Source of the DNA: Natrialba sp. SSL1
Lineage (GTDB): Archaea > Halobacteriota > Halobacteria > Halobacteriales > Natrialbaceae
Length of the DNA stretch: 55,246 nucleotides
Assembly: GCF_001861355.1 (NCBI RefSeq)
Contig: NZ_MASN01000016.1
Span: 1-55,246, forward strand
Direction: 5' to 3'
The notes under the pieces: model-generated
Told to the model about the DNA's origin: nothing
What the model saw: only the letters and a program-made list of their open reading frames with translations
Database searches by the model: none
Shown here: positions 1-55,246 of the stretch, one piece after another
Layout of the letters: every line of letters starts with the position of its first letter
Position numbering within the stretch: position 1 is the stretch's first letter
Translations under genes and position numbers: made by a program

Positions 1-14
1 CCAGAGAATATCAA

Positions 15-341
15 TCAGTTGGTGGTTTGTAGCTGCGAGCATGCCGAATCTCTGAGGTTCGCGGCGGCGGTAAACGTTCGAATCCCCGCCATCAGGATGA
101 GAAAGAGCCAGACGAGTGCGGTGACACCCGAGACGATCTCGAGTGCGATCGGCGCGTCGACTGCACCAGTCGCGACCTCCTCGCCAAAGGTGGGGAGGAT
201 CAACAACCCGACTGCGGTGACGGGACCGAGCGCAAGGAGGGCGATACCGGCCATCATGAGCAGTTTCATACGATCGCCGACGACCGTCCGAATCGTCCGT
301 CGGACCTGCGTTCGCGCGATGACGGTTGCGGGCGAACTCAT
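15..341 (-). CDS. ABC-2 type permease, N-terminal fragment, apparently frameshifted
   Basis: The first roughly 90 residues look like the start of a haloarchaeal ABC-2 permease: a short Arg-rich N-terminus (ARTQVRRTIRTVVGDR), one hydrophobic helix at about residues 28-50 and a second at about 68-90. After residue ~100 the frame runs into a stop at 15-17. The next frame on the same strand stays open to the window edge and reads MLAATNHQLIDILW, which fits the expected continuation (after a conserved small-residue/Cys patch) better than the in-frame end. I infer a frameshift near 45-65, or a sequencing error, with the gene continuing past the left edge. The ATPase at 545 is divergent and may be its partner. 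The family call rests on memory of the family, not a search. Confidence 0.55.
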   Translation of the reverse strand: MSSPATVIARTQVRRTIRTVVGDRMKLLMMAGIALLALGPVTAVGLLILPTFGEEVATGAVDAPIALEIVSGVTALVWLFLILMAGIRTFTAAANLRDSACSQLQTTN

Positions 342-509
342 CGGGGATCACCGGGATGCGGTCTGTAATCCGCCGGTGAACCGACGGAAGCGAGGAGTGG
401 AAGGGCCATACTGACCGTTGAACGATAACCGGTATAAACACTTTGGAGCGTTGTCATTCCTTGGCTGCACGAATCATCAGCCGAGACTGCGCGATCCTGA
501 TAAGTATGT

Positions 510-522
510 CACAAATTTAACT
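510..522 (+). promoter_or_regulatory. TATA-like box for the ABC ATPase gene
   Basis: The A/T block AAATTTAA at 513-520 lies about 28 nt upstream of the ATG at 545. This is the usual haloarchaeal spacing for a leaderless transcript starting at or next to the start codon. No Shine-Dalgarno-like sequence precedes the ATG, which agrees. Confidence 0.5.
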
Positions 523-544
523 CCCTGCACGCGAAACGGCCAGT

Positions 545-1363
545 ATGGCCCCCAACGCGTCCCCCGAGTCGGCGACGACGTCCGAAACAGCGCCCGCTAT
601 CGCCACGGACGACCTCACGAAGCAGTACGGCGACACCACTGCCGTCTCCGGACTGACGATCGAAGTCGAACGCGGCACCGTCTACGGTTTTCTCGGCCCC
701 AACGGTGCCGGCAAAACGACGACGATGCGGATGCTGACGACGCTGACACAACCCACGTCGGGCACCGCCCACGTCGCCGGCCACCCGATCACCGACCGCG
801 AGTCCGTCACGCCACACATTGGCTACCTCCCCGAGGAGCCGCCCATCTACGACGAACTCTCGGGCCGCGAGCAACTCGAGTACGCCGCCGGTCTGCGAGA
901 TCTGCCGGACGAGCAAGCGAGCGAGCGAATCGAGAGCCTCCTCGAACGGTTTGACCTCACCGACGACGCGGACAAGCGCATTGCAGATTACTCGAAGGGA
1001 ATGCGCCAGAAGGTCGGCGTCATTCAGGCGGTGCTCCACGAGCCTGCAGTCGCCTTCCTCGACGAGCCGACGAGTGGGCTGGATCCGCGTGCGGCCCGGA
1101 CGATGCGCGAGACGATCGCGGATCTGGCCGACCAGGAGATGACCATCTTCCTCTCGACGCACATCCTCTCGGTCGTCGACGACCTGGCCGACCGGATCGG
1201 GGTGCTCCACGACGGCGAACTCGTTGCGCAGGACGACCCCGAGACGCTGAAATCCCGGGCTGAGACCGCAGAGACGCGCAGTCTGGAGGATGCGTTCCTC
1301 GAAATCACGAAGGACTCGGCCGACGACTCGGCAGGGCTGGCTGCAGAGACTGGACTCGAGTAG
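545..1363 (+). CDS. ABC transporter ATP-binding protein
   Basis: A cytosolic ABC ATPase of 272 residues that would power an ABC-2 type exporter. Visible motifs are Walker A GPNGAGKTT at about 51-59, signature YSKGMRQK at about 148-155, Walker B VAFLDEPTSGLD at about 168-179 and the H-loop STH near 204. About 20 Ser/Thr/Ala-rich residues precede the ATPase core. The C-terminus is short and acidic, as in the drug/Na+ exporter-like ATPases. The permease fragment at 15-341 is divergent, which is less common than the same-strand order. Substrate unknown. Confidence 0.9.
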   Translation: MAPNASPESATTSETAPAIATDDLTKQYGDTTAVSGLTIEVERGTVYGFLGPNGAGKTTTMRMLTTLTQPTSGTAHVAGHPITDRESVTPHIGYLPEEPPIYDELSGREQLEYAAGLRDLPDEQASERIESLLERFDLTDDADKRIADYSKGMRQKVGVIQAVLHEPAVAFLDEPTSGLDPRAARTMRETIADLADQEMTIFLSTHILSVVDDLADRIGVLHDGELVAQDDPETLKSRAETAETRSLEDAFLEITKDSADDSAGLAAETGLE

Positions 1364-1464
1364 CCTCGGTTCGGCTTCGGTTCGATTTCGGCACGGTCCC
1401 CATCGGCCCCGTTCCAGACGGCTCCGGCTTCGACGCACATGCGTGAACCCACGAGAGATTGAGT

Positions 1465-2301
1465 ATGACAGCAGCCGACTCACCACGCCGACCATCACTG
1501 CGCTCGCTCGCCGTCGGTGCCATCGGTGGTCTGCTGAACGTCACCTGCGTACTGGCGTTGTTCGTCCGCGGGAGCTATCCGATACTTGACTCTCCCACGC
1601 AGCTCGCAGTGCTCGCATTGGCAGGATTCGCACTGGGGTTCGTTGCACTGTTCATCACGTCCTATACACGATTGCTGACTCCTGCCGTCGGCTTTCTTGC
1701 CGTTCTTGTGGGGACAGTGTACCTCGAACTTACGACACCGCTGCCCGAGTGGGAAGAACTGGGTGACTACGTAATCGTCGACGGACCGACGCACGTCTCG
1801 AGTTACGCGCACACGTGGTACGTCTGGCTCTCGCTGGTCGTCGTCGCCGGGCTCGTCGAGTTCGGACTTCGACGGGGGTACGGCGTCGGCGACGGACGAC
1901 TTCGAAACCTGCCATCGCTTCCGTTCTCGCGACGTGGTCTCGGTCGGACTGTCGGCACCGCTGCCGGACTCGTCGGTCTCGCGACAGCGCTACTCGTGCT
2001 CCGGGCGGGGATTCAGCCGTCGGCGTCGGTAGTTGTCGTCTTCGTCGTCGCGACTGCTGTCACCGCGATTCCGCTGGCGGCGTTGCTTTCGCGCGGGTTG
2101 GTCGTCCCGATTGCGCTGTTCGCACTGGTCCCGTACGCGCTCGCGGTCGAGGTGTTCGTCACCACAGACAGCCCCGTCCACATCCTTCTGTTCGGGCCGT
2201 ACGCACTCGTGTTGCTCGTCGCCGCGGCGGTCGAGTACTGGTTGCGCGCGAAGCTCGGTGGCTGGGACGGTGGTCGGTTCGCAAATCGCCAGTCGGCATG
2301 A
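1465..2301 (+). CDS. Polytopic membrane protein of unknown function
   Basis: A 278-residue protein from the ATG at 1465; an in-frame TTG lies 6 nt upstream but the ATG is the better start. It has about seven or eight hydrophobic segments, for example residues ~15-35, 48-65, 70-85, 118-135, 155-178 and the C-terminal VHILLFGPYALVLLVAAAVE. Loops carry few charges and I see no catalytic or metal-binding motif. It sits about 100 nt after the ABC ATPase and 87 nt before folCP, so it may share a transcript. I do not recognise the family; a haloarchaea-restricted membrane protein is likely. Confidence 0.65.
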   Translation: MTAADSPRRPSLRSLAVGAIGGLLNVTCVLALFVRGSYPILDSPTQLAVLALAGFALGFVALFITSYTRLLTPAVGFLAVLVGTVYLELTTPLPEWEELGDYVIVDGPTHVSSYAHTWYVWLSLVVVAGLVEFGLRRGYGVGDGRLRNLPSLPFSRRGLGRTVGTAAGLVGLATALLVLRAGIQPSASVVVVFVVATAVTAIPLAALLSRGLVVPIALFALVPYALAVEVFVTTDSPVHILLFGPYALVLLVAAAVEYWLRAKLGGWDGGRFANRQSA

Positions 2302-2388
2302 GGGAAACGAGTGGAGAGACCGGCATCCAGTCGGTCGAATCGGGGCCGAGTCCGACACCCTAAAGCGGACTGGCTCTGTGGTTCGGAT

Positions 2389-4911
2389 ATGGAGTATCAC
2401 GAGGCGGCGGACGTTCTCTTCGGCTTGCGGCGCTTTCGACCGAAGCCGGGGACGGCGTCGACGGCGCAGCTACTTGCAACCCTCGACGATCCACACGAGG
2501 ACGTCGCGTTCGTGCAGGTCGCCGGCTCGAACGGGAAGGGCAGTACGGCGCGGATGGTCGAACAGACGCTTCGCGAGGCGGGACTCTCGGTCGGACTCTA
2601 CACCTCTCCCCACCTGGAGGACCTCCGCGAGCGCGTCCGGGTCGACGGCCGGAAGATTCCCCGCTCGGCAGTCTGTGCGTACGTCGAATCGGTCCACGAC
2701 TACCTGACGGAGCAGGCCGCCGACGGAAACTCGCCGACGTTCTTCGAGGCGATGACCGCGATGGCGATCTGGCAGTTCGGCCGCGAGAACGTCGACGTGG
2801 CCGTCCTCGAGGTCGGCATCGGCGGCCGGTACGACGCAACCAGCGTCGTCGATCCCGTCGCGAGCGCGGTCACGAGCGTGACGCTTGAACACACCGGCAT
2901 TCTGGGCGAGACGGAAGCCGAAATCGCCCGCGACAAGGCTCACGTCGCGCCCGCGGACGCACCGCTCGTTACGGGCGTCACCGGGCCGGTACTCGAGTCC
3001 ATTCGCGAAGTTGCAGGCGAGGTCGTTACAGTTGGAACGAGGGGTGGGGGGCAGGGAGCGGGCGGTGACGACGAGGCGACGACACCGGATGTGCGCGTCG
3101 AGTACGGCGGGCGTGCGAACCACACTGAAGCCGCCGTCTCCATTGACGCCGACGACTGGTCCGTCTCGACGCAGATCCCGCTGCCAGGTACCCATCAGGC
3201 CGAAAACGCCGGCATCGCCGCCGCGCTCGCACGCCAGGTCGCCGACGTGTCGACCGACGAACTCGCACGCGGGCTGCGAAACGCTCACTGGCCGGGTCGC
3301 TTCGAGGTGATGGGGACCGAACCGCTCGTCGTCCTCGACGGCGCGCACAATCCCGGTGCCTGCGAGCAACTCGCCGCCACGCTCGGAACGTACGAGTTCG
3401 ACGAGCTCCACCTCGTCTTCGGTGCGATGCACGACAAGGACCACCGCGAGATGGCCGCGGCGCTACCGACACCCGACGCCGTACGTACGGCGGAGCCGGG
3501 ACTCGACCGTGCCGAGGACCGCGACGTGCTCGCGACTGTCTTCGACGACGCCGGCACAGCCCGCGTGAAGACGACGCGGAGCGTTCAGGACGCGCTCTCG
3601 CAGGCGCTCGCCGACGCCGGCCCCGACGACTGCATTCTCGTCACGGGCTCGCTGTTCGCCGTCGCCGAGGCCCGCTCGCGGTGGACGACGACCGGGATCA
3701 CCAAGCGAATCCGCGACCGGTCGGACGCACGGGATGCACTCGAGTCCGCACAGGTTTCCGACGCCGAGGTCGACCGGTTCGACGGTGAGGCGCTCCACCG
3801 CGTAGTCAAGACGAATCTGCAGTCCTCGCAGGCGAGCCGACTACAGACCGAACTGGTGCGTCTCGGCGGCGAGTGTGTCGTCTCTGGGGCGGACGACGAT
3901 CACGGTGAGCGCGTCGATGTCGTGTTGATGGGAACACTCGCGCAGTTCGAGCAACTGGTGTCGACCGTCGATCGCGAGGACGGGCTCGAGACGGTTGCGC
4001 GTGAGATTAGTGAGACCGTGGGTATCGAATCGACCTCCAATGCGGCTCCAGCGTCGGAGACCGCTACTCCCACAGCCACCAGCACTGAGACACCACCCTG
4101 GGCCGACCGCACCGCCGTTATGGGCATCCTCAATGTCACCCCCGACAGCTTCCACGATGGCGGCGAGTTCGACGCACTCGCGGACGCCGTCGAGCGCGCG
4201 GAGGCGATGGTCGCGGCCGACGTGGACGTGATCGACATCGGCGGGGAGTCTACCCGCCCCGGCGCAGAGCCGGTGCCAGTCGAGGAGGAAATCGAACGCG
4301 TCGTTCCCGTTATCGAGCGTATCGCGGACCTCGATGTTGCTATCTCGATCGATACGCGAAAGGCGGTCGTCGCCGAGGCCGCACTCGAGGCCGGCGCAGA
4401 CATCATCAACGACGTGTCGGGACTCGAGGATCCAGAAATGCGCTTCGTCGCGGCCGAGCACGACGCGGGGCTGATCGTGATGCACAGCATCGATTCGATC
4501 GTCGACCCGGACCGTGAGGTGACCTACGACGATGTCGTCGAGGACGTGATCGATCAGCTGTCAGAGCGGCTGTTGCTCGCCGAGAAGGCGGGCGTCGACC
4601 CGGAGAAAATCGTCGTCGATCCGGGAATCGGCTTCGGAAAGTCGGCGGCGGAGTCGTTCGAGATTCTGGACCGACTCGAGGAGTTCCGCGCGCTCGGCTA
4701 TCCGGTGCTCGTCGGCCACTCGCACAAGTCGATGTTCGCGCACGTTGGCCAGGGGCCGGACGAGCGGCGTGACGCAACGGTTGCGGCGAGCGCGCTTGCG
4801 GCGGATCGGGGTGCGGATCTCATCCGGGTCCACGATGTGCTGGAGAACGTCGCTGCGGTCCGGACGGCGCTTGCAGCGCGGGATCCGGAGCGGTTCGACT
4901 GGGAGTCATAG
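2389..4911 (+). CDS. folCP: Bifunctional folylpolyglutamate synthase / dihydropteroate synthase
   Basis: A fusion of two folate enzymes, 840 residues. The N-terminal FolC (Mur ligase-like) part has the P-loop AGSNGKGST at about 44-52, TFFEAMTAMA, the EVGIGGRYD motif and VLDGAHNPGA, and would ligate glutamate to (dihydro)folate. The C-terminal FolP part starts at about residue 575 with MGILNVTPDSFHDGG, followed by DIGGESTRPGA, SIDTRKAVVAEAAL, DIINDVSG, DPGIGFGKS and GHSHKS, the dihydropteroate synthase signatures. About 130 residues between the domains include a small conserved-looking segment. The ATG at 2389 is chosen because the FolC fold begins there. FolC-FolP fusions are known from haloarchaea such as Haloferax. 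Confidence 0.93.
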   Translation: MEYHEAADVLFGLRRFRPKPGTASTAQLLATLDDPHEDVAFVQVAGSNGKGSTARMVEQTLREAGLSVGLYTSPHLEDLRERVRVDGRKIPRSAVCAYVESVHDYLTEQAADGNSPTFFEAMTAMAIWQFGRENVDVAVLEVGIGGRYDATSVVDPVASAVTSVTLEHTGILGETEAEIARDKAHVAPADAPLVTGVTGPVLESIREVAGEVVTVGTRGGGQGAGGDDEATTPDVRVEYGGRANHTEAAVSIDADDWSVSTQIPLPGTHQAENAGIAAALARQVADVSTDELARGLRNAHWPGRFEVMGTEPLVVLDGAHNPGACEQLAATLGTYEFDELHLVFGAMHDKDHREMAAALPTPDAVRTAEPGLDRAEDRDVLATVFDDAGTARVKTTRSVQDALSQALADAGPDDCILVTGSLFAVAEARSRWTTTGITKRIRDRSDARDALESAQVSDAEVDRFDGEALHRVVKTNLQSSQASRLQTELVRLGGECVVSGADDDHGERVDVVLMGTLAQFEQLVSTVDREDGLETVAREISETVGIESTSNAAPASETATPTATSTETPPWADRTAVMGILNVTPDSFHDGGEFDALADAVERAEAMVAADVDVIDIGGESTRPGAEPVPVEEEIERVVPVIERIADLDVAISIDTRKAVVAEAALEAGADIINDVSGLEDPEMRFVAAEHDAGLIVMHSIDSIVDPDREVTYDDVVEDVIDQLSERLLLAEKAGVDPEKIVVDPGIGFGKSAAESFEILDRLEEFRALGYPVLVGHSHKSMFAHVGQGPDERRDATVAASALAADRGADLIRVHDVLENVAAVRTALAARDPERFDWES

Positions 4912-5163
4912 CGGGTCGCGGGAGCAGCTTTGGCGGTCTGGTGGTGCTTGAGTCGTCCATCCGGTGTCACTTCGCTGTTGTCGTGCTGCCGTCCTGTCAC
5001 TATTTTATCCTGTGACTCTTTCGTCCTGTCACTATGTTGTCTTGAAATCCTGTTGTTCCGGCATCGAATCGAGTCACGATCCGCTGGATTCGTTGCCGAC
5101 GGTCGCGAGTGTAGTCATCTGCCGGTCCAACCTTCAACCGTCCGGGACGGGTACATCGTATCG

Positions 5164-5883
5164 ATGACAGCACACACTCCCTCCGATCACGGTCGAGATC
5201 AGAATCGGGACGACGACTCGAGCGGGTACGGACACGGAACCGCCGGAGCGATGACGCCCGACGCGAGTTCCAAACCGGGAACACTCCCGCTGGTCGGTGG
5301 CGGGGTTCTGGTTCTTTCCGCCGTTCGCGCGCTCCTTCGCGGCCAACTTCGATCGATTCCGATCGGTGCCGCCGGCGTCGGCCTGCTCAAGTACGGCCTC
5401 TCGAAGCGCCAGGAGGGCGCTTCGGAACAGACGGATCTCGAATCGTTCGCCGACGAGAGCGATCCAGGAGACAGTTCCGCTGCATCCTCTCCGATCGAGT
5501 TCGTCACCGACGACTCGGAACCGCGATCGAAACCGAGCCTCGACGGTGAAGACGGCGATCCACGGCGTTCCGAAACGGAGAACGAGGGAGTCGAAATCGA
5601 CGTCTCCGAATCGGCGACGATGAGCGAAGCCTCAGAGGCAACGGGCCCGGATCCGACGCAGGCAGAGCCCGCCCAGACCGAAGGGACAGAGCCGGAGACA
5701 ACGCCGAGTGAGGATCTGTCGGACGACCAGGTGGGTAACACTGACGAGGGTGACGAAGGCGGAATCGGTGCCGACTCCGGGGCGGACGACGACGAGAGCG
5801 ACACTGCAAGCGAAAGCGAGGGTGAAGACGGGGGCGAGAGTGAGGCTGACGACGAAGACGAGAGCAACCACTCGAGTGCCTGA
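5164..5883 (+). CDS. Acidic protein with N-terminal membrane segments
   Basis: A 239-residue protein from the ATG at 5164. Residues ~36-80 are hydrophobic and Gly-rich (TLPLVGGGVLVLSAVRALLR, then IPIGAAGVGLLKYGL), suggesting one or two membrane segments. The remaining ~155 residues are a disordered Asp/Glu/Ser/Thr tail that becomes almost purely Asp/Glu/Ser near the end. No known domain is visible. It ends 2 nt before the next gene (5886), so the two are probably co-translated. Function unknown; the acidic tail may be a halophile surface-charge feature or an interaction region. Confidence 0.7.
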   Translation: MTAHTPSDHGRDQNRDDDSSGYGHGTAGAMTPDASSKPGTLPLVGGGVLVLSAVRALLRGQLRSIPIGAAGVGLLKYGLSKRQEGASEQTDLESFADESDPGDSSAASSPIEFVTDDSEPRSKPSLDGEDGDPRRSETENEGVEIDVSESATMSEASEATGPDPTQAEPAQTEGTEPETTPSEDLSDDQVGNTDEGDEGGIGADSGADDDESDTASESEGEDGGESEADDEDESNHSSA

Positions 5884-5885
5884 AC

Positions 5886-6965
5886 ATGGGAACACTCTCG
5901 GCGACGCGATACTACAGCCGCGAGCTCCGGCGTCGTCTCGCACACTACGCCCGCGTTCGCCGACACGGCTACGCCGACCACGGCTCACTCGAGCAGGCCG
6001 CCGAAACGATCCTCGCAGAACGGGCCACAGGTGGCGTCGAATCCGGCGGCCACTTTCACGGCATCTGGCCGCGAGACCTCTGTTTTGCCGCTCGCGGGCT
6101 GGTCGCCGCCGGCTACCGCGACACCGCCGCCAAAACCGGTGACTGGCTCGTCTCTCAGCTCTCGGACGTCTTCTACACCGACTTTCACACTGGCACCGAC
6201 TCCCACGCCGCGACGCCCGCCGAAGGCGTCGACACGTTCCCCGCACTCGTGCTCTTGCTCGCCACAGCAGACCGACTCGAGTACCATGCTGAATCGATCG
6301 CCACACTGGCCGCCCTCCACGACCGGAAATTCGTCGATTCGGAGCTCGGTCTCGTCACCGGTGCTGGCAGTTCGTGGTGGGATTCGGCCGCCGCGCCGCG
6401 GGAAGCCTACAACACCGCGATGTTGCTCGCAGCGACAGCGGTACTGGAGTCCCGCGGGATCGAGACGGTGTTCACCGGGCATTCGGCGGCGTTCCGCGAG
6501 GGGCTCGGACGGCTGTGGAACGGCTCGTACTTCGACGAACGCCGGGGGTCGTCGGTGCTCGCTTGTGACGCGAACGTGCCCGCGCTCTACTTCGGGCTCG
6601 TCGAGCCGTCGGTGGCGGAGACGATTGCGGATTCGCTGGGGGTACTCGAGACGCCGAACGGGCTCCGGTTGCGCGAGGCGTCGTTTTCACCGCGGGAGGT
6701 ACATCCGTTTTTTCTGCTGCATCGGGACTACCACACCCAGATCTGGCCCTGGAACAGCTTCGCCTACGCGGTTGGCCTGCGTCGGTACGGTTTCGAGGAC
6801 CGCGCAGTGCAAGAGGTCGAGCGGGTCGAGCGCTGTCTCGCGCCGGTCGGGACGTTTCTCGAACTCTACAGGGAGACGGGAGAGCCGTACGTCAAGCGCG
6901 GGTACGCAGCAGTCAGTGACTTTACGGTTGCAGCGGCGCTCTGGCGCGAGTTTCAGTCGGTGTGA
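5886..6965 (+). CDS. Six-hairpin (alpha/alpha)6 glycosidase-like protein
   Basis: A 359-residue protein whose layout resembles glycoside hydrolase families with an (alpha/alpha)6 barrel (GH15-like). It has GIWPRDLCFAARGLVAAGY at about 57-75, the aromatic cluster GSSWWDS at about 160-166, the YNTAMLLAATAVL helix and DYHTQIWPWNSFAYAVGLRR near 285-303. There is no signal peptide, so it is probably cytosolic. Several acidic residues could serve in catalysis (Asp in WPRD, Glu in ETGEPY), but I cannot assign the pair. It lies 2 nt downstream of the acidic membrane protein. The exact substrate, and even hydrolase activity, are inference. Confidence 0.7.
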   Translation: MGTLSATRYYSRELRRRLAHYARVRRHGYADHGSLEQAAETILAERATGGVESGGHFHGIWPRDLCFAARGLVAAGYRDTAAKTGDWLVSQLSDVFYTDFHTGTDSHAATPAEGVDTFPALVLLLATADRLEYHAESIATLAALHDRKFVDSELGLVTGAGSSWWDSAAAPREAYNTAMLLAATAVLESRGIETVFTGHSAAFREGLGRLWNGSYFDERRGSSVLACDANVPALYFGLVEPSVAETIADSLGVLETPNGLRLREASFSPREVHPFFLLHRDYHTQIWPWNSFAYAVGLRRYGFEDRAVQEVERVERCLAPVGTFLELYRETGEPYVKRGYAAVSDFTVAAALWREFQSV

Positions 6966-7110
6966 GCCAGAGTGGCGGGAGTCACGAAATTCGATGCGTG
7001 CATGCAGGTCCGCATCCCGCAACCGGTCTCGTCACAGATTGTGGCAACTATCTCCGATATCAATGACGGAATCGGCAAGCGTTAAGTGTGCCAGCGAACC
7101 GAACCGAAGT

Positions 7111-7257
7111 ATGAACGAAGAGTCTCGGCTGGCATCGCTCGCCGGGGTGCGCTCGCGCTGGAGTGCACTCGAGCGGGACTGGCAGAGCGTCGTGGTCGGC
7201 GCGACGGTTGTCGCGCTCGTGTCGCTGCTCGACGTGCACATTCCCTGGAGCTGGTAG
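7111..7257 (+). CDS. 48-residue small membrane protein upstream of the YeiH transporter
   Basis: The ATG at 7111 opens 48 codons ending in TAG at 7255-7257, 8 nt before the YeiH ATG. The peptide has a charged start and one hydrophobic helix (VVVGATVVALVSLL). A TATA-like CGTTAAGTG at about 7079-7087 is 28 nt upstream, so this ORF would be the first one on a leaderless transcript. The segment ERDWQSVVVGATVV recalls the extra N-terminal helix (D/E-W-x-x-V-x-x-G) of longer YeiH-family proteins. It may therefore be a split-off N-terminus, or the upstream half of a frameshifted gene, rather than an independent peptide. Confidence 0.5.
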   Translation: MNEESRLASLAGVRSRWSALERDWQSVVVGATVVALVSLLDVHIPWSW

Positions 7258-7265
7258 CGGACGGG

Positions 7266-8249
7266 ATGGCTGGCGCTTCACGACTGTTTGGGATCGCTGC
7301 ACTCTGCCTCGGCGCGGTACTTGCCCGGCTGTTCGCCGATACGATCGGCGGCAATCATCTGCTGCTCGCGATCGCGCTCGGATTTCTGCTCGCAAATACG
7401 GTCGGCGTTCCGTCGCGCCTCGAGCCCGGAATCGCGACCCACAAGCTGTGGCTCGGTGCCGGAATCGTCCTCATGGGCGCGTCAATCTCGCTCGAAACCG
7501 TCCTCGAGGTCGGCGGCTACGTCCTTCTACTCGTGGTCGGCGTGGCCGCGACGACGCTGCTCGCCGTCGAACTCCTCGCGCGCAACGTGTTCGGGCTGAC
7601 CGATCGAATGGGATCGCTGCTCGCGGCCGGAGCCAGTATCTGTGGCGTCTCGGCGGTCGTCGCGGTCGCTGGTTCGATTCGGGCCCGCGAGGAACAGATC
7701 GCCTACGCGGCCGCGACGGTGTTGCTGTTCGACGCGGTCACCATCGTCGTCTATCCGATCGTCGGCGACCTGCTGAACCTTTCCGGGATGGTGTTTGGCA
7801 CGTGGGCCGGCGTCAGTATGTTCTCAACTGGCCCTGTTGTCGCTGTTGGATTCGCCCACTCCGAGGTCGCCGGCCAGTGGGCGACGATGGCGAAGCTCTC
7901 GCGAAACGCTCTGATCGGCGCCGTCGTCCTCGCGTACGCGAGCTACTACGCCCGGGGATCCGGAGGCGAACGACCCGCTCTCCGCACGCTCTGGGACGAG
8001 TTCCCGAAGTTCGTGCTCGGCTTCCTCGCGCTCGCCCTCGTCGCGAGTACGGGCACCCTTTCCGCAGCCCAGCTCACTTCGATCGAGAACGCCTACAGCT
8101 GGCTGTTCGTCCTGGCGTTCGTCGGCCTCGGAGCCGAGATCCGGCTCAGCGACCTCCGTACCGCCGGCTTGACACCCGCCATCGTCGTTCTGGTCGCGTT
8201 CACCGTCAGCAGCGTCCTCTCGCTCGCGACGCTGCTCCTGTTGTTCTGA
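7266..8249 (+). CDS. YeiH-family (Cons_hypoth698) putative anion exporter
   Basis: A 327-residue integral membrane protein with about ten TM helices. Family hallmarks are IALGFLLANTVGVP (~37-50), PGIATHKLWLGAGIVLMGASISL (~53-75), GASICGVSAVVAVA (~121-134) and the pseudo-symmetric second half ending LGAEIRLSDLRTAGLTP. YeiH proteins are annotated as putative sulfate exporters, but substrates are mostly unproven. The ATG at 7266 precedes the first TM helix directly. A small ORF with a helix like the N-terminal helix of longer homologues ends 8 nt upstream in another frame. No biosynthetic neighbour hints at the substrate. Confidence 0.82.
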   Translation: MAGASRLFGIAALCLGAVLARLFADTIGGNHLLLAIALGFLLANTVGVPSRLEPGIATHKLWLGAGIVLMGASISLETVLEVGGYVLLLVVGVAATTLLAVELLARNVFGLTDRMGSLLAAGASICGVSAVVAVAGSIRAREEQIAYAAATVLLFDAVTIVVYPIVGDLLNLSGMVFGTWAGVSMFSTGPVVAVGFAHSEVAGQWATMAKLSRNALIGAVVLAYASYYARGSGGERPALRTLWDEFPKFVLGFLALALVASTGTLSAAQLTSIENAYSWLFVLAFVGLGAEIRLSDLRTAGLTPAIVVLVAFTVSSVLSLATLLLLF

Positions 8250-8588
8250 GCGGAGCGAACGGAGCACGACCCCTCAGTTGGAGTCGCGTTCGAGAATCCG
8301 GCAAGATACATGTCGGCAGATCGCCTCCGTGAGGGGCAGCACTGGCCCCCGAAACGAGCGTTCGGGACCGGCGGTCGGCAGCGCTCACGAACCGGGGATG
8401 GAGCGCACGTGCCATCGTTGTCTCCTGTCGCCATCGACTACCCCTGGTCACCGGACGAAATGTGGCCCCGATCGGAGGGAGAGAGTGACAATCATGCTGT
8501 CGCAAGTATTGCACCCATCGGGTTCTATGGCGGAGAATTGCTGGGTGGAGAGCTCCTACAAGGGACGGGCTCATACAAAGGGCAACGA
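8250..8588 (+). other. Intergenic region upstream of the pst operon
   Basis: This 339-nt stretch between yeiH and pstS contains no ORF I can support. It must hold the pst promoter. CTCATACAAA at about 8570-8579 is A/T-rich but only ~15 nt from the pstS ATG, so the real TATA box is uncertain; CAAGTATTG near 8510 is another candidate, which would give a leadered mRNA. No clear phosphate-response repeat could be picked out by eye. Confidence 0.35.
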
Positions 8589-9563
8589 ATGGAACGAGAC
8601 TATTCGCGACGCTCTGTACTGGGGCTTTTCGGAAGTGGATCGGTTGCTGCGGTGGCTGGCTGTCTCTCCGGTTCTAGCACTGATGTCAATATTTCGGGCG
8701 GCGTCGGACCGCGAATGGCGGTCGAAAACTGGGCGGATATCTACGGCGACGAACACGACGTGACGTTCGACGTCAGCGGCGGCGGAACCGGCGTCGGCGT
8801 CTCCGAGCTCCTCGAGGATCAGGTCGACATCGCGATGATGGGCCGCGATCCCTTCGAGGAGGAGATCGATCGCGGACTGTTCGCCGTCCCGATGCTCATC
8901 GACACGGTCGTCGGCACCATCAACGAGGACAACCCCATCTTCGACGAAATCCAGGAACGCGGGCTCACCCGCGAGGACATGGCGGCGATCTTCACGAAGG
9001 AGGTCGAGAACTGGGGCGACGTCTACGACGATGTCGACGTCGACGAGGAGATCACCGTCTACGGTCGGTCCGACGCCTCGGCGGCATACAAGCAGTGGGG
9101 CGACTTCCTCGGCGGCGAGGACGACGCCTACTCCGAGAACGAACTCGAGAACCTCTCGGACGGCAACCACGACGGCGACTCGGCGGTCGCGGATGCGATC
9201 GCCAGCGGCGAGAACGCGATCTCGCTGAACAACATCAACTACGTCTACGACCTCGACAGCGGCCAACTTGAGGGACCCGTCCGGCCCATCCCCCTCGACC
9301 AGGACGGCGACGGGCTCTCCGACGAGGAGGACTTCTACGACAACCGCGACGAGATGCTCACGGCCGTCGAGGAGGGGAACTACCCGATGCCGCCGGCTCG
9401 GGAGATGTGGCTCGCCTCGAACGGCCAGTTCGAGGACGAGGCCTACGACTTCGTCGAGTGGGTCCTGACCGACGGACAGGAGTACGTTAGCGAGAGCGGC
9501 TACGTCCCGCTCGAAGACGACCGCCTCGAGGAGGCCCAGCAGAACCTCGAAGAGGGGCCCTGA
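8589..9563 (+). CDS. pstS: Phosphate ABC transporter, substrate-binding lipoprotein PstS
   Basis: A 324-residue exported binding protein. The N-terminus is a Tat lipoprotein signal: SRRSVLGLF, a hydrophobic stretch, then the lipobox AVAGC with Cys25 as lipid anchor. The mature part shows the PstS-type pattern: DVSGGGTGVGVSELL (phosphate-binding Gly/Ser loop), QVDIAMMGRDPFEEE, ITVYGRSDASAAYKQW and SGENAISLNNINYVYD. It captures phosphate outside the cell and delivers it to PstC/PstA. It is the first gene of pstS-pstC-pstA-pstB, with 8 nt to pstC. The ATG at 8589 is chosen because it immediately precedes the signal peptide. Confidence 0.88.
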   Translation: MERDYSRRSVLGLFGSGSVAAVAGCLSGSSTDVNISGGVGPRMAVENWADIYGDEHDVTFDVSGGGTGVGVSELLEDQVDIAMMGRDPFEEEIDRGLFAVPMLIDTVVGTINEDNPIFDEIQERGLTREDMAAIFTKEVENWGDVYDDVDVDEEITVYGRSDASAAYKQWGDFLGGEDDAYSENELENLSDGNHDGDSAVADAIASGENAISLNNINYVYDLDSGQLEGPVRPIPLDQDGDGLSDEEDFYDNRDEMLTAVEEGNYPMPPAREMWLASNGQFEDEAYDFVEWVLTDGQEYVSESGYVPLEDDRLEEAQQNLEEGP

Positions 9564-9571
9564 GCTGAACG

Positions 9572-10513
9572 ATGGCGGAATCGACGGAATCGACCGAGTC
9601 CAGTCGGACGCGAGGTCGCCTCTCTACGCGGCTGCGACGCGAACGGATCAGCAGCGTCTGGTTTACGGTCGCCGGTTGCTTCGCGATCGGAATCTTCGTG
9701 CTGATCGTTGTGACGATGGTCTACCAGTCCCTGCCGCTGTTGCAGGAGTTCTCGGTCGCGCAGATGGTAACGTCGTCGAACTGGAACCCCGGAGAGAACC
9801 AGTTCGGGTTCCTCCCTGCAATCGTCGGGACGGTGTACGTGAGTATTCTCACCATGGCGATGGGGACGCCGATCGCGATCCTCACGGCGATCTACCTCGC
9901 CGAGTACGCCGAGGGACGGATGAAGACGCTCGTCGGGACGTTCATCGACGTGCTCGCGGCCATTCCCAGCGTTATCTTCGGGCTGGTCGCCCTGCTCGTC
10001 GTGGTCCCGTTCGTCGGTAACTACCTGGCACCGGCCTTCGGCTCGAGCGCCACCGGCCAGGGTATCTTCACCGTGAGCCTGGTGATGTCGATCATCGTCA
10101 CGCCGTTTATGATCTCGCTGTCCGTCGAGTCGCTCGAGGCACTGCCAGACGAACTGCGCGAAACTTCCCTCGGCGTCGGCGCGACCAAGTGGGAAACGAT
10201 CCGGACGGTGTTGCTCCGGGCTGCGGGACCGGGCATCTTCTCGGCCGTGCTGCTCGGTTTCGGCCGCGTCTTCGGTGCCACGATCGTGCCCGCGATGCTC
10301 ATCGGGAGCCAGACGCAGATCCCGGACTCGCCGTTCGCGACGGGCCAGACCCTGCCGACGCTGATCGTCAACGACTTCGGTGAGCTGATGAGCCTGCCGT
10401 TGACCCAGTCGGCGCTGATCTTCGTCGGCGTAATGTTGCTCGTCGTCGTCTGGCTGTTCAACTTCAGCGCCATGTTGATCCGCCGCCGCCTCAAACGGAG
10501 GTGGCAGTACTGA
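9572..10513 (+). CDS. pstC: Phosphate ABC transporter permease PstC
   Basis: A 313-residue inner permease with six TM helices: about 29-55, then 85-110, 125-152, 165-185, 215-240 and 275-300. The binding-protein-dependent permease loop reads SLEALPDELRETSLGVGATKWETIRTV, the EAA-type contact with the ATPase. N-terminal 25 residues are Ser/Thr/Glu/Arg-rich and cytosolic. It pairs with PstA to form the channel. Its TGA overlaps the pstA ATG by one base (TGATG), a sign of translational coupling. Confidence 0.9.
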   Translation: MAESTESTESSRTRGRLSTRLRRERISSVWFTVAGCFAIGIFVLIVVTMVYQSLPLLQEFSVAQMVTSSNWNPGENQFGFLPAIVGTVYVSILTMAMGTPIAILTAIYLAEYAEGRMKTLVGTFIDVLAAIPSVIFGLVALLVVVPFVGNYLAPAFGSSATGQGIFTVSLVMSIIVTPFMISLSVESLEALPDELRETSLGVGATKWETIRTVLLRAAGPGIFSAVLLGFGRVFGATIVPAMLIGSQTQIPDSPFATGQTLPTLIVNDFGELMSLPLTQSALIFVGVMLLVVVWLFNFSAMLIRRRLKRRWQY

Positions 10514-11373
10514 TGGACCGCTACGCCAAACAGCGCCTTGTCGGCTACCTCGCACGGGGTGCGACCGCGCTCGTGGTGAGCGTCATGCTGTTCGTCGTCG
10601 GCGTGACGATCTTCAGGGGGGCGCGCATTCTGCTCACCAACCCGTCGATCGTCGTTACACCGCCCGGAACCCAGTACATGCTCCGGGCTGAAGGTGGGTT
10701 CCTCCACGCGATCGTCGGGAGCATCTTCATCGTGATCCCGGCGACGATCGTCTCCATGACGCTCGCCGTTTCGACGGCGGTCTACCTCCAGAGCGACTAC
10801 TCGAGCGAACGGTTCTCCGACCTGACGAACATGTTCCTCAACGTGCTCTGGGGGACGCCGCCGATCGTCTACGGCGTCTTCGTACTGACCATCATCTTCG
10901 CCACGGGTGCCCGACAGAGCCTGCTGTTCGGGATCATCGCGATCGCGATCTTCCAGTATCCGATCATGACCCGCTACACCGACGAGGCGTTGCGGTCCGC
11001 GCCGGATACGGTAAAGGAAGCCTCTTACGGCCTCGGATCGACCAGATTCGAAACCGCACAGATGACCGTGCGCTCGGCGCTTCCGGGCGTCATCGCCGGC
11101 GTCATCATGGGCTTCGCCCGCGGGATCGGCGACGCGGCGACCGTGCTGTTCACCGCCGGACGGAGCACGAACATGCCGGCCGGCCCGATGGACGGCGCCA
11201 CGACGCTGCCGATTCTCATCTACGAGAACGCGACGTCGCCGAACGACGAACTGGTAGCGCAGGCGTACGCGGCGTCGTTCCTGCTCATCGTCGCCGTGCT
11301 CGCGCTGATCGGCATCTCGAAGGTACTTGCGGGACGGTTCGCCCGATACGCACCGGGAGGGAGACACTCATGA
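10513..11373 (+). CDS. pstA: Phosphate ABC transporter permease PstA
   Basis: A 286-residue permease with six TM helices. The EAA loop is DEALRSAPDTVKEASYGLGSTRFETAQMTV, typical of PstA. It starts at the ATG overlapping the pstC stop; an upstream in-frame GTG at 10501 is less likely. The C-terminal helix AASFLLIVAVLALIGISKVLA precedes a short basic tail. The pstB ATG overlaps this gene's TGA (ATGA), so the operon is tightly coupled. Confidence 0.9.
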   Translation: MDRYAKQRLVGYLARGATALVVSVMLFVVGVTIFRGARILLTNPSIVVTPPGTQYMLRAEGGFLHAIVGSIFIVIPATIVSMTLAVSTAVYLQSDYSSERFSDLTNMFLNVLWGTPPIVYGVFVLTIIFATGARQSLLFGIIAIAIFQYPIMTRYTDEALRSAPDTVKEASYGLGSTRFETAQMTVRSALPGVIAGVIMGFARGIGDAATVLFTAGRSTNMPAGPMDGATTLPILIYENATSPNDELVAQAYAASFLLIVAVLALIGISKVLAGRFARYAPGGRHS

Positions 11374-12242
11374 CATCGAACGTAGCACTCACCACGGACG
11401 AACTCAGCGTAACGTACACCGGGAACGAGGACGTCAAGGCGTTGAACAGCGTCTCCCTCGAGTTCCCGTCGAACCAGTTGACGGCCATCATCGGCCCCTC
11501 GGGCTGTGGGAAGTCGACGCTCTTGAAGTCGCTCAACCGGCTCCACGAGATCCAGCCAAACGTCGAAATCGAGGGCGACGTCTCCCTCGGCGACCAGCCG
11601 ATCTACAACACCGACGAGCCGGCCCCGGAGATCCGCCGGCGGATCGGCTACGTGCCACAGACGCCGACCGCGCTCCCGCTGTCGATCTATGAGAACGTCG
11701 CCTACGGCGTGAAGATCCACGGCGACTACGAGGACAGTGCTGAACTCGACGAGATCGTCGAGAGCTACCTGCGGAAGGTGAACCTCTGGGACGAGGTGAA
11801 AGACCGGTTGGATACGCCCGGCGCAGAGCTGTCGACGGGCCAGATCCAGCGGCTCTGTCTCGCCCGTTCGCTGGCCGTCGAACCGGAGGTGTTGCTCTGT
11901 GACGAGGTCACCTCCGCGCTCGACCCCATCTCGGCCGAACAGGTCGAGGAGACGCTCAAGTCCCTCAAGGAGGAGTACACGATCATCATGGTCACCCACA
12001 GTATGGATCAGGCGCGGCGACTCGCCGACGACGTGGTCTTTCTCTACCTCGGCGAACTCGTCGAGGCCAACGACGCACGGACGTTCTTCGAGAACCCGCA
12101 GGCCGAACGAACGAAGGAGTTTATCTCGGGCCACGGTGCGTCGACGTATCTCGAGGAGTCGTCCGACGAGTCTGATTCCGAGGTCCAACCCGATGAGCAG
12201 GCCGACGGATCGAGGGACAGACCGGCTGCGGTTGAACAGTAA
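11370..12242 (+). CDS. pstB: Phosphate ABC transporter ATP-binding protein PstB
   Basis: A 290-residue ATPase powering PstCA. Walker A GPSGCGKST is at about 44-52, followed by LLKSLNRLHEI, a PstB hallmark. The Q-loop is in GYVPQTP. Two key motifs deviate from the usual: the signature reads LSTGQIQR rather than LSGGQQQR, and Walker B reads LLCDEVTSALDP with Val where most PstB have Pro. Switch residues MVTHSMDQA are intact. The C-terminal ~35 residues are an acidic Ser/Asp/Glu tail. No phoU follows, unlike many pst operons. Confidence 0.88.
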   Translation: MTSNVALTTDELSVTYTGNEDVKALNSVSLEFPSNQLTAIIGPSGCGKSTLLKSLNRLHEIQPNVEIEGDVSLGDQPIYNTDEPAPEIRRRIGYVPQTPTALPLSIYENVAYGVKIHGDYEDSAELDEIVESYLRKVNLWDEVKDRLDTPGAELSTGQIQRLCLARSLAVEPEVLLCDEVTSALDPISAEQVEETLKSLKEEYTIIMVTHSMDQARRLADDVVFLYLGELVEANDARTFFENPQAERTKEFISGHGASTYLEESSDESDSEVQPDEQADGSRDRPAAVEQ

Positions 12243-12249
12243 CCGGGCC

Positions 12250-12258
12250 GCTGTTTTT
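12250..12258 (+). terminator. T-tract after pstB
   Basis: A run of five T at 12254-12258 follows a GC-rich stretch 10-15 nt after the pstB TAA. T-rich tracts terminate archaeal transcription. It lies in the short 63-nt gap before a convergent gene. Position and composition fit, but this is weak evidence. Confidence 0.3.
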
Positions 12259-12305
12259 GTGTCGGAATCGCTGCCGCTACGTCTTCCTCGAGGCTCTGAA
12301 AGCGT

Positions 12306-13730
12306 TCACCGCTTGGTCCACTCGAGTCCAGCCGCAGACGCAGCGTCGTCGGCAATCGAATCGAACCGGTCGAACGTCATCGGCGCGGGGTGGGCGTAGC
12401 GGGCGCGAATCGTCTCCGGAAGGTCCTCATGGTACCGGACGTGCGTTTCGATGTCGTACGGGAACTCGGTCTCGTCGACGCCGACGAAGCCGTACTGGTC
12501 GCGTGCCCGGCTGAGGACGGAGCGCCAGCGATCGATCGAGCCCAGGCCAGCGGAGTCGACGCCGTGGGCGAACAGCGTCGCCCAGATTTCGTCGTACGGC
12601 TCGACGCCGTCCAGATACGAGTCTAACTGGGCGGCGTCGGGTGCGGTGTTGAACGGCGTCCAGTAGGGGATCGAGCCGGTTCGAAGGGTCCACCACGGCT
12701 CGACCAGCGCGAACGACTGGACGAACAGCCGGTCGACCGGTCGGTCGAGTTCGGCGTAGCGCTCGCGGTACCGGTCGGCGACGAAGGGGCTCAGCTCGTG
12801 TGGTTCATCGAACTGTAACCGTCGAACGTCGTATCCGTTTTCGCCCGCAAAGCGGTCGATATCCTCGCCCAGTGCTGGGTCGAAGCCCCACTCCGCCTCC
12901 GGAACGCGCTCGTCCGGTTCCGGCGTATACCACCGGTCGCGGTTCGCTCCCTGCTGTTCGAGGAACTCCGCAATCGCCTCGTCGCCCTCGTAGTACGTCT
13001 CGGGGTCGAGCCCGCCGAGACCGCCGACCTGGTACGTGTGGCGGTCGTCGATCCGGACCGCCGGCCAATCGTACTCGCACTCGAGTGTGATGATCGTCCC
13101 GTCGGACGCTAGCACCGTCTCGATAAACTCCTCGTAGGCGTCGCCGAGGCGGCGGGATTTCGTCCGGAAGTAGGCCAGTTTGCTGACCATCAGGCGGTCC
13201 TGGTTCGGATCGTGCATCTGGTGGAGGGAGACGTCCGGGTTGGCCGCGAGGAACGGCTCGGCGTGCTCGGCACCCCACTCGAGATCCGCGTGGATTGCGT
13301 CGGGTGGGAGCGAGCGCGAGACGGGGACGAGGAATGTCTGTGGAAGCCAGGGAACGCCAAGCAGCGCGGCGAGGTGGACGGCTGCGCCGTTGCTCGAGCC
13401 GACGATGACGGCGGGATAGCCGCGGTCTGGGTACTGGTCGACAACCCACTGGCGGAACCGCTCGACGTCGACGTTGCCCAGTTCGACCGGCGAGACGCCC
13501 TCGTTCGCGCCCCCGGTGGTGTAGATCCCGGTTCGAGCCCGCCGCGGCAGTGAATTGAGCCGGGCTGCAACGGGGAGCAGCCACGAGGGAAACATCCCCA
13601 GTGCGGGAAACTCCTCACCGCGAAGCGCACTTGCCGCCGCGCGGACGAACACCGTTGTCGAGTCGAAGTTCGGCAGGCCCGGCGGCGTCGAGCCTTCGCC
13701 CGCCAGCAGCCGGGAGAGTCTCAGGGACAC
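12306..13730 (-). CDS. Hypothetical protein with an alpha/beta-hydrolase-like nucleophile motif
   Basis: A 474-residue cytosolic protein starting at the GTG at 13730; further upstream the frame is low-quality sequence, and no ATG lies near the first conserved-looking residues. Residues ~106-125 read VIVGSSNGAAVHLAALLGVP, which resembles the beta-strand/nucleophile elbow (G-x-S-x-G-like) of alpha/beta hydrolases; Ser at ~112 would be the nucleophile. The rest is acidic and rich in Trp/Tyr, without other motifs I recognise. It is convergent with pstB and divergent from trpB. Enzyme activity is inference from one motif; I do not recognise the family. Confidence 0.7.
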   Translation of the reverse strand: MSLRLSRLLAGEGSTPPGLPNFDSTTVFVRAAASALRGEEFPALGMFPSWLLPVAARLNSLPRRARTGIYTTGGANEGVSPVELGNVDVERFRQWVVDQYPDRGYPAVIVGSSNGAAVHLAALLGVPWLPQTFLVPVSRSLPPDAIHADLEWGAEHAEPFLAANPDVSLHQMHDPNQDRLMVSKLAYFRTKSRRLGDAYEEFIETVLASDGTIITLECEYDWPAVRIDDRHTYQVGGLGGLDPETYYEGDEAIAEFLEQQGANRDRWYTPEPDERVPEAEWGFDPALGEDIDRFAGENGYDVRRLQFDEPHELSPFVADRYRERYAELDRPVDRLFVQSFALVEPWWTLRTGSIPYWTPFNTAPDAAQLDSYLDGVEPYDEIWATLFAHGVDSAGLGSIDRWRSVLSRARDQYGFVGVDETEFPYDIETHVRYHEDLPETIRARYAHPAPMTFDRFDSIADDAASAAGLEWTKR

Positions 13731-13995
13731 GGTCGGCTCACCCCGGGCTGGACGACGATATCGGGACGAGTGGCAACCTGTCTGCGTGGTTCGAGTCGGT
13801 GCGTTGTCGAGCGCCGGGCGGCAGTGGCAGCCGTCATCGGAGACGGCTATCGTACCACAGCGGCCCGGATAATACACCGGCCGGCAGGCGACACGCAACA
13901 CGCGACACGCGACGCCGGCGGCGGTGGCGACGCTCTCGACCCCACCACTGCAGCCGCGGAACTTACTTGCCACTGAAGGGCGTCTCACCGGATAT

Positions 13996-15165
<1,170 letters not shown>

Positions 15166-15204
15166 GCTGGTTCTGCGTGGATTCTGGGCTTGGGTGAAGC
15201 TGCT

Positions 15205-15258
15205 GGCTCTGTTGAAATGCTCGGCGGCTAATACAAACGGTTTGCTGAATACAGAGCA
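15205..15258 (+). repeat. Left inverted IS-end-like repeat
   Basis: Starts GGCTCTGTTGAAA (15205) and carries TGCTGAATACAGAGCA at 15243-15258. A similar pair of blocks occurs in reverse orientation at 18279-18336: GGCTCTATTGAAA and TGCTGAATACACAGCA, with 12/13 and 15/16 matches and spacings of 25 and 29 nt. The outer block resembles the terminal inverted repeats of haloarchaeal DDE-type IS elements, though I cannot name the family. Confidence 0.6.
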
Positions 15259-15430
15259 TTAATACAGCACGGCGACTCCGCTTGTTTCACACTGAAAGCG
15301 TTGAACCATCCACTCACTACACGTAAGCGATCAGTGGCGGATGGGGGTCGCTGAAGTTGCAGTGTACAGGGAACAGATCGGTCACAATGTAGTTGTCTGT
15401 GGGTTGGGTAGTTGAGTGACGCAATTCACG

Positions 15431-15448
15431 CCCGCCGTTCACGGCGGG
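15431..15448. repeat. GC hairpin, possible IS200/IS605-type end remnant
   Basis: CCCGCCG-TTCA-CGGCGGG, a perfect 7-bp stem with a 4-nt loop. GC hairpins followed or preceded by a short conserved flank are typical subterminal structures of IS200/IS605-family elements. It sits exactly where the HAD-like reading frame stops resembling its family, so it may mark the insertion/deletion joint. No TnpA or TnpB coding sequence is present. Confidence 0.4.
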
Positions 15449-15582
15449 ATTCTCTCGCTGTTTAAAGATAGAGGAGCACTTCCTAAGGAGTTAAAGGACG
15501 CCTGTAACACCTCTCCGGGGGATCTCTTGTACCGTACCAATGTATCATCGAGATCGAACAGAATTGTTTCGATCCGTCCCAT
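15439..15582 (-). pseudogene. Truncated HAD-superfamily hydrolase, N-terminal fragment
   Basis: From the ATG at 15582 the minus strand reads 47 codons. The peptide begins MGRIETILFDLDDTLVRYKR and continues SPGEVLQASF. DLDDT is motif I (DxDxT) of HAD phosphatases, and the following R-Y-x-R-S-P-G-E-V segment matches the haloarchaeal HAD pattern. Similarity ends at about residue 38; the frame then runs through the GC hairpin to a stop at 15439. Intact HAD hydrolases have ~200 or more residues with three further motifs, all missing here. I conclude it is a remnant, not a functional gene. Confidence 0.6.
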
Positions 15583-15753
15583 ATAGTTGTCTAATTGAAT
15601 AGTACTAGCTAAGACCATATAGCCATACTCCTCTGATGGACAGTCGGCCGTTCAATGATAATGGTACGCAGGTGACGGTCAGTTGCTGAATGTCTCGTCT
15701 ATACCCAACGACGGAGCCAGCAGAATTCCGTGACCGATCCACACTCTGTACGA

Positions 15754-16512
15754 TTAGCCGGTTAGTTCGAACTGGTGGTAGGTAACGACAGTCTCGAACC
15801 CCATCCGCTTGTAGATTGGATAGCCCATCTCGGACGATTGTAACACTCCGACCTGGCAGCCAGCCTCGCGTCCAGCACGGAGCACCTTCCGAGTCATTGC
15901 TTCCCCGATCCCCCGTCGGCGGAACTCCTCGACCACGCTTATCGAGTAGACGCCGGCCACGTCCCCACTCCGTATCAAGAGCCCACTAGCAGCGGGGTGT
16001 CCGTCCACTCTACCGAGAAACAAGCGCATATCGTCGGCCGCCAGCGCAGCCCGATCGATCCGCTCTGCGGCGTCCAGCGGCCACTCGAAGGCCGACGCCG
16101 TAACTCTGCTGAACTCGTCACGTTCGTCCGGGTCGGTCACCTCAACGATATCGGCGACCGAGCTGGGAGGTGGTATCTCGTCAAGCGATTCCATCGCCAT
16201 CCCAGGTTGCTCGATGGCTTTTACGAGATCGAGGTCGGCACGATAGGGTCTGACTTCCTCAACCGCGGGTTCGACTACAGTGACCCAGAACGGTACGTCC
16301 AGTTCGGACATCCATGCGACTGCCGCCGAAAGATCACCATTTGACGGGGAGTCGAAGACGAACACTCGATTGAAAAGTGGTGCTGAAACCACGGCACAGG
16401 CCGCTGTAAGTGGCCCGAACTGTCGAATTTTTCCGAATTGGACTTCGTCTGCCAGTGTGCCAAAAGCACACCGCAGGTTTTCGTTCGCATCAGTGACGAG
16501 GTCACGCGTCAC
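15754..16512 (-). CDS. GNAT-family N-acetyltransferase
   Basis: A 252-residue protein. The C-terminal half carries the GNAT fold: IVEVTDPDERDEFSRV start, GVYSISVVEEFRRRGIGEAM (motif A with the acetyl-CoA pyrophosphate loop RRRGIG at about 197-202) and QSSEMGYPIYKRMGFETV (motif B). The N-terminal ~110 residues form an accessory domain common in this subfamily. The start is a GTG at 16512, with a TATA-like CTTTTTATTG about 27 nt upstream, consistent with a leaderless mRNA. It is island-borne. Substrate unknown. Confidence 0.85.
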   Translation of the reverse strand: MTRDLVTDANENLRCAFGTLADEVQFGKIRQFGPLTAACAVVSAPLFNRVFVFDSPSNGDLSAAVAWMSELDVPFWVTVVEPAVEEVRPYRADLDLVKAIEQPGMAMESLDEIPPPSSVADIVEVTDPDERDEFSRVTASAFEWPLDAAERIDRAALAADDMRLFLGRVDGHPAASGLLIRSGDVAGVYSISVVEEFRRRGIGEAMTRKVLRAGREAGCQVGVLQSSEMGYPIYKRMGFETVVTYHQFELTG

Positions 16513-16686
16513 GAGTACAGTTTCTTCGCATATTGCAATAAAAAGATAGTGTCATACTTTTCAAGAATTGACGTTCGAGATACACGCTATGTAGTCAGCA
16601 ATCCGTCGCTGTTCGTTTCGCACCTGTGGTTGTATAACAGCCGTTCGGTGGGCAGTAAAAGTACGGCCTTGTCGATCAAACCACCG

Positions 16687-17187
16687 CTACAACCGTTGTA
16701 GTACTCGTTCTACGAGCGGTTCCTCAAAGACATCTGCGGGGAGGTCATCGAACCAGTCTGCCTCTTCGATGGGCTCTCCGGGTTCCCCTAACTCGTCCCC
16801 AACTTCGGTGGATTCCGCCCATGCCGAGAACATCACGAACCGAAATGAGAGTGATTTTCCATTGTGTCGTACGATATTCTCCACGATGGCATGGGGGCGG
16901 TCGGGTGTGATTGAAACCTCTGTTTCTTCATGAACTTCTCGAATAACGGCTTCACGGAGTGACTCGCTGGGCTGCACACTCCCGCCGGGAGCGAGCCACG
17001 CACTGTCACCACCGTGGTAGGTCAGAAGAACTCGTCCCGTCTCGTCTAATACGACCGCCGAGACCACCCACCCAGCACTGAACGCTTCGTTTTCTTCGAG
17101 CGCTGCGAAGGCCTCCGCATCGACCTCTTTCTCTACACGTCTTTCGATAAGGTCTTCGTAGCAGTCACGAGGGTCAATAACGTCCAT
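16687..17187 (-). CDS. NUDIX hydrolase
   Basis: A 166-residue protein with the NUDIX box at about residues 68-90: GGSVQPSESLREAVIREVHE followed by ETEV. This fits G-x5-E-x7-R-E-V-x-E-E-x-(G)-V, with Glu in place of the final Gly. The metal-binding REVHEE core is intact. It would cleave a nucleoside diphosphate-linked substrate, which cannot be named from sequence. It starts at the ATG at 17187. It is island-borne and its codon use is less GC-biased than housekeeping genes nearby. Confidence 0.85.
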   Translation of the reverse strand: MDVIDPRDCYEDLIERRVEKEVDAEAFAALEENEAFSAGWVVSAVVLDETGRVLLTYHGGDSAWLAPGGSVQPSESLREAVIREVHEETEVSITPDRPHAIVENIVRHNGKSLSFRFVMFSAWAESTEVGDELGEPGEPIEEADWFDDLPADVFEEPLVERVLQRL

Positions 17188-17470
17188 AACGACAGTTTTC
17201 TATCTTTACGGCTTAATCTTTAGTTCCTACTTGAAGTGATGACGCTGAAGCGTTCTTGTGACCGATACACGTCCTGAGTTCAACACATACTAAACGAACT
17301 GCCTAATTCTTGTCATAAACAACGCGACCGACTCGGAGGAGACTACATCTATATCGTGTACGCATTCTATCCAGTTGTGAAGAGAGTCTGAAAACGTATC
17401 AGGAACCGGTCGGAGATATGTTGACCCGGTGAAAGTATATCAACTGATATGTCGTTAAGGTACGTGAAGA

Positions 17471-18229
17471 ATGAGTGATGATAAACCGAAGGCGAATCCA
17501 ACTGTTGAAGGCTATAACCTATTAGCAGAAAATAAAGACAGGGTTGGAACGAGTCCTTGGGGAGAGAGCGACTACCAGCGACACTACGTTTGGCCAGGGG
17601 TTCGGCCGTTGTTGCCGGATGTCGCAAGAAAGCGGGTTTTCGATGCCGGTTGTGGAATCGGCGATTACACCGAATGGTTCCTCGAACACGGTGCCGAAGT
17701 TGTCGGTGTTGATGCGAGTTCTCGAGCGATCGCAATCGCCAAAAGTAGATTAGGCCATCGAGCAGATTTTCACTGTACAGACCTCACCAACCCGTTAGAG
17801 TTCACAGCCCAATCTGAATTCGACCTCGTGTTTTCTAACCTTGTCTTGGGTCATATCGAACACTGGAGACCGGTGTTTGAAGAGTTCCGGAGAATTCTCA
17901 CTACCGACGGCACCTTCGTATTCACGGCTATTCACCCGGTACGCCGGTACCGACGGCACCGAGATGAGTTGGCGAGTTACTACGACATCGATTCGTACAC
18001 GCTCGAATGGGGTGATACAGGCGCCACCGTCGAACAGTATCACAGACCGATAAGTGAGATTGTCAACTCCCTCTCGGAGAGCGGATTTCGGCTCGATGAG
18101 TTTCGAGAGATAACTCCGCAGGAAGACTACCGAGAGTGTAACCCAGACCGGTACGAGAGAGCGCTGAAGGAACCAGATACACTCTGTGTCCGAGCACGAC
18201 CATTTGATGCGGAACAAGAGCGATTGTAA
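17471..18229 (+). CDS. Class I SAM-dependent methyltransferase
   Basis: A 252-residue cytosolic protein. Motif I is VFDAGCGIGDYTEWF at about 56-70, followed by the acidic SAM-ribose contact VVGVDAS, motif post-II FHCTDL and motif IV FDLVFSNLVLGHIEHW. The overall layout is Methyltransf_11-like. The acceptor is unknown. A TATA-like AAGTATATCA at about 17434-17443 lies 28-35 nt upstream of the ATG. It is the last gene of the accessory island and has clearly more AT-rich codons (TTA, AAA, ATA) than genes outside it. Confidence 0.87.
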   Translation: MSDDKPKANPTVEGYNLLAENKDRVGTSPWGESDYQRHYVWPGVRPLLPDVARKRVFDAGCGIGDYTEWFLEHGAEVVGVDASSRAIAIAKSRLGHRADFHCTDLTNPLEFTAQSEFDLVFSNLVLGHIEHWRPVFEEFRRILTTDGTFVFTAIHPVRRYRRHRDELASYYDIDSYTLEWGDTGATVEQYHRPISEIVNSLSESGFRLDEFREITPQEDYRECNPDRYERALKEPDTLCVRARPFDAEQERL

Positions 18230-18278
18230 AGTGAGTTCCACTCTTCGCCCATTGGCCACTGAACTGTGATACATTCGT

Positions 18279-18336
18279 GCTGTGTATTCAGCACGGCTAC
18301 TGAAACATGCCAGCGTCAAAAGGTTTCAATAGAGCC
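18279..18336 (-). repeat. Right inverted IS-end-like repeat
   Basis: Reverse-strand copy of the blocks at 15205-15258: read on the minus strand from 18336 it gives GGCTCTATTGAAA, then TGCTGAATACACAGCA at 18294-18279. The two ends face inward around the island. The middle part between the blocks is not conserved. Confidence 0.6.
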
Positions 18337-18351
18337 AAACTGCACAACCGA

Positions 18352-18879
18352 TTACAGTTTTTCTCGAACCGCCGCGACGATCGCTTCTGCGTCCGCCGAC
18401 TCGAGTTCCCGGCGAGCTAGCGAGAGGCCCACGCTGTCGTCCTCGAACCGCGGCACCAGATGAACGTGCGCGTGATCGACCGTTCCGACCAGCGGGCCGC
18501 TCGTGTGGAAGACGCTGAAGCCGTCCGGCTCCAGGGTGGACTCGAGTGCCGTCGCGACGGTGTGGACCGTGTCGAAGACGGCGGCGGTTTCCGTCTCGTC
18601 CATGAGCAGCAGTTCTTCGTCGTGCGTGCGCGGTGCGATTACTGTGTGTCCGCGGACTGCGGGTCGCCGGTCGAGAAATGCGATTGTTCGGTCGTCTTCG
18701 TAGAGGATTGCCGCGGGTTCAGCACCGTCGCTTATCTGGCAGAAGTCACAGTTCGGCTGTGAGTTGGTGGTCGTGTCGGTGTCGGTGTTGCTGTCGGTAT
18801 CGGTCGTCTCACTGTCAGTGGTAGAATCAGTATCCGCCTGGCCGCCCTCACTGCCATCTGCGCTCCCAGCATCGTCCAT
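18352..18879 (-). CDS. HIT-family nucleotide-binding protein with acidic N-terminal linker
   Basis: A 175-residue protein. Residues ~46-175 form a histidine-triad domain: a Zn-type CDFCQI start, DDRTIAFLDRRPAVRGHTVIAP, and the active-site triad DHAHVHLVPR near 132-141. HIT proteins hydrolyse nucleoside phosphoramidates or adenylated compounds. Residues ~5-42 are a low-complexity linker of Ser/Thr/Asp/Gly with TD repeats. The ATG at 18879 is chosen over an in-frame start at 18966 because a TATA-like box lies 26 nt upstream of it. Confidence 0.85.
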   Translation of the reverse strand: MDDAGSADGSEGGQADTDSTTDSETTDTDSNTDTDTTTNSQPNCDFCQISDGAEPAAILYEDDRTIAFLDRRPAVRGHTVIAPRTHDEELLLMDETETAAVFDTVHTVATALESTLEPDGFSVFHTSGPLVGTVDHAHVHLVPRFEDDSVGLSLARRELESADAEAIVAAVREKL

Positions 18880-18900
18880 ACCGAGGGCACTCAGTAGACG

Positions 18901-18908
18901 ATTAAATA
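18901..18908 (-). promoter_or_regulatory. TATA-like box for the HIT gene
   Basis: On the minus strand TATTTAAT sits about 26 nt ahead of the ATG at 18879. The spacing fits a leaderless transcript and decides the start codon of the HIT gene. Confidence 0.5.
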
Positions 18909-18983
18909 CCTGTTTGCCTGGGCGTCTGTTCAGTCGCTGGCTACTTCGTCCCGGGCTGCCCTCCAAAGAGTGCGCTCAGACCG

Positions 18984-20045
18984 CTACAACAGTCCCGACG
19001 CATCCTGCAGCGCCCGATACGTCGTCAGATACCGGTCCCGAATCTCCGCCCGATCGTACTCGTCGAACTCGTCATCGAGATCGCGGTACTCGAGTCCCCC
19101 CGCCTCGATAATCGTGTCGCTGAGTTCATCTTCGCTCGTCGTCCGGAAGCCCCGATCCCAGCCCTCGACGAGTTCGTGGGCACTCGAGTCGGCGTGGTAC
19201 TCGACGACGCCGACGCAGCCGGCGGCGAGCGCCCAGAGCATCTCGGTCGGGAAAACGCAGTATTCGGCAGTCTGTGCGAAGACGTGTGCGCCGCGGTAGG
19301 CGGCGATTCGCTCCTCGAGTGAGCGGTCGCCGGCGAACGTGACACGGTCTTCGATACGGAGGTCGCTCGCGAGTCGTTCGTACGCCTCGCGCTCGGGGCC
19401 GTCGCCGATGACGGTTGCCTGCCAGTCGCGGTCACGATGTTCGGCGAGCGCGAGCAACAGGCTCTCGAGGTTCGCCCCCTCGTCGAGGCGGCGGGCGTAG
19501 ATAACATCGGCCCGTTCGCCAGGCTGGACTTCACGTATCTGTTCGACATTGATCGGATTCGCGATCGGATCGACCGCCTGCTCGCTGACGCCGAGTTCGC
19601 GAACCCAGGTCGCGACGAGTTCGGAGGGGACGAGGTTTCGGTCGACGGATCGGGCGGCGAGTTTGCGCCATCGATCAGTTGGGACGCCGTCCATGCCGTA
19701 CCACTCGGCGACCACGGGCGCTCTGGCCAGCGTCGCACCGAGACTGGCCGCGATGACCTGTCCCGGTCGCTGTGCGCTGACGTGGACGATATCGGGACGC
19801 GCACGGGCGAGGACGTACGGCAACCGGACGAGAAACGAGGCGGTGGCCTCGAGTTCGACGGAAACGCCGTGGTACGTGATTCCCTCGCGTTCGAACGTTG
19901 CGTGTTCGCCGTCCCAGAACTGCGTACAGTAGACGTGGACGTCGTGGCCGGCGTCGTCGAGTAGTTCGAGAACGCTCTGCAATCGTCGGTTCGTCTCGGT
20001 ATCGCGGTGGAAACCCGTTTCAGCGGAGACGAACGCGACTCGCAT
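18984..20045 (-). CDS. GT4-type glycosyltransferase
   Basis: A 353-residue GT-B fold protein. The N-terminal Rossmann-like half starts MRVAFVSAETGFHRDTETN and includes HVSAQRPGQVIAASLGA and a PVVAEWYG strand. The C-terminal half has ARRLDEGANLESLLLALAEH, VIGDGPEREAYERLA and FPTEMLWALAAGCVGVVEY, the nucleotide-sugar-binding E-x7-E-like region. It would transfer a sugar to a glycan or lipid in the cytosol. The ATG at 20045 is chosen because a TATA-like box is 27 nt upstream and the fold starts there. Acceptor and sugar are unknown. Confidence 0.85.
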   Translation of the reverse strand: MRVAFVSAETGFHRDTETNRRLQSVLELLDDAGHDVHVYCTQFWDGEHATFEREGITYHGVSVELEATASFLVRLPYVLARARPDIVHVSAQRPGQVIAASLGATLARAPVVAEWYGMDGVPTDRWRKLAARSVDRNLVPSELVATWVRELGVSEQAVDPIANPINVEQIREVQPGERADVIYARRLDEGANLESLLLALAEHRDRDWQATVIGDGPEREAYERLASDLRIEDRVTFAGDRSLEERIAAYRGAHVFAQTAEYCVFPTEMLWALAAGCVGVVEYHADSSAHELVEGWDRGFRTTSEDELSDTIIEAGGLEYRDLDDEFDEYDRAEIRDRYLTTYRALQDASGLL

Positions 20046-20069
20046 ATGGCATCGCCACGCAGGGATGGG

Positions 20070-20076
20070 ATAAAAA
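20070..20076 (-). promoter_or_regulatory. TATA-like box for the glycosyltransferase gene
   Basis: On the minus strand TTTTTATC lies about 27 nt before the ATG at 20045, the normal spacing for a leaderless haloarchaeal mRNA. Confidence 0.45.
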
Positions 20077-20222
20077 GTCACTTCTTTCGTGCGGTGAGTT
20101 CCGAGTAAGTCGCCCGCAGTAGAGCCTGTCTCCTGTTGGCTCCATCGAGAAGAACCGCATAATGACCGGCGAGTTGGCGCTCACCGGTTGCGGACGGTTG
20201 CCGTCAGTTGGCCATCACTGCG

Positions 20223-21971
20223 TCAGTCGAACAGTTCGTTCGCGAGTTCGATCTCGTCTGAGAACTGGTCAACCATCGACGACGGACCGCTGGCCTGGTG
20301 TCCCGCGTCAGCCTTCTTTTTGTCGTCGGTTTCGAACGCTGCGGCGTCATCCGTTGGTTCGTCTCGGTCTTTCTTGTCCTTCCTGTCGTCGTGCTTCTTG
20401 TCCTTCTCGTCGTCTTCTTCAACGTCGAGGGCGTCACCCTCGTCCTTGTCGTCTTTCTCGTACTTTTTGTCCTTCGTGTCTTTCTTGTCCTTCTCCTCGT
20501 CTTCTTTGACATCGAGTACGTCAGCTTCCTCTTCGTCCTCTTTCTTGTCTTTCTTGTCCTCCTCGTCTTTCTTATCTTTCTTCTCGTGGTGCTTGTCGTC
20601 CTTTCTGTCGTCTTTCTTGTCCTTCTCGTCTTTCTCGTCCGGTTCCTCTAGCTCCGCTGCCTCAGGCTCGTCCTTGTCGGCTTTCCTCTCGTCTTTCTTG
20701 TCGTCGTGTTTCTTGTCATCCGCTTTCTCTGCCTTTTCGTCCTTCTCGTCTTCGTCTTCAACGTCGAGAGGTTCGGTGTCCTTCTTGTCTGCTTTCTCGT
20801 CCTTCTTGTCGTCCTTGTCGTCCCTGTCGTCCTTCTCTGCCTTGTCCGCCTTCTCTGCCTCTTTGTCCTGCTCGTCAACACGGTCCTCATCTGTTGGCTT
20901 CTCGTCCGTCTCTTCAACCGGTTCAGCCGCCTTCACCTTCTTCGGTTCATCCACCGGCTCTTCTTTCTCAGGTTTGTCGACCTTGTCGACCTGCTTCTCG
21001 TCGTCTGTTACGGGCTTCTCATCGTCTATGACTGGCTTCTCGTCTTTCTCATCTTTCTTGTCCTCGTCAGGCTTCTCAACCGGTGCATCGTCATCCTTCT
21101 CGTCAACTGGCACCTCATCCTTCACCGGTTCATCATCTTTCGCCGGTGCGTCGTCATCCTTCTCGTCCTTTTCAGGCTCTTCAACCGGTGCGTCGTCATC
21201 TTTCACCGGTTCCTCATCCACTGGCTCCTCATCCTTTTCCGGTGCATCTACCGGCTCATCGTCTTTCTCCGGTGCATCGTCATCCTTCTCGTCCTTTTCA
21301 GGCTCCTCAACCGGTTCATCATCGTCTTTCTCCGGCTCATCGATCGGGTCGTCATCGACCGGCGTCTCGTCAACATCGTCCATCACGAACGACACCAGCA
21401 CGACGTTCGGTCCGTACCGGTCCACGAGCTCATCGAGTGACAGCTCTGCCGTGTCCACGTCACTGTCGCACTCGAGTTCGACTTCGTCTTCATCGAGGGC
21501 GACATCCTCGCCATCCGCGGTGGCGACGAACTCGTAGGTGTCGTCGGCGAGGCCGACGAACGTGACGTTGTCGGTCGCTGGCACCGTCACGGTCAGTGAG
21601 TGGGTGGTCTCCTGACCGTCGTCGGTAGCGGTACTTTCAGTCTGGAGGTTCGTCAGGAGCTGTCCCTGTGTCTGGACCTGGAACTGATCGTACTCGGCAG
21701 TCCAGGTCATCGTCAACTCAGTATCGCTCTCCGTCGGATTCTCGACGGTGATGTGTGGTTCGTCCTCACAGTCTTCTGTGACGAGGAGTTCGTCACCGGG
21801 AGCAGTGTCTACCGGTTCGTCGTCTTGTGCCCCGACTGCTGCTGCCCCACCGACGCTTGCGACGGTGAGGCCGACAACCACGACGATCGTGAGCAATCCC
21901 GCCAAGAGGCGTTTCCGCGTGTCTGTTCGCCCTATGCGTCCATCTGCTTTCTGAGTGTCTGTGTCTCTCAT
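20223..21971 (-). CDS. Exported Lys/Asp/Glu-rich polyampholyte protein
   Basis: A 582-residue protein from the ATG at 21971. Residues ~21-46 form a signal peptide or anchor (KRLLAGLLTIVVVVGLTV...). Residues ~52-170 look like a folded, beta-rich domain containing two Cys (EDCEDEP and ELECDSD) that could pair. From ~178 to ~545 the protein is almost only Asp, Glu, Lys, Pro and Val/Ala, in degenerate repeats: first EPEKDEKDDDAP and DEPVD-type units, then LDVEEDDEKDKK-type units about 40-55 residues apart. The C-terminal ~35 residues are ordinary sequence (SMVDQFSDEIELANELFD). High lysine content is unusual in a halophile. Function unknown; I recognise no family. Confidence 0.75.
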   Translation of the reverse strand: MRDTDTQKADGRIGRTDTRKRLLAGLLTIVVVVGLTVASVGGAAAVGAQDDEPVDTAPGDELLVTEDCEDEPHITVENPTESDTELTMTWTAEYDQFQVQTQGQLLTNLQTESTATDDGQETTHSLTVTVPATDNVTFVGLADDTYEFVATADGEDVALDEDEVELECDSDVDTAELSLDELVDRYGPNVVLVSFVMDDVDETPVDDDPIDEPEKDDDEPVEEPEKDEKDDDAPEKDDEPVDAPEKDEEPVDEEPVKDDDAPVEEPEKDEKDDDAPAKDDEPVKDEVPVDEKDDDAPVEKPDEDKKDEKDEKPVIDDEKPVTDDEKQVDKVDKPEKEEPVDEPKKVKAAEPVEETDEKPTDEDRVDEQDKEAEKADKAEKDDRDDKDDKKDEKADKKDTEPLDVEDEDEKDEKAEKADDKKHDDKKDERKADKDEPEAAELEEPDEKDEKDKKDDRKDDKHHEKKDKKDEEDKKDKKEDEEEADVLDVKEDEEKDKKDTKDKKYEKDDKDEGDALDVEEDDEKDKKHDDRKDKKDRDEPTDDAAAFETDDKKKADAGHQASGPSSMVDQFSDEIELANELFD

Positions 21972-22347
21972 CAACGCGGCCCTCGACGGTAGCACTTGAC
22001 AGAGGTGTTCTTTGTTATGCTCACCAGACACGATCGTAATGGCCGTCAGGAAAACAGGGCTGTCTGCACACTATATTCCCAGATTCCATTCAGAAATAAA
22101 GATCTGGGAAAATCGTGATTTCGTTCGGTGTAACCGTTTCTCCGTGGGTGTTGAACCGTTTCAGCGCCACTAGCGGGAACGAAACACTAGACTGGAAGCC
22201 GGCCGCGCGGACGCAACTCCAGTTTCACAGTGGAGACACTCGTTCTCCCGGGCGCTATCCATCATTACTCCAGGCTCAATCGATACTACCTGGTGTCGGG
22301 AGCGACGGTCGAACAGCGGGTTCGTTGGTCAGTCGATCGTTACTCCG
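21972..22347. other. Intergenic region upstream of the polyampholyte gene
   Basis: This 376-nt stretch separates two minus-strand genes and probably contains the promoter of the gene starting at 21971. GAATATAGTG (minus strand, near 22065-22075) is the best TATA-like candidate but is about 100 nt from the ATG, which would give a leadered mRNA. The motif AACCGTTTC occurs twice, at about 22132 and 22153. No ORF is supported. Confidence 0.35.
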
Positions 22348-23118
22348 CTACTCGTCTGTTCCGTTCGTTTCGATCGGTTCACCGTCGCCATCATCGCCAT
22401 CATCGTCATCACCACCAATACCGCCAAACCGTTCCTCGAAGAACGAGTCGAGACCGTCGAAGATGCTGCCGTCGTCATCGTCGATCTCGTTGTCCTCGCT
22501 CTGTTCGTCCGCTGGACCGCTCTCTGGTTCGGTGTCCGTGTCCGGTGCAGTCTCAGTTTGATTCGCGCCGCTGTCGCTCTCGCTTTCGTTGCCGCTAGCA
22601 CCAGCGGCGTCCTCATCTCCTTCCTCTCCGTCGGCACCGTCAGTCGCCGTCTCGTTCTCACTCGTCTGTGCGCCAGTGTCTGTTTCCGAACCCGGGTCCG
22701 AATCAGCCTCAGACGCTGGCTCCGACGGTGTGTCTGACTCGGACTCTGATTCCGACTCTGTCTCCGATTCCGATTCGTTGACCACCGCGCTCCCGTCATC
22801 GGCACTGTCGGTGGACTCGAGGAGGTCGCCGCCAGTGTCTGCGGTGGCGTCAGTGTCAGTGTCAGTGTCGGTGTCGCCGCCCACCAGTTCGGGGCCGACG
22901 ATAGCGACGGTGGTGCCGAAGGCGGCGAGGACGATAATGATTGTGACGAAGACGATGGCGGTGCCGCCGTTGCGAGCGTCCGGTGGGTTCGAGGCTGCGG
23001 TGGCAGTAGAGGGAGCGGGAGAGTCCGAAGGTGCAGCGGGTGTTTCGGAGGATGTGTCGCTCTCAGCGCGATCCGCGCGGTCCGCGCGGTCCGAGCCATC
23101 CGTACCGTCGGCTGTCAT
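22348..23118 (-). CDS. Single-pass membrane protein with Ser/Asp/Glu-rich tail
   Basis: A 256-residue protein. Residues 1-50 are polar and acidic, ~52-78 form one TM helix (GTAIVFVTIIIVLAAFGTTV), and the remaining ~175 residues are a low-complexity acidic stretch with TD, SE and DG repeats. The last ~45 residues include a possible amphipathic segment, IFDGLDSFFEERFGGIGG. It may anchor an acidic extracellular tail. The ATG overlaps the stop of the 37-residue gene upstream (ATGA), so the two are probably translationally coupled. No known domain. Confidence 0.7.
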   Translation of the reverse strand: MTADGTDGSDRADRADRAESDTSSETPAAPSDSPAPSTATAASNPPDARNGGTAIVFVTIIIVLAAFGTTVAIVGPELVGGDTDTDTDTDATADTGGDLLESTDSADDGSAVVNESESETESESESESDTPSEPASEADSDPGSETDTGAQTSENETATDGADGEEGDEDAAGASGNESESDSGANQTETAPDTDTEPESGPADEQSEDNEIDDDDGSIFDGLDSFFEERFGGIGGDDDDGDDGDGEPIETNGTDE

Positions 23119-23228
23119 CGGGAGGACGAACGGGCCGAGTGGCCTTTGTTAAGCGCAGCAATTGCCGCTACGGTGGCCAGAATCAAGCCGAGTTTTGCCC
23201 CTGAGAAAGATCGTTGTCGGTTTCCCAT
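23115..23228 (-). CDS. 37-residue membrane peptide coupled to the acidic membrane protein
   Basis: From the ATG at 23228 the peptide reads a basic start (MGNRQRSFSGAK), one hydrophobic helix (LGLILATVAAIAALN) and a basic Ser/Arg tail. Its TGA overlaps the next gene's ATG (ATGA). The overlap, the clean helix and the opposite charge to the acidic partner support a real gene. A longer in-frame extension upstream has no signature and is unlikely. Function unknown; it could be a subunit or assembly partner of the 256-residue protein. Confidence 0.55.
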   Translation of the reverse strand: MGNRQRSFSGAKLGLILATVAAIAALNKGHSARSSSR

Positions 23229-23444
23229 GATCGCCGCTCCGACGGAGCGATCGCTGGTAACGAACTCCAACGCCGTCTGAGTGGAATCAAGCCGAATTTC
23301 GTCACAATCGTGGACCGACAGCCAGCGCGACCAGCAAACGAGACGGCCGACAGGACGGTACCCGAACAAGTAGTCCCGGACTACTGGCTGGCGGCCTCGC
23401 CGCAACCCAAACGACTACCGGGCCACCACGCCACAGCGTCTGGT

Positions 23445-25280
23445 ATGGCAGCGTACGAAATCGAACGCTATCTCAACGTTCGCAGCGCCTACGGGGCCTC
23501 GTTCGGCCCGGACGGCGACGAACTCTCGTTCCTGATGGACACGACTGGGACACCGCAGGTCTGGACGCTTACCGGACCCCGCGAGTGGCCCGAGCAACGG
23601 ACGTTCGCCGACGAACGGGTGACGTTCGCCTCCTGGTCGCCCGAGCGTCGGGAACTGATGTTCGGCATGGACGAGGGCGGCAACGAGCGCGCCCAGCTAT
23701 TCCGACTCGACGCAGAGACCGGGACAATCGAGAACGTGACGGCGATGCCCGACGCCAAACACCGCTGGGGCGGCTGGAGCCACGACGGTGAGCGGTTCGC
23801 GTTCACCTCGAACCGCCGCGACGAGGCCGTCTTCGACGTCTACGTACAGGACCGGGATGAGACGGGCGACGAGGCGGAACTCGTCTACGAGGGCGACGGC
23901 TGGCTCTCGCTGTCCGGGTGGAGCCCCGACGACTCCCGCCTGCTCGTCTCCCAGGCCTACTCCAACTTCGATCAGGATCTGTACGTACTCGACCTCGAAT
24001 CCGAGGAGCCAACACTCGAGCACCTCACCCCTCACGAGGGCGATGTCCGCTACCAGAGCGCCAGCTGGGCACCCGACGGCGAGGGCATCTACCTCGTCAC
24101 CGATCAGGGCGACACCGACACCCTCGATCTGGCCTACCTCGATCTGGAGACGGGGGGACTCGAGTCCGTCGTCGCTGACGAGTGGAACGTCGACGGCATT
24201 GCGCTGGACGACGAGACGGGGCGGTTCGTCTACTCGCAGAACGTGGAGGGCTACACCGAGTTGACTGTCGGCGAGTTCGATTCGGATGAGCCCACAGAAT
24301 TCGAGGAGTTCCCCGAACCAGATCTGCCGGGAGGGGTTTCCGGCGGCGTAAGCTTCGACGACGATGCGGAGCGCTTTGCGCTGTCAACCACCGGCGACAC
24401 AGTCAACACGAACGTCTTTGTGGTCGATATCGAGGCCGGCGAGGCCGAGCGCTGGACCAGCGCGCCGACGGCTGGGATTCCTCGGGAGACGTTCGACGAG
24501 TCCGAGCTGGTCCACATCGAGAGCTTCGACGGGCTGGAGATTCCCGGGTTCCTCACGCTACCGGACGGGAAGAGGGAAGCCGAGGCTGGCAGCGACGACG
24601 GCGCGCCGGTCATCGTCGACATCCACGGCGGCCCCGAGAGCCAGCGCCGCCCCTCTTTCTCCAGCGTTAAGCAGTACTTCCTCGACCGGGGCTACGGCTA
24701 CTTCGAACCGAACGTCCGCGGCTCGGCAGGCTACGGCGCAGACTACGCCGCACTCGACGACGTCGAAAAGCGGATGGACTCCGTCGCGGATATCGAAGCC
24801 TGCGTGGAGTGGCTCCAGGACCACCCGGCCGTCGACCCCGACCGCATCGTCGCGAAGGGCGGCTCCTACGGCGGCTTCATGGTGCTCGCCTCGCTGACCG
24901 AGTACCCAGAGCTCTGGGCGGCCGGCATCGATATCGTCGGCATCGCCAACTTCGTCACCTTCCTCGAGAACACCGGCGACTGGCGACGCGAACTGCGCGA
25001 GGCAGAGTACGGCTCGCTCGCGGAGGACCGGGAGTTCCTGGAGGAAATCTCACCGATCAATAACGTCGAGCAGATCGAGGCGCCGCTGTTCGTCCTCCAC
25101 GGCGAGAACGACCCGCGCGTGCCGGTCGGTGAGGCAGAACAGATCGCCGACGAGGCTGGCGAACAGGGCGTACCGGTCCGCAAGCTTATCTTCGACGACG
25201 AGGGCCACGGCTTCTCGAAGCTCGAGAACCGTATCGAGGCCTACTCGGAAATTGCGGACTTCCTCGACGAGCACGTTTGA
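23445..25280 (+). CDS. S9-family (prolyl oligopeptidase-like) peptidase
   Basis: A 611-residue cytosolic serine peptidase, acylaminoacyl-peptidase type. Residues ~10-370 form a beta-propeller of WD/TolB-like blades (repeated WSPDG, WSHDGERFAF, WAPDGEGIYLV). Residues ~380-611 are the alpha/beta hydrolase part: HGGPESQRRPSF oxyanion region, GSAGYG, nucleophile GGSYGGF (Ser ~474), Asp in GENDPRVP (~556) and His in DEGHGFS (~588). The ATG at 23445 is where the propeller begins. It would cleave short peptides admitted through the propeller. Confidence 0.92.
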   Translation: MAAYEIERYLNVRSAYGASFGPDGDELSFLMDTTGTPQVWTLTGPREWPEQRTFADERVTFASWSPERRELMFGMDEGGNERAQLFRLDAETGTIENVTAMPDAKHRWGGWSHDGERFAFTSNRRDEAVFDVYVQDRDETGDEAELVYEGDGWLSLSGWSPDDSRLLVSQAYSNFDQDLYVLDLESEEPTLEHLTPHEGDVRYQSASWAPDGEGIYLVTDQGDTDTLDLAYLDLETGGLESVVADEWNVDGIALDDETGRFVYSQNVEGYTELTVGEFDSDEPTEFEEFPEPDLPGGVSGGVSFDDDAERFALSTTGDTVNTNVFVVDIEAGEAERWTSAPTAGIPRETFDESELVHIESFDGLEIPGFLTLPDGKREAEAGSDDGAPVIVDIHGGPESQRRPSFSSVKQYFLDRGYGYFEPNVRGSAGYGADYAALDDVEKRMDSVADIEACVEWLQDHPAVDPDRIVAKGGSYGGFMVLASLTEYPELWAAGIDIVGIANFVTFLENTGDWRRELREAEYGSLAEDREFLEEISPINNVEQIEAPLFVLHGENDPRVPVGEAEQIADEAGEQGVPVRKLIFDDEGHGFSKLENRIEAYSEIADFLDEHV

Positions 25281-25413
25281 GCGCCAGCCCGTTCGCAGTC
25301 GAGGACGTATCTGAGGCGCCAGCCCGTACAGCTGAGAACACGTCTGCACACTAACAAACGGCCAGCGTTTCCGATTCACTGGCGTTAACCCGCTGCAGGC
25401 GCGTACCGATGGT

Positions 25414-26439
25414 ATGCACTGGCGGCGGGCGGTCGGCGGGCTTACAGTGGCCGTTGTAGTCATCGGGCTCTTCGTCTACGGCGTCGGCTGGGACGCCGTC
25501 CTCGACAACGTCCGAGCGGCCCACCCCGCCGCGCTCACCGCTGCCCTTCTCACCGGCCTCGGCATGCTCGCACTCCGAGGACTGCTCGTCAAACGACTCC
25601 TCGCACCCGTCGAGGGCGCGGCCCGCGGCACTGCCTTCGCAACTGCCTACCTCTCGGGCTACTTCGCTCGCAGCGCGCTCCCCTGGGGCCGCTCGACCGG
25701 CACCCCCGTCACCGCCTACCTGCTCGCGAACAACTCCGACTCCGAGTTCGAGGACAACCTGGCCGCCGTCGCCGCCGCGGAAGGGTTCAACGTCATCGGC
25801 AGCCTCGTCATCGCTGGCCTCGGCGCAGCCATCTTCGTCCTCACCGGCGACGGCTCGCTCGACTCCATCGGTGCCAGCCTCGCCGTCCTCGGTGGCGGTG
25901 GACTCCTCACGGCAGGCGTCGTCGTCATCGTCTTCCACCGCGGGGTCGCGAGACAGGTGGCACTCGAGTTGGCCGCCCACGCGGAAACCCTCGTCGGGAA
26001 GCTCCCGTTCTCGCGGCTGACGCAGTTGGAGGGGGCGCTGACGAGCCGGATTGACGGCTTTTTCGGGACGCTAGAAGCGATTCAGGCGTCACCGCGGACG
26101 CTCGTCGCGGCGTTCGGAATCGCGGTCGTGAGCTGGGTGTTCAACGCGGTGCCGCTGTATTTCGGGCTGGTCGCGCTGGGCGTCGACGTGCCGCTGGCGC
26201 TGGTGTTCGTCTGTGCGCCGCTGGCGTCGTTCGGCGGCGTCGTGCCGTTGCCCGGCGGGAGTGGCGGCATCGAGGTCGTGCTGGCGAGTTTGCTCGTCGC
26301 CACGGCTGGCGTTCCGGCTGACGTCGCGACGGCAGGAGCGATCCTCTACCGGCTGACGACGTACTGGGCGCATCTGGCGATCGGTGGCATCGTCGCGCTC
26401 GCGATGTCGCTGCTCGGGACGCAGCGGTTTCAGCGCTAG
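25414..26439 (+). CDS. Lysylphosphatidylglycerol synthase TM-region/flippase-like membrane protein
   Basis: A 341-residue membrane protein with seven or eight TM helices, of the UPF0104/LPG_synthase_TM family. Hallmarks are GYFARSALPWGRSTGTPVTAYLL at about 76-98 and VVPLPGGSGGIEVVLASLL at about 275-293. The family includes flippases or transmembrane parts of lipid-modifying enzymes; no catalytic domain is attached here. A TATA-like CGTTAACC lies about 27 nt before the ATG. It neighbours the glycerol-1-phosphate dehydrogenase gene (convergent), both with lipid connections, but a functional link is inference. Confidence 0.85.
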   Translation: MHWRRAVGGLTVAVVVIGLFVYGVGWDAVLDNVRAAHPAALTAALLTGLGMLALRGLLVKRLLAPVEGAARGTAFATAYLSGYFARSALPWGRSTGTPVTAYLLANNSDSEFEDNLAAVAAAEGFNVIGSLVIAGLGAAIFVLTGDGSLDSIGASLAVLGGGGLLTAGVVVIVFHRGVARQVALELAAHAETLVGKLPFSRLTQLEGALTSRIDGFFGTLEAIQASPRTLVAAFGIAVVSWVFNAVPLYFGLVALGVDVPLALVFVCAPLASFGGVVPLPGGSGGIEVVLASLLVATAGVPADVATAGAILYRLTTYWAHLAIGGIVALAMSLLGTQRFQR

Positions 26440-26469
26440 TGCGGGCTAAAACCTCGAGAAGGGAACCAA

Positions 26470-27531
26470 TCAGTTGATGACGCCCGTCTTCGTCGCAACC
26501 TCGCGAGCCGCCTGCTCGTCCATTCCGTCACCCAGAATCGTATAGCGGTCGCGAATCTCGTGGCAGGTCGTCAACGCCTCGATCACCGTCTCGTCGTCGA
26601 TATCGAGTTCCGCTGCGGTCGTCGGTGCGTCGATGCTCGCGAGCGCGTCGCGGATGTCCCGCCAGATCCCGCGCTCGCCGCCGTGCAGGTAGGCCGTCAT
26701 GATCGAGCCGACGCCGACCTGGTGACCGTGCAGCGCCTCGCCGGGCGCGATCCGGTCGAGCTGGTGGGAAAAGAGGTGCTCCGCGCCGCTTGCCGGTCGC
26801 GAGGAGTCGGCGATACTCATCGCGACGCCCGAGGACATGAGCGCCTTCGTGACGACCCAGGCGGACTCCTCGAGTCCCGGCCGGATGAGGTCGGCGTTGT
26901 CCACGAGAATTTCGGCCGTCATTTCCGAGAGCGCGGCGGCGTACTCGGAGTACTCGACGTTCTTGAGCCGGTTTGCGAGCCGCCAGTCCATCACGGCGGT
27001 GTAGTTCGAAATGATGTCCGCACAGCCGGCGGTCGTCAGCTCCCAGGGAGCCTCGGCCAGGATTTCGGTGTCGGCGACGACCGCGAGCGGCGGCTCGGCT
27101 GCCACGCTGTGGCGGGTGTCACCGTCAGGGACGGAGCCGCGATTGCTGATGACGCCGTCGTGGCTCGCCGCCGTCGGCACCGAGAGAAAGCCCATCTCGA
27201 GGTGGTCGCTCGCCATCTTCGCGATGTCGATGGCCTTGCCGCCGCCGACGCCGATGAGGTAGGAGACCTCCTCCGCCTCGGCGGTTTCGATGACGGTTTC
27301 GACCGAGTCGAACGTCGCGGATTCGATCGTGACGATCGCGGGGTCGATGCCGGCCGCCTCGAAATCGGCGGCGACCGGTTCCGCGGCGACCTGTCGCGGC
27401 GTCGGACTCGTCACCAGCAACGGCCGTCCCTGAAGGTGCAGGTCGTCGACGACCTCGACGACCGACGACCGGACGCCGTGACCGACGACGACGTTTCGGG
27501 GGAGCCGAATCCACGTCGACTTCTCGAACAT
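26470..27531 (-). CDS. egsA: NAD(P)-dependent glycerol-1-phosphate dehydrogenase
   Basis: A 353-residue enzyme that reduces dihydroxyacetone phosphate to sn-glycerol 1-phosphate, the backbone of archaeal ether lipids. It shows the G1PDH pattern: an N-terminal Rossmann part with IGVGGGKAIDIAK (~94-106), SVPTAASHDGVIS, the Zn site residues in GCADIISN, SGAEHLFSHQLD and LHGHQVGVG. The ATG at 27531 is preceded by a TATA-like box. Length is normal for the family. Essential and typical of archaea. Confidence 0.93.
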   Translation of the reverse strand: MFEKSTWIRLPRNVVVGHGVRSSVVEVVDDLHLQGRPLLVTSPTPRQVAAEPVAADFEAAGIDPAIVTIESATFDSVETVIETAEAEEVSYLIGVGGGKAIDIAKMASDHLEMGFLSVPTAASHDGVISNRGSVPDGDTRHSVAAEPPLAVVADTEILAEAPWELTTAGCADIISNYTAVMDWRLANRLKNVEYSEYAAALSEMTAEILVDNADLIRPGLEESAWVVTKALMSSGVAMSIADSSRPASGAEHLFSHQLDRIAPGEALHGHQVGVGSIMTAYLHGGERGIWRDIRDALASIDAPTTAAELDIDDETVIEALTTCHEIRDRYTILGDGMDEQAAREVATKTGVIN

Positions 27532-27553
27532 AGGTGGACTGAGTCACCCCCGG

Positions 27554-27559
27554 GATATA
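27554..27559 (-). promoter_or_regulatory. TATA-like box for egsA
   Basis: The sequence TATATC (minus strand) lies about 26 nt upstream of the egsA ATG at 27531. Confidence 0.45.
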
Positions 27560-27692
27560 CGTGTTTTTCCTCGACACTGTCTCGCTGTCAGGGGAACGGG
27601 GCGGTACTCACAACTGTGGCTGCTCACCCGCGAACGCTTGCGCTGGCTTTTTCATCGAAAATCCGTCAAAACCAGCCGAATAGAACTGGAGA

Positions 27693-28682
27693 TCAGAGCG
27701 TCTCGAGTATCCCCAGCACGCGCTCCTCCGCCTCCCGATCCGGCCCCTGCTCCCGTCCGTCACGGTCACTCTCGAGATGGTCTTCGACCGACTGTTCCAT
27801 GGCCGACTCGAGTGGTGTCGACTCCCAGCCGAGGGCAGCGAGTTTCGCCGTCGACAGTACGTGGGGATACTCGCGGTAGAGCGGGTAGTCGGTGGGGCCG
27901 ATCTCACCGGCGGCGAGTTCGCGCGGGCCGGCGTGGACGACGTCCACGGTGGTCCCCAGTGCATCGGCGATCAAATCGACCATTTCGTCGAGCGTCACGA
28001 GCTGCCGGTCGCCGACGTTGTACGCCTCGCCGGCCTCGCCGCGCTCGGCGACGATACGGAGCGCGCTCGCGACGTCCTCGACGTAGGCGCGGTGCCAGAC
28101 GTTGGTGCCGTCGCCCGGTACCACGACGCGGTCGTGCTGGTTCACCCGGTCGATCCAGAAATCGAGCCGTTCGGTGTAGTCGTCGGGCCCGTAGACGATA
28201 CACGGGCGGACAGACATGGCGTTCACGCCGCGGTTCGCGGCTGCCTCGATGGCGCGGTCGCCCGCCGCCTTGCGCTTGCCGTAAGTCGCGTCCGAGTCGT
28301 CGGTCGCCTCTTCAGGCGAGCAGGACTCGAGTGGTGTCTCGTTCTCGCGCTTGGGAATCTCCTCGCGGCCGTAGGCTGCGCCGCTGGAAATGTAGACGTA
28401 GGCTTCGCAGTCGGCGAAGATGCGGGTGGCTGCCTGCACGTCCTTCGGATAGTAGGCGACGCAGTCGAAGACAGCATCGGGGTCGGTGGTTGCGGCGGCG
28501 GCCTCGAGTGCGGAGTCGTTGGTGCGGTCGCCCTCGATGTGGTCGACGCGGTCGTCGTCCGCGAACGGGTTCTCGCGGGTGCCGCGGTTGAGAAGGGTGA
28601 CGTTGTAGTCGTGCTCCAGCAGGTCCGAGACAAGGTGACGGCCGATGAATCGCGTGCCGCCGATGACGAGTGCGGTGTCCAT
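27693..28682 (-). CDS. NAD-dependent epimerase/dehydratase (extended SDR)
   Basis: A 329-residue protein with the extended short-chain dehydrogenase fold. The cofactor loop is VIGGTRFIGRHLV at about 6-18, followed by LNRGTREN and DRVDHIEGDRTN. The catalytic Tyr and Lys lie in YGKRKAAGD at about 134-142, after the Ser-rich ISSGAAYG. It resembles CSP41-like nucleotide-sugar epimerases. RxxxxGPDD (RPCIVYGPDD) is also present. The C-terminus is acidic. The substrate is unknown. Confidence 0.88.
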   Translation of the reverse strand: MDTALVIGGTRFIGRHLVSDLLEHDYNVTLLNRGTRENPFADDDRVDHIEGDRTNDSALEAAAATTDPDAVFDCVAYYPKDVQAATRIFADCEAYVYISSGAAYGREEIPKRENETPLESCSPEEATDDSDATYGKRKAAGDRAIEAAANRGVNAMSVRPCIVYGPDDYTERLDFWIDRVNQHDRVVVPGDGTNVWHRAYVEDVASALRIVAERGEAGEAYNVGDRQLVTLDEMVDLIADALGTTVDVVHAGPRELAAGEIGPTDYPLYREYPHVLSTAKLAALGWESTPLESAMEQSVEDHLESDRDGREQGPDREAEERVLGILETL

Positions 28683-28953
28683 ACGGGCACATCGCAGACG
28701 TGTGGGAAAACGGTAGCGGATGTGTCGAACCAGCGGTGGACGCGTAAACGGCGGCTTCAGCGGCTGGTGACGGCGCTCAACGACGGTGCACGCTTACGCA
28801 CGCTCAGGATTTATCCGCATAATCTGCATAGCACGCCCGTCGGACGCACGCACTGCAGTCGGCGACTAGCTCGTCGCGTCGCGAGCGCTCCTCGCGGCGC
28901 GCACACCAACACTCGGTTCAGACGGAGAACGACAGCTGTCTGAAATCAGAACC

Positions 28954-30741
28954 ATGAACGACCGATACGACCGACACGACCGTCGACGACCGGACGACCG
29001 ACAGGTACCGAACGAATCGGAAAGACGGAACGCGGGCGAGCGAGATCAGGGCTACCGCGACGACCGACGATCACAACCGCGCGGCGAACGCGAGCAGTGG
29101 CCACAGGACGAGGGCCGGCGCGAACCGCAGGGCCGACGAGCGCGCGACGACACCCGACGAGGCAGACGTGATAGCGGGCAGCAACACGGACGTGGCCGCG
29201 AAGGCGGCCGACAGCGTGGTCGAGACGACCAGCAACAGCAACAGCGACAGCGGCAACGACAGGGATTCGAGACCGACCTGGGCGAGGCCGACTCACTCGA
29301 GTACGGTGGGCAGGCACGCCACGACCGTGGTGGTTCCCGATACGACGAGCGCGGGCACGAAGCAGTCGATGTCGACGAGCAACAGCGCCGGCGCGGCCGG
29401 CAGGGGCAGTCACAGGACCGTGGGCAACAGCCGCGACAGGAGCGTGGGCAGCAACCGCGACAAGACCGGAGACAGCAGCCACGACAAGACCGTGGTCAAC
29501 AGGCCCGGCAGGAGCGAAGTGGACAGCCACGGCAGGACTACGGCTACGACGAACAGCGACGCGGTGACTCGCGAGGACAGAGCCGACAGCAACCGCAGGA
29601 CCGCGACACGCACCGCCACCAGCACGAACCTGGCCAATCGTCTTTCGACTCCGGTGCCCACTCTCGATCGGCACAGTCGGGTCGGACTGAACGGCGTCCC
29701 CGAGACACCGAGGGTCGCCACGCACAGGACGACCGGCGACAGCGACAGGGGTTCGAAACCGACGTGCAGAACGCGGATGCACTCGAGTACGGCGGCCAGG
29801 CGCGGCGACCGGAACGTACCGGCGAGATGCCGCGACCCGAGGGCCAACAGGACCGTCACGAGCGACGCGGTGCGGATCGACAGGGTGAGTCGACTGATCG
29901 TCGGTCTGACCGACCACCTGAGATGGCGGCTTCCGGCCGGTCGGGCGACAGGGGCAGGGGTGGAGCGCAACGAACACAGGACGACCGGCGGCGAGAGCAG
30001 GGGCCGCGGCAGGGGCAGTCGACGGCGGGTCGCCATCAGCGCAGCCAGGGCTTCTCGGGCCAGCAGCCACCACAGAGCGATGAATCGATGGGTGGCCGTG
30101 GCGGCGGATACGACGACGGACGACAGCAGCGAGAGCCCGAGCGTCGATCCCGACAGGAGCGCGGCCAGTCTCAGTCCCAGCCCCGACGGATGCCGGAGGG
30201 GCGGCCGGACCGGCGACGAGATACCGGGTCGGGCGATGAGCGGCAAACCGAGACGCGTGAGCCGCCGACGGAGCAGCGCTCGCAGCGGTCGTCTTCGTCT
30301 GCATCGTCCACAGATCGATCCTCGTCTCGACCGACGGATGCACAACCGGGTCCGCACAGCCAGGGTGGCGGGTCGGACTACCGGAGCAGGCAGCGAGATG
30401 CCCGATCCCACGGGTCCGAGGGCCGGTCGAGGGAGGCGCAGGACGAAGACCGGCGCACAGCGCGGGAGCCAGAGCGGCGAGACGACCGCGGTCGCGGTGA
30501 CCGGACGGGCGGCGGACTCCAGTATCGCCAGACCGGTCGCCGGTCCGAGCAGGGAAGTTGGACGGAAGACCGGGCGGACGCCCAACAGTCGAACGAAGCG
30601 TACGATGACGACGACCGGCGGATGGACGAGGAGCCGAATAATCGTCGTACAGACGACGATATGGACAACCGGCGTCACGTCCACGAGCGCGACCCGGTCG
30701 GCGATCGGGACAGAGACCGTGACGATCCGCGGTCCGAATAG
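28954..30741 (+). CDS. Arg/Asp/Gln/Gly-rich intrinsically disordered protein
   Basis: A 595-residue low-complexity protein made mostly of Arg, Asp, Gln, Gly, Glu and Ser, with RGQQPRQDR-type tandem units at about 158-200 and no hydrophobic segment. Two copies of GFETDxxxADxLEYGGQAR are spaced about 167 residues apart (near 100-120 and 267-287). Most differences between the copies fall in third codon positions of this frame, direct evidence that this frame is coding even though two other frames are also long and open. The motif is the only part that looks foldable. High Arg and Gln content is atypical for haloarchaea. No family recognised; RNA/DNA binding or condensate formation is speculation from the RG/RD content. 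Confidence 0.7.
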   Translation: MNDRYDRHDRRRPDDRQVPNESERRNAGERDQGYRDDRRSQPRGEREQWPQDEGRREPQGRRARDDTRRGRRDSGQQHGRGREGGRQRGRDDQQQQQRQRQRQGFETDLGEADSLEYGGQARHDRGGSRYDERGHEAVDVDEQQRRRGRQGQSQDRGQQPRQERGQQPRQDRRQQPRQDRGQQARQERSGQPRQDYGYDEQRRGDSRGQSRQQPQDRDTHRHQHEPGQSSFDSGAHSRSAQSGRTERRPRDTEGRHAQDDRRQRQGFETDVQNADALEYGGQARRPERTGEMPRPEGQQDRHERRGADRQGESTDRRSDRPPEMAASGRSGDRGRGGAQRTQDDRRREQGPRQGQSTAGRHQRSQGFSGQQPPQSDESMGGRGGGYDDGRQQREPERRSRQERGQSQSQPRRMPEGRPDRRRDTGSGDERQTETREPPTEQRSQRSSSSASSTDRSSSRPTDAQPGPHSQGGGSDYRSRQRDARSHGSEGRSREAQDEDRRTAREPERRDDRGRGDRTGGGLQYRQTGRRSEQGSWTEDRADAQQSNEAYDDDDRRMDEEPNNRRTDDDMDNRRHVHERDPVGDRDRDRDDPRSE

Positions 30742-30926
30742 CCCTGAACCAGCAGTTGGCTGCCGAGCAGACGGCTCACTACGCAGTCGACCTCCCGTGA
30801 TGGGGTAATTCCGCACCAACCGTACTTTTTGACGCGCTCGCCGGCGCTACTTGCGCAGACGCTCAGTCATCCAGTATCCGCGAGCGAGGACCGTGAGTTA
30901 TTACGCTGACGTGTGAACCAGCGTGC

Positions 30927-31577
30927 ATGAGCGATCAGGACGACACAGCCGGCACGGACTCAGACACAGCCGACGATACAACTGCAGAATCGAGCACCAC
31001 ACCGTCCCTTGCAGACGATGCCATGGCGAATTTCCCAGTCCCGGACTTTGAGAACCTCCCCGAGGACCTCCAGGAACGCATCACCGAAGAAACCGAGCGC
31101 GCTGGCTTCACGCCGAACGTCTTCTCCGCGTTCGCGTACAAGCCCTCGCACTTCCGAGCGTTCTTCCAGTACCACGACGCGCTCGTCGAGGACACCGCAC
31201 TCGAACGTGAGGAGATCGAGATGATCGTCGTCGCGGTCTCCGGTGTTAACCACTGTTACTACTGTAACGTCGCACACGGGGCACTCGTGCGGATCTACGC
31301 CCAGGACCCGAAGTTGGCAGACCAGTTGGTCGCGAACTACCGAACCGCGGATATCAACGAGACCCATCGTACGATGCTCGACGTTGCGGTGACACTCACC
31401 GAGCGACCGATGGAGGTCGAGCAATCGGATCTTGACCGGCTCCGCGAAGCCGGGTTCAGTGAAGAAGCACTCTGGGACATCGCCGCCGTAACGGCGTTTT
31501 ACAACCTGAGTAACCGGATGGCGATGTTCGCCGAGATGCGGCCGAACGACGAATTCCACACGCTCGGCCGAAACTGA
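30927..31577 (+). CDS. Peroxidase-related AhpD-like protein
   Basis: A 216-residue cytosolic protein of the carboxymuconolactone-decarboxylase/AhpD superfamily (peroxidase-related enzyme type). The redox motif is VNHCYYCNVAHGALV, with Cys-x-x-Cys and the following His at about 108-116. REEIEMIVVAVS precedes it, as in AhpD. The first ~35 residues are an acidic Ser/Thr/Asp leader. A TATA-like TTATTA at about 30898-30903 lies 24-29 nt upstream of the ATG, fitting a leaderless mRNA. It probably acts in peroxide or thiol defence; reductant unknown. Confidence 0.87.
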   Translation: MSDQDDTAGTDSDTADDTTAESSTTPSLADDAMANFPVPDFENLPEDLQERITEETERAGFTPNVFSAFAYKPSHFRAFFQYHDALVEDTALEREEIEMIVVAVSGVNHCYYCNVAHGALVRIYAQDPKLADQLVANYRTADINETHRTMLDVAVTLTERPMEVEQSDLDRLREAGFSEEALWDIAAVTAFYNLSNRMAMFAEMRPNDEFHTLGRN

Positions 31578-32147
31578 CGATCGTTGTCATCAATGATTAG
31601 ACAGTGCTAAAGATTAAGTTAGTCGAGGTGAATGATCTGGCTGTAATGGAGGTGAAAACCTGAACTCAGTGAGCCAACAGCCGACCGACTCTTGCCGCGA
31701 CTACCATGACTGGATCAGATCGTGCCAGGATCAGCCGACACCCGCCAGGTAGGCCGCGGTACTCGACACTGCGGTGACGCGACGCCAGTATCACGTGGTC
31801 AGTCTCGGCGATCGCGTCAGATCGACGACTGAGCTCCTGTATTTGTTCGTCGATTCGATTTTTTGTACGGACGGTCCCGCGGAGTTACTCGGCGGTATGA
31901 GCGTACTCGTTATATTCGTGGGTTTCGGGCGTGCTCTCATCGAACTATTCAGACGTGATATCTACCCCGTCTCGTACGCCCGGCAGTCGGAGAGAGGTGG
32001 ACCGAACTGTGTGCTGACCCCTGCTGGCGTGTGGCCAACTCCATGTGTCGGTTGCAGAATCGACTATACAGCAGCCGAACTCGAGTACGGCCATCCAGTG
32101 CACAGTCGCTTGTCGCTGTCAGCCGAGAAATGAGGATGGGCGACCGT
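31578..32147. other. 570-nt intergenic region, nothing identified
   Basis: Between the AhpD-like gene and the 3' end of gltB. It contains a few A/T blocks (GATTAAGTTAG near 31610, TTATATTC near 31909) and an ORF of 79 codons from the ATG at 31897 that lacks coding character or a hydrophobic or catalytic pattern. No tRNA, repeat or transposase remnant is apparent. Confidence 0.4.
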
Positions 32148-35100
32148 TCAGTCGTCGCTCGCGGCGAATCCGGCGGACTCCGCGTCTGCCTCGGTCTCGG
32201 GCACGCCGGGCAGCTCGCCGCGAACGTCGTCCGATCCCTGTTCAGTGATCGCCTTATGGTAGGCGTCGGGCATGACCTTCACGAAGGCGTCGAGCGCACG
32301 CTCCCAGTTCTCGAGCAGTTCGGTACCGCGCTCGGAGCCCGTGTAGGCGACGTGGTTCTCGACGAGACGGCGGAGCATCTCCTCGTCTTCGTCCTCGAGG
32401 TCGTCGTGCAGCGAGACCATTCCGGTGTTTGCCTTTCGGTCGAATTCGCTGTCCGGGTCGTAGACGTAGGCGACACCGCCGGACATGCCGGCTGCGAAGT
32501 TCGTGCCGGTCTCGCCGAGAACGGCGACGACGCCGCCGGTCATGTACTCACAGCCGTGGTCGCCGACGCCCTCGACGACGGCCTTCGCGCCGGAGTTGCG
32601 GACGGCGAAGCGCTCGCCCGCGACCCCGTTGACGTACAGCTGGCCGTCCGTCGCGCCGTAGAGCGCGACGTTGCCGATGGCGACGTTCTGGCTCGGATCG
32701 TAGGCCGCGCTCTCCGGTGTTCGGACGGTGATTTTTCCACCCGAGAGACCCTTCCCGACGTAGTCGTTCGCGGCTCCGGTCAGGTGCATCGAGACGCCGC
32801 TCGCGAGGAACGCACCGAAGCTCTGGCCGGCGGTCCCCTCGAGATCGGCCGTGATCGTGTCCGCCGGGAGGCCGGCCTCGCCGTAGCGGCTGGTGATCCG
32901 GTTCGAGAGCATCGCGCCGACTGCGCGGTCGACGTTCGCTACGTCCGTGGAGAGAGCGACCGGTTCCCCGCCGTCGATCGCGTCCGCCGCGCTCTCGATG
33001 AACTCGTGGTCGAGCTGGTCGTCGAGACCGTGGTCCTGCTCGCGGACCTTTCGGCGCACGTCACCGGCGGGCTCGGCAAGCACGGCCGAGAGGTCGACTG
33101 TGCGGGCCTTCGGGTGCTCGACATCGTCGCGCTGAGCGAGGGCGTCGACCTGTCCGATCATCTCGTCGACGGTCCTGAACCCTAACTCGGCCATGATCTC
33201 GCGCAGTTCCTCGGCGATGAACGTCATGTAGTTGATGACGTGCTCGGGCTCGCCGGGGAAGCGTTTGCGCAGATCCTCGCGCTGGGTCGCGACGCCGACC
33301 GGACAGGTGTTCTTGTGACACTGGCGGGCCATCACGCAGCCCGAGGTGACGAGCGAGGCGGTGCCGAAGACGTACTCCTCCGCACCCAGCAGGGCGGCGA
33401 CGGCCACGTCTCGGCCGGTCTTCATGCCGCCGTCGGCGGAGACACGGATGCGGTCGCGCAGGCCGGTTTCACAGAGCATCTGGTTCGCCTCTGCCAGTCC
33501 GAGTTCCCACGGGAGCCCCGCGTTCTTGATCGACGTGCGCGGCGAGGCACCCGTGCCGCCTGAATGGCCCGAGATGTGGACCACGTCGGCGTTGGCCTTC
33601 GCGACGCCGGCGGCAACCGTACCGATACCGGCTTCGGAGACGAGCTTGACGTTGATATCCGCATCCTCGTTCGCCGCCTTCAGGTCGAAAATCAGCTGCT
33701 TCAGGTCCTCGATGGAGTAGATGTCGTGCAGCGGCGGCGGCGAGATGAGCCCCACACCGGGAGTCGACTTGCGAACGTGTGCGATCATCTCGTTGACCTT
33801 CTCGCCGGGAAGCTGGCCGCCCTCGCCGGGCTTCGAGCCCTGGGCCATCTTGATCTGCAGTTCGTCGGCCGAAGAGAGGTACGTCGAGGTGACCCCGAAC
33901 CGGCCGGAGGCCACCTGCTTGACGTTGCACTCCTTCTCCGTGCCGAAGCGTTCGGGCGGCTCGCCGCCCTCGCCCGAGTTGCTCTTCCCGCCGATGCGGT
34001 TCATCGCAATGGAGTTGTTCTCGTGGGCTTCCGGCGAGAGCGAACCCAGACTCATCGCGGCCGTCGAGAATCGCTCGACGATGTCCGTGACGGGTTCGAC
34101 CTCCTCGATCGGGATCGAGTCGCGATCGGAGTCGAACTCGAGTAACCCCCGAAGCGTCTGCAGATTCTGGTTCTGGTCGTTGATCAGGTCGGCGAACTCC
34201 TGGTAGCGCTCGTAGTCGTTCGAGCGGACGGCCTGCTGGAGCGTCCCCACGGTTTCTGGATTCCACTGGTGGGTGAGGCCGTCGGAGCGGTGTTCGAACT
34301 CGCCGTAGCGGTCGAGGTCGGGCTCGTCTGCGTCGGCTGCGAAGACAGTCGCGTGACGTTCGCGAAGGTCCGCCTCGATTTCGGCGAGGCCGATGCCCTC
34401 GGTACGGTTTTCGGTCCCCTCGAAGTACTCTTCGACGAGATCTGAGTCGAGGCCCACTGCTTCGAAAATCTGGGCTCCCTGGTAGCTTTCGACCGTCGAG
34501 ATGCCCATCTTGGCCATCGTCTTCAGGAGGCCGTCCTCGAGTGCGCCGATGTAGGCGTCGATGGCGGCCCCGGTGTCCGCGCCGTCGGGACCGGCGGTGA
34601 GGTCGGCGATGGTCTGATAGGCCAGGTACGGGTTGACCGCGCCAGCGCCGTAGCCGACGAGCGTCGCGAGCTGGTGGACGGTGCGCGGTTCGCCGGACTC
34701 GACGACGAGGCCGACGTGGTTGCGCAGCCCGTTCCGCACGAGATGGTGGTGGACGCCACCTGTCGCGAGCAGGCTCGGAATCGCAACCCGCTCCTCGTCG
34801 ACGGCGCGGTCCGAGAGGACGAGTACGTCGTGGCCCGCTTCGATCGCTGCGACGGCGTCTTTGCGGACGCGCTCGATGGCGTTCTGGAGTTCTGTACCGG
34901 CTGAATCGGACTCAACGTCTGCTGGCTCGTACGTGATATCGATCGTCGCCGCCGTGATCCCGTTCGTCGAGCAGTCACGGATCGACGCGAGGTCGGCATC
35001 GGTCAGTACGGGTGAGTCGACGACGAGTTGGCGGGCGTGGGCCGGCGACTCGTCGAGCAGGTTGCGCTGGTAGCCAAGCCGGCTCTCGAGGCTCGTGACG

Positions 35101-36719
35101 AGTTCCTCGCGGATGTAGTCGAGCGGCGGGTTGGTCACCTGCGCGAACAGTTGCTTGAAGTAGGAGAACAGCGGCCGGTTGTACTCGGTGAGCACCGAGA
35201 GCGGCGTGTCGTCACCCATCGAGCCGACCGGGTCCTTCCCCTTGGTCGTCATCGGCTCGAGGAGGTTCTCGAGTTCGTCGTGCGTGTAGCCGAACGCGGC
35301 CTGCTGGTCGCGGAGGTTCGAGACGTCGTCACGGGGAGCGCTGTCGTCCGTCGTCCGGATGTCGGCGAGCTGGACCTGTTCCTGGGCGACCCACTCGCCG
35401 TAGCGGTCGTCGGTGAGGTCCGCGAAGATTTCGTCGTCGGGGATGACCCGACCCGCCTCGGGATCGGCGAGGAAGAGCTGTCCCGGCTGGAGGCGGCCGC
35501 GCTCGGAAATTTCGGCGGGATCGGTGTCGAGCGCGCCGGCCTCACTCGCCATGATGAGGCGGTTGTCCGTCGTCACGTCGTACCGGCAGGGACGGAGGCC
35601 GTTGCGGTCGAGAACAGCTCCGACGCGGTCACCGTCGGTCGCCGCGACGAGCGCGGGGCCGTCCCACGGCTCGACCAGCGAGGCGTGGAAGTCGTACCAA
35701 TCTCTGCGCTCTCGTGGCATCGATTCGTCACCGCGCCAGGCCTCTGGAACGAGCATCCGCAGGGCGTGGGCCAGATCGCGCCCGTCCTGCAGCAGCAGTT
35801 CGAGCGCGTTGTCGACGCTCGCGGTGTCTGACTGCTCGGGGTCGTCGATGATCGGTGTGACGGCCTCAAGATCTGAGAGGACGTCGCTCTCGAGATCCGT
35901 CTCGCGCGCACGCATCCAGTTGATGTTCCCCTGAATCGTGTTGAACTCGCCGTTGTGGATGACGTTCCGGTGTGGATGGGCCAGCTGCCACGCCCCCAGC
36001 GTGTTCGTCGAGAAGCGCTCGTGAACCATCGCGAACGTCGATTTCAGGCGCTCGTCGGTGAGATCCGGGTAGTAGGACGGAACCTGTTCGCCCTTGAGCA
36101 GCCCCTTGTACACGACCGTCTGTGAGTCGAGCGAGCAGACGTAGAAGCGCTCGCTCCCGTCGATATCGGCCGCCGAAACCGCGTTCTCGAGTGCCCGGCG
36201 CGCGACGTACAGTCGCCGGTCGAACTCGTCGCCGCTCACGTCGTCGGTCGCTGTGACGACGACCTGCCGGATGTCCGGTTCGGACTCGAGTGCGGTCGCG
36301 CCGAGGCCGTCGTTTTCGGTGGGAACGTCGCGCCACGCGAGTACGTCGAGGTCGTAGGTCGCGAACGTGTCCTCGAGAAGAGAGACGAGATTCGTCCGGG
36401 CAGCGTCGTCGGTCGGGAAGAAGAGCGAGCCGACGGCGTAGCTGCCCGGTTCGGGGAGATCGGTTTCGAGTTCCTGGTCGAAGAAGCTGTGGGGCGTCTG
36501 CAGCATGATTCCGGCCCCATCGCCGGTGTTCGATTCAGCGCCGGTGGTGCCCCGGTGTTCGAGGTTCCGGAGCAGGTCGAGACTCTCTGCGATGATGTCG
36601 TGGCTCGACCCACCATCGAGGTCCATAACGACGCCGACACCGCAGTTCGACCGTTCGTCCGTGGGGTCTGCGAGCCCCTGTGAACGGCCGGTGGATGGTG
36701 CTCTGTGTGGCTGTGGCAT
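32148..36719 (-). CDS. gltB: Glutamate synthase large subunit
   Basis: A 1523-residue enzyme making glutamate from glutamine and 2-oxoglutarate. Residues ~26-430 are the class II amidotransferase; SNCGVG places the nucleophile at Cys26, implying a 25-residue propeptide. The middle (~490-790) is the central domain, the FMN part (~860-1240) has GKSNSGEGGE, GSKPGEGGQLPGEKV and SGHSGGTGASP, and CVMARQCHKNTCPVGVATQ at about 1123-1141 gives the three 3Fe-4S cysteines. The C-terminal beta-helix domain follows. No gltD is adjacent, so the electron donor may be ferredoxin or an unlinked partner. Confidence 0.95.
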   Translation of the reverse strand: MPQPHRAPSTGRSQGLADPTDERSNCGVGVVMDLDGGSSHDIIAESLDLLRNLEHRGTTGAESNTGDGAGIMLQTPHSFFDQELETDLPEPGSYAVGSLFFPTDDAARTNLVSLLEDTFATYDLDVLAWRDVPTENDGLGATALESEPDIRQVVVTATDDVSGDEFDRRLYVARRALENAVSAADIDGSERFYVCSLDSQTVVYKGLLKGEQVPSYYPDLTDERLKSTFAMVHERFSTNTLGAWQLAHPHRNVIHNGEFNTIQGNINWMRARETDLESDVLSDLEAVTPIIDDPEQSDTASVDNALELLLQDGRDLAHALRMLVPEAWRGDESMPRERRDWYDFHASLVEPWDGPALVAATDGDRVGAVLDRNGLRPCRYDVTTDNRLIMASEAGALDTDPAEISERGRLQPGQLFLADPEAGRVIPDDEIFADLTDDRYGEWVAQEQVQLADIRTTDDSAPRDDVSNLRDQQAAFGYTHDELENLLEPMTTKGKDPVGSMGDDTPLSVLTEYNRPLFSYFKQLFAQVTNPPLDYIREELVTSLESRLGYQRNLLDESPAHARQLVVDSPVLTDADLASIRDCSTNGITAATIDITYEPADVESDSAGTELQNAIERVRKDAVAAIEAGHDVLVLSDRAVDEERVAIPSLLATGGVHHHLVRNGLRNHVGLVVESGEPRTVHQLATLVGYGAGAVNPYLAYQTIADLTAGPDGADTGAAIDAYIGALEDGLLKTMAKMGISTVESYQGAQIFEAVGLDSDLVEEYFEGTENRTEGIGLAEIEADLRERHATVFAADADEPDLDRYGEFEHRSDGLTHQWNPETVGTLQQAVRSNDYERYQEFADLINDQNQNLQTLRGLLEFDSDRDSIPIEEVEPVTDIVERFSTAAMSLGSLSPEAHENNSIAMNRIGGKSNSGEGGEPPERFGTEKECNVKQVASGRFGVTSTYLSSADELQIKMAQGSKPGEGGQLPGEKVNEMIAHVRKSTPGVGLISPPPLHDIYSIEDLKQLIFDLKAANEDADINVKLVSEAGIGTVAAGVAKANADVVHISGHSGGTGASPRTSIKNAGLPWELGLAEANQMLCETGLRDRIRVSADGGMKTGRDVAVAALLGAEEYVFGTASLVTSGCVMARQCHKNTCPVGVATQREDLRKRFPGEPEHVINYMTFIAEELREIMAELGFRTVDEMIGQVDALAQRDDVEHPKARTVDLSAVLAEPAGDVRRKVREQDHGLDDQLDHEFIESAADAIDGGEPVALSTDVANVDRAVGAMLSNRITSRYGEAGLPADTITADLEGTAGQSFGAFLASGVSMHLTGAANDYVGKGLSGGKITVRTPESAAYDPSQNVAIGNVALYGATDGQLYVNGVAGERFAVRNSGAKAVVEGVGDHGCEYMTGGVVAVLGETGTNFAAGMSGGVAYVYDPDSEFDRKANTGMVSLHDDLEDEDEEMLRRLVENHVAYTGSERGTELLENWERALDAFVKVMPDAYHKAITEQGSDDVRGELPGVPETEADAESAGFAASDD

Positions 36720-37240
36720 ACCACCTGCTTCCGAAAGCGGATATAAGAGGATAACCCATAATGGCTAAGTGTATTCTAGACACATATGCATGGATATAAG
36801 GTGTATACTTCGACAGTATCTGAGCGGGACGACTCGATTTGTGTATCCGTACTCGAGTACTGTCCGCCGCACTAGAGCTATTGCTCGGGTCGAGAAGGGA
36901 TCGATACAGCACAGGAAAGTGTCAGAGGCACGTAGTGCTCACCCACCAGAGTGAACACCACACCGGTTGTTCCGACGCCAGTGGTAAGCACTCTTGGGTT
37001 AAACCATTAGGTGTTGCTGAGTGACTCGTTAGCCGACAGGTGATGATTCCGCTGCTTCCGCCGTCAGCGTCCAGTATTGCGATCCGTGTTGGCTTGATTG
37101 TTGACTTGCTGATAGATGGGCGATCACGTCGGTGAGCACGCACACGACACGCACCGCTGCCGTGTCGTGATGTGAGAAAACCCGCATGTGGTCAGTCGAA
37201 CCCGAAGGCGTGATCGCGAGGTGACTGACTCACTGACGCG
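36720..37240. other. 521-nt intergenic region upstream of gltB
   Basis: Holds the gltB promoter near 36741 and, further out, an A/T-rich patch at about 36765-36815 with TATGCATGGATATAAGG and GTGTATAC, which could be a regulator site for nitrogen control; no known operator is recognised. The remainder, up to the 3' end of proS, contains no supported ORF or RNA gene. Confidence 0.35.
36741..36747 (-). promoter_or_regulatory. TATA-like box for gltB
   Basis: On the minus strand TCTTATATCC sits about 25 nt upstream of the gltB ATG (36719), the spacing of a leaderless promoter. Confidence 0.55.
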
Positions 37241-38722
37241 TCAGTACGACTTCGCGAAGTACGCGATTTCGTCGGCCGCGTCACCGCAGACACCACACTC
37301 GTCGTGCTCGGGGTCGGGAACCTCGCCCGCCGTCGTGCCGCCCTCGTCCTCGAGTGGCTGCATGACGATTTCGGCGGCGATCTTCTCCTTGATGACCTCC
37401 TCACAGGCCTCGTCGCCACACCACGGCGTCTTCACGTAGCCGCCGTGCTTGCCGAGCGTCCCGAGGATGTCTTCGGGGCTGTGGGCCTCGCGAACGTTCT
37501 CCTCGAGATTCTCGGCTGCCGTGTCGTAGAGTTTGTCGAAGATCGTCTCCAGATGGTCGTCGACGGCATCGACGATCCCGTCACGATCCTCAACGGCCTC
37601 CTCGTTGTCGGGCCGGTGGACGAGGGTAACTTCCTCGTCTTCGACCTCGTACGGGCCGATTTCGAGTCGGAGCGGGACGCCGTTAAGTTCGTGTTCGTTG
37701 AACTTGAAGCCGGGATTGCGCTCGTCACGGTCGTCGAGTTCGACGCTGAAGCCGGCCTCCTCGAGTTCGTCCGCGATGTTCTGGGAGTACTCGAGTACGT
37801 CCTCCTTGGTGTCCTCCTGCCAGATGGGGACGATGGCGACCTGCGTGGGCGCGATGGTGGGTGGGAGTACGAGCCCCTGGTCGTCGGAGTGGGTCATGAT
37901 GAGCGCACCGAGTGCGCGCCAGGAGAGGCCCCACGAGGTGGTGTAAGCGGTTTGCTCCGCCTCGTCCTCGTCGACGAACGAGATGTCGAACGCCTCGGCG
38001 AAGCTCTGCCCGAGGTTGTGGCTGGTCGCACCCTGGACGGACTTGCCGTCGGGCATCAACGCCTCTACCGTGGTCGTGGTGTCCGCACCGGGGAACTTGT
38101 CGTGTTCGGGCTTCTTGCCGCGCAGGACGGGGATTGCGAGGACTTCCTCGTAGACCTTCTCGTACTGGTCGAGGCGGGTCCAGACCTCCTCCCAGGCGCT
38201 CTCGTCGGTCGCGTGGGCGGTGTGGCCCTCCTGCCACATGAACTCCTTCGTGCGGAAGAACGGCTTCGTCTCCGTGGCTTCCCAGCGGACGACCGAACAC
38301 CACTGATTCAGTCGCAGCGGCAGGTCGCGGTGGCTGCGGGTCCAGTCTGCCATGAACGGCGCGATGATCGACTCGCTGGTCGGGCGCACGGCGAGGCGCT
38401 CCTCGAGTTCGTCGTGGCCGCCGTGGGTGACCCAGGCGACCTCGGGGTCGAAGCCTTCGACGATGTCCTTCTCCCGCTCCAGAAAGCTCTCGGGGATGAA
38501 CATCGGGAAGTAGACGTTGTCGACGCCGGTCTCCTTGAACCAGCCGTCGAGGGCGTCCTGAATGCCTTCCCAGAGGGCGTAGCCGCGGGGCTTCGTGACG
38601 ATGAACCCGCCCATCGGTGCGTAGTCCGCGAGGTTCGCCTTCTGGACGACCTCGGCGTACCACTCACCGGGTTTGTGTGATTTCGACTCGGTGATGCCGA
38701 GTTCCTGACTCTCGTTGCTCAT
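37241..38722 (-). CDS. proS: Prolyl-tRNA synthetase (archaeal/eukaryotic type)
   Basis: A 493-residue class II aminoacyl-tRNA synthetase that charges tRNA-Pro in the cytosol. It shows motif 2-like RWEATETKPFFRTKEFMWQEGHTAHAT at about 147-173, RPTSESII at about 113-120, TVEALMPDGKSVQGATSHNLGQSF at about 218-241, and the C-terminal Zn-type domain (CGDEAC...CGVCGDAADEIAYFAKSY) ending in Tyr, the hallmark of archaeal-type ProRS. Length is normal. The antisense strand also has a long open frame, which is a composition effect. Confidence 0.95.
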   Translation of the reverse strand: MSNESQELGITESKSHKPGEWYAEVVQKANLADYAPMGGFIVTKPRGYALWEGIQDALDGWFKETGVDNVYFPMFIPESFLEREKDIVEGFDPEVAWVTHGGHDELEERLAVRPTSESIIAPFMADWTRSHRDLPLRLNQWCSVVRWEATETKPFFRTKEFMWQEGHTAHATDESAWEEVWTRLDQYEKVYEEVLAIPVLRGKKPEHDKFPGADTTTTVEALMPDGKSVQGATSHNLGQSFAEAFDISFVDEDEAEQTAYTTSWGLSWRALGALIMTHSDDQGLVLPPTIAPTQVAIVPIWQEDTKEDVLEYSQNIADELEEAGFSVELDDRDERNPGFKFNEHELNGVPLRLEIGPYEVEDEEVTLVHRPDNEEAVEDRDGIVDAVDDHLETIFDKLYDTAAENLEENVREAHSPEDILGTLGKHGGYVKTPWCGDEACEEVIKEKIAAEIVMQPLEDEGGTTAGEVPDPEHDECGVCGDAADEIAYFAKSY

Positions 38723-38862
38723 ACCACGACATGCAGTCAGCGCGGTCTTAAACGATGCGAAGGTGGGTCGGGGAGTGTCACACTCACTCGCGAACGCGGC
38801 GTCGATCCGCCGTGTCAGTTCATCGAATGATACTGTTTCGAACTGTTGTTAAAACCATTATG

Positions 38863-38870
38863 TATTATTA
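38863..38870 (+). promoter_or_regulatory. TATA-like box for the alpha-amylase gene
   Basis: TATTATTA lies about 30 nt ahead of the ATG at 38897 within an A/T-rich stretch. Confidence 0.45.
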
Positions 38871-38896
38871 CTTCCTACGTGATCGGGAGAATTGCC

Positions 38897-40648
38897 ATGA
38901 GAGATAACCACAGCCACAGTAAACGGCGATCGTCCGAGATCCACCGACGGAACCTCATGAAAGCCAGTGCAGCCCTTGGAACGCTCGCAGTTTCCGGTGC
39001 AACGCTCGGCGCGACGAGCGCGCAGTCGCTACCCGACCAGCCTGACGCCGCGGACGGAACGGTCGCGTACCAGTACTTTCACGCGACGTGGACCGACATC
39101 GAGGCCGATGTACCCCGCCTCGACGACGCCGGTATCGATACGATCTGGGTCCAACAGCCTGCGCGAGGCAAACTGGACTGGGACGACCTCTCCTACGACG
39201 GCGAGTACGGCTTCTACGACGAGACTTCACCGTACGGCTTTCGGGACCCACACCCGCCGGTCGGCTACCAGCCAGTCGACCTGCAGGACCTCGATTCGAC
39301 CCTCGGCACCGAGAGCGAACTCGAGTCACTGATCGAGACCTGCCACGACCACGGTATCGAGGTCATCGTCGACGTCGTGTTGAACCACATGGCAGCCGCG
39401 GATGGGCCCGACGGCTACGTCGAACTCCCGCAGTTCGACCGCGACGAGCACTTCCACGACAACGGAACGCTGGGCGAGGACTGCCAACTGGACGGAGAGG
39501 CAGCGGAGTACGAGTGCGACCTCCTCGGACTCCCGTCGTCCGATGTCGAACTCGCGACTGTGCAGCAGGCGCACGAGGACTACCTCCAGCAGATCGCCGC
39601 CCTCGGTGCCGACGGCCTCCGGTACGACGCCGCTGGTCACGTCTGGCCCTGGTACTTCGAGTCCGAGATCAACGCACTCGCGGACGACCTCGATCTCTGG
39701 CGCGTTGGTGAAGTCTGGGACTACGATATCGATCGGCTACTCGAGTTCGCTGACACCGGGATGACCGTGTTCGACTTCCCGCTGTACGACGCCATCGTCG
39801 ACGCGTTCGAGGGCGGCAGCATGGAGGGGCTCTCCCAGGACGCGGCGAACGGCGTCGTACACCACGAGCCGAGCGTTGCAGTCACCTTCGCGCAGAATCA
39901 CGATACCGTTGGCCCAGGTGTAACTGAGGGTGAGGCAGAAGGCCGTGCGGTCGAACTCGCAGAGGCGTTCGTTCTCGCGTACGCTGGCATGCCGATGGTG
40001 TACCGTTCCGGGCCCGAAAATCGGTCGGAACTCGACGACGAGACGTTCCGTGATCTCGTCACCGTCTCCCAGGAGTTCGCCCACGGCGAGGTGATCGACC
40101 GCCACGTCGAGCACGACACGTACGTTTTCGAACGCAGCGGAAATCTGCTGGCAGGCATCAACACACACGAGTCGAGCGAGTGGACTGACTGGGTCGAAAC
40201 GTCCTGGTCGAACGAGACGCTCGTCGATCACGCCGGCGGACAGCAACCAGTTACCACTACCGACGAGGGGTGGGTCGAGATCACGGTTCCGGCTGCGGGG
40301 TGGGTCATGTATGCGCCTGATGGGGACGATGACGGGGACAATGGAGACGACGATGACGATGATGACAACGGCGACAGCGACGAAGTCACGATCCAGATGA
40401 CGGTCGGCGTCGACTACGGCGAGTCCGTCTACGTCACCGGGAGTACGGACGAACTCACGAACTGGGGCGGTGGAATCGAGGCCACCTGGACGACGGGCAA
40501 CGTCTGGGAAGTCACCATTGCGGACCCCGGCGAGTTCGAGTGGAAGACCCGTCGCGGTCCGAGCGGTGAAAGCGGCGACGTCTGGGAACAAGGAGCCAAC
40601 CACGACGAAACCGACCTTCATCCCGCCCATCAGGGCTGGGAGGAGTAG
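38897..40648 (+). CDS. Tat-exported alpha-amylase with starch-binding domain
   Basis: A 583-residue extracellular GH13 enzyme that cleaves alpha-1,4-glucan. A Tat signal opens the protein (HRRNLMKASAALGTLAVSG). The (beta/alpha)8 barrel shows region I DVVLNH (~159-164), region II GLRYDAAGH with nucleophile Asp (~240-248), region III VGEVWD with the acid/base Glu (~270-275) and region IV FAQNHD (~331-336). An Asp/Gly-rich acidic linker (~475-497) leads to a ~85-residue CBM20-like domain (TGSTDELTNWGGG, WEVTIADPGEFEWK). The ATG at 38897 is chosen over one at 38846 because of signal-peptide layout and TATA spacing. Confidence 0.93.
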   Translation: MRDNHSHSKRRSSEIHRRNLMKASAALGTLAVSGATLGATSAQSLPDQPDAADGTVAYQYFHATWTDIEADVPRLDDAGIDTIWVQQPARGKLDWDDLSYDGEYGFYDETSPYGFRDPHPPVGYQPVDLQDLDSTLGTESELESLIETCHDHGIEVIVDVVLNHMAAADGPDGYVELPQFDRDEHFHDNGTLGEDCQLDGEAAEYECDLLGLPSSDVELATVQQAHEDYLQQIAALGADGLRYDAAGHVWPWYFESEINALADDLDLWRVGEVWDYDIDRLLEFADTGMTVFDFPLYDAIVDAFEGGSMEGLSQDAANGVVHHEPSVAVTFAQNHDTVGPGVTEGEAEGRAVELAEAFVLAYAGMPMVYRSGPENRSELDDETFRDLVTVSQEFAHGEVIDRHVEHDTYVFERSGNLLAGINTHESSEWTDWVETSWSNETLVDHAGGQQPVTTTDEGWVEITVPAAGWVMYAPDGDDDGDNGDDDDDDDNGDSDEVTIQMTVGVDYGESVYVTGSTDELTNWGGGIEATWTTGNVWEVTIADPGEFEWKTRRGPSGESGDVWEQGANHDETDLHPAHQGWEE

Positions 40649-40731
40649 TCGCGTCGTTCGGTTTCCGTCTCACCCATCACTGGCGACGCACCCGTCGACA
40701 ACGATTGACACGTTCTTCCACGTTCGCTGAC

Positions 40732-40737
40732 TTTTAT
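40732..40737 (+). promoter_or_regulatory. TATA-like box for the quinone oxidoreductase gene
   Basis: TTTTAT about 28 nt before the ATG at 40763; supports that ATG over the in-frame one at 40736. Confidence 0.45.
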
Positions 40738-40762
40738 GCGAGTGTGTTACAAATGGAAACGT

Positions 40763-41734
40763 ATGCAGGCTATCGAGGTAACAGCGTACGGAGACAACTC
40801 GCAACTCGAGGTCACCGACGCCGATCTCCCCGAACCGGACGCGGGCGAGGTCCGGATCGAGGTCGAGGCCGCCGGGATCAACTTCGCGGACATCATGCAG
40901 CGCCGCGGCGTCTACCCCAGCGGCCCAGAGCCAACCTACGTTCCCGGCATGGAGGCTGCAGGCACGATCGACGCCACCGGAGAGGGCGTCGGCCTGGACG
41001 AGGGCGACCGCGTGGTCGCGATGCTCAACACCGGCGGCTACGCCGAGTACGCCACCGCGAACGCCCAGATGCTCTTTCCGATTCCAGAGGGGATGAGCTT
41101 CGCGGAGGCCGCCGGCTTCCCCGTCCAGTTCCTCACCGCTCACTCCTGTCTGTTCGAGTGGGGCGGACTCGAGGAAGGTGAAACCGTACTCATCCAGGCT
41201 GCCGCCGGCGGCGTCGGCACCGCCGCCGTCCAGCTAGCCTCGAACGCGGGCGCGGAGGTCTTCGGCACCGCGAGCACGCAGGAGAAACTCGACCTCGCAG
41301 CCGAGCTCGGCTGTGACCACCCGATCAACTACACGGAGACCGATTTCCGAGCGGTCATCGACGAGGAAACCGACGGCGAGGGTGTCGATTTGGTCCTCGA
41401 AAGCGTCGGCGACGACATCTTCGAGCGCAGTCTCGACGCGATGGCGCACTTCGGCCGCATGGTCACCTACGGCGTCGCAAGCGGCGTGCCAGCCGAAGCT
41501 GAGAACCGCCGGCTTCTCTTCGAGAACAAGAGCGTCTCCGGCTTCCACCTCGGCCAGGCCTCCTACCACGACCCGAGCAAGATCATGAAGGCCGTCCCCG
41601 ACCTCACACAGGGGCTCACCAGCGGCGACCTCGAGGTCGTCCTCGGCGAGGCGTTCGCACTCGAGGACGCGGCCGATGCACACCAGTATATCGAGGATCG
41701 GAAGAGTTCAGGAAAGGTCGTGTTGCGGCCCTGA
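40763..41734 (+). CDS. Zinc-free quinone oxidoreductase (MDR family)
   Basis: A 323-residue cytosolic NADPH:quinone reductase-like protein. It begins MQAIEVTAYGD and shows AGINFADIMQRRGVYP, the PGMEAAGTI strand, the cofactor-binding VLIQAAAGGVGTAAVQLA (AAxGGVG, ~144-161) and DLVLESVGDDIFERSLDAMAHFGRMVTYG. The zinc ligands of alcohol dehydrogenases are absent, as expected for the QOR branch. Length is normal. Physiological substrate unknown. Confidence 0.9.
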   Translation: MQAIEVTAYGDNSQLEVTDADLPEPDAGEVRIEVEAAGINFADIMQRRGVYPSGPEPTYVPGMEAAGTIDATGEGVGLDEGDRVVAMLNTGGYAEYATANAQMLFPIPEGMSFAEAAGFPVQFLTAHSCLFEWGGLEEGETVLIQAAAGGVGTAAVQLASNAGAEVFGTASTQEKLDLAAELGCDHPINYTETDFRAVIDEETDGEGVDLVLESVGDDIFERSLDAMAHFGRMVTYGVASGVPAEAENRRLLFENKSVSGFHLGQASYHDPSKIMKAVPDLTQGLTSGDLEVVLGEAFALEDAADAHQYIEDRKSSGKVVLRP

Positions 41735-41785
41735 GCTGCCAGCTATCGGGCGGGTTCTACTCTGAATTGCCCGTCCCACCGTCGG

Positions 41786-41935
41786 CTACTTTTGTTCGCC
41801 GGTCTCGTCGATTTCGCCGCTAATCAACAACCGTTCGTACTCCGTACTGTGCGCACCACTACGGAGGGTGACGCGAAACCGAGGAACCCAACGGTTGCGT
41901 AACCGCGTGTTGCCGTTACTCGGCGACCCTGTCAC
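41786..41935 (-). CDS. 49-residue small ORF coupled to the Tat-exported protein
   Basis: The GTG at 41935 overlaps the stop of the gene upstream (GTGA), and 49 codons follow to the TAG at 41786-41788. The peptide is basic in its first half (RLRNRWVPRFRVTLRSG) and acidic at the end (ISGEIDETGEQK), with halophile-like composition. The 4-nt overlap is typical of translational coupling. There is no membrane segment and no known motif. It could be a small partner of the exported protein or a chance frame. Confidence 0.4.
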   Translation of the reverse strand: MTGSPSNGNTRLRNRWVPRFRVTLRSGAHSTEYERLLISGEIDETGEQK

Positions 41936-43020
41936 TCGGTGTCGACTTCTTCGTTCGGCTCGCGATCCGCTTCGATGGGCTCGATAGTGTCGTTGTACGC
42001 GACTGTAGTAATCTCGGAGACACCCGCTTCCTCGGCTTTTCGCCTGACGTATGGATCGGTGATGTCGTCTACCGAGACCGTGCTCTCTGCCGTGACGTCA
42101 CCCGATGCCGAAATGTCGTACCCGATATACGTATTGTCCTCTTCGCTAATGATTTCGACTTTCGGGTGATCCCACTCGACATCCGTTCGAACGGTGATGT
42201 CGTATCCATCACTCGGTTCGTTCGCTTCGACGTAGAAACGACACGCGGCACCCAATTCATCTCGCGGATCTGCTCCGCCTGTCCATGTTCTGTACTTCCA
42301 CCAGTAATCTGCGTGTTGCCCGTCTCCGAACTCCTCTCCGTCGTACCGGAAGGCATCGTAGATGTTGTACGAACTGATGGCAACGTTCGCGACGAGATTC
42401 AGTTCCGTGACGGCGACCTCGATTGACTCCTGGATGCCGCTTCGCCAGTCGATGCTTGGGTCGCCGTCATCCTGTGTCGCGCCAACCATCCGTTCATCAC
42501 CCTGATCTGGTGCCAGGATCGAGGACGTGTGACTGCTCTGATCGTTTTCTATTTCGAGGTAGATGCCACTGAGGTTCTCTGTCTGCTCCCAGTTTCCGTC
42601 GGGCTCGCTATCGAGTTCACTGCTCGCGGACGCTCCCAGAACGAACTGATGGAGGACCTGATCACCGATCTGATTGGATTCGATTCGGGAAACGGTCAAT
42701 CCCTGGTTCGACGCGAGGTAAAATCCGCTAGAGGGGTTATTTGGGTCGCCAGTCCCGTCGAAGCTCTCCACTCGCCTCTCCCGAGAGACCGTGAATTCCG
42801 GATCGAAGTCGGACGAAACGCTCGCCTCATCGGCTCGCGCGGTCGGTAACCGTTGCCCGACAATGGGTACGGTTGCCCCGCCTGCAAGCCCCTTGAGCGC
42901 CGTTCGACGGTTGATTCGTCCGGACTGCGTTTCCGTTTTTTCACTGCTCTTTTGTGGCTGCTCCTCTCCGGATTCTTGATTGTCTTTTCCACCTTTGGAT
43001 TCGTCATTTGAATTTGGCAT
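41932..43020 (-). CDS. Tat-exported protein of unknown function
   Basis: A 362-residue protein. After a polar, Gln/Ser/Glu-rich leader of ~35 residues, the Tat motif NRRTALKGLAGG and a short hydrophobic stretch (~38-58) appear, ending RADEASVSSD. The mature part is acidic, rich in Ser/Asp/Tyr/Trp and probably beta-rich; I see no catalytic motif. The segment WWKYRTWTGGADPRDELGAACRF is distinctive. It is divergent from the lipoprotein gene at 43220. Function unknown. Likely secreted or anchored outside. Confidence 0.7.
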   Translation of the reverse strand: MPNSNDESKGGKDNQESGEEQPQKSSEKTETQSGRINRRTALKGLAGGATVPIVGQRLPTARADEASVSSDFDPEFTVSRERRVESFDGTGDPNNPSSGFYLASNQGLTVSRIESNQIGDQVLHQFVLGASASSELDSEPDGNWEQTENLSGIYLEIENDQSSHTSSILAPDQGDERMVGATQDDGDPSIDWRSGIQESIEVAVTELNLVANVAISSYNIYDAFRYDGEEFGDGQHADYWWKYRTWTGGADPRDELGAACRFYVEANEPSDGYDITVRTDVEWDHPKVEIISEEDNTYIGYDISASGDVTAESTVSVDDITDPYVRRKAEEAGVSEITTVAYNDTIEPIEADREPNEEVDTE

Positions 43021-43219
43021 GGTAATAACCCAACATAATGGCTATTAAATCTTTTTACAGGTTAGGGATCTATCACTCTTCGGATCCAGACCTCCTTTTG
43101 CAGATGGAACGTCCACGTCAACAGGTTGTCTCAGCCTCTCTGAGCATCGGATGGAGTCCGTCACTGGTGGCAATCCCGAAGACAACGGTTATGTATTTTC
43201 AATCTCCAATGGTAATATT

Positions 43220-43660
43220 ATGTATCGACGGCGGCTGCTCGGTTCTCTCGCGGTCTGTAGTGCAGGAGCGCTCGCTGGCTGCATGGACGCATTCGGCCGT
43301 AACGACGAGAACGACTACGCGACGCTACAGCGACTCACCCTTGCGAATATCCGAGACGTGCCAATCGTCGCCGAGCTCAGAATCGAGCAGGCCGAGACAG
43401 ACGATCTCGTTCACACCGACACGTACGAACTGCCGGCGGCCGAGAACGGATTCGAGGCAGTCTCCGTCGACTGTGTCTGGCCGGACGACCCACTACGCGT
43501 CATGACGCGAGACGCCGATGACGAGAACTGGGAGCCACTCACGACGGCAGACCGGTCGGATTGCCTGAGCCTCCTCGCCGAACTTCACGGCGGTGGTGTC
43601 TCCTACTACAGCTCTACCGACGAGTGTCCGATCCGGTCGCTGGAGTGCCACGGTGAGTGA
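43220..43660 (+). CDS. Small lipoprotein of unknown function
   Basis: A 146-residue protein from the ATG at 43220. The N-terminus MYRRRLLGSLAVCSAGALAGC is a Tat-like lipoprotein signal with lipobox LAGC (Cys21). The mature part is acidic and contains four cysteines (VDCVW, SDCLSL, ECPIRS, LECHG), which could form two disulfides outside the cell. A TATA-like TGTATTTT at about 43192-43199 lies ~25 nt upstream. No family recognised. Confidence 0.7.
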   Translation: MYRRRLLGSLAVCSAGALAGCMDAFGRNDENDYATLQRLTLANIRDVPIVAELRIEQAETDDLVHTDTYELPAAENGFEAVSVDCVWPDDPLRVMTRDADDENWEPLTTADRSDCLSLLAELHGGGVSYYSSTDECPIRSLECHGE

Positions 43661-43845
43661 CTGCAGGCTGGTGCTTTCCCGTTCCATCCCATCTCACCCC
43701 ATCCTACCTCCCCCGGGGTTACAACCCAGTGACCAGCAACGTTCCTGCTAGTACGTCAGTTTCTGCCATCACACCACAGCTACTCCGCTTCGGAGGTTGT
43801 GCCCACCTAATTCTGTTCTGGCACAGCAACACAACTCTGGCCATT

Positions 43846-44388
43846 CTATCGTGACTCGAACGAAACGCCCCACTCGAGTTCGTGGTCCACGAACGCCGCC
43901 TCGTCGAGCGGCGGCCCGCCCGCGAAGTGGAACTCGCCGGCGACGGTGTCGCCATCGAGAACGCCCGGCAGCCAGAGGCGGTCGTCCTCCCACATCTGGT
44001 CGTAGGGAACGTCGTCGACTGGCATCCATTCCGGCCGCGCCTCGTCCGAAGGGCGCGGTTCGCCGGCGAATTCGGTCGTCCGGAAGACGTGACAGACGGT
44101 GTGGATCTCCTCGTCGAGCAAGAAGGTGAGTTCGCCGGCGTACTCGAGTACGCCTGGCGCAATCTCGAGGCCGACTTCCTCGCGGGTTTCGCGGACGGCG
44201 CATTCGCGCGGCGTTTCTCCGTGTTCGAGTTTGCCGCCGGGGCCGTTGTACCAGCCCTCACCGAGGCCGCGGCGCTTTTCGATGAGGAGGACATCGGTGT
44301 CCGAGTCAGTCTCGTCGGTGCCGTCAGTTTCGTTGATGCTGTCGGTCTCGGACTCGCGAAGGACAAAACAGAGCGTTGCCTCGATCAT
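43846..44388 (-). CDS. NUDIX hydrolase (MutT/MTH1-like)
   Basis: A 180-residue protein. The NUDIX box is GGKLEHGETPRECAVRETRE followed by EVGL at about 52-75, a full match to G-x5-E-x7-R-E-x2-E-E-x-G-L. The preceding GEGWYNGPGG is like the substrate-binding entry of MTH1-type oxidised purine nucleotide hydrolases. An acidic Thr/Asp/Ser insertion (~12-32) sits in the N-terminal strand. The ATG at 44388 is preceded by a TATA-like TTTATT ~30 nt upstream. It probably sanitises nucleotides. Confidence 0.87.
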   Translation of the reverse strand: MIEATLCFVLRESETDSINETDGTDETDSDTDVLLIEKRRGLGEGWYNGPGGKLEHGETPRECAVRETREEVGLEIAPGVLEYAGELTFLLDEEIHTVCHVFRTTEFAGEPRPSDEARPEWMPVDDVPYDQMWEDDRLWLPGVLDGDTVAGEFHFAGGPPLDEAAFVDHELEWGVSFESR

Positions 44389-44462
44389 ATGCCTCTGGCT
44401 GTTCGTTTGTCGCGCGCGAAATAAAGACGGCTGTTCACTGATTGCCGATTGCGGCCGCGACC

Positions 44463-45794
44463 TCAGAACGCGTCCGCGATCGCCGCGTCCAGCGCGTCGA
44501 GAACCGTCTCGATCTCCTCGGCCGTCGTACACAGCGGCGGCGAGAGCAGGATCTGGGTCGCCGGGCGACCGGTGCCGACGAGTACGCCGCGGTCTTCGAG
44601 CCCCGAGACGACGTCCGAGACCGGGTTCTCTACGTCGTCACCGTCCACACGCGGGTCGTAGAACGGCTCGCCCGTTGCCGGATCTTCGAAGGCCACACCC
44701 CAGAGGTAGCCACGGCCTCTCGCGTCCGCGACCACGTCGTACTGGGACTCGAGTTCAGCCAGTCCGTCCTCGAACAGCGAGGCGTTCTCGCGGACGTTGT
44801 CGATCTGGCCGTTTTCGTAGACGTCGATCGCGGCGAGGCCGGCCGCACAGCCGACGGGGTGACCGCCGAACGTCTGCCCGAGGTCGAAGCCGTCCTCCTG
44901 AACACCCGAGACGAGCTCGGGGCGGGCGAGCACGCCAGCGAGCGGCGCGTAGGAGCTCGTCAGCCCCTTCGCGAACGTGATCATGTCCGGTTCGACGTCC
45001 TCAGTTTCGATGCCGAACCACTCACCACAGCGGCCGAAGCCGGTGATGACTTCGTCTGCGATCAGCAGGATGTCGTACTTGTCACAGAGTTCGCGGACGC
45101 GAGCGAAGTAGCCCGGCGGGGCTGGGTAGCCGCCGCTCGAGCCCGCAACTGGCTCTAGCATGATCGCAGCGATGGAGTCAGGATCCTCGTTGCGAATCAC
45201 GAACTCGAGATGGTCGGCCGCCAGTTCGGCGAGTTCTTCGGGACTGTCGGCGTTGAACGGCGACGGGTGTGACATCGCCGGGAGGAACTTCGCTGACCCG
45301 GTCGTCGCGGCGTGGCTCTCGACGAGCGCGCGCGTTTCGGGGTCGCCGGTGAGGCTGCCGGCACCGTAGGTCGAACCGTGGTAGGAGCGCCAGCGGGTCA
45401 GAATCTTCGAGCCACCGGTGTGATTGCGCGCGAGCTGGACGGCGAGTTCGTTCGCTTCGCTGCCGGTGACCGAGAACATGACGTTCGAGAGGTCGCCGGG
45501 CGCAATCTCGACCAGTCGATCGCCGAGTTCGGATCGTACTGGGGAGTGCTTCGAGGAAGAGACGTACTGGATCTGTGCTAGCTGCTCGGTCATCGCGTCG
45601 ATAATCTGCTGGTTGCCGTGCCCAGCGTTGACGCAGTACAGCTGCGAGGCGAAGTCGAGGTACTCCCCGCCGTCGTCGTCGACGACCGTCGCACCGTCAC
45701 CCGACTCGAGTGTGAGGGGGCTCCCGTCTGGATCGTACCAGTGTGGGATCGTGGTGGGAATTTCTTCCTGATTGCCAGTGGGTTCTTCTAGCAT
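44463..45794 (-). CDS. Class III (PLP-dependent) aminotransferase
   Basis: A 443-residue fold-type I PLP enzyme. It has GGEYLDFASQLYCVNAGHG, VMFSVTGSEANELAVQLAR (PLP phosphate contact), YHGSTYGAGSLTG, ILLIADEVITGFGRCGEWFG with the pyridine-binding Asp, and the lysine in MITFAKGLTSSYAPLAG (~273). It moves an amino group from an omega-amino acid or diamine to a keto acid; beta-alanine, taurine or 4-aminobutyrate are typical substrates but none can be assigned. The ATG at 45794 has a TATA-like CAATTAAC ~27 nt upstream. A TPP enzyme and an amino-acid permease lie nearby. Confidence 0.9.
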   Translation of the reverse strand: MLEEPTGNQEEIPTTIPHWYDPDGSPLTLESGDGATVVDDDGGEYLDFASQLYCVNAGHGNQQIIDAMTEQLAQIQYVSSSKHSPVRSELGDRLVEIAPGDLSNVMFSVTGSEANELAVQLARNHTGGSKILTRWRSYHGSTYGAGSLTGDPETRALVESHAATTGSAKFLPAMSHPSPFNADSPEELAELAADHLEFVIRNEDPDSIAAIMLEPVAGSSGGYPAPPGYFARVRELCDKYDILLIADEVITGFGRCGEWFGIETEDVEPDMITFAKGLTSSYAPLAGVLARPELVSGVQEDGFDLGQTFGGHPVGCAAGLAAIDVYENGQIDNVRENASLFEDGLAELESQYDVVADARGRGYLWGVAFEDPATGEPFYDPRVDGDDVENPVSDVVSGLEDRGVLVGTGRPATQILLSPPLCTTAEEIETVLDALDAAIADAF

Positions 45795-46202
45795 ACACTG
45801 TCCATCGGCGCACGGGTAGTTAATTGTTGTCCTGCAACAAGCATTGTGTTGGCCCGAGGGACAAATTTGGTGGAAAGTAGTTGAACAGCACACAACTGGT
45901 TTGGACAGTACTCGAGTGTCGGCTGGTGATGGATGCTGTCCATTCGGGTGTGATATGGACCAGAGACGAGTGAGCTGTCGACTGGGGCCGGCTGACCGAG
46001 TCGAGGGGGTTACTGATGCTTGGGGATAGAACAGTAGACCCGCCTGTAGGTAGGTTCAACCGGGCGCGGATTCGTCTGTACCATAGGTTCAGGCAGGCAG
46101 GTCGCCTGTGGACGAGTTCAGCTAAAATTCCAACGTTGACGTGCGGCTGAGCGAGGGTGGTACTCGAGTAGACAGACGAACCCTCACGGTCGGCGACTGC
46201 GC
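45795..46202. other. 408-nt intergenic region, nothing identified
   Basis: Between the aminotransferase start and the CBS gene's 3' end. The aminotransferase promoter lies at 45815-45828. The rest has a 130-codon minus-strand frame with no domain, motif or signal and ordinary GC-composition openness; I do not support it as a gene. Confidence 0.35.
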
Positions 46203-46634
46203 CTAGCGACACGTGGCTGTTCCGATAGACGGACCGCTGTGTGGCGTTCGACCGTGGGACAGGTAGGATGCGAGGTCAGTCGTCGTGACGATACCAATGA
46301 CGCCCTCGTCCTCGTCGACGACCGGGAGGTGATGACAGCCATGTTCGAGCATGGTGGCTGCTGCGTCGCGGACGCTGTCCTGTGCGGAGACGGTGACGAC
46401 GTCCTCGGTCATGTACCGCTCGACGGTCGTTTCGGCCTTCGGTTGGCTCTGAGCGACGATATCGACGAAGTCAGTCGTCGTCAGGATGCCCGCGAGATGG
46501 TTCTCCGAGTCGACGACGATGACGGACCCGATATCGTTCTCGCGCATGACCTGTCCGGCAGGTTCGACCAGCGTGTCCCGTCGTACCGTGTGGAGTGACG
46601 TGGACATAATGCGGCCGACGAAGATGTCTTCCAT
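46203..46634 (-). CDS. Tandem CBS-domain protein
   Basis: A 143-residue protein made of two CBS domains (about 5-62 and 70-128), each with the IGSVIVVD / HHLPVVDED strand and the (G)IVTTTDL pattern. CBS pairs bind adenine nucleotides and act as energy or metabolite sensors. There is no attached effector domain. A TATA-like AAGTATTA lies ~28 nt before the ATG at 46634. The TPP-enzyme gene is divergent from it 165 nt away, so they may share regulation, but the target is unknown. Confidence 0.88.
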   Translation of the reverse strand: MEDIFVGRIMSTSLHTVRRDTLVEPAGQVMRENDIGSVIVVDSENHLAGILTTTDFVDIVAQSQPKAETTVERYMTEDVVTVSAQDSVRDAAATMLEHGCHHLPVVDEDEGVIGIVTTTDLASYLSHGRTPHSGPSIGTATCR

Positions 46635-46799
46635 AGTACTGCCTTGTCCTATAGGAACATAATACTTTGCTATGAGTTACCTACTAGCACGCACACTGAG
46701 TATGTGTATCAATTATCAGCCATCTTCAGCCTACAATTCACGTGCTGGCCTATGATCCAGTGGTGAACCTTTACGCTTCCGTGAGTCACACCCATCGGT

Positions 46800-48443
46800 A
46801 TGCGAATTAACGAGGCCGTCATCGATCGACTGGTTGCGAACGGGGTCGACACCCTGTTCGGCATTCCCGGTAAACAGACCCTGCCGCTGAACGAAGCGAT
46901 CAGCGAGCGCACGGACATCGACTTCGTCATGGCTCGCCACGAGACCGCCGTCTCCCACCAGGCGTGGGGATACGCCGAAACGAGCGGCGGCCTGGCCGCG
47001 ACCGTCGTCATCCCCGGCCCCGGCGACATGAACGCTATGAACGGGCTGAAGAACGCGCTCAACGACTGCACGCCGCTCGTCCACATGGCGGTCGAAACCG
47101 AACCCGAGATCCGCGGCGGCGACGGCATCCACGAAACGCCACCGGACACCTACGACAACGTCGTCAAGGAGAACGTCACCGTCGAAACCCCCGAGAGCAC
47201 GATCGCCGAACTCCAGCGCGCGATCGACATCGCGCTCACCGCGCCGATGGGACCCGTCCGCGTCGGGATCCCAAAGAACTTCCTCCCGATGGACGTTCCG
47301 CTCGCCGAACCCGGCGAAACCGAAACCCGCACCGTCGGCACCCCTGCCGACGAGCGGATCGCCGAAGCAGCTGACCTCCTGGCCGAGTCCGAACACCCGA
47401 TCATCATTGCCGGCGGCGGCGTCCGCGCCTCCGACGCGAGCGAGGAACTCGCGTCCCTCGCTGAAACACTCGATGCTCCAGTCTTCCCGACCTACAAGGG
47501 CAAGGCAGTCCTGCCGGACGACCACGACCTCTTCGCGGGCGTGCTCTGTGGTGGCACCGGCAGCGCGGTCAAAAACCAGATCGCCGCCGCAGATGCAGCC
47601 CTCGGCGTCGGCACCGACCTCGACGCCGTTACGATGAAACACTGGGAGATCGACGTTCCAGACGACCTCGTCCACGTCACCCTCGACGCCGACGACATCG
47701 GCGTCGGCTACGACCCCGCGGTCGGCATCGTCGCAGACGCCGGCCGAACGATGGGGGCACTCGAGTCCGCCCTCGAAACTCGCTCGCTCGCTTCATCGAA
47801 TGGACACGAGCGCGCGCGAGAAACGCGCCAGGCCGTCGAAGACCGACTCGCGGAACTGGTCGCGGTCGACGAATCGCCGCTGCCGTCCCCGAGTGCGCTG
47901 TCGGCGATTCGCGATGCGGTACCTCGAGAGGCAGTCGTCGCGGCCGACGCGGGCGGGTTCCGCCTCTGGTCGCTCGTGATGTTCGAGGCGTACGAGCCCC
48001 GTGACTACGTCAATCCGGGCTCGTGGGCGACGATGGGGTCGGGCGTGCCCTCTGCGATCGGCGCGAAGGCGGCGAATCCGGACCAGGACGTCGTTGCACT
48101 CACGGGCGACGGCGGACTGATGATGTGCGTTCACGAACTGCACACGCTGGCCGACGAGGACATCGATGTGACCGTGATCGTCCTCAATAACAGTGATTAC
48201 GCAATCATCAGCGAAGAGGCCGAACGCAGCTACCGGATGGAGGCGAGTGAGTACGGCTGGCAGGGAACGCCACTGGACTTCGACGCCATCGCGTCGGGGA
48301 TGGGACTCGAGACGATGCGTGCGGACACGCCGGACGAGATTCGCGAGACGGTTGCAGCGGCGATCGAGAGTGAGGGGCCGACGCTGGTCGAAATTCCGAC
48401 GGATCCACACGAGCCGCAGGCGAGCGTCTGGATGGCGAAGTAA
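46800..48443 (+). CDS. Thiamine-pyrophosphate-dependent enzyme (acetolactate synthase-like)
   Basis: A 547-residue protein with the three-domain ThDP architecture. The N-terminal pyrimidine-binding part has DFVMARHETAVSHQAWGYAE with the activating Glu48; the middle domain is DHDLFAGVLCGG...; the C-terminal domain carries the ThDP motif GDGGLMMCVHELHTL...VLNN (~434-462). It resembles the acetolactate-synthase superfamily but is not a clear IlvB. Neighbours (aminotransferase, MFS and APC transporters) suggest amino-acid or keto-acid breakdown. Sulfoacetaldehyde, benzoylformate or other keto-acid chemistry is possible; I cannot decide. Confidence 0.85.
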   Translation: MRINEAVIDRLVANGVDTLFGIPGKQTLPLNEAISERTDIDFVMARHETAVSHQAWGYAETSGGLAATVVIPGPGDMNAMNGLKNALNDCTPLVHMAVETEPEIRGGDGIHETPPDTYDNVVKENVTVETPESTIAELQRAIDIALTAPMGPVRVGIPKNFLPMDVPLAEPGETETRTVGTPADERIAEAADLLAESEHPIIIAGGGVRASDASEELASLAETLDAPVFPTYKGKAVLPDDHDLFAGVLCGGTGSAVKNQIAAADAALGVGTDLDAVTMKHWEIDVPDDLVHVTLDADDIGVGYDPAVGIVADAGRTMGALESALETRSLASSNGHERARETRQAVEDRLAELVAVDESPLPSPSALSAIRDAVPREAVVAADAGGFRLWSLVMFEAYEPRDYVNPGSWATMGSGVPSAIGAKAANPDQDVVALTGDGGLMMCVHELHTLADEDIDVTVIVLNNSDYAIISEEAERSYRMEASEYGWQGTPLDFDAIASGMGLETMRADTPDEIRETVAAAIESEGPTLVEIPTDPHEPQASVWMAK

Positions 48444-48528
48444 GGCGGTAGCGGTCCCCCTCCCCGGTCGGCCAGTTTCTCTGGCTTGCTAACCGTTATA
48501 CTACGGGCAGACAGTGGTGTGTCTAGAG

Positions 48529-49872
48529 ATGAGTACTGCGCAGACGGATCGGATGAGCGACAACGACCGCTCGATCACGGGCTTCGTGATGATCTCGCAC
48601 GCGGTCGTTCACACGTACGAGCTCTCGATCCCGATTCTGATGGTAATCTGGCTCACGGAGTTCAGCGTGAGCACGGCGATTCTCGGCACTGCGGTCGCGG
48701 TCGGCTACGGCCTGTTCGGGATCGGTGCGCTACCGGCCGGCATTCTGGTCGATCGGTTCGGCTCGCGCGAACTCGTGTTGGTCTGTCTGGCCGGGATGGG
48801 CGGTTCGTTCCTCCTGTTGAGCGCCGCACAGGGTATCGTATCGATCACGCTGGCGCTCTGTGTCTGGGGAATTGCAGCGAGTATCTACCACCCGGCGGGC
48901 CTGTCGCTGATCTCGACCGGCGTCGAACAGCGCGGCACCGGCTTCGCCTATCATGGAATGGCCGGCAACTTCGGCATCGCCTTCGGCCCCTTGTTGACGG
49001 CGATTCTGCTGTTGTTCTTCGACTGGCGTCTCGTCACTGCAATTCTCGTCGTCCCGGCGGGCCTCGCGATTCTCTACGCGGTGACGGCGAGTTTCGACGA
49101 GAAGGCTGCGGTCGAGACGCAGCCCGACGGTGGTCGAGAGTCCGGTGTAGACGACGATACTGACAGCGATGTCGATACTGACACCGGCGGGACGACCGAC
49201 GAGCAGGCCGACGGGCAGATGTCGCTCTCGCGATTCCTCTCGGACAGTCGCGCGCTGTTTACCCTCGGTTTCACCGTCGCGATGGTCGTCGTCATGATGA
49301 ACGGACTGTTCTACCGCGGGACGCTGACCTTCCTGCCGGACGTGCTGAGCGACTTTATGCCCGACGTTGCCGAACAGCTCCAGCTGTTCGACCCCGATAG
49401 CCCGATGGCCGAGGAGTTCGACCCGGCCTCCTACCTCTACGCCGGGCTCCTGATGGTCGGCATGGCCGGCCAGTACGTCGGCGGGAAACTCACCGACCGG
49501 ATCCGGACAGAGACCGGACTCGCCATCATCTTCGGCTCGCTCGCCGTCGTCGCCGTGCTGTTCGTCCCCGTCGCAGAGGCCGGCCTCGTTCCGCTGCTCA
49601 TCATCGGGTCGGTGCTTGGCTTCCTGCTGTTCTCCCTGCAGCCGATGTACCAGGCCACTATTGCGGAGTACAGCCCGCCAGGAGAGCGCGGCCTCTCCTA
49701 CGGCTACACGTATCTCGGCGTCTTCGGCGTCGGTGCTGCCGGCGCGGCGATTGCCGGCTTTCTCCTCTCGATCGGCACTGTCTGGCAAACGTTCGCGGCG
49801 CTCGCTGTCTTCCCCCTGCTGGGTGCAACCCTCGCGATCGTGCTTCGCCGCACTGGTGATCGGCGCGGCTGA
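48529..49872 (+). CDS. MFS transporter
   Basis: A 447-residue membrane protein with 12 TM helices in two sets of six. The MFS loop between helices 2 and 3 reads GILVDRFGSRELVLV, the family signature. The large cytosolic loop between helices 6 and 7 (~205-240) is an acidic Asp/Gly/Thr-rich insert. The ATG at 48529 is preceded by a TATA-like GTTATAC ~30 nt upstream. Substrate unknown; its place after the TPP enzyme hints at export or uptake of a small organic acid. Confidence 0.9.
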   Translation: MSTAQTDRMSDNDRSITGFVMISHAVVHTYELSIPILMVIWLTEFSVSTAILGTAVAVGYGLFGIGALPAGILVDRFGSRELVLVCLAGMGGSFLLLSAAQGIVSITLALCVWGIAASIYHPAGLSLISTGVEQRGTGFAYHGMAGNFGIAFGPLLTAILLLFFDWRLVTAILVVPAGLAILYAVTASFDEKAAVETQPDGGRESGVDDDTDSDVDTDTGGTTDEQADGQMSLSRFLSDSRALFTLGFTVAMVVVMMNGLFYRGTLTFLPDVLSDFMPDVAEQLQLFDPDSPMAEEFDPASYLYAGLLMVGMAGQYVGGKLTDRIRTETGLAIIFGSLAVVAVLFVPVAEAGLVPLLIIGSVLGFLLFSLQPMYQATIAEYSPPGERGLSYGYTYLGVFGVGAAGAAIAGFLLSIGTVWQTFAALAVFPLLGATLAIVLRRTGDRRG

Positions 49873-50099
49873 ATCCGGCCGCCACGACCGATACTGATCT
49901 TGACGCAACCGAGATTGATTTCGACGACACCGTCTCGTTCAGGGGTGCCTGGTTCCCAAGACCGATCCAATGGGAACGAGCAACAGCCACACTGGGTGCG
50001 CCGAACGAGAGGGTCTCACTCGAGTGATACACCCGCAGACGGTCTGTTCTGCTTCGTTACCGTGGTCATTTCTGGTCGAGCAAACACCAAGGATCGGTC

Positions 50100-51596
50100 T
50101 CAGTCGTCGGTGTTCGCTCCGCTCTCGGCACTCCCATCACCGTCACCACCGCCGATCGACTCGTGTTTGTGCAAGAGCGACATCCGTGCACGAAGATCGA
50201 CATCTCGCCGTGCCGACGAGCGAATGCGATAGACGTAGCCGGCTGACGTGAGGACGATCCAGACGAAGACGAACGCGAGCGCAGAGGGCGCGCTGGCGGC
50301 AACGAGCAGCATGAACACAAACGAGACGACGACGTTCCCCACTGCGACGACCTTGAGAACCGGCATCGGCAGCGTGTAAATCGAGTACTCGTACCGTTTC
50401 GGGAACTCCTGGGGGAGCTTCCACAGCGCGACGCCACCAACCATGAACGAGATGAAGATGCCCGTCACGGTGACGACGACGAGCCAGTCGAGTACGTCGA
50501 CGGCGATGATCGAATCGAACCAGCCCATGAACGGGGCCGCAAGGAGCGGCGGAATGCCGAGCAGCACGACTGCCCGGTAGGGCGTTTCGAATCGCTCGTG
50601 AACCGCCGCAAAGAACGATGGGACGACATCGTCGCGTGCCGCCCGCATCACCGTTCGAGAGTAGGACGTAAACAGCGTGTTCACCGTCGTTGCGGCCGCA
50701 AACAGCGCTGCGATCCCGATGACTAGGACTGCCCAGCCGGGAAGGAACGCAGTTCCAACGGCGGCGATCCCGCCGTCGACCGCTTCGCCAGTCGCTGGAT
50801 CGATCGCGCTCTCCCAGGATGCGGCCCCGACCAGCGCCACGACGACACCCACCGAGAGCAACGCAACGAGCGACATGCCGACGGCCAGCACGCGCGGAAT
50901 GTTCTTGACCGGCTCGCGCAACTCCTCGCCGATTTCGATAATCATCGCGAACCCCTGGAACGGGATGTAGAGCAACACGATCACGAGGAAGAAGGGTGCG
51001 TAGCTATCCGCCAGTGGCTCGCCCGACCCGGTCGGGAACACGGGCGTCAGGTTTCCAGGATCGAACGCCATCGCCCCACCGGCGATGAAGACGAGCATCC
51101 CCGTGATAAGCACCGCGACGAGACCGATCTGGACTCGCGCAGCGAACTGGATCCCGACGTAGTTGAGCACCAGAAACGCTGCGAGCAGGAGCCAGACCGC
51201 AGGCAGTGTCGGCACGTCGCCAACCGGCAACGCTCCGGTGATGACCGGGAGATACTGTGCAAATCCGAGTGCGGCGAACAGCAGATACGCCCACACGGCA
51301 AGCACCGGCACAACGATGCTCAAAAACCCCCAGTAGGGCCCGACCAGCCGCGAACCGTAGACGTAGATCCCGCCCGCGACTGGAATTGCCCCTCCCAACT
51401 GCAGCAGTAACAACACTCCCAGCACCATCGGCACGACCGACAACACGATCGCAATCGCGATACTCGGCCCGGCTACCGCTGCCATCTGCGTCGGCACGAT
51501 AAAAATGCTCATCCCCAGCGCCGTCCCGATTAGCAACGCGATCGCCGCCAACGGCCCGATCTGTTCGCTAATCAGCTTGAACTCTCCTTCTGACAT
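50100..51596 (-). CDS. APC-superfamily amino acid permease
   Basis: A 498-residue membrane protein with 12 TM helices. The start MSEGEFKLISEQIGPLAAIALLIGTALGMSIF contains the GxxxGxxIF-type substrate loop of helix 1, and helix 3 has GGIYVYGSRLVGPYWGF. The helix 6 region is YIPFQGFAMIIEIGEELREPVKNIPR, typical of APC family transporters. The C-terminal tail is Asp/Gly-rich. The ATG at 51596 fits the helix 1 start. Amino acid substrate unknown. Confidence 0.9.
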   Translation of the reverse strand: MSEGEFKLISEQIGPLAAIALLIGTALGMSIFIVPTQMAAVAGPSIAIAIVLSVVPMVLGVLLLLQLGGAIPVAGGIYVYGSRLVGPYWGFLSIVVPVLAVWAYLLFAALGFAQYLPVITGALPVGDVPTLPAVWLLLAAFLVLNYVGIQFAARVQIGLVAVLITGMLVFIAGGAMAFDPGNLTPVFPTGSGEPLADSYAPFFLVIVLLYIPFQGFAMIIEIGEELREPVKNIPRVLAVGMSLVALLSVGVVVALVGAASWESAIDPATGEAVDGGIAAVGTAFLPGWAVLVIGIAALFAAATTVNTLFTSYSRTVMRAARDDVVPSFFAAVHERFETPYRAVVLLGIPPLLAAPFMGWFDSIIAVDVLDWLVVVTVTGIFISFMVGGVALWKLPQEFPKRYEYSIYTLPMPVLKVVAVGNVVVSFVFMLLVAASAPSALAFVFVWIVLTSAGYVYRIRSSARRDVDLRARMSLLHKHESIGGGDGDGSAESGANTDD

Positions 51597-51663
51597 ATGC
51601 CAACACCCCACAATCAATTTACCATCTAATATAACTACTGTCTGATGCGACCACGGCAGTCGC

Positions 51664-52839
51664 CTACGGCGACGACTGCGGCACGAACGGACCGAAGTCC
51701 GCAGTGCGTGCCGCAATAGTCGCAATCCGCAGCGCGTAGCTCAACAGGACCATGAACGGCAGGAAGACGAGCACCACACCACCCGCAGCAACCGCGAGCA
51801 AGACTGCCGGCGTCGAGATCAGTGTCACCAGCGTCGGATACGAGACGAGCAACAGCCCCCCGCCAACCAGCGTCGGAAACCCGACGTACAGCAACAGCCG
51901 CGACAGAATCGCCAGTTCGTGTTGGACGTACAGCGTCTTGAACGTCTGGCGCGCAATCGCGAGTAACTCGAGTAGCTCGATCAGTTCCTCGAGCGGCTTC
52001 GTTTCTGCGAAGGCGTCGTTCCACTCCTCGTGAAACAGCCGCGTCGCGTGATAGTAGTTTCCCTGATGGTGGCCGAGCACGGCGGAGAGCGCCTCGAAGG
52101 TACCAAACTCCGCATCAGCCAGTGCATCAGAGACTGTTTCGCCATCGGACTCGAGTGTCTCGACGAAGTGAGCGATTTCCTCGCGCTGGTGAGCCGTCGC
52201 GTCGTCGGAGAGCGAGTTGGGAAGACGATGGCCGCGCTCGATCGTGGCGTCGACGACGAGTCGGAGGAACGCTGCTGGAGAGGATGGGCTAACAGAGACG
52301 CCGGTTACAGCCTCCACGCGGTGCTGGAAGTCGGTCATCTTCTCGAAGCGTTCGGTGAGTTCGTTCGGCCAGCCCAGTTCCTGTGAGAGGACGAGCTGGT
52401 TGATCGCCAGAACGATCGTGATGAACGGAAGCGTGCCGCCGACGAGAGCACTGTAGAGCGAGACGACTGTGTCCGCGTTCGTCACATCGATGAGCCCCGC
52501 GACTTGCAGCACGATCACGGCGGCGTAGAGCCCGGCCGCGAGGAGCCCGGCGATCAGGAGTCGATTCCCATCGAGCAAGAGCCAGCGCTTGAGTGGCGAC
52601 TCCGCAACCGTTTCGTAGGTGAGTTCGGTCTCCGCGTCGACATCGAAGGCTGTTCGGGTGTGTGTCGGCGCTCGGTCTCCCTCGCTGTCGGATCCTGTAC
52701 CGCGATTGTCGTTGGCTTCGCTTTCGCCCTCTGGTTCCTGATCGCGGTCATCCTCACGATCATGGTTACGGTCACGATCACCGTTACCGTCACGACCACG
52801 ACCACGACCACAATCGGAATCCGCCCGTCGATCATCCAT
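51664..52839 (-). CDS. Membrane protein with charged repeat N-terminus
   Basis: A 391-residue protein from the ATG at 52839. The first ~60 residues are a low-complexity stretch of Arg/Asp/Gly/Asn/Glu (RGRGRDGNGDRDRNHD), encoded by a short repeat. Then come two TM helices (~92-112, ~125-150), an ~170-residue soluble middle with HRVEAVTGVSVSPSSP and a His-rich patch (LGHHQGNYYHATRLFHEE), and two C-terminal TM helices (~310-335, ~345-375). It is a conserved-looking haloarchaeal architecture that I cannot name. It is 67 nt downstream of the permease start region on the same strand. Confidence 0.7.
   Translation of the reverse strand: MDDRRADSDCGRGRGRDGNGDRDRNHDREDDRDQEPEGESEANDNRGTGSDSEGDRAPTHTRTAFDVDAETELTYETVAESPLKRWLLLDGNRLLIAGLLAAGLYAAVIVLQVAGLIDVTNADTVVSLYSALVGGTLPFITIVLAINQLVLSQELGWPNELTERFEKMTDFQHRVEAVTGVSVSPSSPAAFLRLVVDATIERGHRLPNSLSDDATAHQREEIAHFVETLESDGETVSDALADAEFGTFEALSAVLGHHQGNYYHATRLFHEEWNDAFAETKPLEELIELLELLAIARQTFKTLYVQHELAILSRLLLYVGFPTLVGGGLLLVSYPTLVTLISTPAVLLAVAAGGVVLVFLPFMVLLSYALRIATIAARTADFGPFVPQSSP
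52791..52811. repeat. Hexanucleotide microsatellite inside the membrane-protein gene
   Basis: Three and a half copies of CACGAC in a row on the + strand. On the minus (coding) strand these give alternating Gly and Arg codons written GGT/CGT. The T-ending codons differ from the GC-rich third positions of the rest of the gene, suggesting recent slippage expansion. Confidence 0.45.
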
Positions 52840-52932
52840 ACACCCAGACACCACATCCCGCGTGGAAAATCCACGTGACGAGTCGTCGAGGTGATCGAAA
52901 CAAGAGTCTGATCGAAATGACGACCAGGCCGG

Positions 52933-54861
52933 TCACTCCGAGAGCGCCGCCGACACTGCGTCCTCGCCACCAACGATCGGCAGACGGACCGTACTCTTCG
53001 AGAGATCGAGCGAGATTTCGACGCGCGTCTCCGGTGGCTGGAGCATTCCGTGACCGGGATCGGTCGATAACAACACAATCCCAAGCCGGGAGCCCGCATC
53101 GAAGACTCGATCGGCCGCCTGCAGGTTGAACTCGACGTGATACGGCCGCCCCGGCGGGTGCAACGCGAACGTCTCGCTTACCGACTTCCGATTCTGTGGG
53201 TTCATCCAGCCCCGATTGACGATCTCAGCCTCGCCAGCTGCGTCGTACTCAACCAGCAACGCCGTCACGTTCGCGGCCGGTTCGTCGAACGACAGCGTCA
53301 GGTCCGGAATCACAGTCCCGCTGAGTCGCACGTCTTCAGACAGCGGTTCGGTCGTGTAGACGAGCCGATTGTCGGACTCGTCAGCGTTTGCGTGCGTCTC
53401 GATGAAGATATCGGGGTCGTCGACCAGCGACTCCGTTACCGGCGGCCCGGTGGGGGACTCGAGTGTCAGTCCGCCCTGGGTTTGGCCGCCGGGTGCGAAC
53501 GAGAGGTCGACGTGCTCGGTATCGGGGTGTGGCCAGTCGGCTTCGGCGGCCAGCGAGCCGTCCTCTCGTTCGACCGTGATCGGCGGCTCGTCCATCACGT
53601 CGTTTTCGACGTCGAACAGCCAGTAGGTGTACCAGCGGTTGAGGAGGTCGACCCAGGCATCTTCGTCGACACCGCGGCTGAGTGGGTCGGAGTGGCCACC
53701 CTGGTGAAGCCACATTCGGTAGGGCTTGTCGTGCTCTCTGAGCTGGTCGACCAGTTTCGAGGCGTTCGAGGTTTCGACGTTGAAGTCGTAGAGCCCGTGA
53801 CAGATGAGCACGCCGCAATCGACGTTCTCGACATCCGGGAGGTAGTTGCGTTCGTGCCACCAGTCGTTGTAGTTGCCTGTTGTCCGATCTTGCCCGCTCT
53901 CGACGAGATCTCTGGCGGGCTCACAGAGTTCGCCGTTCTCGCGGCTCATAATGTAGTCGAACAGGCCGCCCATGTCCAGACTCGACGCAACGTGGCCGTT
54001 CGCTCGATAGTAGTCGTACCAGTTCGAAATCGCGACGATGGGGACGATCGCCTCCAGACCGTCGACGCCGGTCGAGGCGACACCGTTTGCGAGCGTGCCG
54101 TTGTACGAGATGCCCATCATTCCGGCGCTACCGGTCGTCCAGTCCGCCTCGACCGTCTGGCCGCCCTCTCGTGCGTCGTAGGCGTCCGCCCGCCCGTTGA
54201 GCCAGTCGACGACGGTTCTGATCCCCTCGATTTCGGTGTCACCGCCGACGTCGGGACAGCCAGTCGACTGTTCCGTGCCGATGGAGGCTGGATAGGCCCA
54301 GATGAAGCCACACTGGAGCAGTTCGTCTTCGAAGGCCGACGGACCGATCTGGGGCGTCTCACCGCCGGTGAATTCGGCGAGATCCGAGTAGTCGTCGTAC
54401 ACCTCCCGTGACCGATCTTCCGGGCCGCCGTCGAGGTCGCGTCCCGGTTTGTCGGGCTCGTACAGTTCCTCGTTCGGAGAGTATCCCCAGGCCGGCTGGT
54501 CCGGCCCGTAGTACGGACTCGGTTGGATAACGACTGGCAGCTGGAGAGCAGTATTCACCGTCGACGCTGGCCGCGCGATTTCGACGTGTACGCGGTCCGG
54601 CTCGCCGGTCCCGTCAGTGTCGAGCGATGTTTCGACCCAGTAATCCTCGCGGATCACGTCATCGTCGGCGAAGACCGGTTGTGCGCGTCCATCCTCGAAC
54701 GTCGGTTCGGCATCGATGGAGTCGGCGTCGGCAGCGGCTGGTATCGTCGCACCCGCTATCGCACCAGCCGCGACGGCCGTCTGCAGTACTCGCCGTCGCG
54801 TCGTTCCCCGCCCTCGCGTCTGCGATTCTTCGTCACCGTTTCCATCACGTGTTGCTGACAT
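52933..54861 (-). CDS. Tat-exported S15/CocE-type peptidase or acyl hydrolase
   Basis: A 642-residue secreted serine hydrolase. Tat signal TRRRVLQTAVAAGAIAGAT near the N-terminus, then mature DSIDAEP. The X-Pro dipeptidyl-peptidase (S15) pattern is seen in ISYNGTLANG with the nucleophile Ser at about 252 (GMMGISYNGT), Asp in HGLYDFNVET (~355) and His in LHQGGHSDP (~390), then a C-terminal jelly-roll domain (~500-640, LHPPGRPYHVEFNL, GSRLGIVLLSTDP). The ATG at 54861 is chosen over a TTG two codons up. Activity on Xaa-Pro peptides is likely; an esterase role is possible. Confidence 0.9.
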   Translation of the reverse strand: MSATRDGNGDEESQTRGRGTTRRRVLQTAVAAGAIAGATIPAAADADSIDAEPTFEDGRAQPVFADDDVIREDYWVETSLDTDGTGEPDRVHVEIARPASTVNTALQLPVVIQPSPYYGPDQPAWGYSPNEELYEPDKPGRDLDGGPEDRSREVYDDYSDLAEFTGGETPQIGPSAFEDELLQCGFIWAYPASIGTEQSTGCPDVGGDTEIEGIRTVVDWLNGRADAYDAREGGQTVEADWTTGSAGMMGISYNGTLANGVASTGVDGLEAIVPIVAISNWYDYYRANGHVASSLDMGGLFDYIMSRENGELCEPARDLVESGQDRTTGNYNDWWHERNYLPDVENVDCGVLICHGLYDFNVETSNASKLVDQLREHDKPYRMWLHQGGHSDPLSRGVDEDAWVDLLNRWYTYWLFDVENDVMDEPPITVEREDGSLAAEADWPHPDTEHVDLSFAPGGQTQGGLTLESPTGPPVTESLVDDPDIFIETHANADESDNRLVYTTEPLSEDVRLSGTVIPDLTLSFDEPAANVTALLVEYDAAGEAEIVNRGWMNPQNRKSVSETFALHPPGRPYHVEFNLQAADRVFDAGSRLGIVLLSTDPGHGMLQPPETRVEISLDLSKSTVRLPIVGGEDAVSAALSE

Positions 54862-54959
54862 ACACAATCACAAACATGATCGTGCGTGTTAACAATTACC
54901 TTCAGAAACTACTGGCGGTGTGGAGCTCGTGCCCGAGGACGGCTATCTCAACGCGTCGA

Positions 54960-55246
54960 TTACGCGGGAACGGTGGTCGCGATGTAGCAGTGCGACGATG
55001 GTGCGGACGTCTCGGTTGCAATCGAACCGCCAGAAAAGACGTTCGCGACGAGTGTGTTCAGCGCGAGAAAGGCATCGTCGCGGTAGGTTGCATCAAGCCA
55101 GCCCAGCTCGCGAGCGGTTTCGATTCCGCGAGCGGTGTCTGGCATCCCACTATCGTCGACCCATCCGCGAACGCGCCCACGTGGAATCTCTTGCGCGTTC
55201 GAGATCGCGTACGAGCCCTTGTCCGGGTGCTGACTCGCGTAGCGCA
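54960..55246 (-). CDS. C-terminal fragment of an unidentified gene, cut by the window edge
   Basis: The minus strand is open from the right edge for 94 codons to the TAA at 54960-54962. It reads RYASQHPDKGSYAISNAQ, then EIPRGRVRGWVDD, LGWLDATYRDDAFLALNT and LVANVFSGGSIATET. The HPDKGS/RGRVRGW/SGGSI pattern recalls the N-terminal helix-turn-helix-like module of haloarchaeal homing-endonuclease-type proteins, which normally continue for much longer. If so, this copy is truncated shortly after SGGSI. That assignment is memory-based and weak; the gene start is outside the window. Confidence 0.4.
   Translation of the reverse strand, partial: RYASQHPDKGSYAISNAQEIPRGRVRGWVDDSGMPDTARGIETARELGWLDATYRDDAFLALNTLVANVFSGGSIATETSAPSSHCYIATTVPA

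Follow-up and report, generated by a model that had tools for sequence, protein, structure and literature searches.

Known disordered scaffolds and the high-salt setting

Multivalent docking by disordered chains is illustrated by CsoS2 of the carboxysome and EPYC1 of the pyrenoid, which carry repeated short motifs on variable linkers. The haloarchaeal cytoplasm holds molar KCl, and haloarchaeal proteins are typically acidic. Phase separation at comparable salt has been described for FUS, whose phase-separated state returns above 1.5 M KCl, and for the peptide PR25, which undergoes it by itself at 2.7 M KCl (PMC7889641); Arg-rich peptides show this high-salt re-entrant behaviour and Lys-rich peptides do not (PMC9705477).

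A lysine-free disordered protein in Natrialba

We highlight a protein of Natrialba sp. SSL1 encoded in contig NZ_MASN01000016.1, of which the whole analyzed stretch of 55,246 nucleotides is referred to here as the window. The open reading frame at 28954-30741 of the forward strand encodes 595 residues followed by a TAG stop. In the feature list, A1 denotes the C-terminal profile and A2 the LEYGG profile of the family.

27693..28682, minus strand: NAD-dependent epimerase/dehydratase, the divergent neighbor (Pfam; synteny context)
28787..28818, plus strand: conserved promoter block TGCACGCTTACGCACGCTCAGGATTTATCCGC (19 aligned upstream regions, several genera)
28954..30741, plus strand: lysine-free Arg/Gln/Asp/Gly-rich protein, predicted disordered, 595 aa (composition, orthologues, dN/dS, AlphaFold2)
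28954..28971, plus strand: N-terminal motif MNDRYD (18-row alignment: M1 and D3 invariant, D6 nearly so)
29263..29325, plus strand: first FETD-LEYGG motif GFETDLGEADSLEYGGQARHD (F105, T107, L115, G118, G119, A121 and R122 invariant; profile A2)
29749..29811, plus strand: second FETD-LEYGG motif GFETDVQNADALEYGGQARRP (E 4.7e-14 to profile A2)
30001..30054, plus strand: GRHQRSQG motif GPRQGQSTAGRHQRSQGF (recurs in orthologues of several genera)
30505..30570, plus strand: GGGL motif TGGGLQYRQTGRRSEQGSWTED (G7, G8, G9, L10, R18, E20, G22, W24 and T25 invariant in A1)
30652..30705, plus strand: C-terminal motif DDDMDNRRHVHERDPVGD (R61, R62, H63, V64 and H65 invariant in A1; R573, R574, H575 and H577 in A4)
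30927..31577, plus strand: carboxymuconolactone decarboxylase (CMD)/AhpD-like protein, the downstream neighbor (Pfam, NCBIfam TIGR01926; synteny context)

The original prediction of a disordered protein rich in Arg, Asp, Gln and Gly was exact in coordinates, length and composition, the residue counts being R134, Q81, D73, G73, E50, S48 and P33 (Arg 22.5%, Gln 13.6%, Gly 12.3%) with no Lys, Cys or Ile. It had also called the frame almost free of hydrophobic residues, and Ile, Leu, Val, Phe, Met and Cys together indeed account for only 21 of the 595 positions; aromatic residues are modest in number (17 Phe, Tyr or Trp). The protein has a pI of 10.3, a Kyte-Doolittle GRAVY of -2.41 and a net charge per residue of +0.018. 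Across 32 orthologues the net charge per residue ranges from -0.02 to +0.07 and the pI is mostly 9-11.5, with zero to three Lys and no Cys. Neighboring proteins of the window contain 4-8% Arg, 1-4% Lys and 16-22% Asp plus Glu, which makes this protein a compositional exception; with its high pI and its lack of lysine beside acidic neighbors, it is as unusual for a halophile as had been proposed. The long Gln runs of the same proposal were overstated, the longest run being five residues, although Gln is abundant overall. The sequence contains 19 RG dipeptides and three isolated RGG, but neither di-RGG nor tri-RG.

AlphaFold2, run on an 18-row alignment, gave a mean pLDDT of 41.2, a pTM of 0.20, values below 50 at 563 of 595 residues and no assigned secondary structure at all, which is consistent with a wholly disordered chain. 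Inspection of the sequence revealed no hydrophobic stretch of the signal-peptide or transmembrane kind. Pfam, NCBIfam and PHROG models did not match the protein, a Pfam search of 18 orthologues (E <= 0.01) returned no family, LEA families included, and profile A1 matched nothing among PDB chains at E <= 1.

Conserved motifs on variable linkers

Two copies of GFETDxxxADxLEYGGQAR lie at residues 104-122 (nt 29263-29319) and 266-284 (nt 29749-29805) and are identical at 15 of 19 positions; the best pair of 19-mers in 200 composition-preserving shuffles never exceeded 12 matches, so that the repeat noticed originally stands. The differences between the copies were said to concentrate at third codon positions and do so (4/1/10 by codon position). 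Natrialbaceae proteins carry one to three copies of the LEYGG motif, and the motifs of the family comprise MNDRYD, [S]GFETDA...NLEYGGEARH, GRHQRSQG, SGGGLEYRQxGRRSEQGxWTE and DDMSNRRHVHERDP, together with DRGWLHGLFSRG, which has no counterpart in the window's genus. The GRHQRSQG motif appears in orthologues of several genera as QGQPxxGRHQRSQG or RRHQRSEG, and an L[EQ]Y...R core inside the GGGL motif resembles the LEYGG motif.

The columns that are invariant in the 18-row alignment (M1, D3, F105, T107, L115, G118, G119, A121, R122, G165, G521, W536, R573, R574, H575 and H577) fall almost entirely inside motifs, while the linkers vary freely. LEYGGxAR, GGGLxYRQ...GxWT and RRHVH, joined in other genera by GWLHGLFSRG, account for many of the protein's aromatic and aliphatic residues. 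Conserved short motifs on variable linkers agree with the scaffold-like architecture of the original prediction; its docking helix does not fit, since AlphaFold2 found no confident secondary structure and the motif contains a Gly-Gly pair.

Coding status and selection

Judged from its substitution pattern, 28954-30741 is a genuine protein-coding gene under purifying selection. Comparison with the orthologue of genome G005 gave a dN/dS of 0.19 at a dS of 0.46, nucleotide differences of 49, 45 and 160 at codon positions 1, 2 and 3, and nine alignment gaps, each a multiple of three; in the N. aegyptia/taiwanensis/asiatica group the dN/dS ratio reaches 0.28-0.30, and the selection claimed earlier is thereby borne out. 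With motif bounds drawn roughly, dN/dS in the G005 comparison is 0.12 in motif regions vs 0.21 in linkers, and gapped columns number 2 of 117 vs 47 of 502. Two-fold amino acids favor GC-ending codons in frame +1 (GAC 57:16, CAG 63:18, CAC 14:1).

Other long open reading frames overlap the region, two of them antisense (465 and 469 aa) and one in the +2 frame (546 aa). Coding in these frames was rejected, as substitutions and indels fit frame +1; since it is at third codon positions in frame +1 that variation is greatest, these frames are by-products of Arg, Gly, Gln and Asp codons. A search for coding constraint in other frames thus found none. Homologues with disrupted frames do exist as truncated or deleted copies, but the majority keep the frame.

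Distribution, synteny and loss

Profile A1 has matches in 53 of 125 Natrialbaceae genomes, almost invariably at a single locus, and three further genomes (G029, G033, G049), recognized through the LEYGG profile or on inspection of the locus, raise the total to about 56 of 125; among the non-Natrialbaceae genomes of a 391-genome class sample A1 gave no convincing match. Genera with relatives include Natrinema, Halopiger, Halobiforma, Natrialba, Natronorubrum and Natronolimnohabitans. Full-length orthologues span 333 to 759 aa, and shorter and degenerate forms occur too; short members in genus g19 are about 160 aa long and acidic (net charge per residue -0.25) and lack most motifs. The locus is ordered S9 peptidase, G1P dehydrogenase, epimerase (divergent), in some genomes a KaiC-like gene, the gene for the disordered protein, CMD/AhpD, gltB and ProRS. 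The window protein has the FETD-LEYGG, GGGL...W and RRHVH motifs that define the family and lies at this locus, between the epimerase and CMD/gltB.

The gene is missing or damaged in several genomes. Genome G004, of the same genus, carries a clean deletion equivalent to window 28919-30825, with joined flanks 93% and 89% identical and a promoter core that is kept but damaged by one base; G072 still has the promoter and the start along with a stub of the gene; G003 has an open frame shortened to 180 aa; and elsewhere the DUF123-like and CMD genes come straight after the KaiC-like gene, with no gene for the disordered protein in between. The deletion, the stub and the loci lacking the gene indicate that it is dispensable over evolutionary time. 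A viral or plasmid origin was rejected, as neither the C-terminal profile nor the sequence found a relative in IMG/VR or PLSDB. Our reading of the literature on disordered, Gln-rich or phase-separating haloarchaeal proteins yielded no description of the family, whose existence and motif layout we hold with confidence and which is undescribed in the resources consulted.

Upstream of the gene, the promoter block has the consensus TGCACGCGAACKCACGCTCnGGnTTTATCCGC across the aligned regions, with a TATA-like TTTATCC at 28810-28816 preceded by a 19-nt element that contains a direct repeat spaced 10 bp (CACGCTTACG/CACGCTCAGG). Exact matches to its 18-nt core in 12 genomes lie at this gene only; a regulon search with the element in the 12 genomes found no second gene, and matches with two mismatches stayed near the reversed-pattern control. 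A conserved block of this specificity suggests gene-specific regulation.

Neighboring genes

An operon with the epimerase was rejected, the genes being divergent, as was one with CMD/AhpD, because other genera carry a further gene between it and the gene for the disordered protein, one that the window's genus lacks. This small conserved gene (L134-L143; MSGTYVLVIDV...YVGSAFGPGGFSRVERHREL, GTYVL...YVGSAFGPGGF), which we take to be DUF123-like, lies between the KaiC-like and CMD genes of other genera.

The KaiC-like protein is a Zn-ribbon protein of about 335 aa encoded directly upstream of the disordered protein (L081, L086-L088, L102, L106 and others). Its Walker A region reads GDEGTRRSEL in place of the usual GK[ST], which makes it a putative pseudo-ATPase. 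The gene is present in 60 of 125 Natrialbaceae genomes and in none of the window's genus, for which reason an obligate pairing was rejected. In genus g3 (L131, L132) the KaiC-like protein bears a long Gln/His/Arg-rich low-complexity extension at its N-terminus, and no separate disordered protein was found there.

Elsewhere in the window, two minus-strand genes encode proteins that lack a Pfam match. The first (20223-22031, 602 aa) has a hydrophobic segment at its N-terminus and a very long low-complexity region rich in Asp, Glu and Lys; it is lysine-rich, which is unusual for a haloarchaeon, and shows up as an AT skew of -0.58 at 20001-21000. The second (22348-23118, 256 aa) combines a single hydrophobic segment with a long tail rich in Ser, Thr, Asp and Glu and is possibly membrane-anchored and displayed outside.

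Probable relatives outside Natrialbaceae

Profile A2 matched three non-Natrialbaceae genomes at E about 1e-3, at loci that encode R/Q/G-rich disordered proteins with GLQYGGEARHDQ, GLQYGGEARHEQ, NLEYGGESRHEQ and YAYGGESRHDQ. The iterated profile A6 added members in families f3 and f6, those of f6 sharing an N-terminus with RYRQGGRE and a TPPKQPHQQP motif. These proteins (e.g., L188, L189, L190, L223-L228) present LxYGG[EDQ][AS]R within an R/Q/G-rich disordered protein and resemble the window family in L-x-[YF]-GG-[ED]-[AS]-RH and, in f6, also in the N-terminus; they differ from it in locus, in having no clear RRHVH or GGGL...W and in extra motifs such as that of f6. By tblastn, none of the window's neighbor genes was detected at three of these distant loci. 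Since the first matches are weak and low-complexity sequence can mislead, we grade these LxYGGxxRH proteins as probable distant homologues, on motif and composition. Additional Q/R/G-rich low-complexity proteins are encoded near the distant relatives (L192:532-2253, minus strand; L193:1-712, minus strand), which suggests that in some haloarchaea there are several disordered proteins of this kind.

Possible functions

Invariant motifs, freely varying hydrophilic linkers and a neutral charge form the pattern of a multivalent docking scaffold. We therefore favor, tentatively, a sticker-and-spacer scaffold whose condensates or networks would recruit a partner at molar KCl. The chain is presumably a cytoplasmic, disordered, near-neutral polyampholyte, in which long hydrophilic linkers would serve as spacers free to change length, and the motifs LEYGGxAR, GGGLxYRQ...GxWT, RRHVH and GWLHGLFSRG could function as stickers, or as sites at which one or more partner proteins dock. 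In a cytoplasm of molar KCl, Arg-rich chains that contain aromatics would be expected to associate via non-ionic contacts, and the resulting condensate or network may recruit the partner. Given the high-salt phase separation of FUS and PR25, it is plausible that a chain rich in Arg and free of Lys would condense under these conditions in the living cell. We consider it rather unlikely, and speculate only in this sense, that the protein is an archaeal scaffold dedicated to condensates and adapted to multimolar KCl, in which the use of Arg but no Lys and a charge near zero would place re-entrant phase separation at native salt, with LEYGG and GGGL recruiting a specific client and with versions in several haloarchaeal families. 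The short acidic members without most motifs and the few aromatics of the window protein speak against a scaffold, and the absence of the gene from about half of Natrialbaceae means that any such role is non-essential.

It is possible, at a probability that we would call low, that the protein instead acts as a protectant of the hydrophilin or LEA type, a hydrated Gly-rich chain without specific partners that shields macromolecules in desiccation, salt shift or freezing. Its Gly content is above the 6% expected of hydrophilins, its GRAVY, taken as a stand-in for their hydrophilicity index above 1, is extreme, and it has no Cys; patchy presence and dispensability fit as well, and the gene-specific promoter block is compatible with conditional expression. 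A bulk role, however, needs no invariant Trp, Tyr, Phe and Leu motifs, yet strong conservation is confined to just these, and LEA families were among those that Pfam failed to match.

A nucleic-acid binder akin to RGG- or RS-type proteins, which would organize RNA or the nucleoid, is doubtful. The Arg content, the RG dipeptides and the pI of the window protein would suit such a function, but almost all orthologues have a net charge near zero, one has a pI of 6.1, and the short versions are strongly acidic, so that a generic binder of RNA or DNA is not favored. A neutral polyampholyte in molar KCl would moreover be expected to bind only weakly by electrostatics. The likeness to eukaryotic RGG proteins drawn in the original prediction loses its ground for the same reasons, with three isolated RGG and none in tandem.

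There is little probability that the protein is an accessory subunit of the KaiC-like protein, the two forming one functional unit. In most genera the KaiC-like gene does immediately precede that of the disordered protein on the same strand, and among 125 genomes 39 have both genes, 17 the disordered protein only, 21 the KaiC-like protein only and 48 neither (odds ratio 5.2, uncorrected for phylogeny); the extended KaiC-like proteins of genus g3, in which no disordered protein was found, point the same way. The entire region is syntenic, though, which makes this adjacency weak evidence, the genes are usually about 150-300 bp apart and the disordered protein has its own promoter block, and the window's genus lacks a KaiC-like orthologue while its disordered protein retains two LEYGG motifs intact.

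That the frame is spurious, or decaying functionless low-complexity sequence with the true coding elsewhere, can be dismissed: several genomes carry truncated, broken or deleted copies and the other frames are rather open, but dN/dS of 0.19-0.30, third-position excess, in-frame indels and conserved motifs and promoter block refute it.

Comparison with known systems

A neutral, lysine-free and apparently wholly disordered family with invariant motifs departs from the acidic rule of haloarchaeal proteins and has no Pfam or NCBIfam entry. It resembles hydrophilins and LEA proteins in Gly above 6%, extreme hydrophilicity, lack of Cys and predicted disorder, but differs from them in its conserved aromatic short motifs and in matching no LEA family. 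To low-complexity proteins of the FUS/hnRNP type it is similar in being rich in Arg, Gly and Gln and poor in Lys, with dispersed aromatics; unlike these it has no RNA-binding domain and no family match, few RGG and much Asp and Glu. If the protein condenses, it would offer a natural test of whether and how condensates function when 2-4 M KCl screens ionic attraction; the physiological branch would then be the high-salt one described in vitro for FUS and Arg-rich peptides. From CsoS2 and EPYC1 it is set apart by the lack of a Pfam match and of a PDB match of A1, by only one to three LEYGG copies by the absence of a compartment gene nearby and by its occurrence, in this analysis, only in haloarchaea. 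Nonetheless it would work like them in presenting a repeated short motif, one to three LEYGG plus GGGL, on a disordered chain. The LEYGG motif also offers a specific bait with which the partner could be sought.
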